A stretch of DNA of 64,000 bases from Flavobacterium inviolabile (GTDB lineage Bacteria > Bacteroidota > Bacteroidia > Flavobacteriales > Flavobacteriaceae), in contig NZ_CP058278.1 of assembly GCF_013389455.1 (NCBI RefSeq), positions 1,550,001-1,614,000 on the forward strand. Reading direction: 5' to 3'. This document shows, piece after piece, positions 1-64,000 of this stretch. The position numbers and the translations under genes are program-made. The notes under the pieces are model-generated. The model was not told where the DNA came from and searched no databases. It was given only the letters and a program-made list of their open reading frames with translations. Positions within the stretch are counted from its first letter, which is position 1. The number at the start of each line of letters is the position of its first letter.

Positions 1-368
1 TTACCATCATTGTACTGTATGGCGGAATGATCTGGTATGTTTTCCCAAGTGCCGAACAGAATATTTCCTGGGAAGGGCATTTAGCCGGTTTTATTACAGG
101 TTACCTGCTGTCCTTTTTTATGAAAACACCGGAATATCAAAAGTCTATTCGGTACGATTGGGAACGCCCAGATTTCGATCCTTCAACCGATCCGTTTATG
201 AAGCACTTTGATGAAAACGGCAATTTTGTAAACCTGCCGAAAGAGGAGGAAACAGCGATAGAACCTGCCGATGAAAGTCCGGGGCATTATGCCACTCCGA
301 GTATGCCGGTGTATTACCGGATCATTTACCGAAGCAATGAGGAAAGTACAGGAGAAAATAAGGAATAA
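1..368 (+). CDS. Rhomboid-family intramembrane serine protease (C-terminal end only)
   Basis: The reading frame is open from base 3 to the stop at 366-368, so the start and most of the protein lie left of the window. The visible part has a hydrophobic segment, then WEGHLAGFITGYLLSFF. The GHLAGF element matches the last catalytic helix of rhomboid proteases, whose His pairs with a Ser on an earlier helix that is not in this window. A soluble acidic tail of about 70 residues follows. Rhomboids cleave membrane proteins within the bilayer; the substrate cannot be inferred here. Assignment rests on the one histidine helix, so the enzyme could also be an inactive homologue. Confidence 0.75.
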   Translation, partial: TIIVLYGGMIWYVFPSAEQNISWEGHLAGFITGYLLSFFMKTPEYQKSIRYDWERPDFDPSTDPFMKHFDENGNFVNLPKEEETAIEPADESPGHYATPSMPVYYRIIYRSNEESTGENKE

Positions 369-398
369 AAAAAGGATTGGGTACCCAATCCTTTTTTT
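367..398. terminator. Bidirectional terminator between rhomboid gene and rlmB
   Basis: A perfect 32-base inverted repeat, GGATTGGGTACCCAATCC flanked by seven A on the left and seven T on the right. It lies between two convergent genes, so it can act as a Rho-independent terminator in both directions. Confidence 0.85.
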
Positions 399-413
399 GT
401 ATTATATACGTTT

Positions 414-1151
414 TTATAAACTTCTCTGACGTACGGTTTCGTATAAAAAGGCACCGCAGGCAACGGATACATTTAAAGAGGAAATGGTTCCGAACATTGG
501 CAGTTTGGCTTTCTCGTCTACAATTTTTAAAACCGAAGGATTCACACCACGGTCCTCACTACCCATGATAATGGCAAGCGGCTCATTCAGGCTAATGTCA
601 TAAATGTTGTGCTCTGTTTTTTCGGTAGCCGCTATGGTTTTAATACCGGAACCCTGTAAATAGAAGATCGCATCTTTAATGTGGTCTACCTTACAGATAG
701 GCACGTTAAAAACGGCACCAGCCGATGTTTTAACCGTATCACCGTTTACCGGAGCCGAACCTTGTTTCTGAACAATAATACCATCCACACCGGTACATTC
801 TGCCGTACGGATAATCGCTCCGAAATTCCGGGCATCCGATAGCTGGTCCAAAATTAGGAATAATGGTTTTTTACCACTTTCAATTACCGATTCAACCAGG
901 TTTTCCAAAGTGTAAAAAGAAATAGGAGCAATACTCGCCACCGCTCCCTGGTGGTTATTGTGGGTTAAGCGGTTTAGTTTTTCTACCGGGACATAAGAAA
1001 AATTAATGTTGTTTTTCTTAAGTGTTTTCATCAATTCCTGCATCAAATCACCTTGCGCATCTTTTTGAATAAAAACCTTGTCAATCTCTTTTCCTGCATG
1101 TACGGCTTCAATGATTGCCCTGATTCCGAATATCTGATGTTCTTTTTCCAT
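414..1151 (-). CDS. rlmB: 23S rRNA 2'-O-methyltransferase of the SpoU/TrmH family (RlmB)
   Basis: This 245-residue SpoU-class (SPOUT) methyltransferase uses S-adenosylmethionine; RlmB methylates the 2'-O of a guanosine in the peptidyl-transferase region of 23S rRNA. The N-terminal substrate-binding domain starts with HQIFGIRAIIEAV. The three SpoU motifs are present: LSDARNFGAIIRTAEC near residues 105-120, IIMGSEDRGV near 195-205 and LNVSVACGAFLYET at the C-terminus. Length and motif order fit RlmB/TrmH. The start is set four bases after a -7 element (1163-1156), so the mRNA may be leaderless. The exact target base is known only from the family. Confidence 0.9.
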   Translation of the reverse strand: MEKEHQIFGIRAIIEAVHAGKEIDKVFIQKDAQGDLMQELMKTLKKNNINFSYVPVEKLNRLTHNNHQGAVASIAPISFYTLENLVESVIESGKKPLFLILDQLSDARNFGAIIRTAECTGVDGIIVQKQGSAPVNGDTVKTSAGAVFNVPICKVDHIKDAIFYLQGSGIKTIAATEKTEHNIYDISLNEPLAIIMGSEDRGVNPSVLKIVDEKAKLPMFGTISSLNVSVACGAFLYETVRQRSL

Positions 1152-1155
1152 GGGG

Positions 1156-1163
1156 CAAAGATA
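1156..1163 (-). promoter_or_regulatory. -7 promoter element of rlmB
   Basis: On the minus strand the bases read TATCTTTG, matching the Bacteroidota -7 consensus TAnnTTTG, followed by CCCC and the rlmB ATG. Transcription would start at or next to the A of the start codon. The -33 box is poor, and its position falls in the loop of the neighbouring susD terminator hairpin. Confidence 0.5.
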
Positions 1164-1164
1164 A

Positions 1165-1197
1165 AAAAACCATCACAAAAATACTGTGATGGTTTTT
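1165..1197 (-). terminator. Terminator hairpin after susD copy 1 (copy 1 of a repeated element)
   Basis: A 13-bp stem (1165-1177 with 1185-1197) built on ACCATCACA/TGTGATGGT with a 7-base loop, ending in a T run on the minus strand. It ends the first SusCD unit. The surrounding 56 bases (1161-1216) recur with a single mismatch at 6296-6351, downstream of the second susD gene. Confidence 0.8.
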
Positions 1198-1223
1198 AAA
1201 TAACTCAAATAAAAGACAGCGGG

Positions 1224-2780
1224 TTAATTTGTATCCCAGATTAACTTCGTGTCTAATTTGTCTCCTCCGATGTTTTGGGAAGCTTCAAGGTATTTAGCCG
1301 GGTTGAGATCTTTCTGGTTTACCGGATAGGTGAGCCTTGAAGGCATTTCTGTTAATTGTTTCAGAGGTGTGAAGATATAGGTGTAAGATCCGTTGATAGG
1401 ATTGATGAGCGTACCGGTTCCGCCCGGCTGGATCAGGATGTTCGGGAAACCGGTTCTTCGCCATTCTGCCCAGGTTTCATAAGGTTGCATAAACAGGGCG
1501 ATATATTTTTGTGTCAGTACCGTTTCCTGGGTTGCTGCCGGAAGTGCTGCAATATAGGCATCGATGGCTGGTTGCGTAACATTCCATTTTGCCATCGAGG
1601 CCCGAATGCCTTTTTCGTAGTGGCTCTGGCTCCAGCCGTTCACTTCGGATAGCAGGAATTCAACTTCGGCATATTCCATTAGGTACTCGGTATAATCCGG
1701 TCTGAAAATGCTGTAACTGTAATGACAGACACCGCTGACCTGGCTGTTTGTCTGGCCGGAAGTGATTCCGTATGGCATTCCCTGGTATTTGCTCAGGTCG
1801 CTGGTTTCCGTATAATTATTGTTTAACGAATTGATTTTTGAAGTACCTCTCGGTGCCAGTATTTTTTGTAATCTCGGGTCGGTGCTAAAAGGGCCGATCT
1901 GTCCCTTTAAAAGATCGGTAAAGGTTTTCGAAACAGTATAATCGGTTCTGTTGTCTACAAAAAAGGCACGGTAGGTGGGTGCCGGGTTTACAGAATTGGC
2001 TTCGAACCGGACACCTATATTATCATTGGCAGAGAGCATTACTCCGGAAGCAATGGCTTCCTGAATATGGGCATTTGCCGATGGGATAACGTTTTTTACC
2101 CGGTTGGCGATTCGTAAGCGCAGGGAATTTCCAAAGCGTTTCAGCTTTACAGCGGTGCCAAAAAAGTTATCCTGGTTGTTGTAAAAAACATTGTCGGTAA
2201 GGTCAATCATCGCTACAGCCTCCTTTAGTTCTTTTAGCAAATCGGTATAGATTTTTTGCTGTGAGGCAAATTTCGGTGTGAGGTTATTAATGTCCAAAGC
2301 CTGGAAATCGGGATCGTCACTCCCAAAAGAATAATAGGGAATGTCGCCGTAAGTATCCACGAGATTGTGAAAGATATACGCGAGCATGATCCGGGCGGCA
2401 GCTATCTGATTGTTAGTATTGCCATAAACAGACATTCCGGAAGCCGTAGCGGGATCGGTATTGAGTTCAAGAACCGATTTGAAATTTTTCGCCTGTAAAT
2501 AGTAGCTGTTAAACAAAGAGGTGTTGGTGGTTTCCCTGAATTGAAAACGGTCTTCCTCGGTATAATTCCGCTGCGCAGAATATTGTACCCAGGGTAAGGT
2601 CATCCGGGCAGAACCAAACGATCCTCTCATGTTGACATCAACAATATTCCGGGTAGCGCTGTTAAACAAACCGGGAGTAGTAACATTCGTGGGATTGTTC
2701 GGGTTGGTGTTAATCTCGTCAAATCGGTCTGTACAACCGGTAAAGATGAGAAGTGTGAGTAATAGTATTAATTTATTCAT
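1224..2780 (-). CDS. SusD/RagB family outer-membrane lipoprotein, copy 1
   Basis: This 518-residue protein is the surface lipoprotein that closes over a SusC-type TonB receptor and helps capture glycans or peptides. The N-terminus is a signal peptide ending in LLIFTGC, with Cys as the lipidation site. SusD-type features follow: an early DRFDEINTNPNNPT segment, tetratricopeptide-like helices (AARIMLAYIFHNLVDTYGD), and the usual C-terminal region RLTYPVNQKDLNP...GGDKLDTKLIWD. It lies 19 bp downstream of the frameshifted susC and should be co-transcribed with it, so a change in that tract could also alter its expression. The ligand is unknown; no glycoside hydrolase is adjacent. Confidence 0.93.
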   Translation of the reverse strand: MNKLILLLTLLIFTGCTDRFDEINTNPNNPTNVTTPGLFNSATRNIVDVNMRGSFGSARMTLPWVQYSAQRNYTEEDRFQFRETTNTSLFNSYYLQAKNFKSVLELNTDPATASGMSVYGNTNNQIAAARIMLAYIFHNLVDTYGDIPYYSFGSDDPDFQALDINNLTPKFASQQKIYTDLLKELKEAVAMIDLTDNVFYNNQDNFFGTAVKLKRFGNSLRLRIANRVKNVIPSANAHIQEAIASGVMLSANDNIGVRFEANSVNPAPTYRAFFVDNRTDYTVSKTFTDLLKGQIGPFSTDPRLQKILAPRGTSKINSLNNNYTETSDLSKYQGMPYGITSGQTNSQVSGVCHYSYSIFRPDYTEYLMEYAEVEFLLSEVNGWSQSHYEKGIRASMAKWNVTQPAIDAYIAALPAATQETVLTQKYIALFMQPYETWAEWRRTGFPNILIQPGGTGTLINPINGSYTYIFTPLKQLTEMPSRLTYPVNQKDLNPAKYLEASQNIGGDKLDTKLIWDTN

Positions 2781-2799
2781 GATGTTTAATTTGAAAAGG

Positions 2800-5700
2800 T
2801 TAGATCTTAATTTCTATGTTCATACCGTAGGTTCTGGTTGAGGGTAATGAACCTCCTTCGATACCCTGAATGTTACCGCTTCCGTAACTGGTATTTTCAG
2901 GATCCATTCCTCTCCAGGCTAGGTTCCAGGCAAACAGGTTTCTTGCAAAAGCTGCAAAAGTGACACTGTTTATTTTCTTTCCAAGGAATTTTTTAGGCAG
3001 GCTGTACCCCAGAGTGGCTTCTCTTAATTTGATATAACCGGCATCGAAAACGTTTTGGGCATCTACACCATTATAGTGTGCTCTTGCCCAGTTATACCCG
3101 GAAAGTACGGTGGTGTTCGGAGAACCGTCTGCCTTGACACCTTCCAGTACAATTCCGTTTTCGCGAATCCCGTTCGCAGCCGTGGCTTCTAAAAGCCCGG
3201 AATAGGAACCCCACATGTGTGAGGTGGAAAAATAGCTTCCTCCTTTTTGAATATCAATTAAAAATCCGAGGTTGATGCCTTTGTATTGGAAAGCATTTCG
3301 GATTCCCATATTGTAATCCGGAATTATGGAACCTAATGCTTTTCGTTCGCCAACTTTATAGGTTCCGTTTGCGTTGATTATTTTGTTGCCATTCTCATCA
3401 TAGGCATAATCGTTGCCGTATATCTGTCCGTATTTTTCACCAACCACCGCTAATAATGAAACACTGAAAGGTGCATTTACCAGCGTTAAGGATTGGGTGT
3501 CTTCATATAAGGAAAGCAGTTTGTTGTTGTTTTTTGAAAAGTTCCAGGTAATGTCCCAGCTAAAGTCGTTTGTTTTTATGGGTGTTAGGTATACTGATGC
3601 TTCAATACCGCGGTTGCGCAGTTTACCGGCATTTATATATTTTGATGTAAACCCGGTGGAAGAAGTAATCTGTAAAGGGGTAATCAGGTCCTTGGTAATA
3701 TCTTCATAAAGCGAAATGTCGAATCCGATCCGGTTGTTCAGCAATTTCATTTCCAATCCTATTTCTTTGCTGGTTTTTATTTCCGGAACTAAATCGGGAT
3801 TGTTTGCTGTTGACTGATTGGAATAGGATGGGATGTCCTGAAACGGCGTGCCGATGTTGTAATAATTGGCAATTACATAAGGCGAAGCACCATTACTCAC
3901 CCGTGCCCAGCCGCTTCGGATCTTTCCATAGGATAGCCAGGAGGTGTCTTTTAGCAGTTCGGAGAAAATAAAGCTTCCGGTTACAGAAGGGTAGTTGGCT
4001 GCTTTTTTAACGGTTGAAAACCAGTCTTTCCTGTTGGTCGCTTCAAGAAACAGCATGTCTGCATATCCTAAGGATACCATGCCATACAGGCTGTTTACCC
4101 TTTCCTGTGAATCATAATTGGAAGAACGGGAAAGGTTTCTGGAATTGGAAAGACTGTACAGGTTCGGGATAATCAATCCTCCGGAAGTAGTTCCGGATAA
4201 AGAGCTATAGCTTGAATGTCTCCGGTTTACCCCGGCAAAAGTGTTAAGGCTTAATTTGTCCCAGCGTTTGTCAAGATGAAGGCGTCCTTCATAATTCATT
4301 TCGGAGACATTTCGCACTACTTGTGAATAGCCTGACTGTGCCTGTGAGTAAACGGCAACCCGTTCTCTGGTGGTAAGGTTGTACAGGTCGCCGTAAACAT
4401 TTCCAACCACATAAAGGTTTGTTTGTTTGTTTGTTTGTTTGTTTGTTTGTTTGTTTGTTTGTTTGTTTGTGTGAAATTGTATTTCAGTTTGATGTTCCCG
4501 ATGTAACGGTTTCGCCGGTCTTCGGAAGTGTTTTCATAAACAGACCAGTAAGGATTGTCGCTATATAGCGGTGTCGCATCGTCCCACGATGCCCTGTTCC
4601 AGGAACGCTGCATTCCGTTAGCGAGTTTGTAGTCTTTTAAAGCATCATAATCCAGTTGTCGTTGTGTCCACTGGAAAAATTTCTGGGCTACAGAGTTGTC
4701 GCCATATCCCTGCTCGGGTCGGTTAAAGCCTTTTGTTCCGGTATAGGTTAGCATACCGTCAAAGCGCAGCTGTTTGTTTAACTCTGCCCCGCCATTTATA
4801 GAAAATGTATTTTTAGACAGTTTGGAATTGGGAACAATCCCTTCGGTAGTCTGGTTGCTGAAAGAAGTCCGGATGTTGTTTTTTTCGGTGGCATGACTCA
4901 TCGCGATATTGGTTGTGGAGGTATAACCGGTATTGAAAAACGATTTGACCCCTTTTCTGGGGGCGACCCACGGTTTTGTGACCATATAATCGTTGGAAAA
5001 CTCCGGATCGAATGCATTCCAGGGAAGATACATCAGGTTCGGATCATATCTTGGTCCCCAGCTTTCATCGGCACTATAATCCGCTAAGTTATAAAGCTGA
5101 CCGTTAATGTTAGCAGTAGGTAAGGTGGTCGAAGAGCCGCCGCCGTATTCGTTTTGCAGTACCGGCATTATATTAATGCTTTCCATTGTTAATCCTGTTT
5201 TTAATGATACTTCCGACCGGCCTTTTTTTCCGGATTTTGTGGTGTACATGATCACCCCGTTAGCCGCTCTCGATCCGTATAAAGCAGCGGCAGGACCTCC
5301 TTTCAGGACGGAAACGGATTCGATGTCGTCCGGATTGATATCGGCAGAAGCATCACCGTAATCCCTTCCGCCGGCACCTCTCTGGGTTGCTGTGCTGTTG
5401 TAGTTTGAATTGTCCATCGGAATACCGTCAATAACAATGAGCGGGCGGTTGTTCTGGGTTACAGAGCCGATACCTCTGATAAGGATTCGTGCCGAGCCGC
5501 CCATAGAAGAAGGTGCCGTTACCTGAACTCCGGCAATATTTCCCGATAGCGCACTGAGGGCATTGGTTTGTCCGGCCTGATTGATGACGTCACCTTTTAC
5601 TTCCTGAGCCGAATAGCCAATGGCCTTCTTTTCCCTTTTTATGCCTAATGCCGTTACTATAATGTCCTGAAGTTCCGTAGTGTTTTCTTCCAGTGTGATG

Positions 5701-5972
5701 TTCAGGGTAGTGGAAGCCGCCCTGACTTCCTGCGTTTTCATTCCGATAAACGTAATGACTAATGTTGCGGCCGGACTTACCCGGATAGAAAAATTCCCGT
5801 TAATGTCGGTTTGTGTACCGTTAGTTGTTCCTTTTTCCATAACACCGGCTCTTGGAATCGGAAAATTATTCAGATCGGTAATCTTACCGCTAACCAGTCG
5901 TTCCTGTGCAAAAAGATTTTGGAGGACTAATACAAAGATTAGTGTGACATAAAATTTAAACTGTGTTTTCAT
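2800..5972 (-). pseudogene. SusC/RagA TonB-dependent receptor, split by a (GTTT)13 tract; probably phase-variable, currently out of frame
   Basis: The 5' part (5972-4317, 551 codons) has a signal peptide ending LFAQ, a carboxypeptidase-like domain (about 25-105), and a SusC plug with RGIGSVTQNNRPLIVIDGIP. The 3' part (open from before 4410 to 2800) holds the rest of the barrel and a SusC-type C-terminus. The frames meet in a 52-base (GTTT)13 tract at 4417-4468, read on the minus strand as repeated Thr-Asn-Lys-Gln from about residue 501. With 13 units translation shifts and stops at 4317 after about 30 unrelated residues. Fourteen or eleven units would give one frame of 1058 or 1054 residues, close to the intact paralogue (1076). 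The tract falls where the paralogue has a short turn between two barrel strands. A true mutation or assembly error remains possible. Confidence 0.85.
4417..4468. repeat. Tetranucleotide simple repeat (GTTT)13 inside susC
   Basis: Thirteen perfect GTTT units (AAAC on the coding strand), followed by a partial GT. Four-base units are not a multiple of three, so each unit gained or lost changes the reading frame; one of every three repeat numbers restores the full SusC frame. Long perfect tetranucleotide tracts in coding regions are the classic substrate for slipped-strand phase variation. Confidence 0.97.
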
Positions 5973-6295
5973 CGTAAATATGTTATGGTTTTATCGCTAA
6001 CATAGTTAAAATGATTGTTGATTGTCAGTTGTTTAGCTACTCAAATATACACAGCTGTGTTTTTTTGGATATAATGGATTAAAGAATTGATTTTACTGCT
6101 GTAATTGTGATAATTTTCGATTTAAATGATGAAATAGCAATAAAAATTGAAATGGATATTGGTAGTTTTGTTTTTAAAATACTGATTGTTAGTTTGTTGA
6201 GTGTGATATGAGTGTTTTGTTGCGGCAGTATTGTGGCAAAGCGGAATAAAACGGGGTATGTTTTTGTTTTTTTAATCAATGCATAAGGGATAAAC
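5973..6295. other. AT-rich intergenic leader upstream of susC copy 1
   Basis: About 320 bases between the susC copy 1 start and the terminator of susD copy 2. Apart from the promoter and palindrome at 6042-6060, I see no convincing gene. The only open frame (6297-6079, minus) encodes an Ile/Lys/Thr-rich low-complexity string with no recognisable domain. Confidence 0.5.
6042..6060 (-). promoter_or_regulatory. Promoter region of susC copy 1 with a 12-bp palindrome
   Basis: Read on the minus strand, TATATTTG (6049-6042) fits the Bacteroidota -7 element and lies 69 bases before the susC start. Directly upstream, overlapping it by one base, is the perfect palindrome ACACAGCTGTGT (6049-6060), in the spacer where a repressor or activator could sit. 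No good -33 box is visible. Confidence 0.45.
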
Positions 6296-6299
6296 ATAA

Positions 6300-6332
6300 A
6301 AAAACCATCACAAAAATGCTGTGATGGTTTTT
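6300..6332 (-). terminator. Terminator hairpin after susD copy 2 (copy 2 of the repeated element)
   Basis: Same 13-bp stem as at 1165-1197 (6300-6312 with 6320-6332). The loop carries G where copy 1 has A. The identity extends to the flanks, 6296-6351. Confidence 0.8.
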
Positions 6333-6359
6333 AAATAACTCAAATAAAAGAACTAAGTT

Positions 6360-7838
6360 TTAATTTACGTCCCAGAAAACTTTTGTGGTAAGCTTGTCGC
6401 CGCCAATTGCAGCACTTGCCGCCTGGTAGCTGTTACCGTTAACGGTTTGTTCGTTAACAGGGTACGTTAGCCTAACCGGTATTTTGCCTTCTGCAACAGG
6501 GAATGCACTGGGAGGAGCAGTAAGCCCGGGTGCATCTAATCTTCTGAAGGAGTTCCAGGATTCAAAGCCTCTGTTGTACAGTGCTATCCATGCCTGTTTT
6601 CCTATTTTTTCTTTCCAGGTTCCGGCTGCCGTAGCATAGGCTACCGTACTTTGTCCAAGATAGGTCGAGATATCGCCGGTTGGGATGTTCCAGTAATTTA
6701 ATGATGCGGTAATGGCCGCACTATAGTAAGTATCTGGTGTACCACCCACGTTATAACCTCTGGCTGCTGCTTCTGCTAGGTAGAAATTAACTTCTGCCGC
6801 ATCGAATAGCACTCCTTTGGCATCTGCCTTTTTGATTTCGTCCCCTATGTGGGAATAAGACGTTTCATAAGGTTGTGTATTGGTATATCCGTATGCACCG
6901 CCCACATAGCTTCCGTCTGCCATTGGGGTGAAAAATACAGGTCTTCTGGGATCGTTTAGGGTGTTCAGCTCATCAACAAACACAGATGTGGGAACAAAGT
7001 CATTTCTGTTGCTGGCAACCAATTCTCCGAAAATCTGGTTGTAGTTTGGCGAAAAGGAATTGAACTGTACCAGAGCGTTGTCGCTATTTGCTGTGATCAC
7101 ACCGGCTGTATAAGCACTTTCAATGGTGGACTGAGCCAGGGAGTTGTTTACATCCGAAATGTTGATCGCCAGTTTTACTTTCAGGGAATTGGCAAACAGT
7201 TTCCATTTGGCAATATTACCGTTGTATAGTAAATCGCCTTTGCTGAAAGAAGCAAAGTTGGTATCCAATTGTGCTGTGGCGGCATTCAGCCTGCTAAGCA
7301 AATCAAGATAGATTGCCTGGTCGTCGTCATATTTCGGTAAAACAATGTTAACCGGCTGTAAGGCTTCCGTGTAGGGAACATCTCCAAAGGAGTCTACCAG
7401 TATCTGGTAAGTGTACACATTTAAGATTTCGATAATAGCCGATTTGTTGATCTGTATTTTATCCCATGTGGCCTGATCGATGTTTTCCGGTTTTGCTTCG
7501 GCATCAACTACTTCCTTGGCTGTTTTTAAGTTTCCTAAAACACGGGTATATAAAACTCTCCAGTGGTTGTCCGGAATTCTTCTGCTGGTAAGATTGTATC
7601 GGGATTCGGCTCTGTATAGGGTTGCCGCCCAATATTGCGAAAAATAGCGGAATACGTTCAGGTTAACACTTGGTGTTGTCATCTGGTCGGTTAATTCTTT
7701 TTGCGAGTTCGATAATAACGCTTCGGCACTGGCGGTATAAGTCTTGCTGGTGTCGTCGTTAAAGTCGATATCATCATTAACACATCCTGTAAAGAATAAT
7801 GATGCGATTGCTAGTATCGGGATTAATAACTTTTTCAT
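6360..7838 (-). CDS. SusD/RagB family outer-membrane lipoprotein, copy 2
   Basis: A 492-residue lipoprotein with a signal peptide ending SLFFTGC (lipidated Cys), followed by an acidic Asn/Asp-rich linker. SusD-like helical segments include VYTQILVDSFGDVPYTEAL, the equivalent of the DTYGDIPY segment in copy 1. The C-terminus RLTYPVNEQTVN...GGDKLTTKVFWDVN closely matches copy 1, so the two are paralogues. Its stop-to-start spacing from susC copy 2 is only 3 bp, a tight operon in which SusC is translated first. It should form the lid of the SusC2 transporter. No neighbouring enzyme reveals the substrate. Confidence 0.93.
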   Translation of the reverse strand: MKKLLIPILAIASLFFTGCVNDDIDFNDDTSKTYTASAEALLSNSQKELTDQMTTPSVNLNVFRYFSQYWAATLYRAESRYNLTSRRIPDNHWRVLYTRVLGNLKTAKEVVDAEAKPENIDQATWDKIQINKSAIIEILNVYTYQILVDSFGDVPYTEALQPVNIVLPKYDDDQAIYLDLLSRLNAATAQLDTNFASFSKGDLLYNGNIAKWKLFANSLKVKLAINISDVNNSLAQSTIESAYTAGVITANSDNALVQFNSFSPNYNQIFGELVASNRNDFVPTSVFVDELNTLNDPRRPVFFTPMADGSYVGGAYGYTNTQPYETSYSHIGDEIKKADAKGVLFDAAEVNFYLAEAAARGYNVGGTPDTYYSAAITASLNYWNIPTGDISTYLGQSTVAYATAAGTWKEKIGKQAWIALYNRGFESWNSFRRLDAPGLTAPPSAFPVAEGKIPVRLTYPVNEQTVNGNSYQAASAAIGGDKLTTKVFWDVN

Positions 7839-7841
7839 CTT

Positions 7842-10800
7842 TTAGAAGTTTAATTTTACATTAAATGAATATACTTTAACCGAAGGCATTACACCAGACT
7901 GGTATCCTTGTATGTTTCCACCGGATGATCCGGCTTCCGGGTCTGAATATGGAGTGTTTTTATGAATGATCCATAAGTTGTTGCCCAGCAGGCTGAAAGA
8001 AGCTCCTTTGATAAAAGAACGACCCAGTAATTTTGCAGGCATGGTATAGGTTAAACCAACTTCTCTTAATTTTACAAAAGACGCATCATAAACATAGGCT
8101 TTTTCAGGAGTGGAATCTGCTCCGAAAACATTGGCAGATGCTGTTGCGTCTACACGGATGTCATTTGGCGTTCCGTCTTCTTTTACACCCGGAAGGATGA
8201 TACCACCACCCTGGCTTAACGGGCTTCTGACAGGGTTTCCTAAATCGTTCAGCCCTGCTGTTTCCGGATATAAACCGGTTTCCTGTCCGTATGCCTGGTC
8301 AAGTGAGAAGATGCTACCGCCTTCTCTAACATTAATCAGGAAGCTTAATGATAAATCTTTATAGGTTACTTTGTTGTACACACCGCCAATCCAGTCCGGT
8401 TGGATGTTACCCAATACCTGGTCCTGTTTTTGAAGGTATAATCCATCGTCGCCAACTACCGGATTTCCGCTGCCATCATATACATAGTCTGTACCTCTGA
8501 TGGTTCCGTATGGTTCGCCTACCGTTGCGTTCAGGGAAGTACGCTGGAAAGTAGTCAGTAACAGGTTGGTTCTTCCGGCATCTAGCGATAACAGTTTGTT
8601 GACGTTTTTAGACCAGTTCACATTGATCTGCCATGAGAAGTCGTTTGTTTTGATAGGGGTAGCCGTTAAAGCAACCTCGATACCTTTGTTTTCAAGTTCC
8701 CCGGCGTTGATCTGTTTGGAGATATATTGTGTTGCCGGCGATTGCGGAACAAAGAAAATCTGGTCTTTGGTATTGGTTTTGTATACCGAAGCATCCAGGC
8801 TCAATCGGTTTTTGAATATGGAAGCTTCCAGACCTAATTCCCATGAATGGGTGATTTCCGGTCTTAGTTTTTCAAATTCAATCAGCTGGTCGCTGTTTCC
8901 GAAAATCGGGTTGTTGTTAACGGAACCGTTGTTTTGTTTGGCACCAAGTCTTCCGTATAACGGGTCGTTACCCACTCTTGCATAGTTCAATCTTAGTTTT
9001 GCAAACGAAAGCCAGTCTGCTTTTATCATTTCTGATAGGATGATACTGGTTCCGGCTGAATAGTAGTCATAACCACGGCTTGATTTTGGTAACGCGGTTG
9101 ATTCGTCATGACGGAATGAACCTTCCAGGTAAACCATTTTTTTGAAGTCGATATTGGCTTGTCCGTAAACACCGGCTTTTTCATATTTAATGGTCGATTC
9201 CACCGGCGGAATGAATACGCTCGAATTGGAAAGGCTGTAAATACCCGGAATTAATAATCCACCGGCAGTTGCTCCTTCAAAAGAGTAGGAGTCGGCCCGG
9301 ATAAAGTTAAAACCACCGATTATTTTTGCAGACAGGTCCGAAGACAGGCTTAAATCGTAGGTACCAATGATGTCGTAGTTTTGTTGCAGGAAGTCCCGGG
9401 TGAACATTACATATCCTGATGATTCTGTTGCCTGGTTTGTAACCTGCGAAATTCCAAATTCTTCGGCGTGGCTGCCTATTGCTTTTCTTAATTCCTGTTT
9501 GTCATAAGAATAGTCAATACCCACACGGCCTAACAGGTTGAAGTTTTTGGTGACATCAAAACTGATACTGGCTCCGGTTAACAAACGTTTTCTGTTATCG
9601 GTCGTATAGTTTTCATATCTTTCAAAGTAGGGGTTGTTCCAGAAGTTAGGTCTTAAGTCGCCGTTTGTCGGGTCGATCATGTTCCAGGTTACGTTACGTC
9701 CGGTTCTGAAATATTCGGAACGCAATTCCTGTACGTCTACGTTAACAGGCCACCATTGTCTGAAACCGGTTAAGAGGTTGTCACCATATCCAACGCTGTT
9801 TCTACCGGTTACACTCTGATGGGAGAATGTCATAAAAGAGTTTATCTTGATTTTGTCATTCAGATCTCTGGAGTAGTTACCGCTAATAGCGTTTTTAATT
9901 AATTTACTGTTTGGCATAATCCCGGTTTCGGAATTATTGGTATAGCTCAGGTTAAAAGCACTGTTGCTGTCGCCGCCATTCAGGGAAACGTTGTTCACGT
10001 AGGAGGTTGAATTCTGGAAGAAAGTGCCCGGATCGTTCTGTGCCGCTACCCATGGGGTTGCCTGTCCGTAGTGTGGATTACCGGGTACGAATGCATTCCA
10101 GTTATACACCATTAAGGAAGGATTGAAGGCATTACCATAGGAGGCATCATCACCGGTTGAGGCGACTAAATCAGGAATCCCGTCTCCGTCTACATCAGCC
10201 GAATAGATACTGTCTTCTCCGGCATATCCCTGTCCGTATTCTTTCTGGTATTTCGGAAATGTGGATTTGTCATAATACCCTACCGATACTGTTGAGCTGA
10301 CAGCGATACCAATATCGGAATTTTTTCTTCCTTTTTTAGTGGTAATCATGATGGCTCCCTGTTGGGCTAAACTTCCGTATAGCGCTGTAGCAGCAGCTCC
10401 TTTCAATACGTTTATCGACTCGATATTGTTCGGGTCAATATCGGCTGCAGCATTACCAAAGTCATAACCGTCTCTTCCGTTTACGGCATCTTTAGTGTTC
10501 AGGTTGGCATTACTGATCGGAATACCGTCTACGACTATTAATGCCTGGTTGTTACCGGTTATGGATTTCGATCCACGCAGTACAATGTTTGTGGATCCTC
10601 CAAAGTTGGAGTTGGTTTTTACATCCAGTCCGGCTACTTTACCGGCAAGATTGTTTACGAAATTTGTGGTTGGTGAGGAGTTTATCTGGCTTCCTTCTAC
10701 TTTTTGAGAGGAATATCCTAAAGATTTTTTATCCCGGGTAATCCCTAAAGCGGTTACTACCACACCTTCTAATACTTTTGCTTCTTCATCTAATTTTACA

Positions 10801-11072
10801 TTCATAACTGTAGATGCTGCCCTGATTTCTTGGGTCTTCATCCCAATAAATGAATAAACCAAAACTGCTGTAGGGCTTACTTTTATTTTATAGTTGCCAT
10901 CAAAATCAGTTTGTGTTCCATTTGTGGTGCCTTTTACAATGACACTAACACCAGGTAGCGGTAAGCCACTTACATCTGTTACTTTACCGGAAACTGTTCT
11001 TTCTTGGGCAAAGAGATTTTGCACAAGTAACACCAATACAAGTGTTAAAAAAGCTTTGAATTTTGCTCTCAT
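7842..11072 (-). CDS. SusC/RagA TonB-linked outer-membrane receptor, copy 2
   Basis: An intact 1076-residue receptor that imports a ligand captured by its SusD partner, powered by TonB. In order: signal peptide (1-22, ending LFAQ), carboxypeptidase-regulatory-like domain (about 24-100), a TonB-box-like VLEGVVVTALG stretch, plug (about 110-250) with the SusC signature SITGNNQALIVVDGIP, then a 22-strand-type barrel ending in a hydrophobic strand with terminal Phe. An Asp-rich DVDGDGIPDL loop at 293-302 resembles a calcium-binding DxDGDG motif and has no counterpart in copy 1. The N-terminal 110 residues are very similar to copy 1, suggesting tandem duplication. Confidence 0.95.
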   Translation of the reverse strand: MRAKFKAFLTLVLVLLVQNLFAQERTVSGKVTDVSGLPLPGVSVIVKGTTNGTQTDFDGNYKIKVSPTAVLVYSFIGMKTQEIRAASTVMNVKLDEEAKVLEGVVVTALGITRDKKSLGYSSQKVEGSQINSSPTTNFVNNLAGKVAGLDVKTNSNFGGSTNIVLRGSKSITGNNQALIVVDGIPISNANLNTKDAVNGRDGYDFGNAAADIDPNNIESINVLKGAAATALYGSLAQQGAIMITTKKGRKNSDIGIAVSSTVSVGYYDKSTFPKYQKEYGQGYAGEDSIYSADVDGDGIPDLVASTGDDASYGNAFNPSLMVYNWNAFVPGNPHYGQATPWVAAQNDPGTFFQNSTSYVNNVSLNGGDSNSAFNLSYTNNSETGIMPNSKLIKNAISGNYSRDLNDKIKINSFMTFSHQSVTGRNSVGYGDNLLTGFRQWWPVNVDVQELRSEYFRTGRNVTWNMIDPTNGDLRPNFWNNPYFERYENYTTDNRKRLLTGASISFDVTKNFNLLGRVGIDYSYDKQELRKAIGSHAEEFGISQVTNQATESSGYVMFTRDFLQQNYDIIGTYDLSLSSDLSAKIIGGFNFIRADSYSFEGATAGGLLIPGIYSLSNSSVFIPPVESTIKYEKAGVYGQANIDFKKMVYLEGSFRHDESTALPKSSRGYDYYSAGTSIILSEMIKADWLSFAKLRLNYARVGNDPLYGRLGAKQNNGSVNNNPIFGNSDQLIEFEKLRPEITHSWELGLEASIFKNRLSLDASVYKTNTKDQIFFVPQSPATQYISKQINAGELENKGIEVALTATPIKTNDFSWQINVNWSKNVNKLLSLDAGRTNLLLTTFQRTSLNATVGEPYGTIRGTDYVYDGSGNPVVGDDGLYLQKQDQVLGNIQPDWIGGVYNKVTYKDLSLSFLINVREGGSIFSLDQAYGQETGLYPETAGLNDLGNPVRSPLSQGGGIILPGVKEDGTPNDIRVDATASANVFGADSTPEKAYVYDASFVKLREVGLTYTMPAKLLGRSFIKGASFSLLGNNLWIIHKNTPYSDPEAGSSGGNIQGYQSGVMPSVKVYSFNVKLNF

Positions 11073-11132
11073 TTGTAGTTCTAATTACGGTTATGCGATC
11101 AAATTTCTTAAAAATCTCTTAAAAAAACAAGT

Positions 11133-11163
11133 GAAATGTAAATATTTTATTAAAATAATGAAA
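11133..11163 (-). promoter_or_regulatory. Possible promoter of susC copy 2
   Basis: On the minus strand, TTTC (11163-11160), a 19-base spacer and TACATTTC (11140-11133) resemble the -33/-7 pair of Bacteroidota promoters with one mismatch in each box. It lies about 60 bases before the susC2 start. Confidence 0.35.
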
Positions 11164-11362
11164 TACTGATAATTTAAATCTTAACATTTGAGGGATTTTT
11201 CTTTCCTTTTAGATTTGGTTATAAAAAATAATCGACCCTTTATTTAAGTGTTAAATAGTAGTTAATTGTTATGAAATGTGTGTTTTTACTGATGTTTTGT
11301 TATGATGAAAAAAAACGCAAAGAATTTGGTGTAATAATTTTGGAAGGGAATTTTAAGAGTTG

Positions 11363-13027
11363 TTAAAATCTTGTTTTGACACTGATGTGGATAATGGAGT
11401 TGGAAAGTTTTATTTCCTGGTTTTTTGTACTTCCGTTAGCATAAACGATATTGAAGAGTCCGTTTTTGGTTAGCAGTCCGAAGCCGAAACCAAGACCGAG
11501 TAAGTTGTCTTTTAAATTGGAGGTCTTGTCCTGGAAATAGGCGAAGTCGGTAATGGAATGAACGTAAATGTTGGAAGCCAGTACGTAGCGGTACTCGATG
11601 AGTAGTCCGGAGTATAAATTGGCCTGCAGGCTGTTTTCGTTAAATCCGCGGATGGAGTTGATTCCTCCGAAGCGGTATAATTCGTTAATGATGTAGTTAT
11701 TGCTTTGCAGGTAAAAAGTCTGATTCCGCAGGTTAAAGATGTTTCTCCTGTTGAGGTAAATGTTGTGGGCGGCATTGATCTGGAAAAAATACTGATCGTT
11801 GCTTTCTATTTTTGATTTCCGGGAGCCGATACCGCCTTTTAACAGCAGGCTGGTTCTTTCCGGGAAAAGGAAATCGTCCGGGTTATAGGCGTAGTATTCG
11901 TAGGAGCTGGTAATAAAGGAATTGTTGTAGTTGCTCAGTGTGCTGGAATTTGCTTTTTGAATGTCTACAGATTCGGTTTCCTGGTAGCCAAGGAATACTT
12001 TTGAGTTGTAATTAAAGTAATAACCGAGATTGATGTCGGTTGAGGTGTTTTGAAAGGTACTGTCCTGTTTGAATATTTTTAAATTTCCTTTGATCCCCAG
12101 CGGACTTTTAAAGAGGTACGGGATTTCTGCGCCCAGGTTGAAGGTGGTTTGTTCTTTTCCGTCGTTTTTCCAGTACAGGTTGAATTTCTCTCCGGAGTTC
12201 AGGATGTTGTTTAGCAGCAGGTCAAGGTAACCGTTAAATTTTACAGCACCGTTGTCGTCATTGGAAAAGCCTACAAAACCGTCAAAGCGATTGGGTTTTG
12301 CTTTTTCCAGGTAAACATAAACTTTGGTGCTGTCTTTTGTGAAAAGGATTTCCGGATATTTTGTCTGGTTAACAAAAGGCAGTGCATTAAAGCTGTTGTG
12401 GATTAGTTTCAGGTTTTCCTGGTTAAAGGTTTTCTTCCGGTTTTGTTTTAAAATGTTTTTGCGGATGCCTTCCGGGAATTTGGTGTATCCGGCAATGACA
12501 ATGTCGTTCAGGCTGCGTTTTTTTTCTGTGTGGATTTCCAGCTGTGCGGTTAACGTGTGATTTATTTTTTTATAGTCTGTTAATTGAAGTGAGCTAAGGG
12601 AGTATCCTTTTTTTTCGAGCGTCTGTATTCCCTGGTTCATAAAGGCTTCTGTTTCGGATAGAGGAATCTGCAGGGTATCGTTTTTGAAATGTAACAGCTC
12701 TTTTTCTTCGGCGGTTATGTTACCTATATATATGTGTATAAGGCTGGTTCTCTTTCCGATAGCATACGTGAAGGTAAAAGTACTGTCGTTTGTTTTGGAT
12801 TGCTCCAGTAGTCTGCTTTCCAGGTAGCCTTTCTTAAAAAGGGAAGTGGCGAAGGTGTTGTTCTCGTCCAGTATGGATTTGGCATTGGCGTGCTTGTGCT
12901 GGTAGCCGATGCTGTCGATGGTTTTGTTTTCGGAGATGGCTGTTCCTTCAATTTTCAGGTACAGGTTTTGGGCTTTACCGGAGTGGCAGAGGAGTATGAA
13001 AAATGAAAGTAGGAGTAGCTTTTTCAA
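11363..13027 (-). CDS. Omp85-superfamily outer-membrane protein (POTRA plus BamA/TamA-like barrel)
   Basis: A 554-residue protein with a signal peptide ending CHSGKAQ, a periplasmic N-terminal half, and a C-terminal barrel ending in Phe. The segment around SLNDIVIAGYTKFPEGIRKNIL (about 170-200) looks like a POTRA repeat. IRGF at about 459-462, in RFGGINSIRGFNENS, corresponds to the conserved (V/I)RG(F/Y) motif on the barrel loop of Omp85 proteins. It is clearly shorter than BamA (usually about 800 or more residues), so it is a smaller relative that may insert or secrete outer-membrane cargo. It is single-gene, divergent from rpsL, and downstream of nothing informative. Specific function is not known. 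Confidence 0.8.
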   Translation of the reverse strand: MKKLLLLSFFILLCHSGKAQNLYLKIEGTAISENKTIDSIGYQHKHANAKSILDENNTFATSLFKKGYLESRLLEQSKTNDSTFTFTYAIGKRTSLIHIYIGNITAEEKELLHFKNDTLQIPLSETEAFMNQGIQTLEKKGYSLSSLQLTDYKKINHTLTAQLEIHTEKKRSLNDIVIAGYTKFPEGIRKNILKQNRKKTFNQENLKLIHNSFNALPFVNQTKYPEILFTKDSTKVYVYLEKAKPNRFDGFVGFSNDDNGAVKFNGYLDLLLNNILNSGEKFNLYWKNDGKEQTTFNLGAEIPYLFKSPLGIKGNLKIFKQDSTFQNTSTDINLGYYFNYNSKVFLGYQETESVDIQKANSSTLSNYNNSFITSSYEYYAYNPDDFLFPERTSLLLKGGIGSRKSKIESNDQYFFQINAAHNIYLNRRNIFNLRNQTFYLQSNNYIINELYRFGGINSIRGFNENSLQANLYSGLLIEYRYVLASNIYVHSITDFAYFQDKTSNLKDNLLGLGFGFGLLTKNGLFNIVYANGSTKNQEIKLSNSIIHISVKTRF

Positions 13028-13123
13028 AGACTAAATTGTTTTGGTAAAAATAACGTAAAAATTACAAAAAAGTATGCCGGAGTTATTTGTGTATTAATGT
13101 GGTTGAAAATTAATGTTTTATGA

Positions 13124-13154
13124 TTTGATTTTTGAAAATTAATTTATACATTTG
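13124..13154 (+). promoter_or_regulatory. Promoter of the rpsL (str) operon
   Basis: TTTG (13124-13127), a 19-base spacer and TACATTTG (13147-13154): a full match to the Bacteroidota -33/-7 consensus, about 50 bases before rpsL. It is the best-formed promoter in the window, as expected for a highly expressed operon. Confidence 0.8.
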
Positions 13155-13207
13155 CAACCCCGTAAAAAGCGGGAATTTAATAACGTTAGAAATTTTATTA
13201 AAAAATT

Positions 13208-13588
13208 ATGCCAACAATTCAACAATTAGTAAGAACAGGGAGAGCCCAGATAACTAAGAAGAGTAAATCGGCTGCTTTAGATTCTTGTCCTCAAAGAAGA
13301 GGGGTTTGTACGCGTGTTTACACTACTACGCCAAAGAAACCAAACTCTGCAATGCGTAAAGTTGCGCGTGTACGTTTGACAAATGGTAATGAAGTGAATG
13401 CTTACATCCCAGGAGAAGGACACAATCTACAAGAGCACTCGATAGTATTAGTTAGAGGCGGAAGGGTAAAAGATTTACCAGGTGTTAGATACCACATCGT
13501 TCGTGGTGCTTTGGATACTGCCGGAGTTAACGGTAGAACTCAAAGAAGATCTAAATATGGTGCTAAACGCCCTAAAGACAAAAAGTAA
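13208..13588 (+). CDS. rpsL: 30S ribosomal protein S12
   Basis: This 126-residue protein lies at the decoding centre of the 30S subunit and helps check codon-anticodon pairing. The conserved blocks [12 protein letters not shown] and [13 protein letters not shown] are intact. Lys43 and Lys88, the sites whose substitution usually gives streptomycin resistance, and Pro91 are all wild type. It is the first gene of the str operon, with rpsG 26 bp downstream. The region before the ATG is A-rich with no Shine-Dalgarno sequence. Confidence 0.98.
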
Positions 13589-13614
13589 TTTTTAAAAACT
13601 TTTAAAGAAAAGAC

Positions 13615-14091
13615 ATGAGAAAAAGACAGGCCAAAAAAAGACCTCTTTTACCAGATCCGAAATTTAACGATCAGTTAGTAACACGTTTTGTGAATAATTT
13701 AATGTGGGACGGTAAAAAATCGACTGCTTTCAAAGTATTCTATGATGCTTTAGAGATCGTTGAGACTAAAAAGCAAGATGCAGAAAAATCTTCATTGGAA
13801 ATCTGGAAAGATGCATTAACAAATGTTATGCCTCACGTAGAAGTAAGAAGCCGCAGAGTTGGTGGAGCTACATTCCAAATCCCAATGCAAATTCGTCCGG
13901 ATAGAAAAATTTCTATGGCGATGAAATGGATGATTCTTTATGCCAGAAGAAGAAATGAGAAATCTATGGCAGGGAAACTTGCTTCTGAAATTTTAGCTGC
14001 TGCAAAAGAAGAAGGTGCTGCTGTTAAAAAGAGAATGGATACTCACAAAATGGCAGAAGCGAACAAAGCATTCTCTCACTTTAGATTTTAA
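13615..14091 (+). CDS. rpsG: 30S ribosomal protein S7
   Basis: A 158-residue protein that nucleates assembly of the 30S head by binding the 3' major domain of 16S rRNA, and contacts E-site tRNA. The basic N-terminus [11 protein letters not shown] and the helix [19 protein letters not shown] are typical, as is the [12 protein letters not shown] hairpin. In other bacteria S7 represses its own str operon; no matching mRNA structure was identified here. It lies between rpsL and fusA. Confidence 0.98.
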
Positions 14092-14110
14092 TTCATAAGA
14101 AACATTAGAA

Positions 14111-16246
14111 ATGGCTAGAGATTTAAAATATACTAGAAATATTGGGATTGCTGCTCACATTGATGCTGGTAAAACAACAACAACAGAGCGTATCTTATTC
14201 TATACGGGAAAAACACACAAAATTGGTGAGGTGCACGAAGGTGCTGCAACAATGGACTGGATGGAGCAAGAAGCAGAAAGAGGTATTACTATTACTTCTG
14301 CTGCAACAACTTGTACCTGGAATTTCCCTACAAATCAAGGAGCTTCTACTCCTGATACCAAAGACTACCACTTTAATATTATCGATACTCCGGGACACGT
14401 TGACTTTACAGTTGAGGTAAACCGTTCGTTACGTGTATTAGATGGATTAGTTTTCTTGTTTAGTGCTGTTGATGGTGTTGAGCCACAATCAGAAACTAAC
14501 TGGAGACTTGCTGACAACTATAAAGTTCCTCGTATGGGGTTTGTTAACAAGATGGACCGTCAGGGTTCAAACTTCTTAGCAGTTTGTCAACAAGTAAAAG
14601 ATATGTTGAAATCAAACGCTGTTCCATTGGTATTGCCAATTGGTGATGAGGCTGATTTCAGAGGAGTTGTTGATTTGATCAAAAATCAGGCTATTGTTTG
14701 GCATGATGAGACTCAAGGAGCTACTTTTGATATCGTTCCTATCCCTGAGGATATGGTTGCTGATGCAAAACAATACAGAGCACAGTTAATTGAAGAAGTT
14801 GCTGCGTATGACGAAAACCTTTTAGAGAAATTCATGGAAGATGAAAGCTCTATTACTGAGGAAGAAATCAACAATGCATTAAGAAGAGCAACTATCGATA
14901 TGGCTATCATCCCGATGTTGTGTGGTTCTTCATTTAAAAACAAAGGAGTTCAGTTCATGTTGGATTCAGTTTGTAAATTCTTGCCTTCTCCATTGGATAA
15001 AGAGGCAATTGAAGGAACAAATCCTGATACCGAGGAGCCAATTTCTCGTAAGCCATCTGTTACAGAGCCTTTCGCTGCTTTAGCATTTAAAATCGCTACT
15101 GACCCTTATGTTGGTCGTTTAGCATTCTTCAGAGCTTATTCCGGACGTTTGGACGCAGGTTCTTATGTGTTGAATAACCGTTCTGGAAATAAAGAGCGTA
15201 TTTCCCGTATCTACCAAATGCACGCTAACAAACAAAATCCTATCGAATATATTGAGGCAGGAGATATTGGAGCTGCTGTTGGATTTAAAGATATCAAAAC
15301 GGGTGATACCTTATCTGATGAGAAACACCCTATCGTATTAGAATCTATGGATTTCCCTGATCCGGTAATTGGTATCGCTGTTGAGCCTAAAACTAAGGCA
15401 GACGTTGATAAAATGGGTATGGCTTTAGCTAAATTAGCTGAAGAGGATCCTACGTTTACAGTGAGAACTGACCATGCTTCAGGACAAACTATTATTTCTG
15501 GTATGGGTGAGCTTCACTTAGACATTATTGTGGATCGTATGAGACGTGAGTTTAAAGTAGAAGTAAACCAAGGTGAGCCTCAGGTTGAGTACAAAGAAGC
15601 TTTCACAAGATCTGCTCAACACAGAGAAACTTACAAAAAACAGTCTGGTGGACGTGGTAAATTCGGTGATATCGTATTTAGAATTGAGCCTGCTGATGAA
15701 GTTGACGGAAAAGTGCCGGTTGGATTACAGTTCGTTAACGAAGTTAAAGGTGGTAACGTTCCTAAGGAATATATCCCGGCTGTAGAAAAAGGATTTAGAG
15801 AAGCTATGAAATCAGGTCCATTAGCTGGATATGAAGTTGATAGTTTAAAAGTTACTTTATTGGATGGATCTTTCCACCCGGTGGATTCCGATGCACTATC
15901 TTTCGAATTGGCTGCTAAAATGGGATATAAAGAGTCTGCTAAAGCTGCAGGAGCTGTTATCCTTGAGCCAATCATGAAATTAGAGGTATTAACTCCGGAA
16001 GAAAATATGGGTGATATTGTTGGGGATTTAAACCGTCGTAGAGGTCAGATCAACAACATGGATGATAGAAATGGTGCTAAAGTTGTTAAAGCTAGTGTGC
16101 CGCTTTCTGAAATGTTCGGATATGTAACAACATTGAGAACATTGTCTTCAGGTAGAGCAACTTCTACAATGGAGTTCTCTCACTATGCTGAAACGCCAAA
16201 CAATATTTCTGAGGAAGTAATTAAAAAAGCAAAAGGTAACGCTTAA
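14111..16246 (+). CDS. fusA: Translation elongation factor G
   Basis: A 711-residue translocase GTPase that moves tRNA and mRNA through the ribosome after peptide bond formation. The GTP-binding motifs are visible: [15 protein letters not shown] (P-loop, about 15-29), RGITITSAA (switch I), DTPGHVDF (G3) and NKMD (G4). All five domains fit the length, with the domain IV tip region present. It belongs to the str operon, with rpsJ 11 bases downstream. tuf does not follow here, unlike in Escherichia coli; rpsJ takes that place. Confidence 0.98.
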
Positions 16247-16257
16247 TTTTTAGGAAA

Positions 16258-16563
16258 ATGAGTCAAAAAATCAGAATAAAATTAAAGTCTTACGATCACA
16301 GCTTAGTAGACAAATCTGCTGAGAAAATCGTAAAAACTGTAAAGAGTACAGGTGCTGTGGTAACAGGTCCAATTCCGTTGCCAACACACAAAAAGATTTT
16401 CACTGTATTGCGTTCTCCGCACGTAAACAAAAAATCTAGAGAACAATTCGAAGTGAGTTCATACAAAAGATTATTAGATATCTACTCTTCATCTTCAAAA
16501 ACAATTGATGCTCTAATGAAGTTAGAGTTACCAAGTGGAGTAGAGGTAGAGATCAAAGTGTGA
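16258..16563 (+). CDS. rpsJ: 30S ribosomal protein S10
   Basis: A 101-residue protein of the 30S head that also acts as NusE in transcription antitermination. It starts [25 protein letters not shown] and keeps [29 protein letters not shown], the block that binds 16S rRNA and NusB. It follows fusA closely, but a 115-bp gap containing a hairpin and a promoter-like site separates it from rplC. The classical S10 operon may therefore be split, with rpsJ expressed from the str promoter. Confidence 0.98.
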
Positions 16564-16589
16564 TAAAAATCGCATTTTAAAGTATTTAA

Positions 16590-16629
16590 GCATTAAGTTT
16601 TTTTATTTAAAACTTAATGCTTACTTTTG
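16590..16629 (+). promoter_or_regulatory. Hairpin and promoter-like element between rpsJ and rplC
   Basis: A perfect 12-bp inverted repeat (GCATTAAGTTTT at 16590-16601, AAAACTTAATGC at 16609-16620, 7-base loop) is followed directly by TACTTTTG (16622-16629), a -7 element. The -33 position (near 16598-16602) falls on the T-rich left arm. The element could terminate or attenuate the str transcript and start a new one for rplC onwards, 50 bases before the rplC start. Confidence 0.55.
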
Positions 16630-16678
16630 CGCACTCAAAAAATAAATATTTCAATAAGTAATTAATAATTAGTTTTAT

Positions 16679-17296
16679 ATGTCTGGGTTAATTGGTAGAA
16701 AAATCGGCATGACTAGTATTTTCGATGAAAACGGGAAAAACATTCCTTGTACAGTAATCGAAGCTGGGCCATGCGTTGTTACCCAAGTCAGAACCAATGA
16801 GGTTGACGGGTATGAAGCGTTACAACTTGGTTTCGATGACAAAACAGAAAAACACGCTACTAAAGCGGACTTAGGTCACTTTAAAAAAGCGGGTACTGTT
16901 GCGAAAAAGAAAGTCGTTGAATTCCAAGATTTTGTAACTGAACACAAATTAGGTGATGTGATCACTGTAGATTTGTTTGAAGAAGGTGAGTTTGTAGACG
17001 TACTAGGTGTGTCAAAAGGTAAAGGTTTCCAAGGGGTTGTTAAACGTCACGGTTTTGGTGGTGTTGGACAAGCTACTCATGGTCAGCACAACCGTTTGAG
17101 AGCGCCAGGTTCTGTTGGAGCATCATCTTATCCATCTAGAGTATTCAAAGGAATGCGTATGGCTGGAAGAACAGGAGGAGAAAATGTAACAGTTCAAAAC
17201 CTTAGAGTTTTAAAAGTGGTTGCTGAAAAGAACTTACTTTTGGTTAAAGGAGCTATTCCTGGACACAAAAACTCTTACGTAATCATTCAAAAGTAA
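16679..17296 (+). CDS. rplC: 50S ribosomal protein L3
   Basis: A 205-residue protein that starts 50S assembly near the 3' end of 23S rRNA and reaches towards the peptidyl-transferase centre. Typical blocks are [20 protein letters not shown] at the start, and [15 protein letters not shown] and [17 protein letters not shown] later. It is the first gene after the hairpin at 16590. Its stop overlaps the rplD start by one base, which favours coupled translation. Confidence 0.98.
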
Positions 17297-17925
17297 TGGA
17301 AGTAAAAGTATTAGATATCAACGGAAAAGATACTGGAAGAAAAGTTCAACTTTCTGATTCAGTATTCGCAATTGAGCCTAATAATCACGCAGTATATCTT
17401 GATGTTAAACAATATTTAGCAAATCAAAGACAAGGTACTCACAAAGCTAAAGAAAGAGCTGAGGTTACTGGAAGTACGCGTAAGATTAAAAAACAAAAAG
17501 GAACCGGTACTGCTCGTGCAGGAAGTGTTAAGTCTCCTTTGTTTAAAGGTGGAGGTACAGTTTTTGGACCAAGACAAAGAAGTTATTCTTTCAAATTGAA
17601 CAAAACTTTAAAGAGATTAGCTAGAAAATCTGCTTTCTCTATCAAAGCAAGTGAGTCCAATTTAGTAGTTCTTGAAGACTTTACTTTTGAAGCTCCAAAC
17701 ACTAAAAATTTCATTAATGTATTGAAAGCTTTAGGGTTAGAAAATAAAAAATCTTTATTTGTGTTGGGTGAATCAAATAAAAATGTATATTTGTCGTCAC
17801 GCAATTTAAAGGCTTCTAGTGTTGTAACTACTTCAGAATTAAGTACTTATGCTATTTTAAATGCAAATAGTTTAGTGCTTTTGGAGGGTTCTTTAGAAGG
17901 AATTGAAGAAAATTTAAGCAAATAA
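17296..17925 (+). CDS. rplD: 50S ribosomal protein L4
   Basis: A 209-residue protein lining the peptide exit tunnel. The long basic loop TGSTRKIKKQKGTGTARAGS, which extends into 23S rRNA, is intact. In enterobacteria L4 represses the S10 operon by binding its leader; whether the hairpin before rplC serves this purpose here is unknown. The start codon overlaps the rplC stop. Confidence 0.97.
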   Translation: MEVKVLDINGKDTGRKVQLSDSVFAIEPNNHAVYLDVKQYLANQRQGTHKAKERAEVTGSTRKIKKQKGTGTARAGSVKSPLFKGGGTVFGPRQRSYSFKLNKTLKRLARKSAFSIKASESNLVVLEDFTFEAPNTKNFINVLKALGLENKKSLFVLGESNKNVYLSSRNLKASSVVTTSELSTYAILNANSLVLLEGSLEGIEENLSK

Positions 17926-17931
17926 TAGGGT

Positions 17932-18222
17932 ATGAGTATCATAATTAAACCTATCATTACTGAAAAAATTACCAAAGAGGGTGAAGTATTCAACCGCTTT
18001 GGTTTCGTTGTTGATAAGAAAGCAAACAAAATTCAGATCAAAAATGCAGTTGAGGCTGCTTACGGAGTGAATGTAGTTGCTGTAAACACAATGAATTACA
18101 GAGCTGATAGAACGGTTAAATTTACTAAGAGTGGTTTAATCAGTGGAAAGACTAATGCTTACAAAAAAGCAATTGTTCAAGTACAAGAAGGAGAAACAAT
18201 AGATTTTTATAATAATATCTAA
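17932..18222 (+). CDS. rplW: 50S ribosomal protein L23
   Basis: A 96-residue protein at the exit of the peptide tunnel, docking site for trigger factor and signal recognition particle. It begins MSIIIKPIITEKITKEGE and has the usual FGFVVDKKANKIQIKNAVEAAYGVNV fold. Spacing of 6 bp on each side places it within the S10 transcript. Confidence 0.97.
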   Translation: MSIIIKPIITEKITKEGEVFNRFGFVVDKKANKIQIKNAVEAAYGVNVVAVNTMNYRADRTVKFTKSGLISGKTNAYKKAIVQVQEGETIDFYNNI

Positions 18223-18228
18223 TAGAAC

Positions 18229-19053
18229 ATGTCAGTTAGAAAATTAAAACCTATTACCCCGGGTCAGCGTTTTAGAGTTGTTAATAGCTTTGACACTATT
18301 ACAACTGATAAGCCGGAGCGTTCTTTGATCGCACCGAAAAAAAACTCTGGAGGTAGAAATAGTCAAGGAAAGATGACCATGCGCTACACAGGTGGTGGTC
18401 ACAAACAAAAGTATCGTATTGTTGATTTCAAAAGAACTAAAGTTGGAATTCCGGCTACAGTGAAAACAATCGAATACGATCCGAATCGTTCAGCGTTCAT
18501 TTCGTTATTGTACTATGCAGATGGTGCTAAAACGTATATCATCGCTCAAAATGGTTTACAAGTGGGACAAACTGTAGTTTCTGGTCCTGAAGCGGCTCCA
18601 GAAATTGGTAATACTTTACCTTTAAGTAAAATTCCTCTAGGAACTGTTATTTCTTGTATTGAGTTAAGACCTGGTCAGGGAGCTGTTATTGCTCGTTCTG
18701 CTGGTACTTTTGCTCAATTAATGGCGAGAGACGGTAAATATGCTACAATTAAAATGCCTTCAGGTGAAACAAGATTAATCTTGTTAACTTGTTCTGCAAC
18801 TATTGGAGCAGTATCTAACTCAGATCATCAATTAGTTGTATCAGGAAAAGCTGGTAGATCTAGATGGTTAGGAAGAAGACCGAGAACAAGACCGGTTGCA
18901 ATGAACCCAGTAGATCACCCGATGGGTGGTGGTGAAGGACGTTCTTCTGGAGGTCACCCACGTTCTAGAAAAGGTTTACCTGCTAAAGGTTATAGAACTC
19001 GTTCTAAAGTTAATCCGAGTAATAAGTATATCGTAGAACGTAGAAAGAAATAA
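18229..19053 (+). CDS. rplB: 50S ribosomal protein L2
   Basis: A 274-residue core protein needed for subunit joining and peptidyl-transferase activity. The block [14 protein letters not shown] contains the conserved His close to the catalytic centre. The N-terminal OB-like and SH3-like domains and the basic C-terminal tail (KYIVERRKK) are complete. Confidence 0.98.
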
Positions 19054-19063
19054 TAAGTAAGAT

Positions 19064-19342
19064 ATGGCACGTTCATTAAAAAAAGGACCTTTTGTACACT
19101 ATAAATTAGATAAGAAAGTTCAGGAAAATATCGAAAAAGGTAATAAAGGAGTTGTTAAGACTTGGTCTAGAGCTTCAATGATTACTCCGGATTTTGTTGG
19201 ACAAACTATCGCAGTTCACAACGGTCGTCAATTTGTACCTGTTTACGTAACAGAAAACATGGTAGGTCATAAATTAGGAGAGTTTTCACCAACAAGATCT
19301 TTTAGAGGTCATGCTGGAGCAAAAAATAAAGGTAAAAAATAA
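19064..19342 (+). CDS. rpsS: 30S ribosomal protein S19
   Basis: A 92-residue head protein that binds 16S rRNA with S13 near the A-site tRNA. It begins [15 protein letters not shown] and keeps [22 protein letters not shown] and the basic C-terminal [15 protein letters not shown]. Normal length and position in the S10 operon. Confidence 0.97.
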
Positions 19343-19351
19343 TAAGAAGCT

Positions 19352-19762
19352 ATGGGAGTTCGTAAAAGAGAAAGAGCCGAGCAGATTAAAGAAGCTAACA
19401 AGCAAATTGCATTTGCTAAGCTGAATAACTGCCCTACTTCACCTAGAAAAATGCGCTTAGTGGCAGATTTAGTTAGAGGTCAGAAGGTAGAAAAAGCTCT
19501 TAATATATTAAGATTTAGTTCAAAAGAAGCTTCTCGCAAATTAGAGAAATTGTTGTTATCGGCTATTGCTAACTGGCAAGCTAAAAACGCAGACGCTAAT
19601 ATGGAAGAAGCAGGCTTATTTGTAAAAGAGATCCGTGTTGATGGTGGTATGATGTTGAAAAGACTTCGTCCGGCTCCACAAGGTCGCGCACACAGAATCA
19701 GAAAACGTTCTAACCACGTTACAATCGTGATTGGAGATATTAATAACACACAAAGCAATTAA
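19352..19762 (+). CDS. rplV: 50S ribosomal protein L22
   Basis: A 136-residue protein with a beta-hairpin in the exit tunnel near the macrolide site. The hairpin block [19 protein letters not shown] is intact, with no deletion of the type that gives macrolide resistance. The N-terminus, [18 protein letters not shown], is about 20 residues longer than in Escherichia coli. Confidence 0.97.
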
Positions 19763-19767
19763 TAAAG

Positions 19768-20502
19768 ATGGGACAAAAGACAAATCCAATCGGAAATCGC
19801 CTTGGTATCATCAGAGGATGGGATTCTAACTGGTATGGTGGAAATGACTACGGTGATAAACTTGCCGAAGATCACAAAATCAGAAAGTACATTCATGCTC
19901 GTTTATCAAAAGCTAGTGTATCTAAAGTAATCATCGAGAGAACTTTGAAACTTGTAACCGTTACTATCACTACTGCCAGACCTGGTATCATTATCGGAAA
20001 AGGTGGTCAAGAGGTAGACAAGTTAAAAGAAGAACTTAAGAAAATTACTGACAAAGAGGTTCAAATTAACATCTTTGAAATTAAAAGACCTGAACTTGAT
20101 GCTTACTTAGTAGGTACAAGTATCGCTCGTCAGATTGAAAGTCGTATTTCTTACAGACGTGCAATTAAAATGGCTATTGCTGCTGCTATGCGTATGAACG
20201 CTGAAGGTATCAAAGTTATGATTTCTGGTCGTTTGAACGGAGCTGAAATGGCACGTTCAGAAATGTTCAAAGAAGGACGTATTCCTCTATCAACTTTCAG
20301 AGCTGACATCGATTACTCACTAGCTGAAGCACATACTACTTATGGTAGAATGGGTATCAAAGTGTGGATCATGAAAGGTGAAGTTTACGGAAAAAGAGAT
20401 CTTTCCCCGTTAGTAGGTATGGACAAAAAACAGTCTAAATCTACAGGATCTTCTTCTTCTCCAAAAGGAAATGGTAGACCTAACCAACGCAAAAGAAAGT
20501 AA
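19768..20502 (+). CDS. rpsC: 30S ribosomal protein S3
   Basis: A 244-residue protein at the mRNA entry tunnel with helicase-assisting function. The KH domain is marked by [19 protein letters not shown]. The C-terminal domain is followed by a low-complexity Ser/Lys-rich tail ([22 protein letters not shown]), as is common for Bacteroidota S3. It is followed 18 bp later by rplP. Confidence 0.97.
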
Positions 20503-20520
20503 TTTTTAAACTAAAGAAAA

Positions 20521-20940
20521 ATGTTACAGCCTAAAAGAACAAAATACCGTAAGGTACAGAAAGGTAAAATGAAAGGCATTTCTCAAAGAGGACATGAACT
20601 TTCTAATGGAATGTTTGGTATCAAATCTTTAGATTCGTCATTTATTACTTCTCGTCAAATCGAAGCTGCGCGTATTGCTGCAACTCGTTACATGAAAAGA
20701 GAGGGACAATTATGGATTAAAATTTTCCCAGATAAACCTATCACCAAGAAACCTCTTGAAGTACGTATGGGTAAAGGTAAAGGTGCAGTTGAATACTGGG
20801 CTGCAGTTGTGAAACCTGGAAGAATTATGTTTGAAGTTGGAGGAGTTCCTCTTTCTGTTGCAAAAGAGGCTTTACGTCTTGCTGCACAAAAACTTCCTGT
20901 TAAAACTAAGTTTATCGTTGCTAGAGATTTCGAAGCATAA
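20521..20940 (+). CDS. rplP: 50S ribosomal protein L16
   Basis: A 139-residue protein that helps position aminoacyl-tRNA in the A site. It begins [19 protein letters not shown] and keeps [24 protein letters not shown], including the Arg-rich region near the elongation site. Standard length and order between rpsC and rpmC. Confidence 0.97.
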
Positions 20941-20952
20941 TCAATTTTTATT

Positions 20953-21144
20953 ATGAAACAATCAGAAATTAAGAATCTATCTGCAGCTGAGTTACAAGGA
21001 CAACTTAGTCAGTTAAAGAAGACATATGCCGACCTAAAAACAGCTCACGCTATTTCTCCAATTGAAAACCCGTTACAGTTAAGAACTGTAAGAAGATCGA
21101 TTGCTAGAGTTGCCTCTGAGCTAAGCAAAAGAGAGTTACAATAA
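20953..21144 (+). CDS. rpmC: 50S ribosomal protein L29
   Basis: A 63-residue two-helix protein near the tunnel exit beside L23. It has the usual helical pattern, MKQSEIKNLSAAELQGQLSQ, then TVRRSIARVASELSKREL. Its position between rplP and rpsQ is universal. Confidence 0.95.
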   Translation: MKQSEIKNLSAAELQGQLSQLKKTYADLKTAHAISPIENPLQLRTVRRSIARVASELSKRELQ

Positions 21145-21161
21145 TTGTATTCTGCTGAAAG

Positions 21162-21419
21162 ATGGAAAAAAGAAATTTAAGAAAAGAAAGAATAGGTGTA
21201 GTTACAAGCAACAAAATGGAAAAATCTATTGTTGTTTCTGAAACAAGAAGAGTAAAACACCCGTTATATGGTAAGTTCGTGTTAAAGACTAAAAAATATG
21301 TTGCGCACGACGAAACAAACGATTGCAATATTGGAGATACTGTAAGAATTATGGAGACACGTCCATTAAGTAAATCTAAATGTTGGAGATTAGTTGAAAT
21401 CATTGAAAGAGCGAAGTAA
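21162..21419 (+). CDS. rpsQ: 30S ribosomal protein S17
   Basis: An 85-residue OB-fold protein that binds the 5' domain of 16S rRNA early in assembly. Typical blocks are [20 protein letters not shown] and the [20 protein letters not shown] strand pair. It follows rpmC and lies 2 bp before rplN. Confidence 0.97.
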
Positions 21420-21421
21420 TT

Positions 21422-21790
21422 ATGGTACAACAAGAATCTAGATTAAAAGTAGCAGATAACACGGGAGCTAAAGAAGTTTTAACTATCCGTGTTTTAGGAG
21501 GAACGAAACGTCGTTATGCCTCTGTTGGAGATAAAATTGTAGTGTCAATTAAAGATGCAACACCAAACGGAAACGTTAAGAAAGGTGCTGTATCCACTGC
21601 AGTTGTTGTACGTACCAAAAAAGAAGTGAGAAGAGCCGACGGTTCATACATCAGATTTGACGATAACGCTTGCGTATTGTTAAATGCTGCTGGTGAAATG
21701 AGAGGAACTCGTGTTTTTGGTCCTGTAGCAAGAGAACTTCGTGAAAAACAATTCATGAAAATTGTATCATTAGCACCAGAAGTGCTTTAA
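21422..21790 (+). CDS. rplN: 50S ribosomal protein L14
   Basis: A 122-residue protein at the subunit interface, forming bridge B8 and the RsfS binding surface. It starts [20 protein letters not shown] and ends [12 protein letters not shown], with ARELREKQF near the C-terminus. It is the first gene of the classical spc order, here running on from rpsQ with no visible break. Confidence 0.98.
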
Positions 21791-21802
21791 TTCGTTGTAA
21801 AA

Positions 21803-22117
21803 ATGATAAAGCTAAAAATTAAATCAGGAGATATCGTAAAAGTAATCGCTGGAGACCATAAAGGTGCTGAAGGTAAAGTTTTACGTGTACTTCGCGAGAA
21901 AAATAAAGCGGTAGTTGAAGGTGTTAACATGGTTTCGAAACATACTAAACCAAGTGCAAAAAACCCTCAAGGTGGTATCGTTAAAAAAGAAGCTCCAATT
22001 CATATCTCTAATATCGCTCTAGTTGATCCTAAAACTAAGGAAGCAACAAGAGTAGGAGTTAAAGTAGAAGGAGATAAGAAAGTGAGATTTTCAAAAAAAT
22101 CTAATCAAGTATTATAG
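21803..22117 (+). CDS. rplX: 50S ribosomal protein L24
   Basis: A 104-residue KOW-domain protein that initiates 50S assembly. The KOW motif is [21 protein letters not shown]. The stop codon TAG ends at 22117, and the next start lies 2 bases beyond. Confidence 0.97.
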
Positions 22118-22119
22118 TG

Positions 22120-22671
22120 ATGGCTTATATACCTAGACTAAAAGAAGAATATAAGAGCAGAGTAATTGCTGCTCTTACAGAAGAGTACGGTTACAAAAAC
22201 GTTATGCAGGTTCCTAAACTTGAAAAAATCGTTGTAAGCCGTGGTGTTGGTGCAGCTGTATCAGATAAGAAATTAGTTGATCATGCAGTTGAAGAATTAA
22301 CAAAAATTACAGGTCAAAAAGCAGTATCTACCATTTCTAAAAAAGACGTTGCGTCTTTCAAATTAAGAAAAGGTATGCCAATTGGTGCTAAAGTAACTTT
22401 ACGTGGAGAAAGAATGTATGAATTCTTAGATCGTTTGATCACTTCTGCATTACCACGTGTAAGAGATTTCGGTGGTATCAAAGCAACTGGATTTGATGGT
22501 AGAGGTAATTATAACCTAGGAGTTTTGGAGCAAATCATTTTCCCTGAAATTGATATTGACAAAGTAAACAAAATTGCTGGTTTCGATATTACTTTTGTAA
22601 CTTCAGCATCAACAGATAAAGAAGCGAAGTCATTATTAGTACAATTAGGATTACCTTTTAAAAAGAATTAA
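22120..22671 (+). CDS. rplE: 50S ribosomal protein L5
   Basis: A 183-residue protein that binds 5S rRNA and the P-site tRNA elbow. I place the start at ATG 22120 rather than the GTG at 22117 that overlaps the rplX stop, because [15 protein letters not shown] matches the family N-terminus. Typical blocks include [15 protein letters not shown] and [18 protein letters not shown]. Confidence 0.97.
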
Positions 22672-22674
22672 GTT

Positions 22675-22944
22675 ATGGCTAAAGAATCAATGAAAGCCCG
22701 CGAGGTAAAAAGACAAGCGTTGGTAGACAAGTATGCTGAAAAAAGAAAAGCTTTGTTAGAAGCTGGAGATTATGAAGGTTTACAAAAGTTACCAAAAAAT
22801 GCTTCTCCTGTTCGTTTACACAATCGTTGTAAATTAACCGGAAGACCAAGAGGGTATATGCGTCAATTCGGTATTTCACGTGTAACTTTCCGTGAAATGG
22901 CTAATAATGGATTGATTCCAGGGGTTAGAAAAGCTAGCTGGTAA
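22675..22944 (+). CDS. rpsN: 30S ribosomal protein S14, zinc-free type
   Basis: An 89-residue protein of the 30S head. The C-terminal block [20 protein letters not shown] identifies it. The longer, zinc-free form lacks the two CxxC pairs of the short S14 and keeps a single Cys. It is followed by a 76-bp spacer with a hairpin, before rpsH. Confidence 0.97.
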
Positions 22945-22972
22945 TATAAAAGAATTATAAATTGATTAAAGG

Positions 22973-22996
22973 TTCGGTAAATGAGTATTTACCGAA
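22973..22996 (+). promoter_or_regulatory. Hairpin in the rpsN-rpsH spacer
   Basis: A perfect 10-bp stem, TTCGGTAAAT with ATTTACCGAA, around a 4-base GAGT loop, 24 bases before the rpsH start. No T run follows, so it is not a terminator. S8 represses the spc operon through mRNA structure in Escherichia coli; a similar role is possible here, but the structure is not the known S8 site. Confidence 0.5.
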
Positions 22997-23020
22997 AACC
23001 ATAATCGCAAATTAATACAT

Positions 23021-23419
23021 ATGTATACAGATCCTATTGCAGATTTTTTGACAAGAGTTAGAAATGCGGTACGTGCTAACCACAAAGTGGTTGAAATTCC
23101 TGCTTCTAATTTGAAAAAAGAAATCACAAAGATTTTATTTGATCAAGGCTATATTTTAAGCTACAAATTTGATGACAGTACTGTTCAAGGTACCATCAAA
23201 ATCGCTCTTAAGTATGATAAAGAAACTAAAGAGTCTGTAATTAAAGATATCCAAAGAATTAGTAAACCAGGTTTACGTAAGTACGCTGGTGCTGCTAACC
23301 TACCGAGAATCTTAAACGGTTTAGGTATTGCTATCGTTTCTACATCAAAAGGTTTGATGACTGGAAAACAAGCGAAGCAATTAAATGTTGGTGGTGAAGT
23401 AATTTGTTACGTATACTAA
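23021..23419 (+). CDS. rpsH: 30S ribosomal protein S8
   Basis: A 132-residue primary binder of the 16S rRNA central domain. It starts [21 protein letters not shown] and ends with [26 protein letters not shown], the typical S8 C-terminus. The preceding spacer is the longest inside the spc block and holds a hairpin. Confidence 0.98.
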
Positions 23420-23434
23420 TTAAAAGACTTACAC

Positions 23435-23977
23435 ATGTCAAGAATAGGTAAAAATCCAATTGTAATTCCAGCTGGCGTAACTGTAGAAGTTAAAGAAGGT
23501 GTAGTTACAGTAAAAGGAAAATTAGGTGAACTTACTCAGGAATTTTCAGATGTATCTGTTAAAATTGAGGATGGTCAAGTAATCGTTGAGAGATCTTCTG
23601 ATCATAAAGATCAAAGAGCAAAGCACGGTTTATACAGAGCTTTAATCAGCAATATGATTGTTGGTGTTGCTGAAGGATTTACAAAACAATTAGAATTAGT
23701 TGGAGTTGGATATAGAGCATCAAATCAAGGTCAAAGACTTGATGTTGCTTTAGGTTTCTCTCACAACATCGTTCTTGAAGTAGTTCCAGAAGTAATTGTA
23801 GAAACAGTTTCTGAGAAAGGTAAAAACCCAATCATTAAGTTAGCTTCACACGACAAACAACTTTTAGGTCAAGTTGCGGCAAAGATTCGTTCTTTCCGTA
23901 AGCCTGAACCATACAAAGGAAAAGGTGTTAAATTTGTGGGTGAAGTATTAAGAAGAAAAGCAGGTAAATCAGCTTAA
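23435..23977 (+). CDS. rplF: 50S ribosomal protein L6
   Basis: A 180-residue protein with two similar domains near the factor-binding site. It starts [15 protein letters not shown] and keeps [21 protein letters not shown] and [18 protein letters not shown]. Normal length, between rpsH and rplR. Confidence 0.98.
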
Positions 23978-23988
23978 AAATTAAGACT

Positions 23989-24339
23989 ATGTCATTAACA
24001 AAATCTGAAAGAAGACAAAGAATACAGTTCAGAATCAGAAAGATTGTAAGCGGAACTGCTGCTAAACCAAGACTTTCTGTTTTTAGATCTAATAAAGAAA
24101 TCTATGCGCAAATCATAGATGACGTTAACGGTGTAACCTTAGTTGCAGCTTCTTCAAGAGAGAACGGAGTAACTAAAGGAACGAACGTAGAAACAGCTGC
24201 TGCAGTTGGAAAACTAATTGCAGAGAAAGCTTTGAAAGCAGGTATTGATACCATCACTTTCGATAGAGGTGGTTATTTATACCATGGACGTGTTAAATCA
24301 TTAGCCGAAGGAGCTAGAGAAGCTGGACTTAAATTCTAA
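23989..24339 (+). CDS. rplR: 50S ribosomal protein L18
   Basis: A 116-residue protein that binds 5S rRNA with L5. The sequence [19 protein letters not shown] and the C-terminal [26 protein letters not shown] are typical. It lies 5 bp before rpsE. Confidence 0.97.
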
Positions 24340-24344
24340 GAATT

Positions 24345-24869
24345 ATGTATCATAATTATAAAAATGTAGAACTAGTAAAACCAAGTGGTCTTGAATTAAA
24401 AGACCGTTTGGTAAGTGTTAATCGTGTTACTAAAGTTACAAAAGGTGGTAGAGCTTTCGGTTTTTCTGCTATTGTAGTTGTAGGAGACGAAAACGGTGTA
24501 GTAGGTCATGGTCTAGGTAAATCTAAAGATGTGTCTGAAGCTATTGCTAAAGCAGTAGAAGATGCAAAGAAGAATCTGGTTAGAATTCCTTTGGCAAGTC
24601 ATACTATTCCTCACGAACAAAAAGGTAAATTTGGTGGAGCACGTGTATTCTTGATGCCTGCATCACATGGTACCGGAGTTATTGCTGGTGGTTCTGTAAG
24701 AGCCGTAGTAGAATCTTTAGGTATTCATGATGTATTGTCAAAATCACAAGGTTCATCAAACCCACACAATGTTGTTAAAGCTACTTTTGATGCTTTATTA
24801 CAATTGAGAAGTGCTCACACTGTTGCAAAACAAAGAGGTATTTCTTTAGAGAAAGTATTCAAAGGTTAA
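24345..24869 (+). CDS. rpsE: 30S ribosomal protein S5
   Basis: A 174-residue protein that supports decoding accuracy at the mRNA entry site. The S5 domain contains [31 protein letters not shown], spanning the loop where spectinomycin-resistance changes arise; that loop carries no obvious deletion. The C-terminal domain is complete. Confidence 0.97.
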
Positions 24870-24881
24870 TTCAAGGAAATT

Positions 24882-25064
24882 ATGGCAAAAATTAAAGTAA
24901 AACAAGTAAAAAGTCAAATCAACTGTCCTCTTACACAAAAGAGAACATTAGAAGCTTTAGGTCTTCGTAGATTAGGACAAGTTGTTGAGCATGAAGCAAC
25001 TTCTGCTATCCTTGGAATGGTAAATAAAGTTCAACACTTAGTTTCTGTAGAAGAAACTAAATAA
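24882..25064 (+). CDS. rpmD: 50S ribosomal protein L30
   Basis: A 60-residue protein, MAKIKVKQVKSQINCPLTQK, with the LGLRRLGQVVEHEATSAILGMV core. Length and position between rpsE and rplO agree with L30. The upstream AAGGAAATT is one of the few slightly Shine-Dalgarno-like stretches in this array. Confidence 0.96.
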   Translation: MAKIKVKQVKSQINCPLTQKRTLEALGLRRLGQVVEHEATSAILGMVNKVQHLVSVEETK

Positions 25065-25078
25065 TAACAGTATTCGTT

Positions 25079-25531
25079 ATGAATTTAAGTAATTTACAAC
25101 CAGCTGAAGGGTCAACACACAATCAAAATAAAAGATTAGGTAGAGGAGAAGGTTCTGGTAAAGGTGGTACTGCTGCACGTGGTCACAAAGGAGCTAAATC
25201 TCGTTCTGGTTATTCTAAAAAGATTGGTTTTGAAGGAGGTCAAATGCCTTTACAAAGACGTGTACCTAAGTTTGGTTTCAAAAACATCAACCGAGTAGAG
25301 TACCAGGGTGTTAATTTAGACACACTTCAATTATTAGTTGATAATGGAGTTGTTACTGATACTGTTGATTTTTCAGTTTTAGTAGACAATCGTTTAGCAA
25401 CAAAAAATAGCTTAGTAAAGATTTTAGGAAGAGGAGAGCTTAAAGCAAAACTAAAAGTAACTGCTCACAAATTTACTGCTACTGCAAAAGCGGCTATCGA
25501 GGCTGCAGGTGGAGAAGTAGTAACTTTATAA
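25079..25531 (+). CDS. rplO: 50S ribosomal protein L15
   Basis: A 150-residue protein that joins late in 50S assembly. The Gly/Arg/Lys-rich N-terminal arm KRLGRGEGSGKGGTAARGHK threads 23S rRNA, and the C-terminal globular domain ends AAIEAAGGEVVTL. It lies directly upstream of secY, as in most bacteria. Confidence 0.98.
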   Translation: MNLSNLQPAEGSTHNQNKRLGRGEGSGKGGTAARGHKGAKSRSGYSKKIGFEGGQMPLQRRVPKFGFKNINRVEYQGVNLDTLQLLVDNGVVTDTVDFSVLVDNRLATKNSLVKILGRGELKAKLKVTAHKFTATAKAAIEAAGGEVVTL

Positions 25532-25544
25532 TCTTTATAGACAG

Positions 25545-26891
25545 ATGAAGAAATTTATAGAATCATTAGTAAATGTTTGGAAGATAGAAGAACTAAAAAA
25601 TAAAATTTTAGTTACTCTAGGATTGTTATTAGTTTATCGTTTAGGTGCGCAAGTAACACTTCCAGGTATTGATGCTACTAAATTGCAAAGTTTATCTAGT
25701 CAAACAGATCAAGGTATTGGTTGGTTAATCAATGTATTTACAGGTGGTGCGTTCTCGCAGGCATCTGTATTTGCATTGGGTATCATGCCGTATATTTCAG
25801 CGTCAATTGTAGTTCAGTTAATGGGAATCGCGGTTCCTTATTTACAGAAACTACAAAAAGACGGTGAGAGCGGAAGAAAAAAGATCAACCAAATCACAAG
25901 ATGGTTAACTATTGGTATTACCCTATTGCAAGGTCCAGGTTATATTTATAACTTGTATAAACAATTGCCTGCTGATGCCTTTTTATTAGGATTTAGTTCA
26001 TTCTCATTCTTATTCTCATCTGTAATCATCTTAGTTACAGGTACGATTTTTGCAATGTGGTTAGGTGAAAAAATTACTGATAAAGGTATTGGAAACGGTA
26101 TTTCTTTGTTGATCATGGTGGGTATTCTTGCCCGATTGCCTCAGGCTTTCATTCAGGAATTCTCTTCCCGTGTAACAGAAAATAACGGAGGGCCTATGCT
26201 TATCGTTTTAGAAGTAATTATTTGGTTATTAATCATCATTGCTTGTATTTTATTAACCATGGCTGTTAGAAAAATACCGGTACAATACGCTCGTCGTACA
26301 ACAGCCGGAGATTTCGAACAGGACATGATGGGAGGTAACAGACAATGGATTCCTTTAAAGCTTAATGCTTCAGGAGTTATGCCGATTATCTTCGCACAAG
26401 CAATTATGTTTATTCCTGCTGCAGTTGCTGGTTTGTCAACTTCAGATGCGGCTCAAACTATCACTACGAGCTTCCAAAATATCTTTGGATGGCAGTATAA
26501 TTTAGTTTTTGCCTTATTAATCATAATTTTTACTTACTTTTACACCGCAATTACAGTACCTACAAATAAAATGGCAGATGATCTGAAGCGTAGCGGAGGT
26601 TTCATCCCTGGAATTCGTCCGGGTGTTGAAACAGGAGACTACCTGGATAAAATCATGTCACTTATAACTTTTCCAGGTTCGTTATTCTTGGCTTTAATAG
26701 CTGTGTTCCCAGCTATTGCAGTAAGCCTTTTAGGAGTACAACAAGGGTGGGCAATGTTTTATGGCGGAACATCGTTACTTATTATGGTGGGTGTTGCAAT
26801 TGATACTATTCAACAAATAAATTCTTATTTATTGAATAAACATTATGATGGTTTGATGAAAAGTGGTAAAAATAGAAAAGCAGTAGCTTAA
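25545..26891 (+). CDS. secY: Preprotein translocase subunit SecY
   Basis: A 448-residue protein forming the protein-conducting channel in the inner membrane with SecE and SecG, fed by SecA or ribosomes. Ten hydrophobic segments fit the family. Recognisable blocks are [15 protein letters not shown] (helix 2 region), [26 protein letters not shown], and the cytoplasmic loop [13 protein letters not shown] that contacts SecA. It lies in the spc operon between rplO and infA, so its level is tied to ribosomal protein synthesis. Confidence 0.98.
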
Positions 26892-26896
26892 TTTTT

Positions 26897-27112
26897 ATGG
26901 CAAAACAATCAGCAATAGAACAAGACGGATCAATCATTGAAGCATTGTCAAATGCGATGTTCCGTGTAGAATTAGAAAATGGACACATAGTAATTGCTCA
27001 TATCTCTGGTAAAATGCGTATGCATTATATCAAATTATTACCTGGTGATAAAGTGAAGTTAGAGATGAGCCCTTACGATTTGTCTAAAGCAAGAATTACT
27101 TATAGATACTAA
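26897..27112 (+). CDS. infA: Translation initiation factor IF-1
   Basis: A 71-residue OB-fold protein that occupies the A site during initiation. [20 protein letters not shown] and the [31 protein letters not shown] end are canonical. It lies 5 bases after secY and 11 bases before rpmJ, the standard spc-alpha junction. Confidence 0.98.
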
Positions 27113-27123
27113 AGGCTATTAAA

Positions 27124-27240
27124 ATGAAAGTAAGAGCATCAGTTAAAAAAAGAAGTGCCGAGTGCATTATTGTGCGTAGAAAAGGAAGATTATACGTTAT
27201 TAATAAAAAGAATCCTAGATTTAAACAAAGACAAGGATAG
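27124..27240 (+). CDS. rpmJ: 50S ribosomal protein L36, zinc-free variant
   Basis: A 38-residue protein beginning [14 protein letters not shown] and ending PRFKQRQG, which fixes its identity. The usual zinc-binding pattern (CxxC, then C and H) is reduced to one Cys: SAEC replaces CxxC, Asn replaces the later Cys, and Phe replaces the His. It therefore cannot bind zinc in the normal way. It is located between infA and rpsM, where L36 is found in most bacteria. Confidence 0.97.
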
Positions 27241-27242
27241 TT

Positions 27243-27617
27243 ATGGCAAGAATTGCAGGGGTAGATATACCTAAAAACAAAAGAGGAATCATCGCTTTAA
27301 CCTATATCTTCGGAATTGGGAATAGTAGAGCTAAAGAGATTTTAGAAAAAGCTAACGTAAGCGAAGATAAAAAAGTTCAAGACTGGAATGATGACGAGAT
27401 CGGAGCGATCCGTGAAGCCGTTTCTTATTTCAAGATTGAAGGTGAATTACGTTCTGAGATTTCATTAAACATCAAACGTTTAATGGATATCGGATGTTAT
27501 AGAGGAATTCGTCACAGAGCTGGACTTCCATTAAGAGGTCAAAGAACTAAGAACAACTCTAGAACAAGAAAAGGTAAAAGAAAAACTGTTGCTAACAAGA
27601 AAAAAGCAACTAAATAA
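27243..27617 (+). CDS. rpsM: 30S ribosomal protein S13
   Basis: A 124-residue head protein that contacts P-site tRNA through its basic C-terminal tail. [26 protein letters not shown] and [28 protein letters not shown] are canonical. It is the first gene of the alpha block, 2 bases after rpmJ. Confidence 0.98.
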
Positions 27618-27628
27618 TAAGTAGTAGT

Positions 27629-28012
27629 ATGGCTAAGGCAAGTACAAAAAAACGTAAAGTTATCGTTGAATCAACAGGCGAAGCTCATATTAATGCTACC
27701 TTTAACAACATCATCATCTCGTTAACAAACAAGAAAGGTGAAGTTATTTCTTGGTCTTCAGCTGGTAAAATGGGCTTTAGAGGTTCTAAAAAGAACACTC
27801 CTTATGCAGCTCAAATGGCAGCAGAAGATTGTAGCAAAGTAGCGTTAGAAGCAGGTCTTAAAAAAGTAAAAGTTTACGTAAAAGGTCCTGGAAATGGTAG
27901 AGAATCTGCCATCAGATCTCTTCATAACGGAGGAATAGAAGTTACAGAAATTATTGATGTAACTCCAATGCCACACAATGGTTGTCGTCCTCCAAAAAGA
28001 AGAAGAGTTTAA
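27629..28012 (+). CDS. rpsK: 30S ribosomal protein S11
   Basis: A 127-residue platform protein at the mRNA exit. [30 protein letters not shown] and [17 protein letters not shown] are typical, and the C-terminus [16 protein letters not shown] is the conserved basic end. An 86-bp structured spacer follows. Confidence 0.98.
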
Positions 28013-28029
28013 TTATAATAGTATAACCT

Positions 28030-28087
28030 AAGGTAGGAATAAGATTATCGGAGGAAAGACCTGAATTCATAATCCCTACCTTTTTTT
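28030..28087 (+). promoter_or_regulatory. Structured leader upstream of rpsD (possible attenuator)
   Basis: An outer stem of 8 bp (AAGGTAGG 28030-28037 with CCTACCTT 28075-28082), an internal bulge, and an inner stem of 6 bp (GATTAT 28043-28048 with ATAATC 28069-28074) enclose a 20-base loop containing GGAGG. A T run (28081-28087) follows, then the rpsD start 11 bases on. The layout fits an S4-controlled leader or an intrinsic attenuator. Confidence 0.55.
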
Positions 28088-28098
28088 AATTTTTAGCA

Positions 28099-28704
28099 AT
28101 GGCAAGATATACTGGTCCACAAACTAAAATTGCTCGTAAATTTGGCGAAGCAATCTTCGGAGATGATAAAGCCTTCGAAAAAAGAAATTACCCTCCAGGG
28201 CAACATGGTTTAGCGAAAAAAAGAGGTAAAAAATCTGAGTACGCTATTCAGTTAATGGAAAAGCAAAAAGCTAAGTACACTTACGGAATTTTAGAACGTC
28301 AGTTCAGAAGTTTGTTTGAAAAAGCATCTGCATCAAGAGGTGTTACAGGTGAAGTTTTAATCCAATTATGTGAGTCAAGACTTGATAACGTAGTATACAG
28401 AATGGGTATCGCTCCTTCTCGTCGTGCTGCACGTCAAATCGTTTCTCACAGACATATCACGGTTAATGGAGAAGTAGTAAACATTCCTTCTTATCACTTA
28501 AAACCTGGTGACAAAGTTGCAGTTCGTGAAAAATCAAAATCTCTTGAAGCTATCGAACGTTCGTTATCTAATTCTAGCACTGTTTACGAATGGATTACTT
28601 GGAACAATGAAACTAAAGAAGGTACTTTCGTTTCTGTACCTGCTAGACTTCAGATTCCAGAAAACATTAAGGAGCAGTTAATCGTAGAGTTGTACAACAA
28701 ATAA
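28099..28704 (+). CDS. rpsD: 30S ribosomal protein S4
   Basis: A 201-residue primary assembly protein for the 16S 5' domain. It is the zinc-free type, since the N-terminus ([20 protein letters not shown]) has no Cys cluster. The S4 RNA-binding domain is [33 protein letters not shown]4 is a well-known autogenous repressor in other bacteria; the structured leader just upstream makes that plausible here. Confidence 0.98.
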
Positions 28705-28729
28705 TAATTAGACATCAGTCGAAATAAAT

Positions 28730-29722
28730 ATGGCAATATTTAATTTTCAAAAGCCCGATAAAGTTATCATGATCGATTCAACCGATTTTGAAGGTAAATT
28801 TGAATTTAGACCTTTAGAACCGGGATATGGATTGACTGTTGGTAACGCATTAAGACGTGTTTTGCTTTCTTCTTTAGAAGGATATGCAATCACTTCGGTT
28901 CGTATTGAAGGAGTGGATCACGAATTCTCTACAATATCAGGAGTGGTTGAAGATGTAACAGAAATTATATTGAATCTTAAACAAGTACGTTTCAAACGTC
29001 AGATCGAAGATATCGATAACGAATCTGTTTCTATCTCTTTTTCAGGTAAGGATCAATTGACAGCTGGAGATTTTCAAAAGTTTATCTCTGGTTTTCAGGT
29101 ACTAAACCCGGATTTGGTTATCTGCAACCTTGATAGCAAAATTACCATAAACATGGAATTAACTATTGAGAAAGGTCGTGGTTACGTTCCTGCAGAAGAA
29201 AACAAAAAACAAAACGCACCTATAGGAACTATTTTTACAGATTCTATTTACACACCAGTAAAGAACGTAAAATATTCAATAGAAAATTTCCGTGTTGAGC
29301 AAAAAACTGACTACGAAAAATTAGTTTTTGAAATCATTACAGATGGTTCTATTCACCCTAAAGATGCATTAACAGAAGCAGCTAAAACGTTGATTCATCA
29401 CTTTATGTTGTTCTCTGACGAAAGAATTACACTTGAGGCTGATGAAATTGCACAAACAGAATCGTATGATGAAGAGTCATTACATATGAGACAATTGCTT
29501 AAAACTAAGCTTGTTGATATGGACTTATCTGTAAGAGCATTAAATTGTTTAAAAGCGGCTGAAGTTGATACACTTGGCGATTTAGTATCATTTAATAAAA
29601 ATGATCTGATGAAGTTCCGTAATTTCGGTAAAAAATCATTAACAGAACTTGATGAATTAGTTGCTGTTAAAGGTCTTACTTTCGGGATGGATTTAACTAA
29701 ATATAAATTAGATAAAGAATAA
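28730..29722 (+). CDS. rpoA: RNA polymerase alpha subunit
   Basis: A 330-residue subunit that dimerises to seed assembly of RNA polymerase. The N-terminal domain has [22 protein letters not shown], the signature for beta-subunit binding. The C-terminal domain (about 250-330), with [39 protein letters not shown], binds upstream DNA and activators. It lies between rpsD and rplQ, as in most bacteria. Confidence 0.98.
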
Positions 29723-29758
29723 TCTAGTCCGCTTTATGCGCGATTAAATTGTATAGCA

Positions 29759-30244
29759 ATGAGACACGGAAAAAAAATAAATCATTTAAGCAGACAGTCA
29801 GGACATAGAAAATCTATGTTGGCTAATATGGCTTGTTCTCTAATCGAGCACAAGCGTATCAATACTACTGTTGCTAAAGCTAAAGCTTTAAAGCAATTTG
29901 TAGAACCATTGGTAACGAAATCTAAAGAAGATACTACTCACAATCGTCGTGTTGTTTTCTCTTATTTGAGAAACAAATATGCGGTTACTGAATTGTTCAG
30001 AGAAGTTGCAGCAAAAGTTGGAGATCGTCCGGGTGGATATACTCGTATTATTAAATTGGGTAACCGTCTTGGAGATAACGCTGATATGGCAATGATCGAA
30101 CTTGTAGATTTCAACGAATTGTACAACGGAGGTAAAAAAGAAGTTAAGAAAGCAACTACCCGTCGTGGTAGAGCAAAAAAAGCTGAAACAACTGCTGAAG
30201 CTCCCGCTGCTGATACTACTGAAAATACAGAAGTTACTGAATAA
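29759..30244 (+). CDS. rplQ: 50S ribosomal protein L17 with extended tail
   Basis: A 161-residue protein near the tunnel exit. The conserved part is [20 protein letters not shown] followed by the [16 protein letters not shown] block. The last 40 or so residues are a Lys/Arg stretch and then an Ala/Glu/Thr-rich acidic tail, longer than in Escherichia coli (127 residues) and usual for Bacteroidota. It is the last gene of the array. Confidence 0.97.
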
Positions 30245-30275
30245 TCATGAAACAATTGATTCTTCAATAAAAAAT

Positions 30276-30309
30276 AAGGATGAACTTTTTAAGTTTGTCC
30301 TTTTTTTTT
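30276..30309 (+). terminator. Terminator of the ribosomal protein array
   Basis: A 12-bp stem (AAGGATGAACTT 30276-30287 with AAGTTTGTCCTT 30291-30302, two G-U pairs), a 3-base loop, and a run of T to 30309. It lies 31 bases after the rplQ stop. Confidence 0.85.
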
Positions 30310-30381
30310 GCCCTTTTGAAACCGTTTGAGCCACTAGCACGCATAATTATAAAATCTTTTTTACTTGTTTTAATCGAATCG

Positions 30382-30412
30382 TTTCAGAAAGAAATAATTT
30401 AGATTAAATTTG
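30382..30412 (+). promoter_or_regulatory. Promoter of carA
   Basis: TTTC (30382-30385), a 19-base spacer and TAAATTTG (30405-30412). The -7 element overlaps the TTG at 30410 that would otherwise extend the carA frame, so translation must start downstream at ATG 30437. Confidence 0.65.
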
Positions 30413-30436
30413 CAAAATTTTACAACACAACAAAAA

Positions 30437-31546
30437 ATGAAATATTCAAATCGAAATCAAGCCATCCTTTTATTAAGCGACGGAACTGTTTTTTATGGTA
30501 AATCCATAGGAATCGAAGGAACTACCTTCGGCGAAGTCTGTTTTAATACCGGAATGACGGGATATCAGGAAATTTTTACAGACCCTTCTTATTTTGGTCA
30601 ATTAATGGTAGCTACCAATGCTCATATCGGTAACTACGGAGTTCATGAAGACGAAGTTGATTCAGACGGGATCAAAATTGCCGGACTGGTATGCAAAAAC
30701 TTTAGTTTTAATTATTCAAGACCTGATGCTTCTGAAAGTCTTTTCGATTATTTCGATAAAGTAAAACTGGTTGCCATTTCCGATGTCGATACCAGAGCTT
30801 TAGTGAGCTATATCCGTGACAACGGTGCCATGAATGCAGTGATCTGTACAGATGGTACACCGCTTGAAGATTTGAAAAAACAACTGGCTGCAGTTCCGAA
30901 TATGAAAGGTCTGGAACTGGCTTCTACCGTTTCTACTAAAGAGGCATATTACTTTGGTGACGAAAAGGCAACCTACAAAATTGCCGCACTCGACCTTGGA
31001 ATCAAAACCAATATCCTGCGATGCCTGGCAGAAAGAGATGCTTATATTAAAGTATTCCCTTATAATGCTTCTTTTGAAGAGCTGAAAGCATTTAATCCTG
31101 ACGGTTACTTTTTGTCGAACGGACCTGGTGATCCGGATCCGTTAAAAGAGGTACAGGAAGTGGCACGCCAGATTTTAGCAACCGATACACCTGTTTTCGG
31201 AATTTGTTTGGGACACCAGATCATTGCCCTGGCAAATGGTATCTCAACCTATAAAATGTTTAACGGTCACAGAGGGATTAATCACCCTGTAATGAATGTT
31301 ATTACCAATAAAGGGGAAATTACCTCACAGAACCATGGTTTTGCAGTGGTACGTGAAGAATTGGAAAAACACCCGGATTTTGAAATAACACATGTTCACC
31401 TGAACGACGGCACTGTTGCGGGTATGCGTATGAAAAACAAAAGCTGTTTCTCGGTACAATACCACCCGGAAGCAAGTCCCGGACCTCACGATGCACGTTA
31501 TTTATTTGACCAATTCATCGAAAATATTAAATTAGCTAAAAAATAA
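30437..31546 (+). CDS. carA: Carbamoyl-phosphate synthase small subunit
   Basis: A 369-residue glutamine amidotransferase subunit that supplies ammonia to CarB for carbamoyl phosphate, the precursor of pyrimidines and arginine. The N-terminal CPSase domain includes GEVCFNTGMTGYQEIFTDPSY. The class I amidotransferase domain has the nucleophile Cys in FGICLGHQIIALANG and the His/Glu of YHPEASPGPHD. Start ATG 30437 is chosen because the longer frame begins inside the promoter. carB is not adjacent. eno follows 50 bp downstream without a terminator, so both are probably co-transcribed. Confidence 0.96.
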   Translation: MKYSNRNQAILLLSDGTVFYGKSIGIEGTTFGEVCFNTGMTGYQEIFTDPSYFGQLMVATNAHIGNYGVHEDEVDSDGIKIAGLVCKNFSFNYSRPDASESLFDYFDKVKLVAISDVDTRALVSYIRDNGAMNAVICTDGTPLEDLKKQLAAVPNMKGLELASTVSTKEAYYFGDEKATYKIAALDLGIKTNILRCLAERDAYIKVFPYNASFEELKAFNPDGYFLSNGPGDPDPLKEVQEVARQILATDTPVFGICLGHQIIALANGISTYKMFNGHRGINHPVMNVITNKGEITSQNHGFAVVREELEKHPDFEITHVHLNDGTVAGMRMKNKSCFSVQYHPEASPGPHDARYLFDQFIENIKLAKK

Positions 31547-31563
31547 ATTCGTTACACGCCTAA

Positions 31564-32889
<1,326 letters not shown>

Positions 32890-32910
32890 GGCAATTAAAA
32901 CGATATTTGA

Positions 32911-32941
32911 AAAAACCTGATAGTTATTATCAGGTTTTTTT
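32911..32941 (+). terminator. Terminator after eno
   Basis: Stem CCTGATA (32916-32922) with TATCAGG (32928-32934), extended by flanking A and T runs, and ending in TTTTTTT. It lies 22 bases after the eno stop. Confidence 0.85.
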
Positions 32942-33181
32942 GTTTGTAAAAGGGAATTCCTGTGATAAAGCTAACTTTTTTAAGGGATAAATAACGGTTT
33001 GAAAGAACCTGTATTTTGAGGCCGGTTTTCCGGTGGTTAAAAATGTGAAAAATGTAATTTTTACCCCCAATTTTTACGGAATAATTAACGATTTCCTTAT
33101 GTGATTTTCTTGAGATATCCGTTGGAATTTCTTAAATTCGCAGATAACAAAAATATTTTACATTTAATTCCTAATACAAAC

Positions 33182-34465
33182 ATGTCAAAAACTGCAATAT
33201 TAGAAATTGATGGCAACAAATATGAATTTCCGGTAATCGAAGGAAGTGAGAAAGAGGTTGCTATCGATATTGAGAAATTACGTGCTGCAACTGGCGCGAT
33301 TACGCTTGATCCGGGGTATAAAAATTCAGGATCTTGTAAGAGTGAAATTACTTTCCTTGACGGAGAAGAAGGTATCCTTCGTTACAGAGGTTATGCTATT
33401 GAAGATTTAGCTGAGAAAGCCAACTTTTTAGAAGTTTCTTATTTGGTTATTTTCGGTGAATTGCCAACAGCTGCTCAGTTAGAAAAATTCGAAAACGATA
33501 TTCGAAAATATACTTTGGTAAATGAAGAAATGAAAAACATCATTGATGGTTTTCCTAAAACGGCTCATCCAATGGGTGTTTTATCTTCATTGACAAGTGC
33601 TTTAACCGCATTTAATCCGAAAGTTGTCAATGTAGAAAACGAAGACGAAATGTACACTGCTGTTTGTAAAACAATGGGTAAATTTTTAGTTTTAGCTACA
33701 TGGACTTTCAGAAAAACATCTGGTTTCCCATTAAACTACTACGATAACACCAAAGGTTATGTAGAGAACTTTTTACGTTTAATGTTCGAATTGCCAACAA
33801 GTCCTTATACAATTAACCCGGTTATCGTGGATGCATTGGATAAATTGTTTATCCTACATGCTGATCACGAACAAAACTGTTCTACTTCAACTGTGAGAAT
33901 GGTTGGATCTTCACATGCAGGTTTATTCGCTTCCATTTCGGCAGGAGTTTCCGCTTTATGGGGACCACTTCACGGAGGAGCAAATCAGGCGGTATTGGAA
34001 ATGCTGGAAGAAATCCAGAAAGATGGTGGTGATGCAGATAAATACCTTGCAAAAGCGAAAGATAAGAACGATCCTTTCCGTTTAATGGGATTTGGTCACC
34101 GTGTGTACAAAAACTTCGATCCGCGTGCTAAAATCATTAAAAAAGCTGCAGATGAAGTATTGGCAACATTAGGTGTTAATGACCCAATCTTAAACATCGC
34201 TAAAAAACTTGAAGAATCTGCTTTACAGGATGAGTATTTCAAATCAAGAAACCTGTATCCAAACGTAGATTTCTATTCCGGAATTATCTACCGTGCTTTA
34301 GGAATCCCTACGGATATGTTTACGGTACTTTTTGCTATCGGACGCCTTCCGGGATGGATTGCACAATGGAGAGAAATGCGTGTTAACAAAGAACCTATCG
34401 GTCGTCCGCGTCAGGTATATGTTGGACACCCGTTGCGTTCTTTTAAACCAATGAACGAAAGATAG
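33182..34465 (+). CDS. gltA: Citrate synthase (type II, hexameric family)
   Basis: A 427-residue enzyme that condenses oxaloacetate with acetyl-CoA at the entry of the TCA cycle. The frame opens at 33101, but MSKTAILEIDGNKYEF at ATG 33182 matches the family start, and a promoter-like TAAATTCG at 33132 lies in the extension. The active-site blocks are GPLHGGANQAV (His), MGFGHRVYKNFDPRA (His) and NVDFYSGIIYRALGIP (Asp). The approximately 290 bases between the eno stop and this start hold the eno terminator and the gltA promoter region only. Confidence 0.97.
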   Translation: MSKTAILEIDGNKYEFPVIEGSEKEVAIDIEKLRAATGAITLDPGYKNSGSCKSEITFLDGEEGILRYRGYAIEDLAEKANFLEVSYLVIFGELPTAAQLEKFENDIRKYTLVNEEMKNIIDGFPKTAHPMGVLSSLTSALTAFNPKVVNVENEDEMYTAVCKTMGKFLVLATWTFRKTSGFPLNYYDNTKGYVENFLRLMFELPTSPYTINPVIVDALDKLFILHADHEQNCSTSTVRMVGSSHAGLFASISAGVSALWGPLHGGANQAVLEMLEEIQKDGGDADKYLAKAKDKNDPFRLMGFGHRVYKNFDPRAKIIKKAADEVLATLGVNDPILNIAKKLEESALQDEYFKSRNLYPNVDFYSGIIYRALGIPTDMFTVLFAIGRLPGWIAQWREMRVNKEPIGRPRQVYVGHPLRSFKPMNER

Positions 34466-34484
34466 TAAGCTGTCAATATTGAAT

Positions 34485-34517
34485 AAAAAAAGCCCTGAAG
34501 TACTTCGGGGCTTTTTT
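34485..34517. terminator. Bidirectional terminator between gltA and a convergent small gene
   Basis: Inverted repeat GCCCTGAAGTACTTCGGGGC (one T-G pair) flanked by A and T runs. It serves gltA on the plus strand and the small protein gene on the minus strand. Confidence 0.8.
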
Positions 34518-34523
34518 ATTGCT

Positions 34524-34895
34524 TTATTCTGCCGGTTTTTCTGCCTCTTCAGCGGCATCACTGGTTACCTCTTCAATTTTGTTTTCCGTCTTCTCGATCA
34601 CGTCCGATAAAGCTTCTTTAGCATCCGTAGCCTTGTCTTCGATCCACTCGCCGGCATCGGCTATTTTTTCTTTGGCAGTATCGATAAAATCATTGACTTT
34701 TTCCGAAACACCCATTTCCTCCAGTTTTTGAGAAGCGCTGTCGGCTACTTCCGAAACTTTTTCTACTACATCCTCCGTGAAGGATTCTACCTTGTCAACC
34801 GCGGTATCGGCTGTGCTGCTGACCTTATCTCCTAAATCTTCCGTACTCTGCTTTGCTTTTCCGAAAAGTGAACTAAAAAAACTCGATAATCCCAT
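34524..34895 (-). CDS. Small amphipathic helical protein, function unknown
   Basis: A 123-residue protein with no signal peptide. After a short hydrophobic start (MGLSSFFSSLFGKAKQ) the rest is repeated helix rich in Glu, Lys, Ala, Ser and Val, in an approximately 11-residue pattern (DKVSSTADTAVDKVESFTEDVVEKVSEVAD), ending in an acidic Glu/Ala tail. It resembles LEA-like or YtxH/apolipoprotein-like helices that may coat membranes or protect proteins under stress. That resemblance is compositional only. It is convergent with gltA, and no function is assigned. Confidence 0.7.
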   Translation of the reverse strand: MGLSSFFSSLFGKAKQSTEDLGDKVSSTADTAVDKVESFTEDVVEKVSEVADSASQKLEEMGVSEKVNDFIDTAKEKIADAGEWIEDKATDAKEALSDVIEKTENKIEEVTSDAAEEAEKPAE

Positions 34896-35038
34896 AATTT
34901 TATATTTTTAAAAGTAAATGTATTAAAAAAAATAATATTTGTCAGCTTTTTAAAAGTATACTTGACGATTATTTGGTGTTGAAACAGAGCGAATTAAGGA
35001 TAAATTAACACTGTAATGCTTAGATTTCAAGGGGAGTT

Positions 35039-35070
35039 TTTCGTTTATCAAAGCCCTTTGTTTATATTTG
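35039..35070 (+). promoter_or_regulatory. Promoter of the guanidino-enzyme pair
   Basis: TTTC (35039-35042), a 20-base spacer and TATATTTG (35063-35070), 16 bases before the start at 35087. Confidence 0.6.
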
Positions 35071-35086
35071 CCAAAAGCCAAAAGCT

Positions 35087-36001
35087 ATGTTGAATTTAAA
35101 TGTAAAAAACGAAACGTCACGGCTTAGAGCCGTAGTTTTAGGAACAGCCGTAAACAATGGACCAACGCCCTCGATAGAGGAAGCGTATGATCCGAAATCA
35201 TTAGAGCATATAAAAGCAGGGACCTATCCGGTTGAAGCAGATATGGTGAAAGAAATGCAGGCTCTTGATGAAGTTTTTCAGAAATATGAAGTAAAAGTCT
35301 TCCGCCCGGAAATAATTGAAAACTACAACCAGATTTTTTCCAGAGATATTGGGTTCGTTATTGACGATGTTTTTGTAAAAGCAAACATTTTACCCGACAG
35401 AGAAAGAGAATTGGATGCTATCCAGTATGTAATAGATCAGATTGATCCCAAAAAAGTTGTTCGCCCGCCGGAAGAAGTACACATTGAAGGTGGCGATGTA
35501 ATGGTTTGGAACGACTATGTTTTTATAGGAACTTATAAAGGAAGCGATTATAAAGACTATATCACGGCAAGAACCAATATGGCCGGTGTGAACTATATTA
35601 AAAAACTATTCCCGCATAAAATCGTAAAAGAATTTGATCTGGTAAAATCGAAGATCGAACCAAGAGATAATGCACTGCACCTGGATTGTTGTTTCCAGCC
35701 GGTAGGAACAGATAAAGGAATCATTTATAAAAGCGGATTCAGAGAAGAAGCGGACTATATGTTTTTAGTGAACCTTTTTGGTAAAGAAAACCTGTTCCAC
35801 ATTGAGCGGGAGGAAATGTATTATATGTTTTCAAATGTGTTTTCTATTGCGCCGGATGTTGTGGTTTCGGAAAGAAATTTTACAAGATTGAATAATTGGC
35901 TGAGAAGTAAGGGAATTACCGTTGAAGAAGTTCCTTATGCCGAAATTGCAAAACAGGAAGGGCTTTTGAGATGCTCTACATTGCCTTTAATCAGGGACTA
36001 A
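35087..36001 (+). CDS. Arginine deiminase-like / dimethylarginine dimethylaminohydrolase family protein
   Basis: A 304-residue enzyme of the guanidino-group-modifying superfamily, which attacks arginine-type substrates with a Cys. Visible catalytic elements are EGGD near residue 145, the His of ALHLDCCF near 205, and the Cys of GLLRCSTLPL near the C-terminus, consistent with a Glu/Asp-His-Cys triad. Likely reactions include dimethylarginine hydrolysis, arginine deimination or amidinotransfer; the sequence does not decide between them. It begins an apparent two-gene operon with ctlX (21 bp apart), pointing to arginine or citrulline use. Confidence 0.85.
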   Translation: MLNLNVKNETSRLRAVVLGTAVNNGPTPSIEEAYDPKSLEHIKAGTYPVEADMVKEMQALDEVFQKYEVKVFRPEIIENYNQIFSRDIGFVIDDVFVKANILPDRERELDAIQYVIDQIDPKKVVRPPEEVHIEGGDVMVWNDYVFIGTYKGSDYKDYITARTNMAGVNYIKKLFPHKIVKEFDLVKSKIEPRDNALHLDCCFQPVGTDKGIIYKSGFREEADYMFLVNLFGKENLFHIEREEMYYMFSNVFSIAPDVVVSERNFTRLNNWLRSKGITVEEVPYAEIAKQEGLLRCSTLPLIRD

Positions 36002-36022
36002 TAAAAGGAAAAAATAAAAAGT

Positions 36023-36961
36023 ATGAAACAGACTACTAACACGATATTGATGATTCGTCCTGTTGCGTTCAGGATGAATGAGCAGACAGCAGTAAATAAC
36101 TATTACCAAAAAGTACTGGACAATTTATTGCCGGCTACGGTAAATGCAAAAGCACAGGAAGAGTTTGATAATTTTGTTGAAAAACTAAAAAATGCAGGCG
36201 TTAATGTTATTGTTGTTGAAGATACGGTAAGTCCGGACACTCCGGACAGTATTTTCCCGAATAACTGGATTTCTTTCCATGAAAACGGTGATGTGGCCTT
36301 GTATCCGATGTTTGCCGAAAACAGACGTATGGAGAGAAGAGAGGATGTACTGGACATCCTGGAAGATCACGGTTTTGAAATTAACAACATTGTGGACTAT
36401 ACCTCTGCAGAAGAAGATGAATTGTTCCTGGAAGGAACGGGAAGTTTGCTGTTAGACCGTGAAAACGGGAAAGCGTACTGTGCGTTATCACCAAGAGCGA
36501 ATGAAGAACTGATGATTGAATTTTGTGAAGACTTCGAAATGAACCCGGTTATTTTTGAAGCTTTTCAAACGGTGGACGGAGAGCGAAAACCGATTTATCA
36601 TACCAATGTTATGATGTGTCTGGGAGAAACTTTTGCGGTAATCTGTGCAGATAGTATTGATGATGCCAAAGAACGCAAAATGGTTTTAGACTGTTTAAAA
36701 TCGGATGGCAAAGAGATTGTTTTGATTACAGAAGATCAGGTTAACAATTTTGCCGGAAATATGCTTCAGGTAAGAGGAGCGGAGGATAAGCGTTATTTGA
36801 TTATGAGTGCTGCTGCACATCAGAGTTTAACGAAAGATCAGCTGGCAAAACTGGAAAAACACTGTGAGATCTTAAGTTCGAGCCTGGATACTATTGAAGC
36901 TTGCGGCGGTGGAAGTGCCCGTTGTATGATGGCGGAAGTATTTTTGCCGAAAGCAGAGTAG
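36023..36961 (+). CDS. ctlX: Citrulline-utilisation hydrolase CtlX
   Basis: A 312-residue member of the same guanidino-modifying superfamily as the preceding gene but a distinct subfamily. It begins MKQTTNTILMIRPVAFRMNEQTAVNNYYQ, matching CtlX-type proteins. FPNNWISFHENGDVALYPM is the substrate-binding block, and the nucleophile Cys is in the C-terminal GGGSARCMMAEVFLP. CtlX proteins are linked to citrulline breakdown. Together with the previous gene it would act on arginine-derived ureido or guanidino compounds in the cytoplasm; direction and physiological substrate are unproven. Confidence 0.85.
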   Translation: MKQTTNTILMIRPVAFRMNEQTAVNNYYQKVLDNLLPATVNAKAQEEFDNFVEKLKNAGVNVIVVEDTVSPDTPDSIFPNNWISFHENGDVALYPMFAENRRMERREDVLDILEDHGFEINNIVDYTSAEEDELFLEGTGSLLLDRENGKAYCALSPRANEELMIEFCEDFEMNPVIFEAFQTVDGERKPIYHTNVMMCLGETFAVICADSIDDAKERKMVLDCLKSDGKEIVLITEDQVNNFAGNMLQVRGAEDKRYLIMSAAAHQSLTKDQLAKLEKHCEILSSSLDTIEACGGGSARCMMAEVFLPKAE

Positions 36962-36980
36962 TACGTTAAAAAAGAAAATA

Positions 36981-37009
36981 AAAAAAACCGCTTATTAAGC
37001 GGTTTTTTT
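36981..37009. terminator. Bidirectional terminator after ctlX
   Basis: Stem ACCGCTT (36987-36993) with AAGCGGT (36997-37003), flanked by A and T runs of seven. It lies between convergent genes. Confidence 0.85.
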
Positions 37010-37025
37010 ATTGTTTAATCAATGC

Positions 37026-37928
37026 TTAGTTTTTTACAAAACTGTCAATAATTTTATCAGTTTCAGCTTTAGGAGTGTCCCCTTTCAGGTCGAACAAATA
37101 ACCGAATAATGATTTGCGGTTTACTTTATCTTCTAAATTAAGATCTTTGTTTCTGTCGAAAATAGATTGCCATTTGTCGCGAACGTTTTTCCACATAGCT
37201 TTGTTCTCTTTCCAGTATTTTTGAGCAGCAATACATTTTGAATCGGCTACTTTTTTGTAAAGGTCAAGCCCTTTTTCCTGAGAAAGTACAACGTCTTTTC
37301 CGTTTTCTCTTAAAACCTTTTCGTTGTCTTGTTCATGTAACCAGCCGTATTTTGTGATTTCATGAATATTTCTTCTTTTTAAAACATTGTAATCATTTCT
37401 GATAGTGTGCTCTCTTCTTGGCAGTGGAGCATCAGCGAAATTTCTCCAATAAGATGTTCCATCTACGTGAACCCATGTAGCAGTTCCTTCATATCTCGGG
37501 CTGTCGTCTACCTGGTATACACGTTGCGTCCATTGTCCTTTTACTGCAGCTTTTGGTAATGTTGTAAATTTCCATGAAGTTCCTTTGTCAAACAGGTACA
37601 GGTTTGTGTTTTCAAATTCCCAATCCTGTCTCCAGTGCTTTACAATCATCGTATCGCCCACAATCAATAAATGCTGCATTACGATTTTGTTTGATTTATC
37701 TTCAACCAGTTCTACCCATTCCAATCCTTTGTCATACTTTGTTGGTGATGGCTTGTAGTTCTCGTCTTTAGTTGTTTTAAACGTCTCTGCAAAGTTGAAT
37801 TCTACTTCATAACAGCCACACATTGATTTGATCGCATCCGTGTCCTGTTTCTTTTTATTGCCCTGAGCATTACCTAACATTACTGCAAATAAAAAAGCAA
37901 GAGTTGCCTTTTGTTTTAGATTTCTCAT
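37026..37928 (-). CDS. Secreted DUF6607-like protein, probably linked to heme uptake
   Basis: A 300-residue protein with a signal peptide (cleavage likely after LGNAQ). The motif SMCGCYEVEFNFAETF near residue 35 and a tryptophan-rich middle (KHWRQDWEFENTNLYLF, KGQWTQRVYQVDDSPRYEGTATWVHVDG) fit the DUF6607 family of Bacteroidota. The domain has no known function. It is divergent from the TonB receptor and HmuY genes and shares their spacer, suggesting joint regulation and a part in heme or iron uptake. The family name is from memory of the motif and not checked against a database. Confidence 0.7.
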   Translation of the reverse strand: MRNLKQKATLAFLFAVMLGNAQGNKKKQDTDAIKSMCGCYEVEFNFAETFKTTKDENYKPSPTKYDKGLEWVELVEDKSNKIVMQHLLIVGDTMIVKHWRQDWEFENTNLYLFDKGTSWKFTTLPKAAVKGQWTQRVYQVDDSPRYEGTATWVHVDGTSYWRNFADAPLPRREHTIRNDYNVLKRRNIHEITKYGWLHEQDNEKVLRENGKDVVLSQEKGLDLYKKVADSKCIAAQKYWKENKAMWKNVRDKWQSIFDRNKDLNLEDKVNRKSLFGYLFDLKGDTPKAETDKIIDSFVKN

Positions 37929-37953
37929 TATGTATTGATTAAAATTTCTTGTG

Positions 37954-38002
37954 CAAAAATATTAAATTTATTTAGAACGAATAAAAATAAAACATACATT
38001 TG
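37954..38002. promoter_or_regulatory. Divergent promoter region of the heme locus with a 19-bp inverted repeat
   Basis: A minus-strand -7 element TATTTTTG (37961-37954) serves the DUF6607-like gene, and a plus-strand TACATTTG (37995-38002) with TTTA near -33 serves the receptor gene. Between them TTTATT-TAGAACG-AATAAA (37967-37985) is an inverted repeat of 6-7-6 bases that covers the plus-strand -33 region. Its size fits a Fur-like operator. Confidence 0.45.
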
Positions 38003-38336
38003 CAAAAAAATATATTATTAAGATTAATTCTAAATTGATTTTAATGCTGTTTTTGCCAATAAGCTGGAATTTAGAATACTAAATGTTTTTTGGGAAATAA
38101 TTCAAAAAGAAAAGCTTGTTTGCCGGGGGATTGGGAAGTTCCAAAAATTGATTTTTTTGGATGTTGAGCGTCTTTGCGGGATTGCTGCAGACGATCAATA
38201 ATTTCTTTTCCGGTTTTTTCGGAGGCAAATAAAACCGGAAAAACAGAAATGATCTTATTACAACTGTTGGTAAACCCAGGGATTCAGGAACAGCTGGAAT
38301 AACAATAATTATAAAGAGAGTAAAATAAAATAAAGA
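38003..38336 (+). other. Long leader of the hmu-type receptor gene
   Basis: About 335 bases from the promoter to the receptor start. It contains a strong hairpin: TTTTCCGGTTTT (38206-38217) and AAAACCGGAAAA (38231-38242) with a 13-base loop containing GGAGG. No T run follows, so it is not a simple terminator. No convincing gene is present; a 23-codon frame at 38161-38232 ends inside the hairpin and is not supported. Confidence 0.5.
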
Positions 38337-40466
38337 ATGAATTTTAAATCAAAAATATACGGCGGTCTGTTTTTATTTAATGCCTTTGTTGGTGTAGCAC
38401 AGGAAAAAGACAGTATTCCGGGTAAAGTGAACCATCTGGAGGAAGTAGTAGTAACGGGACAGTATAATCCTCAGTCGGTAAAAAAATCAGTATTTGAAGT
38501 TAAAGTGATTACCCGTGCTGATATAGACAGACAGGCAGGAAACAATTTAGCCGATTTGTTGAATCAGACATTGAATATCAATATTATCCCAAATGCTTCC
38601 ACCGGAAAATCAGGAGTACAGCTGTTTGGTTTGGATTCACAATATTTTAAAATTCTTGTCGATAATATTCCTGTCATCAATGACGAAGGTTTGGGTAACA
38701 ATACCGATTTAACCCAGATCAATTTAGATGATATTCAGCAGATCGAAATTGTTGAAGGATCTATGGGAGTTGATTATGGTGCAAATGCCGTATCGGGAAT
38801 TATCAACATTATTACCAGGAAATCGTCGGAACACAAATGGGAAGTAACCCCATATATCCAGGAAGAAACCGTTGGTAAAGAATACAACTTTAAAGACAAA
38901 GGAAGACATATTCAGTCCATTAAAATCGGACATAATTTTTCCGATAAGTTTTATGCCAATGCCTTATTTACCCGTAATGACTTTAAAGGTTTCTGGAACA
39001 ACAGAATGGGTGAAAACTACTTGTTTAATGATGGTTTAAGAGGGTACGAATGGTTACCGAAACAGCAAATCAATGCCAAATCATTATTAGCTTACACTAC
39101 TAAAAACTACAGACTTTTCTATAAGTTCGAATTTTTCCGGGAAACTACAGATCGTTTTAGTGCCGATGTGCAAATGAATGAGAATCCGGCAACGCAAACG
39201 AACAATCCGGTTGCAAAAGATGAAATCTATACATCAACACGTTATTACCACCATTTAAACGCTTCCGGAAAACTGAGCGACAACGGATTGAACTATGATG
39301 TGTCTTTCTCGTACCAGCAACAAAACAGAGATTTAGAAAAATACAATTACAGAATCCGTTCACAGGAGCATTTCGGAACGGAAAATTTAGAATACGAATA
39401 CCGAAAAGCATTTTATTCTAAAGGAAACTTCTCAAATTTCCTGAAAAATGATACTTATAATGTTCAGTTAGGGTATGAAATAAACAGTATTAACGGTTAT
39501 GTTACCAGCCTGGCAGGTTTCTTTAACGGAGAGAATATTAAAAGAGAATTGAATTCGTATGACTTTTTTACGTCATCTGAAATAAACCTGAATAAAAGAT
39601 TTTCTATCCGCCCGGGTATCCGTTTGTTATTATCATCACAGTTTGACCAGCAGGCAGCATTGTCTTTAAGTTCTAAATATGTTTTTGATAACGGTTATGA
39701 ATTGAGAGGTATCGTAGGAACCGCTCCTAAATTGCCAACATACGAAGAGTTGTATACCTATATGGTTGACGTAAACCACAATATTCAGGGGAATCCGAAC
39801 CTTAATCCGGAACAGGGAAAATCTGTTTTCCTTCACCTGAAAAAAGATTCAAAACTAAACGAATCGTTTACAATGCAGAATAAATTATCGGCCTGGTATC
39901 TTGATGTAAAGGACAGAATTGAAATGATCATCATACAAAACTCACCGTTAGTTTACCAGTATAACAATATTGATGTGTATAAAACCTGGGGACTTTCCCT
40001 GACCAATACGGCAAAATATAAAAACTTTACCGGAAACTTTGGGGTAACGTTTGCCGGAACAGCAAAAGTTTTAGACAGCTCAACAGATTCTAACGATGAC
40101 TTTCTATATGCGGTTCAGCTAAATGCCAATGCTTCTTATTTGGTGCCAAAATGGGAAACGGTTTTCTCTGCTTACGTTAAATATAACGGACCACAGTATC
40201 AGTTTGTAGGAAGAACCAATGAACAAAATCAAACGGTGACCGAAAGAGGAAAACAAAACCCTTTCACCTGGCTGGATGCTACGGTTAAAAAATCGTTTTT
40301 GAAAAAATCGTTGGAAGCGACAATCGGAGCCAGAAATATTTTAGACATCACAACGATCAATACGACCGCAGCCGAAGGTGGAGCACATACCGGAGCTGCT
40401 ACGAATATCCTGATGGGATATGGAAGATCATACTTTTTAAAACTTTTATATAAATTAAATTTCTAA
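38337..40466 (+). CDS. TonB-dependent outer-membrane receptor, probable heme/hemoprotein uptake
   Basis: A 709-residue receptor with a signal peptide (ending VGVAQ), a TonB-box-like segment LEEVVVTGQYNPQSVKKS, a plug domain with the typical IEIVEGSMGVDYGANAVSGIINIIT block (about 135-160), and a barrel ending YFLKLLYKLNF. It lacks the carboxypeptidase-like domain of SusC proteins. The gene is followed 4 bp later by a HmuY-family lipoprotein, so it most likely acts as the HmuR-type partner that imports heme. Homology alone does not prove the ligand. Confidence 0.85.
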   Translation: MNFKSKIYGGLFLFNAFVGVAQEKDSIPGKVNHLEEVVVTGQYNPQSVKKSVFEVKVITRADIDRQAGNNLADLLNQTLNINIIPNASTGKSGVQLFGLDSQYFKILVDNIPVINDEGLGNNTDLTQINLDDIQQIEIVEGSMGVDYGANAVSGIINIITRKSSEHKWEVTPYIQEETVGKEYNFKDKGRHIQSIKIGHNFSDKFYANALFTRNDFKGFWNNRMGENYLFNDGLRGYEWLPKQQINAKSLLAYTTKNYRLFYKFEFFRETTDRFSADVQMNENPATQTNNPVAKDEIYTSTRYYHHLNASGKLSDNGLNYDVSFSYQQQNRDLEKYNYRIRSQEHFGTENLEYEYRKAFYSKGNFSNFLKNDTYNVQLGYEINSINGYVTSLAGFFNGENIKRELNSYDFFTSSEINLNKRFSIRPGIRLLLSSQFDQQAALSLSSKYVFDNGYELRGIVGTAPKLPTYEELYTYMVDVNHNIQGNPNLNPEQGKSVFLHLKKDSKLNESFTMQNKLSAWYLDVKDRIEMIIIQNSPLVYQYNNIDVYKTWGLSLTNTAKYKNFTGNFGVTFAGTAKVLDSSTDSNDDFLYAVQLNANASYLVPKWETVFSAYVKYNGPQYQFVGRTNEQNQTVTERGKQNPFTWLDATVKKSFLKKSLEATIGARNILDITTINTTAAEGGAHTGAATNILMGYGRSYFLKLLYKLNF

Positions 40467-40470
40467 TAAT

Positions 40471-41874
40471 ATGAAATCAAAAATATATCAAATAGCCTTT
40501 TTTCTTTCTTTGTTCATACTAGGTTCCTGTGAGAAAAACGAGCAGGTGGCTCAACAGCCTTTTGTGGTGTCTTTTGAAAAACAATCAATCGATTTCTCGT
40601 TAATTCATGACGAAAGAGAAATGAAAATGATTTTCTCGGAACCGGCAAAAAATGATGGAAAAGTTACGGTAAAAATATCGCCTACGAATGCCAGTTACGG
40701 AGTGGATTTCAGTACTGTCCCGGCAGCTGGAAACGGTGTGATGGAACTACCTTTTACAAAAGGACAAAGCGAACTGAACTTTACATTCAAAAACTTAATT
40801 TACCCTTTTGATACAGATGATAAATCTATTTTGTTAGAAGTTATCGCGATCAACTATGTAGGGGAAACATCCATTCAGGGTTATACAACATCATTGGTTT
40901 CTTTCCAGAGATCATTAGGAGCGACACTTTTACCGGAAGTAGGCGGACCAAATGAAGGCGATCAGGTTTTTGTGGATTTAAGCAAAGACTTTATGTCGAA
41001 AGCGAGAAGAGACAGCTGGGATCTTGGATTTTATTCCGGGAACCAATTTAGAGTGACCATAAACGGATCGGTCTATATGGCAGTGAAAAAATTAGAGGAA
41101 ACAAATATTGATGCGGTTACGGAAGCCAGTGTAAGTGCTTTTAAACCTTTGGTTGCTGTGGGAACTTTTGAGCAGTCCAATATGAATTATGTAGATGCAC
41201 CAAACGGAGATATTAACCAAACGGCAATTGCTGCAATCTCGGCTAATAATGCCGAAAACCATGTGTATTTGGTAAACATGGGATATGAAGTTGGAACAAC
41301 TGCTCCGGCACCGGGAAGCGTTGCTATTGCAGGAAATCCAAGAGGCTGGAAAAAAATTAAAATTCTTAGAGACGGCGATAGCTATGTATTGCAATATGCC
41401 GATTTGAACAGTACAACACACCAACAGGTTACGATTGCTAAAAACCAGGATTATAACTTCACGTTTTTTAGCCTGAAAACTCAAAACATTGTAAATGTAG
41501 AGCCGCAAAAAGCATTATGGGATCTGAGCTTTACCGTATTTACAAATGAGATTGCCGGTTCCGGTTCTTATGGTTATTCTGATTTTGTTGTGAATAACCT
41601 TAAAGGTGGTGTAAAAGGTTACCGGGTGAATGTATCGGGTAGCGTTAACTATAACAATTTCGGTATAAATAATATCGTTGAAAGCAATTTCTCTGACGAT
41701 CAGCGTGTAATCGGAGCGGAATGGAGAGATGTATTCAACGGAAGTGCTTTTACAGACCGATTCTATGTAATAAAAGATATTGACGGAAACTACTATAAAA
41801 TCAGAATGCTGGAGTTCTTAAATGAAAGCGGAGTGAGAGGGTATCCGAAATTTGAATATAAACTTGTACAATAA
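40471..41874 (+). CDS. hmuY: HmuY-family heme-binding lipoprotein
   Basis: A 467-residue surface lipoprotein with a signal peptide ending LFILGSC (lipidated Cys) and an N-terminal beta-sandwich-like domain of about 130 residues. The HmuY domain (about 155-460) begins with the typical DQVFVDLSKD...RRDSWDLGFYSGNQFRVTINGSVYMA block. HmuY captures heme from hemoproteins and delivers it to its TonB receptor. It is larger than the classical HmuY because of the N-terminal addition. It lies in an operon with the receptor upstream and a second HmuY-like gene downstream. Confidence 0.85.
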   Translation: MKSKIYQIAFFLSLFILGSCEKNEQVAQQPFVVSFEKQSIDFSLIHDEREMKMIFSEPAKNDGKVTVKISPTNASYGVDFSTVPAAGNGVMELPFTKGQSELNFTFKNLIYPFDTDDKSILLEVIAINYVGETSIQGYTTSLVSFQRSLGATLLPEVGGPNEGDQVFVDLSKDFMSKARRDSWDLGFYSGNQFRVTINGSVYMAVKKLEETNIDAVTEASVSAFKPLVAVGTFEQSNMNYVDAPNGDINQTAIAAISANNAENHVYLVNMGYEVGTTAPAPGSVAIAGNPRGWKKIKILRDGDSYVLQYADLNSTTHQQVTIAKNQDYNFTFFSLKTQNIVNVEPQKALWDLSFTVFTNEIAGSGSYGYSDFVVNNLKGGVKGYRVNVSGSVNYNNFGINNIVESNFSDDQRVIGAEWRDVFNGSAFTDRFYVIKDIDGNYYKIRMLEFLNESGVRGYPKFEYKLVQ

Positions 41875-41891
41875 TCATAAATTTTTTTACC

Positions 41892-43151
41892 ATGAAAAAA
41901 AGAATACTATTTTTAGCAGCAATACTGGTCAGTTCATTTGCAAGTGCTCAGGCTGTTCAACAGGGTACTGTGACAATGGGACCTGCTTATGCTAATCAGG
42001 CATTTTTTAAGTTCTCCAATCCTACAGCAAACAATGTTTACCCTCACAGTTCCTGGGATCTGGCTTTTTACAGAAAAAGCTCTTTCTCTTTTGCTACGAG
42101 AATAAATGATGCTAAAGGAATTGAGATCTACCAGGTTTCCAATAATATCAGTAACTGGGCTACAGTTGATGTAAGTACAGCGGCTCAGTCAAGCTGGACA
42201 AGACTTTACAATAGTGATACTGTATGGACAGAAGGAGCTTTAGAGCAAGGTACAGCTACTTACGGATGGGGAGAATACAACCCGGCGAATCACCATGTAA
42301 CAGGAAGTATCATTTTTGTTTTGAAATATCCTAACGGAACATACAAAAAGTTCAAAATGGATGATTTCTTTGCTGGATATACTTTTACATATTCTACATG
42401 GAACGGTACGGCTTGGGGTGCAGATCAGACTCAGGTGGTATCCAATACTTCAAACCCGAATAACATCTTTAACTATTTCTCTTTAGAGACAAATGCACCG
42501 GTTATTGCTGAGCCTGCAAGTGCAGATTGGGATTTGATCTTTACAAAATTCACAACAGATTATCCAATGGGTGGAAGTACTACAAAGTACCAGGTAACAG
42601 GTGCTTTACACCATCCGGATGTTAAAGTTGCAAAAAATAATGAGCCGGGAGGAGTAATGAATACTGCTAACCTGAATTTTGCTACAGCAATCAATACTAT
42701 CGGGTACGACTGGAAAACATTCACAGGAAGTACTTATACTATTGACGGGAATAAAGCCTATTATGTGAAACTGGCTAACGGAAGTGTTTACAGAGTAGTA
42801 TTTACAAGCTTTGTAGGTTCCAGTACAGGTGTTATTACATTCAACTACCAGGACGTTACTGCTTCTTTAGGAACAGAATCATTTGAAGATAAAATAGCTT
42901 TCGGAATTTATCCAAATCCGTCATTAGACAAAAAAATCAACTTGATTTACGATTTAAAAGAAAATATGGATACCAAGAATAAAGTGAGTATTTACTCGAT
43001 GACTGGAGCAAAAGTTTTTGAAACAGCAATCGATAATACACAAGGCTTCTACAATAAAGAGATTAATTTATCTTCTTTGGGAAGCGGTATTTATATATTG
43101 AATCTTGAGGCGGGAAATAATGTTATTACTAAAAAAGTAATACTTAAATAG
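41892..43151 (+). CDS. Secreted HmuY-like protein with T9SS type A sorting domain
   Basis: A 419-residue protein with a signal peptide (ending SFASAQ). The middle resembles HmuY again: AFFKFSNPTANNVYPHSSWDLAFYRKSSFSFATRIND near residues 30-75 matches the WDLGFYSGNQFRVTIN block of the preceding lipoprotein. The last 80 or so residues (FGIYPNPSLDKKINLIYDL ... GIYILNLEAGNNVITKKVILK) form a type A C-terminal signal for the type IX secretion system. It is probably a surface-attached or released heme-binding partner of the same system; its ligand is inferred from the neighbour. Confidence 0.8.
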   Translation: MKKRILFLAAILVSSFASAQAVQQGTVTMGPAYANQAFFKFSNPTANNVYPHSSWDLAFYRKSSFSFATRINDAKGIEIYQVSNNISNWATVDVSTAAQSSWTRLYNSDTVWTEGALEQGTATYGWGEYNPANHHVTGSIIFVLKYPNGTYKKFKMDDFFAGYTFTYSTWNGTAWGADQTQVVSNTSNPNNIFNYFSLETNAPVIAEPASADWDLIFTKFTTDYPMGGSTTKYQVTGALHHPDVKVAKNNEPGGVMNTANLNFATAINTIGYDWKTFTGSTYTIDGNKAYYVKLANGSVYRVVFTSFVGSSTGVITFNYQDVTASLGTESFEDKIAFGIYPNPSLDKKINLIYDLKENMDTKNKVSIYSMTGAKVFETAIDNTQGFYNKEINLSSLGSGIYILNLEAGNNVITKKVILK

Positions 43152-43194
43152 TTTCCCTATTGAGTAGTTAGTTTAAATGTTTGTTTTTGTTTTT

Positions 43195-43228
43195 AGAAAG
43201 AGATTTCAATTATTTGAAATCTCTTTCT
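43195..43228. terminator. Terminator between the heme locus and the MarC gene
   Basis: A perfect 15-bp stem, AGAAAGAGATTTCAA (43195-43209) with TTGAAATCTCTTTCT (43214-43228), and a 4-base loop, between convergent genes. Confidence 0.8.
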
Positions 43229-43233
43229 TTCGT

Positions 43234-43863
43234 TTATGAAGCAACCGTTTTCAGGATGTTCACAATGGAACTGCTAATGTATTGTATTCCGATAGCGATA
43301 ACAATAAAACCAATTATCCTTGAAATGGCAACAATTCCGGATGCTCCCAGGATTCGGGATAAATAATGGGCACTTCTCAGAATAATAAAGATAGACAGTG
43401 CAACAGCTAAGATCGCAGCGCAAACAATAGCTTTTTCATATACTTCCTGAAAGTCCTGGTAAAAGGCAATTAATAAAGAAATAGAGCCCGGTCCGGCAAG
43501 CATGGGTATTGCCAGTGGCGTTAAAGCGATATCGCTTCTTTTTTGGGCATCGTTAGCCACTTTTTTATTAACCCCTCTGGTTTTGCTGAATTTTCCCGAT
43601 AACAGGGCAAATCCGGAGTTTACAATGATCAGTCCTCCTGCTATTCGTAAGGCATCGATACTGATGCCGAAAAATTTCAATACATATTCTCCGATAAAGA
43701 ACGAGATAATTAAGATTATAAAAACATTTACGGCAGTCCATAAAGACGTTCTGGAACGTTCGGCTTTTGTGTCGTTATGGGTTAGTCCCACAAAGATAGG
43801 AACGGCACCCAAAGGATTCAATACAGAAAATACAGCTGCAAAAATGTAAATAAATAATTCCAT
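43234..43863 (-). CDS. MarC/UPF0056 family integral membrane protein
   Basis: A 209-residue protein with about six hydrophobic segments. Family marks are the N-terminal FAAVFSVLNPLGAVPIFVGLT and the central ALTPLAIPMLAGPGSI block. The family sits in the inner membrane; its early link to multiple antibiotic resistance was not supported, and its transported substrate, if any, is unknown. Single gene, convergent with the heme locus. Confidence 0.88.
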   Translation of the reverse strand: MELFIYIFAAVFSVLNPLGAVPIFVGLTHNDTKAERSRTSLWTAVNVFIILIISFFIGEYVLKFFGISIDALRIAGGLIIVNSGFALLSGKFSKTRGVNKKVANDAQKRSDIALTPLAIPMLAGPGSISLLIAFYQDFQEVYEKAIVCAAILAVALSIFIILRSAHYLSRILGASGIVAISRIIGFIVIAIGIQYISSSIVNILKTVAS

Positions 43864-44012
43864 AGTTTTTGTTGCAAAATAAAAGGTTAATATCTCAAAC
43901 TACTTTAGGTGAGTGTTATCTCAAAGTTATGATAAATCAATGTTATATTGTATTGGTAATGTAAGAAAATCAGCGATAATTATGTAATTTTAGGGTAATA
44001 AATCGCAGCAGT

Positions 44013-44369
44013 ATGAAAACATTGGTAATAGGGGCTTCCTCAAATCCGGAGCGTTATGCTTATATGGCAGTAAATAGTTTGCTGAAACACCAGCATGAAG
44101 TAGTGGCAATCGGGCAAAGAAAAGAAGTAGTGGCCGGTGTGGCAATCGAAACGGAAAAAGTTCCGTTCGAAGCGGTACATACCGTTACCTTATACCTCAA
44201 TCCGCAACGGCAGAAAGAATATTATGAGTATATCATCAGTCTGCATCCGGAGCGTGTTATCTTCAATCCGGGAACAGAAAACCCGGAATTTTACAGTTTG
44301 CTGAAAGCGAATAATATCGAAATGGAAGTAGCCTGTACTTTGGTACTGCTGGCTACAAATCAGTTTTAA
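44013..44369 (+). CDS. CoA-binding (Rossmann-fold) domain protein
   Basis: A 118-residue protein with a single nucleotide-binding Rossmann fold, KTLVIGASSNPERYAYMAVNSL at the start and ERVIFNPGTENPEFYSLLKANNIE later. This matches the small YccU-type CoA-binding proteins, of uncertain biological role. Its stop codon overlaps the stop of the convergent symporter gene (44366-44369), leaving no space for a terminator. Confidence 0.8.
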   Translation: MKTLVIGASSNPERYAYMAVNSLLKHQHEVVAIGQRKEVVAGVAIETEKVPFEAVHTVTLYLNPQRQKEYYEYIISLHPERVIFNPGTENPEFYSLLKANNIEMEVACTLVLLATNQF

Positions 44370-45871
44370 GCGGTTTTACCGGCAGCCGGTTTGCTGATAC
44401 ACAACAATAAGATAAAAGTGATCAGTCCGTTTATAATGATCAATTCGTTGTCGAAAACATAATCTCCGAAAAACAATTTGGAATTCTGGCTTAATAAAAA
44501 GGTTAAGGCCGGTGAAAGGATACAGACAAAAGGAACTAATTTGTCGTGTACGGTCTTGTTTTTCATAAACAGCCCGAAGCTGTATAGTCCTAATAACGGA
44601 CCATAAGTATAGGAAGCTATCCTGAAAATCATACTCACTACCGAAGCATCATTGATCTGATTGAAAATGATAATCACAAGGAACATCAGCAGGGAAAAAG
44701 AGATATGCACCAAATGACGGGTTCTGACAATATTCGGCTTATTGGCATTTTCGGCCTTGTCCATTCCCAGGAAATCCACACAGAAAGAAGTTGTTAAGGC
44801 GGTCAATGCCGAATCGGTTGTGGCAAATGTAGCGGCAGTAAGTCCTAATAGGAAAACAATCGACGGGATAAGCGTTAAGTGATTGAACGCGATTTCCGGA
44901 AATAGTAAATCCGTTCTCGGTTTCCCGGTTAATGCATCCAGAGGAACGGAAATACCGTTTTTAGAAGCATAAATGTATAAAAGGGCACCCACACTAAGGA
45001 AAAACAAATTGATGATCACGAAGATCCCGGTGAAGGTAAACATGTTTTTTTGTGCTTCGCCAATATTTTTACAGCTCAGGTTCTTCTGCATTAAATCCTG
45101 ATCCAGACCAACCATGGCAATGGTCACGAAGATCCCGCCTAAAATCTGTTTGATAAAATGGTATTTACTGCCGATAAAGTCGTCAAAGAAAAAGATTTTG
45201 GAATAGTTGCTCTCCTTGATGGCTTCAAAAGCCTGAACAGCGTTGTAATCCAGACTGTCACAAATAAAATAGATGGTAAAAAATACCGAGGATACCAGGA
45301 ATAAGGTTTGTAAAGTATCGGTAATGATAATCGTTTTTAGTCCGCCTTTATAGGTGTACGCAAAAATTAAAGCTAACGAGATCAAAACGGTAAACGAAAA
45401 CGGCACATTATAGAAATCGAATACAAAACGCTGTAATACTATCACGACCAGGTACAGCCGGAATGCCGATCCGATAGTCCGGCTCAACAGGAAAATCGAG
45501 GCAGCGGCCTTGTAACTGTAATGCCCCAGCCGGTTTTCAATATACCCGTAAATCGAAGTAAGATTCATTCGGTAATACAGCGGCAGCAGTACTTTTGCAA
45601 CGATAATAAACCCGATGGCATTTCCTAAAACAAACTGAAAGTATTTGAATTGCTCTCCGTTTGGCGAACCTACTTCTCCCGGAACCGATATAAACGTAAC
45701 TCCCGAAAGGGCCGTTCCAATCATACCAAAGGCTACCAGATACCATTTGGAGTTTTTATTCGCTTTAAAGAAAGCATCATTACTATGGTCTTTTTTGCTT
45801 ACCAGATTGGAGATTAAAATCAACAAACCGAAATAAACAATAATAATGGAAAGTATGGTAAATGGTGTCAT
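44366..45871 (-). CDS. Sodium:solute symporter (SSS family)
   Basis: A 501-residue protein with about 13 to 14 membrane helices. Family features include the Gly/Ser-rich segment AFGMIGTALSGVTFISVPG in the first helices and TYKGGLKTIIITDTLQTLFL in the middle. It uses the sodium gradient to import a small solute such as a sugar, amino acid or sialic acid; no neighbour identifies which. The 110-bp spacer to recR holds the promoters of both divergent genes. Confidence 0.88.
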   Translation of the reverse strand: MTPFTILSIIIVYFGLLILISNLVSKKDHSNDAFFKANKNSKWYLVAFGMIGTALSGVTFISVPGEVGSPNGEQFKYFQFVLGNAIGFIIVAKVLLPLYYRMNLTSIYGYIENRLGHYSYKAAASIFLLSRTIGSAFRLYLVVIVLQRFVFDFYNVPFSFTVLISLALIFAYTYKGGLKTIIITDTLQTLFLVSSVFFTIYFICDSLDYNAVQAFEAIKESNYSKIFFFDDFIGSKYHFIKQILGGIFVTIAMVGLDQDLMQKNLSCKNIGEAQKNMFTFTGIFVIINLFFLSVGALLYIYASKNGISVPLDALTGKPRTDLLFPEIAFNHLTLIPSIVFLLGLTAATFATTDSALTALTTSFCVDFLGMDKAENANKPNIVRTRHLVHISFSLLMFLVIIIFNQINDASVVSMIFRIASYTYGPLLGLYSFGLFMKNKTVHDKLVPFVCILSPALTFLLSQNSKLFFGDYVFDNELIIINGLITFILLLCISKPAAGKTA

Positions 45872-45968
45872 TCCTTAAATTTTAGAGTGAGCCAAAATAC
45901 AAAAAAATGTTGTTGTGGAATCATCTTTTTCAAATTAGCAACGACTTAAAAAAATCAAATTAAAAGAG

Positions 45969-45976
45969 TATTTTTG
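45969..45976 (+). promoter_or_regulatory. -7 promoter element of recR
   Basis: TATTTTTG followed by TACCT and the recR ATG (45982). Only five bases separate the -7 box from the start codon, so the transcript would be leaderless or nearly so. The -33 box is not clear. Confidence 0.5.
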
Positions 45977-45981
45977 TACCT

Positions 45982-46602
45982 ATGGAATTCTCTTCGAAAT
46001 TATTGGAAAAAGCGGTTAATGAAATGTCGCAATTACCGGGAATCGGTAAACGCACAGCCTTGCGTTTGGTACTGCATTTGCTGAAACAGCCAAAGGAACA
46101 GACGGCATTACTCACAACGGCTTTATTGCAAATGCGGGAGCAGATTAATTTTTGTGCGCAATGTCATAATATATCCGATGAAGAAGTCTGTCATATTTGT
46201 GCTAATCCGTTGCGGGATCAGTCCGTTATTTGTGTTGTTGAAGACATAAGAGACGTAATGGCTCTGGAGAATACCGGTCTTTTTAAAGGATTGTACCATG
46301 TACTGGGCGGGAAAATTTCACCTATAGACGGTGTTGGACCCAGCCAGTTGAATATTACAACCCTGGTTGAAAAAGTAAAATCCGGAAACATAAAGGAAAT
46401 CATTTTTGCATTAAGCTCAACGATGGAAGGCGATACAACCAATTTCTACATCTACAAGCAGCTTAAGGATTATAATATTGTTATTTCGGCAATTGCGCGG
46501 GGAATAGCAATTGGTGATGAATTGGAATATGCCGATGAGGTGACACTCGGAAGAAGTATTTTGCATCGTATTCCTTTTGAAAATGCTATTAAAAATGCAT
46601 AG
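45982..46602 (+). CDS. recR: Recombination mediator RecR
   Basis: A 206-residue protein that, with RecF and RecO, loads RecA at gapped DNA. The helix-hairpin-helix segment is [20 protein letters not shown], the zinc finger has two CxxC pairs (CAQCHN and CHICAN), and the Toprim domain begins with [22 protein letters not shown] and contains [16 protein letters not shown]. Normal length for the family. It sits alone, without dnaX, upstream of the polysaccharide locus. Confidence 0.97.
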
Positions 46603-46669
46603 GAACTTTAAAAAATTAACTTTTTAAGGTAAACGTATATTATTACTGTAAAATTATCGTTTGAAAAAC

Positions 46670-46677
46670 TATATTTG
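46670..46677 (+). promoter_or_regulatory. -7 promoter element of the polysaccharide export operon
   Basis: TATATTTG lies 20 bases before the start of the export lipoprotein gene and fits the Bacteroidota consensus. A matching -33 TTTG at the normal distance is not present. Confidence 0.5.
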
Positions 46678-46697
46678 TTTCTTCAAAAATCATTGGA

Positions 46698-47495
46698 ATG
46701 GGAAAAACATTTTGGGTGTTATTAGTAATCGGAATTCTTTCGGTTTCGTGTGTTTCTAATAAAGACTTATTGTATTTGCAGAATTACAGCAAGGATACAC
46801 TTTCAGTAGCTGTTAATCCGGTTATATCCAAACCTTACCGCGTTCAGACAAATGATGTGCTGAGTGTAAAAATAAAAGCCCTGGATCAGAAATTAGTAGA
46901 CATGTTCAGTCCTTCGGCTTTGGGATCTACCACGCAAACGACAGAAACGGACCAAAGTCTCTATTTTAATGGTTTTACGGTAAATGATCACGGGAATATC
47001 CGGATGCCGGTTCTGGGTGAGGTAAATGTTTTGGGATATACCCTGGACGAAATTCGCCAGAAAATTGAAAAACAGCTTTTAGAAGAATACTTTAAAAAAG
47101 AAGCTAATATTTTTGTTGATGTCAAACTGGCCGGTTTGCGCTATACCGTTAATGGAGAGATTACTGTGCCGGGAACCAAAACACTTTATCAGGATAAAGT
47201 GACCATCATGCAGGCCATTGCAAACTCCGGAGATATTACCATGACCGGTAACCGAAAAGAAGTTGTTGTGATACGCCAGTATCCGCACGGAACGGAAATG
47301 CATACGATCAATCTGACGGATGCCAAAGCGATGCAGTCGCCCTTTTATTATATTCAGCCAAATGACTATATCTATATAAAGCCGCTCAAACAAAAATCAT
47401 GGGGTACCGGAACAACGGGTGTCCAATCTGTGGCAACCATCATCACGGCGCTGTCATTGGTGACAACAACTTTATTGTTATTTAAAAATTTATAA
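46698..47495 (+). CDS. Polysaccharide export lipoprotein (Wza/PES family)
   Basis: A 265-residue outer-membrane lipoprotein of the capsule or exopolysaccharide exporter family. The signal peptide ends SVSC (lipidated Cys), followed by the frequent Bacteroidota start NKDLLYLQNYSKD. The polysaccharide-export domain is about 50-150 (YRVQTNDVLSVKIKALD; DHGNIRMPVLGEVNVLGYTLDE), then an SLBB-like domain (NGEITVPGTKTLYQDKVTIMQAI). The C-terminus is one hydrophobic helix, as in Wza, which anchors it to the membrane. Six bases separate it from the kinase gene, so both form the export core. Confidence 0.92.
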   Translation: MGKTFWVLLVIGILSVSCVSNKDLLYLQNYSKDTLSVAVNPVISKPYRVQTNDVLSVKIKALDQKLVDMFSPSALGSTTQTTETDQSLYFNGFTVNDHGNIRMPVLGEVNVLGYTLDEIRQKIEKQLLEEYFKKEANIFVDVKLAGLRYTVNGEITVPGTKTLYQDKVTIMQAIANSGDITMTGNRKEVVVIRQYPHGTEMHTINLTDAKAMQSPFYYIQPNDYIYIKPLKQKSWGTGTTGVQSVATIITALSLVTTTLLLFKNL

Positions 47496-47500
47496 AGCGT

Positions 47501-49951
47501 ATGCTGGATCCCAAGGACTTCACGTTGTTTGAAAATCAGAATAATTTTGACTTTAAAGGTTTTCTTTTAAAAATAGCCAGCTATTGGAAATGGTTTATCG
47601 TGAGTTTAATCATTGCTTTCACGATAGCCTATCAGGTTAATATCCGTAAGGAAAAAATCTATGGCATGGAAGCTTCCATAGTGGTAAAAGATGAAAACAA
47701 TCCTTTCTTTACGTCCAATACCAGTTTGGTTTTTAATTGGGGCGGAACTTCAGATAAGGTACAAACGGTTATCAATACGTTAAAATCAAGAACCCATAAC
47801 GAGTATGTAGTTGATAAACTCCAGTATTACATTGATTACCTTAAACAAGGGGAATACACTTTTCAGGATGTTTATGGAGAAGTCCCTTTTTATATTGCGA
47901 TTGATAAAAATAAAGGACAACTGGCAGGAATTCCGGTTCAGATTAAGTTTCTGAATGAAAAGGAATATGAGTTAATAATCCCTTTTGGGGAAACTTCGGT
48001 AACGACATTTAATTATGCGGCAAATACTACTCAAAATGTAGCCGTAGTTCCCGGTAATTTTGTGAAACGATACAAAGTTGGAGAAACGGTTCAGCTGCCA
48101 TTTTTAAATTTTAAATTATTCATCACCGATAATCCCGGGATGTATACCGGTAACGATTATTATATCCGTTTTAATAGTTTTGATGCAACTGTAGGAGGCT
48201 ATAAAGGACTAAATGTGGAAGTCGATACAAAAGCGGCGTCTATAATCCGGCTTTCTTTACAGGGAACAAACAAAAAAAGATTAGTAGATTATTTAAATGC
48301 TACCGTAGAAGTACTGAGAAAAAAACAGCTGGATAGTAAAAACCAGTTTGCTAAAAATACGATTGCCTTTATTGACAGTACTTTAATTGCCATGGAAGGA
48401 CAGTTAAAGAACTCCGAAAAGGAACTGAAGGATTTCAGAAAAGATAAGAATGTTTTTCAGCTACAGGGTGGCGGTGAAAAACTGACGGAAAAACTGACGG
48501 ACTTTGATATCGAGAAAGATGCTATAGCCAGAAAGATGAATTACTATAATTCCCTTAGTAATTATCTGGTGAGCAGTACCGATTATTCGAAATTGCCGGC
48601 TCCAACGGTTGCCGGTATTGAAGATCCCAACATAGTGATGAATGTGGCCAAGCTGATTCAGTTTTCGCGGGAGCGTTCGGAAATGGCATATTCTGTTAAA
48701 AGCCAGAAGATATTTGAAGAGTTCGATAATCAGATGGATGCTACCAAGAGAGTATTGCTGGAAAACATAAACTCGGCAAAGAATGCTATAAAGATTGACC
48801 TGGGAGTTATTAACAGAAGGATAGGAGAAGCAGAAAGCACCATCAAACAACTGCCGGAAGAACAGCAGGAATTGCTTAAAATTACCAGAAAGTACGATTT
48901 GAATGATAATATTTACAGTACTTTTCTTCAGAAAAGAAGTGAGGCAGATATTGTAAAAGCTTCCAATGTGTCCGACATCGAATTTATTGATGCGGCTAAG
49001 GATGTTGGCGGAGGCCTGCTTGGTCCTAAAACCAGTGTGAATTATATTCTGGCATTGCTGTTGGGAATATTGATTCCGCTTTTAATCGCATTTGCAATTA
49101 CCCTGCTGGATACTTCTATTCACAATACGGAAGATATTGAAAAATTAACCTCCATTCCGATAATCGGAGTTGTCGGGAAGAAGAATACCGAAACCAATAT
49201 GGCTGTTTTTGAAAGGCCAAAATCACCGCTGTCGGAATCTTTCCGTTCCATTCGTTCTTCGCTTCAGTTTTTATATAAAAAACAAAAGGTTGACGGTACC
49301 AAGACTTTAATGGTGACTTCTTCTGTTGGAGGCGAAGGAAAAACATTCTGCTCTATTAATATGGCGACTGTTTTTGCTTTAAGTGAAAAGAAAACGGTTA
49401 TTGTCGGGCTTGATTTAAGAAAACCAAGAATATTTGGAGATTTCAATATTGAAAATAATATAGGAGTGGTAAACTACCTGATCGGGCAAAAAACAATCGG
49501 GGAAATCGTTCAGCACACACATGTTCCTTATCTGGATGTGATTACTTCCGGGCCGATTCCGCCTAACCCGGCGGAGCTCATTATCAGCCAGGCGATGAAG
49601 GAAATGATCGAGGAGTTAAAAACGATATACGATTACATTATTCTGGATACTTCTCCGGTTGGATTGGTATCGGATGCTCTGGAACTGGCACAGTATTGTG
49701 ATGCTACTATTTATGTGGTCAGACAGAATATCACGAAGAAAGGTATGCTGGCCATTGTAAATGAAAAACACCGAAGAGGCGAATTGAATAATATCAGTAT
49801 CGTGCTGAACGGTTATGAAAGCAAGGCAAAATATGGTTACGGCTACGGTTATGGCTACGGCTACGGAACGTATGCCAATGGTTATGTAGAAACAGAAAAA
49901 GAAAAAACACTCTGGGAAAAAATCAAAACACAAATTTTTAAGAAGAAGTAA
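47501..49951 (+). CDS. Polysaccharide co-polymerase / BY-type tyrosine kinase (Wzc-like)
   Basis: An 816-residue inner-membrane protein that controls chain length and export by autophosphorylation cycles. A Wzz-type N-terminal domain follows a first membrane helix (about 31-50). A long coiled-coil region leads to a second helix near 508-530. The cytoplasmic kinase domain has Walker A (VTSSVGGEGKTFCSINMA), the A' motif (VIVGLDLRKPRIFGD) and Walker B (YIILDTSPVGLVSDAL). The Tyr-rich tail is a run of alternating Gly-Tyr (about 778-795), the expected phosphorylation cluster, encoded by a five-unit GGYTAY DNA repeat. Its last base overlaps the next start. Confidence 0.95.
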   Translation: MLDPKDFTLFENQNNFDFKGFLLKIASYWKWFIVSLIIAFTIAYQVNIRKEKIYGMEASIVVKDENNPFFTSNTSLVFNWGGTSDKVQTVINTLKSRTHNEYVVDKLQYYIDYLKQGEYTFQDVYGEVPFYIAIDKNKGQLAGIPVQIKFLNEKEYELIIPFGETSVTTFNYAANTTQNVAVVPGNFVKRYKVGETVQLPFLNFKLFITDNPGMYTGNDYYIRFNSFDATVGGYKGLNVEVDTKAASIIRLSLQGTNKKRLVDYLNATVEVLRKKQLDSKNQFAKNTIAFIDSTLIAMEGQLKNSEKELKDFRKDKNVFQLQGGGEKLTEKLTDFDIEKDAIARKMNYYNSLSNYLVSSTDYSKLPAPTVAGIEDPNIVMNVAKLIQFSRERSEMAYSVKSQKIFEEFDNQMDATKRVLLENINSAKNAIKIDLGVINRRIGEAESTIKQLPEEQQELLKITRKYDLNDNIYSTFLQKRSEADIVKASNVSDIEFIDAAKDVGGGLLGPKTSVNYILALLLGILIPLLIAFAITLLDTSIHNTEDIEKLTSIPIIGVVGKKNTETNMAVFERPKSPLSESFRSIRSSLQFLYKKQKVDGTKTLMVTSSVGGEGKTFCSINMATVFALSEKKTVIVGLDLRKPRIFGDFNIENNIGVVNYLIGQKTIGEIVQHTHVPYLDVITSGPIPPNPAELIISQAMKEMIEELKTIYDYIILDTSPVGLVSDALELAQYCDATIYVVRQNITKKGMLAIVNEKHRRGELNNISIVLNGYESKAKYGYGYGYGYGYGTYANGYVETEKEKTLWEKIKTQIFKKK

Positions 49952-50823
49952 TGATAACTGAAAATACTGAGAAAGATAAATGGCTGTATGAGATTACTCC
50001 TAAAGCGAAATTACTATCGTTTGATTTTACCGGGATCTGGCAATATCGTGATTTGCTGATGATGTTTGTGAAAAGGGATGTGGTTACCTATTATAAGCAA
50101 ACTATTTTAGGGCCGCTTTGGTTTTTAATCCAGCCTTTGGTTACTTCAATTATCCAGTTTATTGTCTTTTTTAAGATCGCAAAATTAGAATCGGACGGAA
50201 TACCTTATTTTTTATTTGCCTTAGCAGGAAATACACTTTGGTTTTATTTTTCGGAATGTTTTAAAACCACTTCCGATACTTTTAAGACCAATCAGAATAT
50301 TTTCGGGAAAGTATATTTTCCCAGAATAATCATGCCGCTTTCTACTACGATATCCAATTTGCTCAAATTCGGAATTCAGTTCCTGCTTTTTATTGCCGTT
50401 CTGGGCTATTATATTTTTAAAGGCTTTGCAATTGCTCCACAATGGACCATACTGTTTACACCCTTGTTGTTAATTGTAATGGCGCTGATGTCATTAGGAC
50501 TGGGGATGATCATTTCGTCGCTTACCACGAAATACCGGGATCTTACTTTTGTGGTTTCCTTCGGTGTTTCGCTATATATGTATATCACACCGGTTATCTA
50601 TCCCACTTCTCAGGTTATAAAAGAATTACCGGCAGGTTATGACTGGTTGGTATATGTTAATCCGCTCACGAGTATTTTTGAGTTTTTTAAATACTCTTTT
50701 CTGGGAAAAGGAACCTTTACTATTCTGGGATTGGCTTATTCCGCAGGAAGTACATTACTTCTTTTTCTAATCGGGTTAACCATATTCAACAGAACAGAAA
50801 AAAGCTTTATTGATACCATATAA
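49951..50823 (+). CDS. ABC-2 type polysaccharide export permease (Wzm-like), no ATPase adjacent
   Basis: A 290-residue protein with about six membrane helices. VKRDVVTYYKQTILGPLWFLIQPLVTSIIQF near the start and the central LTTKYRDLTFVVSFG block match Wzm/TagG-type permeases that export polysaccharide with an ATPase partner. The start overlaps the kinase gene stop. The next gene is a UDP-glucose dehydrogenase rather than the usual Wzt ATPase, which may be encoded elsewhere or be lost. If the ATPase is absent the gene may be non-functional. Confidence 0.88.
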   Translation: MITENTEKDKWLYEITPKAKLLSFDFTGIWQYRDLLMMFVKRDVVTYYKQTILGPLWFLIQPLVTSIIQFIVFFKIAKLESDGIPYFLFALAGNTLWFYFSECFKTTSDTFKTNQNIFGKVYFPRIIMPLSTTISNLLKFGIQFLLFIAVLGYYIFKGFAIAPQWTILFTPLLLIVMALMSLGLGMIISSLTTKYRDLTFVVSFGVSLYMYITPVIYPTSQVIKELPAGYDWLVYVNPLTSIFEFFKYSFLGKGTFTILGLAYSAGSTLLLFLIGLTIFNRTEKSFIDTI

Positions 50824-50863
50824 TTTGGAAAACCGATATCCGGAAAAATTAAACACATTCAAC

Positions 50864-50871
50864 TATATTTG
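50864..50871 (+). promoter_or_regulatory. -7 promoter element upstream of ugd
   Basis: TATATTTG in the 145-bp spacer between the ABC permease and the dehydrogenase gene, 97 bases before the start. This spacer has no remnant of an ATPase gene that I can see. Confidence 0.45.
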
Positions 50872-50968
50872 TACACTCTTATTGAAGCCCGGATTTTTGA
50901 ATCAGATAAAATGGATGGAAAGGAAAATAAGAGGATTACTATAAAAACATACTTGACAATTTTTTAAG

Positions 50969-52360
50969 ATGAATATAAAAAAAATATGCTGTATTGGTGC
51001 AGGATATGTAGGGGGACCTACGATGGCAGTTATTGCTCAAAAATGTCCTCATATCCAGGTTACTGTTGTGGATTTAAATGAAAAGAGAATTGCAGCCTGG
51101 AATGATGAGAATGTTGATAATATTCCTATTTATGAACCGGGTTTAGGCGAAATCGTAGCTTCGGCAAGAGGACGTAATCTTTTTTTCTCAACAGAAGTTG
51201 ATAAAGCAATTGATGAAGCCGATATGATTTTTATTTCGGTAAACACGCCTACAAAAACGTATGGAGTAGGGAAAGGAATGGCAGCCGATTTAAAATATAT
51301 TGAATTGTGTGCCCGCCAAATTGCAAGAGTTGCGAAGAATGATAAAATTGTTGTTGAAAAATCTACCTTGCCGGTTCGTACAGCAAGTGCTATAAAAGAA
51401 ATCTTAGACCACACCGGAAATGGCGTGCAATTCCAGATTTTATCCAATCCTGAATTTTTAGCAGAAGGTACAGCTGTTGTGGATTTATTATCTCCGGACA
51501 GAGTACTGATTGGTGGTGATACCACAGCAGAAGGGCAAAAAGCAATTCAGCAGCTGGTGGATATCTATGCTAACTGGGTTCCGGAAGAACGTATTTTGAC
51601 GACTAATGTATGGTCTTCGGAATTGTCAAAACTAACCGCTAATGCTTTTCTGGCACAACGGGTTTCCTCTATTAATGCCCTGTCGGAATTATGTGAAAAA
51701 ACCGGTGCTGATGTAAATGAAGTAGCAAGAGCAATTGGAATGGACAGCCGTATAGGGGCTAAGTTCTTAAAATCATCTGTTGGTTTTGGAGGTTCCTGCT
51801 TCCAGAAAGACATACTGAATCTGGTTTATATTGCTAAATCGTATGGATTAAATGAAGTAGCAGATTATTGGGAACAGGTTATCATCATGAATGACCATCA
51901 GAAACGCCGATTTGGTAAAAACATTATCCAGACCTTATACAACACCGTTTCCGGAAAAAAAATAGCTTTCCTGGGCTGGGCATTTAAAAAAGATACAAAT
52001 GATACCCGTGAATCTGCAGCAATATATGTGGCTGATGATTTATTAAGCGAGCGCGCAGAAATTGCGGTTTACGATCCGAAGGTATCGGAAGATCAGATTT
52101 TCTCTGATCTGGATTATCTGGAAACAAGATCGGAAGCAATGAACAGAGCCGGATTAACGGTTGACAATGATCCTTATGCTGTTTGCAATGGTGCTCATGC
52201 TATTGCGATATTAACGGAATGGGATGAATTTAACACGTATGACTGGCAGCGCATTTATGATAATATGTTAAAGCCGGCATTTATTTTTGACGGAAGAAAC
52301 CTTCTTGACAAGGAAAAATTAACCCGGATAGGATTTATATATCAGGGAATAGGTTCCTAA
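50969..52360 (+). CDS. ugd: UDP-glucose 6-dehydrogenase, eukaryote-like form
   Basis: A 463-residue NAD-dependent enzyme that oxidises UDP-glucose to UDP-glucuronate, a precursor of acidic polysaccharides. The N-terminal Rossmann fold is [20 protein letters not shown], and the catalytic Cys lies in [18 protein letters not shown] near residue 275. The segment [19 protein letters not shown] and the length match the animal/plant-like family rather than the shorter form of many bacteria. The later [21 protein letters not shown] is the C-terminal UDP-binding domain. A strong terminator follows. Confidence 0.93.
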
Positions 52361-52380
52361 AAATACTATAGCGCCTATTA

Positions 52381-52417
52381 AAAAAGCCTTTCTTTTAACT
52401 AAAAGAAAGGCTTTTTT
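52381..52417 (+). terminator. Terminator after ugd
   Basis: A 16-bp perfect stem (52381-52396 with 52401-52416), 4-base loop, and six T at the end. Confidence 0.9.
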
Positions 52418-52503
52418 GATGTTATGATATTGGTGTATTTTATTGATATATAGAAAAGTAGTATAAAAATTTTAAGAAATTGGTTTTGTTAAAAAATAAC
52501 GAG

Positions 52504-52511
52504 TACTTTTG
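52504..52511 (+). promoter_or_regulatory. -7 promoter element of the wHTH regulator gene
   Basis: TACTTTTG lies 18 bases before ATG 52530. It overlaps the TTG at 52509 that extends the frame, which argues for the ATG as start. Confidence 0.5.
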
Positions 52512-52529
52512 TTGCTCACAATTGCTGTT

Positions 52530-53039
52530 ATGTTAGAATCATTAATTACTTCGAAAACCCGGTTAAGATTGCTTGTTAAGTTTTTTATTAACGCAGCAAA
52601 TCAGGGACATTTACGCGGTTTGGCCGAAGAATTCAGTGAATCGACCAATGCGATACGAAAAGAACTGAATAACCTTTCTGAGGCCGGTTATCTGGAAAAG
52701 GAAGCGATCCGGAATACTATTTCTTACAGGGCCAACATCAAACACCCGCTGTTTTTATTACTGCAAAGCGTGGTGCGGAAGACCATCGGACTGGATACCA
52801 TCGTGGCTACAATTCTGGAACGGATGGGAGAAGTTCAAAAAGTTTATCTGGTAGGCGATTATGCCGAAGGAAGGGATTCCGGAACGATAGAAGTAGTTAT
52901 TGTGGGGGAAGTGCTGAATGAGGAATATGTTGAGCAATTGGCATTTAAGATAGAAGGAGAAATAAAGCGAAAAGTGAAATTTATACTTTCCAAAGATTAT
53001 AGGGAAGAAGGGTTGTTGCTGTTTGGAAACGAATTGTAA
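52530..53039 (+). CDS. Winged-helix transcriptional regulator of the polysaccharide locus
   Basis: A 169-residue protein starting at ATG 52530 (MLESLITSKTRLRLLVKFF). Residues about 5-75 form a winged helix-turn-helix: NAANQGHLRGLAEEFSESTNAIRKELNNL (recognition helix) and SEAGYLEKEAIRNTISYRANIKHP. The C-terminal half, YLVGDYAEGRDSGTIEVVIVGEV, resembles a minimal nucleotidyltransferase-like fold with weakened catalytic residues, so it is probably a sensor or dimerisation domain. It has its own promoter and precedes the epimerase and dehydrogenase genes, so it likely controls the locus. Target sites are unknown. Confidence 0.72.
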   Translation: MLESLITSKTRLRLLVKFFINAANQGHLRGLAEEFSESTNAIRKELNNLSEAGYLEKEAIRNTISYRANIKHPLFLLLQSVVRKTIGLDTIVATILERMGEVQKVYLVGDYAEGRDSGTIEVVIVGEVLNEEYVEQLAFKIEGEIKRKVKFILSKDYREEGLLLFGNEL

Positions 53040-53122
53040 ATTTTGTTTTCAGGGCAGGCAATTGTTTGGGTAAAATTGCGTTAAGTAGAACTGAATTAAT
53101 AGGAATTAAACGAATAAAAATA

Positions 53123-54091
53123 ATGGATAGAATACTAATTACTGGCGGGGCTGGATTTATAGGCTCAAATTTGGTAGAGTACTTTTTAGGTAAAAACTAC
53201 CATGTTACCTGCCTGGATAATTTTGCAACAGGTCATCGCCATAATATTGCACCTTTTCTGGAAAATCCTGATTTTAATTTAATTGAAGGTGATATCAGGG
53301 ATTTGGCGACCTGTCATAAAGCTGTAGAAAATGTGGATTTTGTACTGCATCAGGCAGCATTAGGCTCGGTGCCGCGTTCTATTAATGATCCTGTTACCAG
53401 TAATGCAGTAAATGTATCCGGATTTTTAAATATGTTGGTTGCTTCAAGAGATGCAGGTGTAAAGCGATTTGTTTATGCAGCGAGCTCTTCTACTTACGGG
53501 GATTCGGAAGCTTTGCCAAAAGTGGAAGATAAGATCGGGAAACCATTATCTCCTTATGCCATTACAAAATATGTAAACGAGCTTTATGCAGATATTTTCA
53601 GCAAAACGTATGGTCTGGAAACGATAGGATTACGCTATTTTAATGTGTTCGGAAGAAGACAGGATCCAAATGGTGCCTATGCAGCTGTGATTCCAAAATT
53701 TGTAATGCAGTTTATGCAGCATGAAAGCCCTGTTGTAAATGGTGACGGAGAATATTCCCGTGACTTTACCTATATCGATAATGTGATTCAGATGAATGAG
53801 CTGGCAATGACCACAAAATCACCGGAAGCCATTAATACGGTATACAATACGGCTTATGGTGACAGAACGACTTTAAAGCAGCTGATTCAGTATCTGAAAG
53901 AATTTTTATCGGAGTACGACCCGGAAATAGCCAATGTTGAGGTGGTATACGGACCGAACAGAGCTGGGGATATTCCGCATTCTCTGGCCAGTATTGAAAA
54001 AGCAAAAACAAAATTAGATTATAATCCGAAATTTTCAATCAGAGAAGGGCTTAAGGAAGCGGTTTCTTGGTATTGGAGTAATTTAAAATAA
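53123..54091 (+). CDS. UDP-N-acetylglucosamine 4-epimerase (WbpP/TviC-like SDR)
   Basis: A 322-residue short-chain dehydrogenase-type epimerase that converts UDP-GlcNAc to UDP-GalNAc. The start is placed at ATG 53123, since [23 protein letters not shown] is the conserved NAD-binding start and the preceding 19 codons have no family counterpart. Key parts are the ASSSTYGD segment, [12 protein letters not shown] (catalytic Tyr-xxx-Lys) and [13 protein letters not shown] near residue 210. With the next gene it makes a UDP-GalNAc acid, as in Pseudomonas O6 or Vi antigen pathways. Confidence 0.9.
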
Positions 54092-54107
54092 TAAAATATC
54101 AGTTATA

Positions 54108-55385
54108 ATGGATAATAAAATTGCAGTTATAGGTTTAGGTTATGTAGGCTTGCCATTGGCAAGATTATTTGCAACAAAGTATGCAGTTGTTGGTTTTGAT
54201 ATTAATAAGGCACGAATCGCTGAATTAAATTCGGGGCAGGACAGTACGCTTGAAGTGGATAGTGAAACACTTAAAGGAGTATTGGTAGCCAAAAATCACA
54301 ACTCAAAAGGGTTGTATTGTTCTTCGGATTTAGAAGATATTAAAGATTGTAATTACTTTATTGTTACAGTGCCTACGCCTGTTGATAAACACAACAGACC
54401 GGATCTTACTCCTTTGTATAAAGCCAGTGAAACGGTGGGTAAAGTGCTGAAAAAAGGAGATATTGTTATCTATGAGTCAACCGTATATCCCGGAGTAACG
54501 GAAGAAGAATGCGTACCGGTACTGGAAAAAGTGTCCGGACTGAAATTCAATGTGGATTTTTTTGCAGGCTATTCGCCGGAGCGTATTAACCCGGGAGATA
54601 AGGAGCATACAGTAGAGAAAATCTTAAAGATAACCTCAGGATCTACTTTGGAAATCGGACAAAAGGTCGATGAACTATATAAAAATGTAATTATTGCCGG
54701 AACGCATCTGGCACCTACTATAAAGGTTGCAGAAGCAGCGAAAGTAATTGAAAACTCACAGCGTGATATCAACATTGCTTTTGTAAACGAACTGGCAAAG
54801 ATTTTTAATATTCTGGAGATCGATACCCAGGCAGTTTTGACAGCAGCCGGAACAAAATGGAACTTTTTACCTTTCCGACCAGGATTGGTTGGCGGACATT
54901 GTATTGGTGTAGATCCTTATTATTTAGCGCAAAAAGCACAGGAAAAAGGATACCACCCGGAAATTATCCTTGCCGGTCGCCGTTTGAACGACAGTATGGG
55001 CGAATATGTAGCCTCACAGGTGGTAAAACTGATGATTAAAAAAGGAATACAGGTAAACGGAGCCAAACTGTTAATGATGGGTATTACGTTCAAGGAAAAC
55101 TGTCCTGATGTACGTAATACTAAGATTGTTGATGTTATAGCAGCTTTAGCCGATTATGGTATTGAAGTGAGTATATATGATCCTTGGGCGAATCCGGCTG
55201 AGGTGAAGCACGAATATGGATTGGTTACCAGCAATGAATTACCATCGCAGCAATTTGATGCAGTCGTTTTAGGAGTAGCGCATAAGGAATTCTTAAATTC
55301 TAATCTGAATACTTTGCTAAAGGAAAACAGCCTGTTGTATGATGTGAAAGGAGTTCTGGAAGGTGAAGTGGATGGGAAGTTATAA
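54108..55385 (+). CDS. Nucleotide-sugar 6-dehydrogenase (WbpO/TviB-like)
   Basis: A 425-residue UDP-sugar dehydrogenase that oxidises a UDP-N-acetylhexosamine to its uronic acid. N-terminal [20 protein letters not shown] (Rossmann fold), [34 protein letters not shown], and the active Cys in [20 protein letters not shown] near residue 260 are all present. [21 protein letters not shown] marks the third domain. Distinct from ugd at 50969, so the locus encodes two different acid sugars. It follows the 4-epimerase by 16 bp, suggesting it uses UDP-GalNAc. Confidence 0.9.
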
Positions 55386-55415
55386 TTTTGTTAAACCTAA
55401 TAGTTAAACAAATAT

Positions 55416-56006
55416 ATGATTACGACAAAAAGAGAATACAATTACTATCTAGAGCAGGATAGATTGGCTTCAAGTATCAATGGGAAAGGATTTTTGTATC
55501 AAATCAAGGCTTTTTTATTTCCCAATTATATTTGGAAGTTTATAAAACTTATGCGCAAATATGAATATCTTAAAAATTCCAATCAAGGACTGTTTGGAAA
55601 GATACAACTCATTTTTGTCAGGATAGCTTATAGGAGAATATCCCTTAAGTTAGGGTTTTCTATTCCGATAAATGTATTTGGACCAGGTTTGTCAATTCCA
55701 CATTATGGAACTATAGTTGTCAATCCGGCGACAAAGGTTGGGAAAAACTGTCGTTTACATGTTGGGGTCAATATTGGAGCAAGTTCGGGAAGTTCAAAAG
55801 CTCCTGAAATTGGCGACAATGTATATATAGGACCAGGGGTCATAATGTATGGGGATATAACCATAGTAAACAATATAACCATAGGGGCTAATTCAACCGT
55901 AAATAAGAGTTTTACTGAAGAAGGGGTTGTTATAGCAGGTTCCCCGGCTAAAATTGTTAATACTCAGTTTCCAGTATGGTGGAAAAATAATCGATTGTCC
56001 TTATAA
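55416..56006 (+). CDS. Serine acetyltransferase-like hexapeptide-repeat protein
   Basis: A 196-residue protein. The C-terminal half has left-handed beta-helix repeats (GPGLSIPHYGTIVVNPATKVGKNCRLHVGVNIG, APEIGDNVYIGPGVIMYGDITIVNNITIGANSTV), as in the SAT/LbH family, with the conserved His. The N-terminal half lacks the full serine acetyltransferase helical domain. It probably O-acetylates a polysaccharide sugar rather than making cysteine, since it lies in a glycan locus. From here the DNA becomes AT-richer. Confidence 0.8.
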   Translation: MITTKREYNYYLEQDRLASSINGKGFLYQIKAFLFPNYIWKFIKLMRKYEYLKNSNQGLFGKIQLIFVRIAYRRISLKLGFSIPINVFGPGLSIPHYGTIVVNPATKVGKNCRLHVGVNIGASSGSSKAPEIGDNVYIGPGVIMYGDITIVNNITIGANSTVNKSFTEEGVVIAGSPAKIVNTQFPVWWKNNRLSL

Positions 56007-56223
56007 AACAGCATTAGTTTTATTAATGAAGTTATATGGAGTCAGCTTCATAATAATTTAAATTTAAAAAGAAGAATGAAATTTATAAAGCATATTGAGT
56101 AATAACGAAGATCAAACTCTGTTTTTTGATTGTAATTTGTAAATAAAAGCGATGTTTTATCTTTTATTTAATAGGGATTATAAGTAGAGTTGTTGATGTA
56201 GAATTGTAATTAAAATTTATTAA
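56007..56223. other. AT-rich spacer upstream of the flippase gene
   Basis: About 217 bases without a recognisable gene or clear terminator. It begins the visibly AT-rich part of the locus. No match to TAnnTTTG with a good -33 was seen. Confidence 0.4.
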
Positions 56224-57720
56224 ATGTCAAATCGTATTAATGTTAAAACAAGTAATACTGAACAGGTTTTTTGGGTTGCATTAGGTAGTTTAAGTACCCT
56301 GGGGCTTTCTATTGTAAGTGCAGCAATTCTGTCAAGATATCTGGATAAAGCAGAATATGGGACTTATAAACAAATACTATATGTTTATACTACTTTATTA
56401 ATTGTTTTTTCTGCAGGTTTACCAAGAGTATATGCTTATTTTTTACCTAGATATAACTTAAATGAAGGCAAGGCAATTGTATGGAAGATAAGTAAGGTGT
56501 TGTTTCTGGCAGGAGTGTTGTTTTCGGTTTTTTTATTTTTATTTTCAGGTTGCATTGCGGATCTTTTAAAAAATGAAAGATTGGAGTATGGATTGAAGGT
56601 GTTTTCGCCAATGCCAATGTTATTATTACCAACATTAGGTATTGAAGGTATCTTTTCGACCTATAAAAAAACTTTATTTTTAGCAATTTATAATACTCTT
56701 TCAAGATTATTGATGCTGGTTTTTATAGTTGTTCCTGTTATCTTGATTAATGCGAATTATATTATCGCAATTTATGGATGGTTAATAGCTTCATTGATAA
56801 TATTTGTGATGACTTATTTTTTTAAAGGAATACCGTTCAAAGGGGTGGAATCGAAGGAAGCTAAATTGGAGCTTAAAGAGATTCTCGCATATAGTTTGCC
56901 TCTCGTTTTCGCAAGTTTTTGGGGTATAGCTATTAAAGCAGCTGATGAATTTTATATCAGTCGTTTTTTTGGAGCAAATGTATTCGCCGAATTTTCGAAT
57001 GGTTTTATCGAATTGCCTCTCGTATCTATGATAACTACAAGTACTTCAGTAGTTTTAATGCCTGTTTTTTCAAGGGTTATACATGAAAATAAGGGCGTTG
57101 AAGAATTAGTAGTTACATGGAAAAGCGTGTTAAACAAATCTGCAATGATTATCTATCCGATAGTTGTTTTTTTTATGTTTTTTTCTACGCAGGTAATGGT
57201 TATAATGTACTCTGATGTTTATTTTGAGTCCGGAAAATATTTCAGAATTAATATGATACTTAATTTTTTTAATATAATAATTTTCTTTCCATTAATGTTA
57301 TCATTAGGAGCGACTAAATTTTATTCCGGATTACATGCCTTTATTGCAATTTTAGCTTGGATTGGCGGATACTTAATCATGATCATTTTTAATAACCCAA
57401 TTTCACTCGCAATTTTTTCGGTATCATTATCAATATTAAAAGTGATGATTGCTTTAGTATATGTGAGTAAAAGATTAGAGATCAAAGTATATGAACTATT
57501 TCCTGTTTTTCAGATGCTCAAAATAATACTGCATACATGTCTTGTTATGTTTACAGTGACTTTTTTTCTTAAGATTGTTGTCATTGAGAATAGTTTAATG
57601 CATCTTATTGTGGCAGGACTATTGTATGCGATATTAGTTTTAATGACAGGGCGTTTTTTGAAATTGAATTATTTAGAATTTTTATATCCATTAATAAATA
57701 AAATTAAAAAAAATGGTTAA
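56224..57720 (+). CDS. Polysaccharide flippase (Wzx/MATE-like)
   Basis: A 498-residue protein with about 12 to 14 membrane helices. The start SNTEQVFWVALGSLSTLGLSIVSAAILSRYLDKAEYGTYKQI is typical of O-antigen/capsule flippases, which move lipid-linked repeat units across the inner membrane. The pairing with a polymerase gene at 59253 points to a Wzx/Wzy-type pathway. The DNA is AT-rich and Ile/Phe-rich, unlike the housekeeping genes, as often seen in horizontally acquired glycan loci. Confidence 0.88.
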   Translation: MSNRINVKTSNTEQVFWVALGSLSTLGLSIVSAAILSRYLDKAEYGTYKQILYVYTTLLIVFSAGLPRVYAYFLPRYNLNEGKAIVWKISKVLFLAGVLFSVFLFLFSGCIADLLKNERLEYGLKVFSPMPMLLLPTLGIEGIFSTYKKTLFLAIYNTLSRLLMLVFIVVPVILINANYIIAIYGWLIASLIIFVMTYFFKGIPFKGVESKEAKLELKEILAYSLPLVFASFWGIAIKAADEFYISRFFGANVFAEFSNGFIELPLVSMITTSTSVVLMPVFSRVIHENKGVEELVVTWKSVLNKSAMIIYPIVVFFMFFSTQVMVIMYSDVYFESGKYFRINMILNFFNIIIFFPLMLSLGATKFYSGLHAFIAILAWIGGYLIMIIFNNPISLAIFSVSLSILKVMIALVYVSKRLEIKVYELFPVFQMLKIILHTCLVMFTVTFFLKIVVIENSLMHLIVAGLLYAILVLMTGRFLKLNYLEFLYPLINKIKKNG

Positions 57721-58042
57721 TAGATTTAATTGTACAAACAGAAAAGGAGAATGTTTGTCCAATGTTTTGAATATTTAGATTTCCTTGTAGTGGAGGATTC
57801 AGAGTCTTAAATTTTTTAGTCAAAAAATCTTTAGGATTGATAGGGGATATTCTTGTTATGGTTTCTTTTACTTCAATTATTAATGGTTAATTACTATTGA
57901 AAAAATATATATGATTAAAAAGGTACTATAGAATTGTATCTGTCTCATAAAAATTACAAACAATGATTTTGAAACTTATATTTATAATGTGTTTTATGAA
58001 TATGATTTACTAAGTATATCTGATAACAATAATCTTTAAAAA
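57721..58042. other. AT-rich intergenic region without a recognisable gene
   Basis: About 320 bases between the flippase and the 2-epimerase. It has several short frames, none with a domain. It may be a remnant of a deleted glycosyltransferase or a regulatory spacer; I see no hairpin or promoter that clearly decides it. Confidence 0.4.
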
Positions 58043-59131
58043 ATGAAAATAACCTTAATTGCTGGGGCAAGGCCAAATTTTATGAAAATTGCTCCTATAA
58101 TACATGCTATTCAGAATGCACAAAAAAAAGGAAAAGATATCTCATTCCGATTAGTGCATACAGGGCAGCATTTTGATGAAAAAATGAGTGCTACTTTTTT
58201 TAGAGAGCTTAATATTCCACAACCTGATGTTAATTTAGAATGTGGAGGAGGCAGTCAGGCAGAACAAACGGCAGCTATTATGATTGCTTTTGAAAAAGAA
58301 CTGTTAATTAACCCTGTTGATTTGGTTTTGGTGGTTGGTGATGTGACATCAACAATGGCCTGTAGTATTGTTGCTAAAAAAGTGAATATAAAAGTAGCTC
58401 ATGTTGAAGCAGGAATTCGCTCTTTTGATTTAACCATGCCGGAAGAAATAAATCGTATGGTTACAGATAGTATTACAGATTATTTTTTTACTACATCGGA
58501 AATTGCTAATACTAATTTGAGAAAATTGGGAGTTTCAGAAGAAGCAATTTTTTTTGTAGGTAATGTAATGATAGATACTTTGTTGGTAAATAAACCTCGC
58601 TTTTTACCTCCCTCAGTTTTTACAACCTTGGGGTTACAGAAAGATAATTATCTGGTTATGACTTTACATCGCCCTGCCAATGTAGATGAAGGTGAAAAAT
58701 TAAGAGAGCTAATAGTAACTATTGTTAATAATGTTGCTGGATTACCAGTTTTGTTTCCAATACATCCAAGAACAGCCAAAATTTTTAGTGATTTAGGAAT
58801 ACAAGCTGAGAATCTTTTTATAATAGACCCTTTGGGTTATTTAGAATTCAATTATTTGGTTGCAAATGCCAAAGCAGTAATAACTGACTCAGGAGGAATC
58901 ACTGAAGAAACAACCGTTATGGGTATCCCATGTATTACTTTAAGAGATAACACAGAGCGACCTGAAACAATTACTATAGGTACTAATGAATTGGTAGGCA
59001 CTAACCCATCAGCCTTACTTCCGGTATTATCACAATTGCTAAATGGAAAGTGGAAAAAAGGAGGAATTCCTGAAAAATGGGATGGAATGGCAGCAGAAAG
59101 GATAGTTGAATGTCTTTTAAATTTGCAGTAA
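58043..59131 (+). CDS. wecB: UDP-N-acetylglucosamine 2-epimerase (non-hydrolysing)
   Basis: A 362-residue enzyme that interconverts UDP-GlcNAc and UDP-ManNAc. Typical blocks are GARPNFMKIAPIIHAI at the start, TGQHFDEKMSATFF, VVGDVTSTMACSIVAKK, HVEAGIRSFDLTMPEEINR and SGGITEETTVMGIPCITLRDNTERPET. It gives the locus a ManNAc-type precursor. A dehydrogenase for UDP-ManNAc could be one of the two upstream enzymes, so substrate flow remains ambiguous. Confidence 0.93.
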   Translation: MKITLIAGARPNFMKIAPIIHAIQNAQKKGKDISFRLVHTGQHFDEKMSATFFRELNIPQPDVNLECGGGSQAEQTAAIMIAFEKELLINPVDLVLVVGDVTSTMACSIVAKKVNIKVAHVEAGIRSFDLTMPEEINRMVTDSITDYFFTTSEIANTNLRKLGVSEEAIFFVGNVMIDTLLVNKPRFLPPSVFTTLGLQKDNYLVMTLHRPANVDEGEKLRELIVTIVNNVAGLPVLFPIHPRTAKIFSDLGIQAENLFIIDPLGYLEFNYLVANAKAVITDSGGITEETTVMGIPCITLRDNTERPETITIGTNELVGTNPSALLPVLSQLLNGKWKKGGIPEKWDGMAAERIVECLLNLQ

Positions 59132-59252
59132 GTCACTGGTTTTAAGTTTTTTTAATAACTCTGATAAGATTTTAATATTTGTAAAACTTTGAAAAAATGA
59201 ATATGACGATTGGCGAGAGTGTAAATTGTTTAGATTTAATAATAGAGTTTAA

Positions 59253-60494
59253 ATGAGTACTAAGCAAAAAGCGTGGAGTGTAAAAGAAAATAATTTAGAT
59301 AAATTTATTAAAATTGTTTTTTTTATAGTTAGTCCTATTTTCGGTTTTTTATATTCTTTAAAAAATATAAAAACCAAATCTTCGTATGTTATTTTCTTTC
59401 TAACTGCAATCTGTTTTGGTATTAGTTTTACTGTAGAAAGGCAAAGTGGAAATGAGAATGATTTTGATAGTTTTTTTTACAGGGAAGAATTTGAGTCTTT
59501 TCAAAGTGTAGATTATTTAGAATATATAGATGGTTTAAAAGATTTTTTAAGTTTTGATGAAGGAAGAAAAGATTATTATTATGAAACGATAGCTTTTTTT
59601 GTTTCTAGATTTACAAATAACTATCATTATTTGTTTGCTGTTTTTGCTATAGTTTTTTCTTTTTTTGCATTAAAAACGTTTCGGTTTTTAACGGAAGAGG
59701 AGAATTTTAAAAATAACTTATCGTCTTATATTCTCGCTTATATATTTTTAACAAATCAGATTTTTAATATCAATGGAGTTCGGTTTTGGACAGCAGCTTG
59801 GGTTGCCGTTTTTATAGTATTTCAGGTTTTTAGAAATAAAAAATATCAATATTTATTATTGATGGTACTACTTCCATTTATGCATGGCTCGTATTGGATA
59901 TTTATTTTTGTTGTTTTTGTTTATATATTATTGAGTAGATTTTATAGGATTTTTATTGTTTTATTTTTCTTCAGTTTTATTTTTTCTTCAATATCGTTAC
60001 AATTGGCAAAAGACAGTACAAGTTTTTTACCGATTTTTCTTGTAAAATTAATAGATTCATATACCAGTGCAGAAACGATTGAGAAGGTAAGTGCACAGGG
60101 GACAGGTTTTTTTTGGATAGCTAAAATTTTCAAAACCGTATCATTTACTTATATGAATTTACTAGTGTATTTGTTTATAAGGAATGAAAAATTAATTAAA
60201 GAAAACTTTAAAACGGAAAGTCTTTATAAATTTTTATTAGTATTAGTAACTTTTGCAAATTTTACGATGAGTATTCCGTCTTTAGGAGGAAGATTCTTTT
60301 TATTGTCTTACCCAATAATAGCTTATATATGGCTAATCAATTTTGGAAAGAACAGGTATAAATATATACTCTACTTTTTTCCTCTGGCATTCTTTTTCAA
60401 TATTTATGAACAGCTTATTTTATATTTAAAGGTTACGGGTGTGTATTTCTATATTTCAAGTCCATTTTATATTGTTTATGAATATTTGTTTTAG
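59253..60494 (+). CDS. EpsG/Wzy-like polysaccharide polymerase
   Basis: A 413-residue protein with about 10 to 11 membrane helices and a long loop near residues 60-110 (RQSGNENDFDSFFYREEFESFQ). The central FNINGVRFWTAAWVAVFIVFQVF block is characteristic of EpsG-type proteins, probably the O-antigen or capsule polymerase. Sequence identity in this group is low, so assignment rests on topology, the EpsG-like motif and the position between wecB and glycosyltransferases. It is the most AT-rich gene here. Confidence 0.75.
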   Translation: MSTKQKAWSVKENNLDKFIKIVFFIVSPIFGFLYSLKNIKTKSSYVIFFLTAICFGISFTVERQSGNENDFDSFFYREEFESFQSVDYLEYIDGLKDFLSFDEGRKDYYYETIAFFVSRFTNNYHYLFAVFAIVFSFFALKTFRFLTEEENFKNNLSSYILAYIFLTNQIFNINGVRFWTAAWVAVFIVFQVFRNKKYQYLLLMVLLPFMHGSYWIFIFVVFVYILLSRFYRIFIVLFFFSFIFSSISLQLAKDSTSFLPIFLVKLIDSYTSAETIEKVSAQGTGFFWIAKIFKTVSFTYMNLLVYLFIRNEKLIKENFKTESLYKFLLVLVTFANFTMSIPSLGGRFFLLSYPIIAYIWLINFGKNRYKYILYFFPLAFFFNIYEQLILYLKVTGVYFYISSPFYIVYEYLF

Positions 60495-60619
60495 AAGTAT
60501 GTTTTTTAAATTATAAAATGCTTGTTAATAATTATAGATTACATAATTGAGAAATAAATAAAGACTTCTTTTATGTGTATTTAAAATGAAAGGATTTGAT
60601 GTAAAATGTTTTAATAAAA

Positions 60620-61741
60620 ATGAAAAATAAAAAAATTATAATTATTGCAAGTGCTATTTTTCCATTTCAATCTCCAAGAGCTAATAGGGCGACAGAGTTG
60701 GCCAAAGAGTTTGGTAAACAAGGACATGATGTGACTATCTATGGAGTATTAGGGGATTATGATTATTCAGTGTTTGAAGCTAAAAATAATGTCAAAGTTA
60801 AAAACATTGAAAAAATGACTTTTGCAACTTTGAATAGCGATAATTCTGGTAAAGATACTTTTCTAAATAAAATTTTAAGACGTTTATTAGGACGTTGGCT
60901 AGAGTTTCCAAATATTGAGTTCATGTTTAAGATGACTAAAATTCTTAAAAAAGAAAAAGGGACAGATATGTTGATATCCATCGCATATCCGCATCCTATT
61001 CATTGGGGATGTGCATTGGCAAAAGCGCGAATGGGAATTAAGTTCCCTAAACTGTGGGTGGCAGATTGTGGAGACCCTTATATGGGGAATCCAATTGAAA
61101 CACCGGTTTTTTATTTTAAATATATTGAGAAGTGGTTTTGTCGGAATGTAGATTATATTACGATTCCGATAGAAGAAGGTAGATCTGCATATTATTCTGA
61201 TTTTAGAGATAAAATTAAAGTCATTCCACAAGGTTTTGATTTTGATTTAGTGCGTATAGATTCAAAAGAGCCTAATAATGAAGTGCCTACATTTATTTAT
61301 TCAGGTGTTTTTTATCAGGGAGTTAGAGACCCTAGAGTGTTTCTGGATTACCTTTCTAAGGTGTTAATTAATTTTAAATTTATCATTTATACACAATCAA
61401 AAGATATATTGGAACCCTATAAAAGTAAATTAGGAGAAAAACTTATTATAAAAGATTATGTAACCAGAGAGGAATTATTAGTAGAATTGGCTAAAGCTGA
61501 TTTTTTAGTAAACTTTGAAAATGGAAATGCAGTACAGTCTCCCAGCAAGTTGATTGACTATGCTTTAGCAAAAAGACCCATAATGTCAGTATCGTCTTTT
61601 GCAATTGATGAAGATAATATTGAGAGGTTTCTGAAAGGTGATTACAGCGGAAAGTTAGAAGTGCATAATATTGATCAATATGATATCAGAAACGTAGCGA
61701 ATAAGTTTATTTCGCTTAGTTCCGGTGATTTATTAAAGTAG
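60620..61741 (+). CDS. Glycosyltransferase, GT4-like
   Basis: A 373-residue GT-B-fold enzyme that transfers a sugar to the lipid-linked repeat unit. The N-terminus, IIIIASAIFPFQSPRANRATELAKEFGKQGHDVTIYG, is the acceptor-side Rossmann fold; IKVIPQGFDFDLV and the nucleotide-sugar segment FENGNAVQSPSKLIDYALAKRPIMSVS follow. The usual EX7E motif is recognisable only loosely. Donor and acceptor cannot be read from the sequence. It lies between the polymerase and asnB. Confidence 0.8.
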   Translation: MKNKKIIIIASAIFPFQSPRANRATELAKEFGKQGHDVTIYGVLGDYDYSVFEAKNNVKVKNIEKMTFATLNSDNSGKDTFLNKILRRLLGRWLEFPNIEFMFKMTKILKKEKGTDMLISIAYPHPIHWGCALAKARMGIKFPKLWVADCGDPYMGNPIETPVFYFKYIEKWFCRNVDYITIPIEEGRSAYYSDFRDKIKVIPQGFDFDLVRIDSKEPNNEVPTFIYSGVFYQGVRDPRVFLDYLSKVLINFKFIIYTQSKDILEPYKSKLGEKLIIKDYVTREELLVELAKADFLVNFENGNAVQSPSKLIDYALAKRPIMSVSSFAIDEDNIERFLKGDYSGKLEVHNIDQYDIRNVANKFISLSSGDLLK

Positions 61742-61777
61742 TCTTTAGGATTATATTATAGTGTAAAAATAATAATA

Positions 61778-63592
61778 ATGTGTGGTATATATATAACTAA
61801 CATTCCTTATGAAAAGGAAGAAGTGTTGGACAAACTTAACTTAATAAAGTTTAGAGGACCTGATAATTTAGGGTACTTAAAAGAAGGGAATATTTCTTTA
61901 GGTCATCTAAGATTGGCTATTGTCGATTTGGATGTTCGTTCAAATCAGCCATTTTTTTATGATAAATATATTATCGTTTTTAATGGGGAAATATATAATT
62001 TTCAGGATATCAGGGATGAATTGAAAACTTTAGGCTACTCTTTTGAAACGACTGGTGATACAGAAGTTTTAGTAAAGGGATATGCAGCATGGGGTAAAGA
62101 TCTTTTACCAAAGATTAATGGAATGTTTGCATTTGCGATTTATGATATTGAAAATGAAAAAGTTTTTTGTGCAAGAGACCGACTTGGTGTAAAGCCATTT
62201 TATTATTATTGGAAAGATGGTTTTTTTGAAATTTGTAGCCAATTAAAACCTCTAATGAATTCAGAGAGTGTAGTATCGGATGAAGCGATTTCAATTTATT
62301 TAGATTGTGGTTATGTGCCTTCTCCCTATTCAATTTTGAAAAATGTATTCAAGTTAAGTCCTGGGAAATTTATCGAAGTTGATTTAGTGGCCCAATCAAT
62401 GAGTATTTCTGAATATTGGGATTTGGAACCAGTTACGGCTAGAGATATTTCGTATGAGGATGCTAAAGAAGAATTACACAAATTATTGATTGATGCCGTA
62501 AGAATAAGGATGGATTCAGATGTTCCATTAGGGACGTTTCTTTCAGGGGGGATAGATTCAGCGTTGGTTACTGCTATTGCGTCTAAAATATCTGCAGAAA
62601 AGATAAATACATTTACTATTGGATTTAATGATCCGAAGTTTGATGAAAGTAAAATAGCAGAAGAGTTTTCAAAAATTTTAGATACAAATCATAAAACTAC
62701 ATTTTGTAATGCAAATGATGCATTAAAATTACTGCCGAAATTTCAAGAAGTTTATGATGAACCTTTTGCTGATAGTTCAGCTCTGCCTTCATTGTTATTG
62801 AATTCAGTTACAAAAAAAGGAGTTACAGTCGCTTTATCTGGTGATGGTGGAGATGAAAGTTTTTTAGGATATAACTATTTTGAAAGCATCAGAAAAGCTA
62901 CAGTTTTTTTTAGAATCCCCTACTTTATTAGAAGTTTACTGGGGCTTTTAATAATAAATAAAAAATCAAAATTTAAAGAGTGGCTTTTAATCAGGAATAT
63001 TGACGATTTTATAGTAAGGGTTTTTGTTTCAGTGAATAGTTTGAATTTAGTGAAGAATGATTCATGGATAAATAGATATTACTCAATATTTAAAAAATTA
63101 TCCTCAAATGAAATGCAAAGAGCTGCTGATCTAAATATTAAACTTTGGTTAGAAAATGATAGTAATGTTAAGGTTGATAGAGCGAGCATGGCTTATGCCG
63201 TAGAAGTTAGAAGTCCTTTTTTAGATTATAGAATAATTGAATTCGCTAGAAAGTTACCGGTAAGTTTTAGATATAAAAAAGCACTGAGAAAAAAGATTTT
63301 GAGAGATATATTGGAAGAGTATATACCTAGTTCCGTTTTTAATCAGCCCAAAAGAGGATTTTCTATACCATTAGATGATTGGATTAAAAATGACCTAAAA
63401 GATGATATCTTAAATTGTTTGAATGATTCATTTTTGAATAACGTACCTAATCTGGATGTTGAGAAATTCAAAGAACAATTGTATAATCATATGGAAGGTA
63501 AGGAGATTAATGGAACCAACATCTGGAAGTTATATATGCTTGCGAAATGGTCTGAGTATAATAATATTAGTCTGTGTTCAAAAACTAATTAG
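61778..63592 (+). CDS. asnB: Asparagine synthase (glutamine-hydrolysing) family protein
   Basis: A 604-residue protein. The N-terminal class II amidotransferase begins MCGIY with the nucleophile Cys2 and has RFAFRGPDN-like KFRGPDN and VFNGEIYNF. The synthetase domain has the ATP pyrophosphatase motif FLSGGIDSALV (near 255) and GDGGDESFLGYNYF. In polysaccharide loci such proteins often amidate uronic acid residues rather than make asparagine; here the two uronate-producing dehydrogenases make that likely. The exact substrate is an inference. Confidence 0.85.
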   Translation: MCGIYITNIPYEKEEVLDKLNLIKFRGPDNLGYLKEGNISLGHLRLAIVDLDVRSNQPFFYDKYIIVFNGEIYNFQDIRDELKTLGYSFETTGDTEVLVKGYAAWGKDLLPKINGMFAFAIYDIENEKVFCARDRLGVKPFYYYWKDGFFEICSQLKPLMNSESVVSDEAISIYLDCGYVPSPYSILKNVFKLSPGKFIEVDLVAQSMSISEYWDLEPVTARDISYEDAKEELHKLLIDAVRIRMDSDVPLGTFLSGGIDSALVTAIASKISAEKINTFTIGFNDPKFDESKIAEEFSKILDTNHKTTFCNANDALKLLPKFQEVYDEPFADSSALPSLLLNSVTKKGVTVALSGDGGDESFLGYNYFESIRKATVFFRIPYFIRSLLGLLIINKKSKFKEWLLIRNIDDFIVRVFVSVNSLNLVKNDSWINRYYSIFKKLSSNEMQRAADLNIKLWLENDSNVKVDRASMAYAVEVRSPFLDYRIIEFARKLPVSFRYKKALRKKILRDILEEYIPSSVFNQPKRGFSIPLDDWIKNDLKDDILNCLNDSFLNNVPNLDVEKFKEQLYNHMEGKEINGTNIWKLYMLAKWSEYNNISLCSKTN

Positions 63593-63811
63593 GTCGTATT
63601 AGTATTTTTTATTGTTGTTGCTTATCAATGGATAAGGAATACACTGTTTTTATAAGTGAAAGAATATTGATTATCCTTGATTACTGATGTTTCCTGTTCG
63701 AAATTTTTATGAAATATGAAAATCAAAATGCATGGAAATTATCATTCGTGTCATTACGGATCGTCAGACTCGAAATCAAAAATTAAATTAAAATAAAGAA
63801 AGGGTCTTATT

Positions 63812-64000
63812 ATGGAAAAAAAGAGAGTCGTTTTTGTAGCGGCTTCTACTCAGGGTGGCGGTGCCGAAAGAATGCAAATCAATATCATGCATTCTCTTTC
63901 TGTTGAAAAATACGATGTCTTTTTTGTGAATACCAGCATTGAGCCTAAGCCTCAAAGTTTGAAACCACACATTAAATATATTCAATACAATAAAAGCCAT
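63812..64000 (+). CDS. Glycosyltransferase N-terminus (partial, runs off the window)
   Basis: Frame open from ATG 63812 to the window end (63 codons). MEKKRVVFVAASTQGGGAERMQINIMHSL is the N-terminal acceptor fold of GT4-type glycosyltransferases, whose GGGAER motif is near residue 15. The rest lies outside the window. The 219 bases before it (63593-63811) contain no gene that I can support. Confidence 0.75.
   Translation, partial: MEKKRVVFVAASTQGGGAERMQINIMHSLSVEKYDVFFVNTSIEPKPQSLKPHIKYIQYNKSH

Follow-up and report, generated by a model that had tools for sequence, protein, structure and literature searches.

A tetranucleotide tract within a susC receptor gene of Flavobacterium inviolabile as a candidate slipped-strand switch

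Introduction

Bacteroidota import nutrients mainly through SusC/SusD pairs, and within this phylum Flavobacterium is a genus with many free-living members. In the genome of Flavobacterium inviolabile, one susC gene is divided into two reading frames by a perfect run of the tetranucleotide GTTT, which raises the question of whether the gene is broken or is the silent state of a receptor switched by slipped-strand copying, as a preliminary description made from the sequence had proposed. We addressed this question in the window, the whole stretch of 64,000 nucleotides analysed here (C1:1550001-1614000), from an assembly that consists of one contig of 3,913,347 bases (C1) and is 99.95% complete.

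Results and discussion

A perfect tetranucleotide tract divides susC

The features at the interruption are as follows, with coordinates counted from the first base of the window.

4417..4468, no strand assigned: (GTTT)13 tract, (AAAC)13 on the coding strand; the period-4 run reaches 4470
4317..5972, minus strand: 5' part of susC, 551 aa including an out-of-frame tail, with a CarboxypepD-like domain, the plug and the first barrel strands
4317..4319, minus strand: premature stop in the 13-unit frame, 32 codons past the tract
2800..4416, minus strand: 3' part of susC, the remaining barrel, with 538 codons after the tract, intact and out of frame

Tandem Repeats Finder reported GTTT at 4417-4470 with 13.5 copies and 100% matches, and 13 whole units were counted at 4417..4468, exactly as first described. 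The tract is preceded by 1504 bases of the susC gene, and the open reading frames on its two sides, 5972..4317 (-) and 4410..2800 (-), lie in different frames. Positions 3-436 of the 981-position profile TIGR04056 are covered by the 5' part and positions 456-980 by the 3' part, with scores of 325.9 and 250.2 bits that, as those of partial sequences, each fall below the cut-off of 368.25. Profile coverage, frame reading and alignment to a whole allele (P0001, below) revealed no further frameshift or stop in susC beyond the tract, so that the repeat stands as the cause of the frameshift and both halves are otherwise intact.

Frame translation at different unit counts kept the frame at 5, 8, 11, 14 and 17 units, with 538 codons to the natural end of susC, and placed the stop 32 codons after the tract at 13 units and 41 codons after it at 12 units. 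The arithmetic of the preliminary description, OFF at 13 units and ON at 11 or 14, was borne out by this translation, but its reading of Thr-Asn-Lys-Gln for every four units was wrong: one copy of the tetrapeptide takes three units, or 12 bases. As far as this assembly goes, neither the tract nor the frameshift nor the unit rule is in doubt.

Both strands of the 3.91 Mb chromosome were searched for (GTTT)4 or longer, and the susC tract was the single site; a GTTT system spread over several loci is thus not in evidence on the organism's own chromosome, where no second tract reaches four units. An order-1 Markov model predicts approximately 0.02 runs at a length of 4 units and 1.5e-21 at 13 units. 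A scan for periods 1-12, covering 464 kb of the 3.91 Mb (the window and 20 further stretches, each of 20 kb), turned up no other period-4 run longer than 3.75 units. The repeat thus has the sequence make-up of a simple-repeat contingency locus, being pure, intragenic, built of a unit that is not a multiple of 3 and far longer than chance allows. Its mid-gene position departs from the start-codon placement of the Haemophilus-type layout; the tract would act like a Haemophilus-type tetranucleotide locus, though its layout differs.

A near-identical whole allele

A protein search was run with both susC parts joined by X as the query and a length window admitting whole alleles only; 7976 proteins were returned from 8000 scored candidates, and the best 120 were examined. 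The best match among these 120, P0001 (from ENA; a cluster of 18 member sequences and 1 contig), is a whole protein of 1046 aa. Of its 501 residues before the tract, 2 are not those of the window, and of the 538 after it, 4; identity to both halves is 99%. P0001 scored 573.3 bits against TIGR04056 (cut-off 368.25) and 54.8 against the TIGR04057 signature (cut-off 46.2), and by these family scores of the whole allele the susC product is a SusC/RagA TonB-linked receptor.

At the tract site P0001 reads NFT-QTNKQTN-LYVV, and because ACAC(AAAC)5CTT encodes exactly these residues in frame, the allele most simply carries about five units, a count that is deduced from the residues on the assumption of identical codons and that, like 11 and 14, leaves a remainder of 2 modulo 3. 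It is possible that a short-read assembler collapsed a longer tract in P0001. The source of P0001 would be a different strain, or else a very closely related species, with the gene ON, and a difference in allele length between strains is likely on this sequence evidence. At the protein level, a second allele thus exists that is whole and whose insert, though shorter, belongs to the in-frame class that the unit rule predicts. No truncated allele of this species was present among the 120 listed matches to the 5' part, in a protein search admitting approximately 303-964 aa, where the best match was 74% identical.

The insert lies at a predicted periplasmic turn

By alignment, the turn at the tract site comprises 2 residues in 119 of the 120 listed relatives and 7 residues in P0001. 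In an AlphaFold2 model of P0001 (43 sequences, mean pLDDT 75.6, pTM 0.72, with only 66 for the block 501-510), residues 504-505 form the turn between the strands 482-503 and 506-528, and the insert comprises residues 502-508. This modelled turn lies on the opposite side from the long 417-481 loop, and the tight connections of the model (362-364, 398-401, 504-505, 561-562 and 627-629) alternate with longer ones (378-383, 417-481, 529-536 and 587-604). In the usual topology of such barrels the tight connections face the periplasm, and the insert is predicted to sit on a tight, periplasmic-type barrel turn. Alignment and model both agree with the original placement of the tract at a short turn between two barrel strands, and such a turn could accommodate additional hydrophilic residues.

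The closest solved structure by profile was the BT_2264 SusC (5fq6, 5fq7 and 5fq8; E 1.7e-169). Unlike in P0001 and the window, a comparable insert was not seen there at the aligned place. Peptides are substrates of BT2264 and RagA, and by analogy a peptide is a possible substrate of the present SusC.

A young tract in an old gene

The neighbourhood of the split gene contains the following features.

1224..2780, minus strand: susD (SusD-like_2), starting 19 bases after the susC stop
1165..1197, minus strand: terminator-like hairpin with a U run, 3' of susD (z -5.1)
6300..6332, minus strand: terminator-like hairpin 3' of susD2, upstream of the split susC (z -5.6)
6360..11072, minus strand: susC2 (7842-11072) and susD2 (6360-7838), a neighbouring paralogous pair that is intact and has no long GTTT tract

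Judged by comparison of related loci, the susC gene itself is old. In all 42 related loci (named records), the counterparts of both susC halves share a strand, with gap lengths divisible by 3; susD adjoins susC in 41 of them, the contig ending at the remaining one (L069), and a SpoU-type methylase gene (rlmB-like) lies 3' of susD in 13, the same arrangement as in the window. Compared with P0002, the next relative, the two sides of the tract are almost equally conserved, at 76.4% identity before it and 75.7% after it, which indicates that the silent part has not diverged more.

The tract is young as far as the data go, since the listed relatives other than P0001 and the genus-mates are without the insert. 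The 12 best genus-mate matches, 56-65% identical in a protein search of 199 genomes, carry no repeat, and of the 120 listed proteins P0001 is the sole one to share the insert with the window, which counts against proving long-term selection. The tract could readily have been seeded by a short turn resembling Thr-Asn-Asn (ACA-AAC-AAC).

The split gene has its SusD partner directly beside it, at 1224-2780, and, because of the 19-base gap and the hairpins behind both susD genes, susC-susD looks like a transcription unit of its own. The hairpins at 1165-1197 and 6300-6332 (-) are near-identical, share the same flank and stand behind both susD genes, which hints at a shared history of the two susCD units.

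Relation to known phase-variable systems

The Hgp proteins of Haemophilus influenzae are TonB-dependent, the oafA product of the same species is an acyltransferase, and the HmbR and HpuAB receptors of Neisseria switch by poly-G tracts. According to the available part of one H. influenzae study (PMC2651432), the hgp (haemoglobin/haptoglobin-binding) genes carry CCAA tracts whose lengths differ between genomes, the units located in ORFs include CAAA, which is of the GTTT class, and for seven of the eight units the encoded peptides are hydrophilic and proposed to loop out. The tetranucleotide tracts of the four genomes treated there lie at or just behind the start codon with two exceptions, one of them the mid-gene GCAA tract of oafA.

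The likeness to hgp, on the same partial source (PMC2651432), is that a 4-base repeat lies within the ORF of a surface receptor and that length change shifts the frame; the differences are that hgp encodes a haem receptor and that the tracts of that study lie, with the two exceptions, near the start, whereas here a SusC/RagA gene of Bacteroidota is affected mid-gene, at a barrel turn. oafA likewise bears its tetranucleotide tract mid-gene, but its product, unlike SusC, is not a barrel. HmbR and HpuAB, described as phase-variable TonB-dependent receptors in the available part of PMC3352162, differ from the present SusC in serving haem uptake and in belonging to another phylum. SusC/SusD switching in Bacteroides fragilis occurs by DNA inversion (cited in the available parts of PMC12632263 and PMC11868660) and similarly turns a SusC/SusD pair on and off, but through an invertase rather than the simple-repeat slippage proposed here.

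Among the literature matches listed (titles and starts of abstracts, with most subscription journals outside the scope), none concerned slipped-strand SusC switching or simple-repeat phase variation in Flavobacterium; the one whole-word match for SusC with slipped-strand was the review PMC11868660, in the available part of which SusC occurs in one reference title. Tetranucleotide switching in Haemophilus and SusC inversion in Bacteroides are known separately, and what would be new is their combination, mid-gene and in Flavobacterium.

The proposed switch and its alternatives

These observations are best explained by a functional SusC under phase variation, with a probability that we put at approximately 70%. 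The slipped-strand switching originally claimed is thereby supported, though unproven, by the whole P0001 allele, by an intact and conserved gene beside susD and by the modelled turn. Under this proposal, the SusC/RagA outer-membrane receptor gene would bear a hypermutable tetranucleotide microsatellite at a periplasmic barrel turn, and slipped-strand copying would gain or lose 4-base units. Counts with a remainder of 2 on division by 3 would keep the frame and do no more than add hydrophilic Gln-Thr-Asn-Lys residues to the turn (ON), while other counts would end translation 32 or 41 codons past the tract (OFF); the sequenced clone, with 13 units, would be OFF and the source of P0001, with a deduced count of about 5, would be ON. 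Length change in living populations would be frequent and reversible, OFF cells would be without the receptor, and susD expression may drop along with that of susC through polarity. The benefit may lie in substrate choice, or in escape from a phage or another agent that uses the receptor.

The main rival, which we consider unlikely although it carries some weight, is a neutral microsatellite in a dispensable gene, in which a repeat-like Thr-Asn-Asn turn expanded, the frame was lost and decay is now under way, with lengths varying without gain. Such a history would suit both an insert confined to the window and P0001 among the 120 listed proteins and the presence of an intact paralogous susCD pair next door. 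It fits poorly with a susC free of any other frameshift or stop, with a P0001 that is whole and has the insert present yet in frame, and with a gene context kept as described above (susD next in 41/42 loci, the rlmB-like SpoU-type methylase gene in 13/42). Far less probable is an assembly or sequencing error, by which the true unit count would differ and the gene would be whole with a long turn: the genome is a single contig at 99.95% completeness, ordinary reads span a 52-base tract, as is generally known, and the tract would persist even with another unit count. Unit errors do occur, since, when a tetranucleotide tract that was synthetic and clonal was sequenced by circular consensus, 1.13% of reads had one unit less and 0.74% one more, but in the available part of that study (PMC6889271) these are only minor modes.

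We give least credence to the idea that the tract tunes the protein or is bypassed, one-unit slippage of ribosome or polymerase yielding some full-length SusC from the out-of-frame gene. By sequence logic a period-4 tract presents the same codon every 4 bases, as such a bypass would need, and we know of no slippage bypass for an AAAC/GTTT repeat. Tuning has a precedent in the two exceptional H. influenzae tracts, mid- or late-gene tetranucleotide repeats for which the authors suggest modulation of function and not ON/OFF switching (available part of PMC2651432); this precedent also weighs against reading the mid-gene susC tract as a switch.

If the phase-variable SusC is real, DNA inversion would not be the sole route to SusC phase variation, split SusC genes with microsatellites would be possible OFF states, and Flavobacterium may use contingency loci.

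GTTT/AAAC tracts in other genomes

Of 398 genus genomes, 21 contained GTTT runs of at least 5 units (start-anchored pattern), at 22 places in all; of 397 family genomes, 6 contained runs of at least 6 units. Both counts include the window's own tract. Classification of the 26 other tracts from genus and family, in loci of approximately 3 kb and with ATG starts only, left the window's tract as the sole one found deep within a long gene. In seven of the 26 (L042, L049, L057, L060, L062, L063 and L107), the tract is located at a start codon and precedes a long ORF that is out of frame in each case, and in 18, with L047 set aside, no long ORF from an ATG start was seen to read across the tract. 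A reading of all other genus tracts except that of L060 as intergenic was dropped for several, which on retest lay directly behind a start codon.

A search for ATGA(AAAC)4 returned 11 places in 8 of 398 genus genomes, with 4-16 units (L132-L142); five of these sites are the tracts of L042, L057, L060, L062 and L063. By eye, a lipoprotein-like signal comes next in all 11, of which 2 are in frame and 9 out, and the open codons behind the tract number at least 426 in all but L133, which has only 84. L139 and L140 form an orthologous pair, 87% identical behind the tract, with one in frame and one out. When 10 later parts were scanned, L136 and L049 matched the Tae4 amidase family above its cut-off, L132, L135 and L137 were SprT-like below the cut-off, and five gave no family match. 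From these features, L132-L142 look like phase-variable, surface-anchored interbacterial effectors. The genomes concerned are G332, G007, G129, G200, G393, G105, G208 and G294, with two genes each in G105, G200 and G294.

Division of surface-protein-like genes by the GTTT/AAAC unit in other Flavobacterium species, with the start-codon placement typical of Haemophilus, supports the reading of the SusC tract as a switch, without proving it. More tentatively, and with somewhat more doubt than belief, we suggest that AAAC/GTTT slippage may be a genus-level means of surface-protein switching, comprising start-codon tracts in lipoprotein effector-like genes and the mid-barrel SusC tract described here; a clone would then mix cells with and without a nutrient (possibly phage) receptor, and an in-frame tract would set the length of the periplasmic turn.

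Two further repeats were observed. A GTTT tract of 6, 6 and 8 units lies between the same two genes in L043, L046 and L052, a conserved intergenic microsatellite of varying length. The F. inviolabile genome itself also contains an intergenic heptanucleotide array, ATTCTTT/TCTTTAC, with at most approximately 6 copies (L129:11469-11532, C1 ~3,411,470), beside a gene whose start resembles a phage-tail collar protein.
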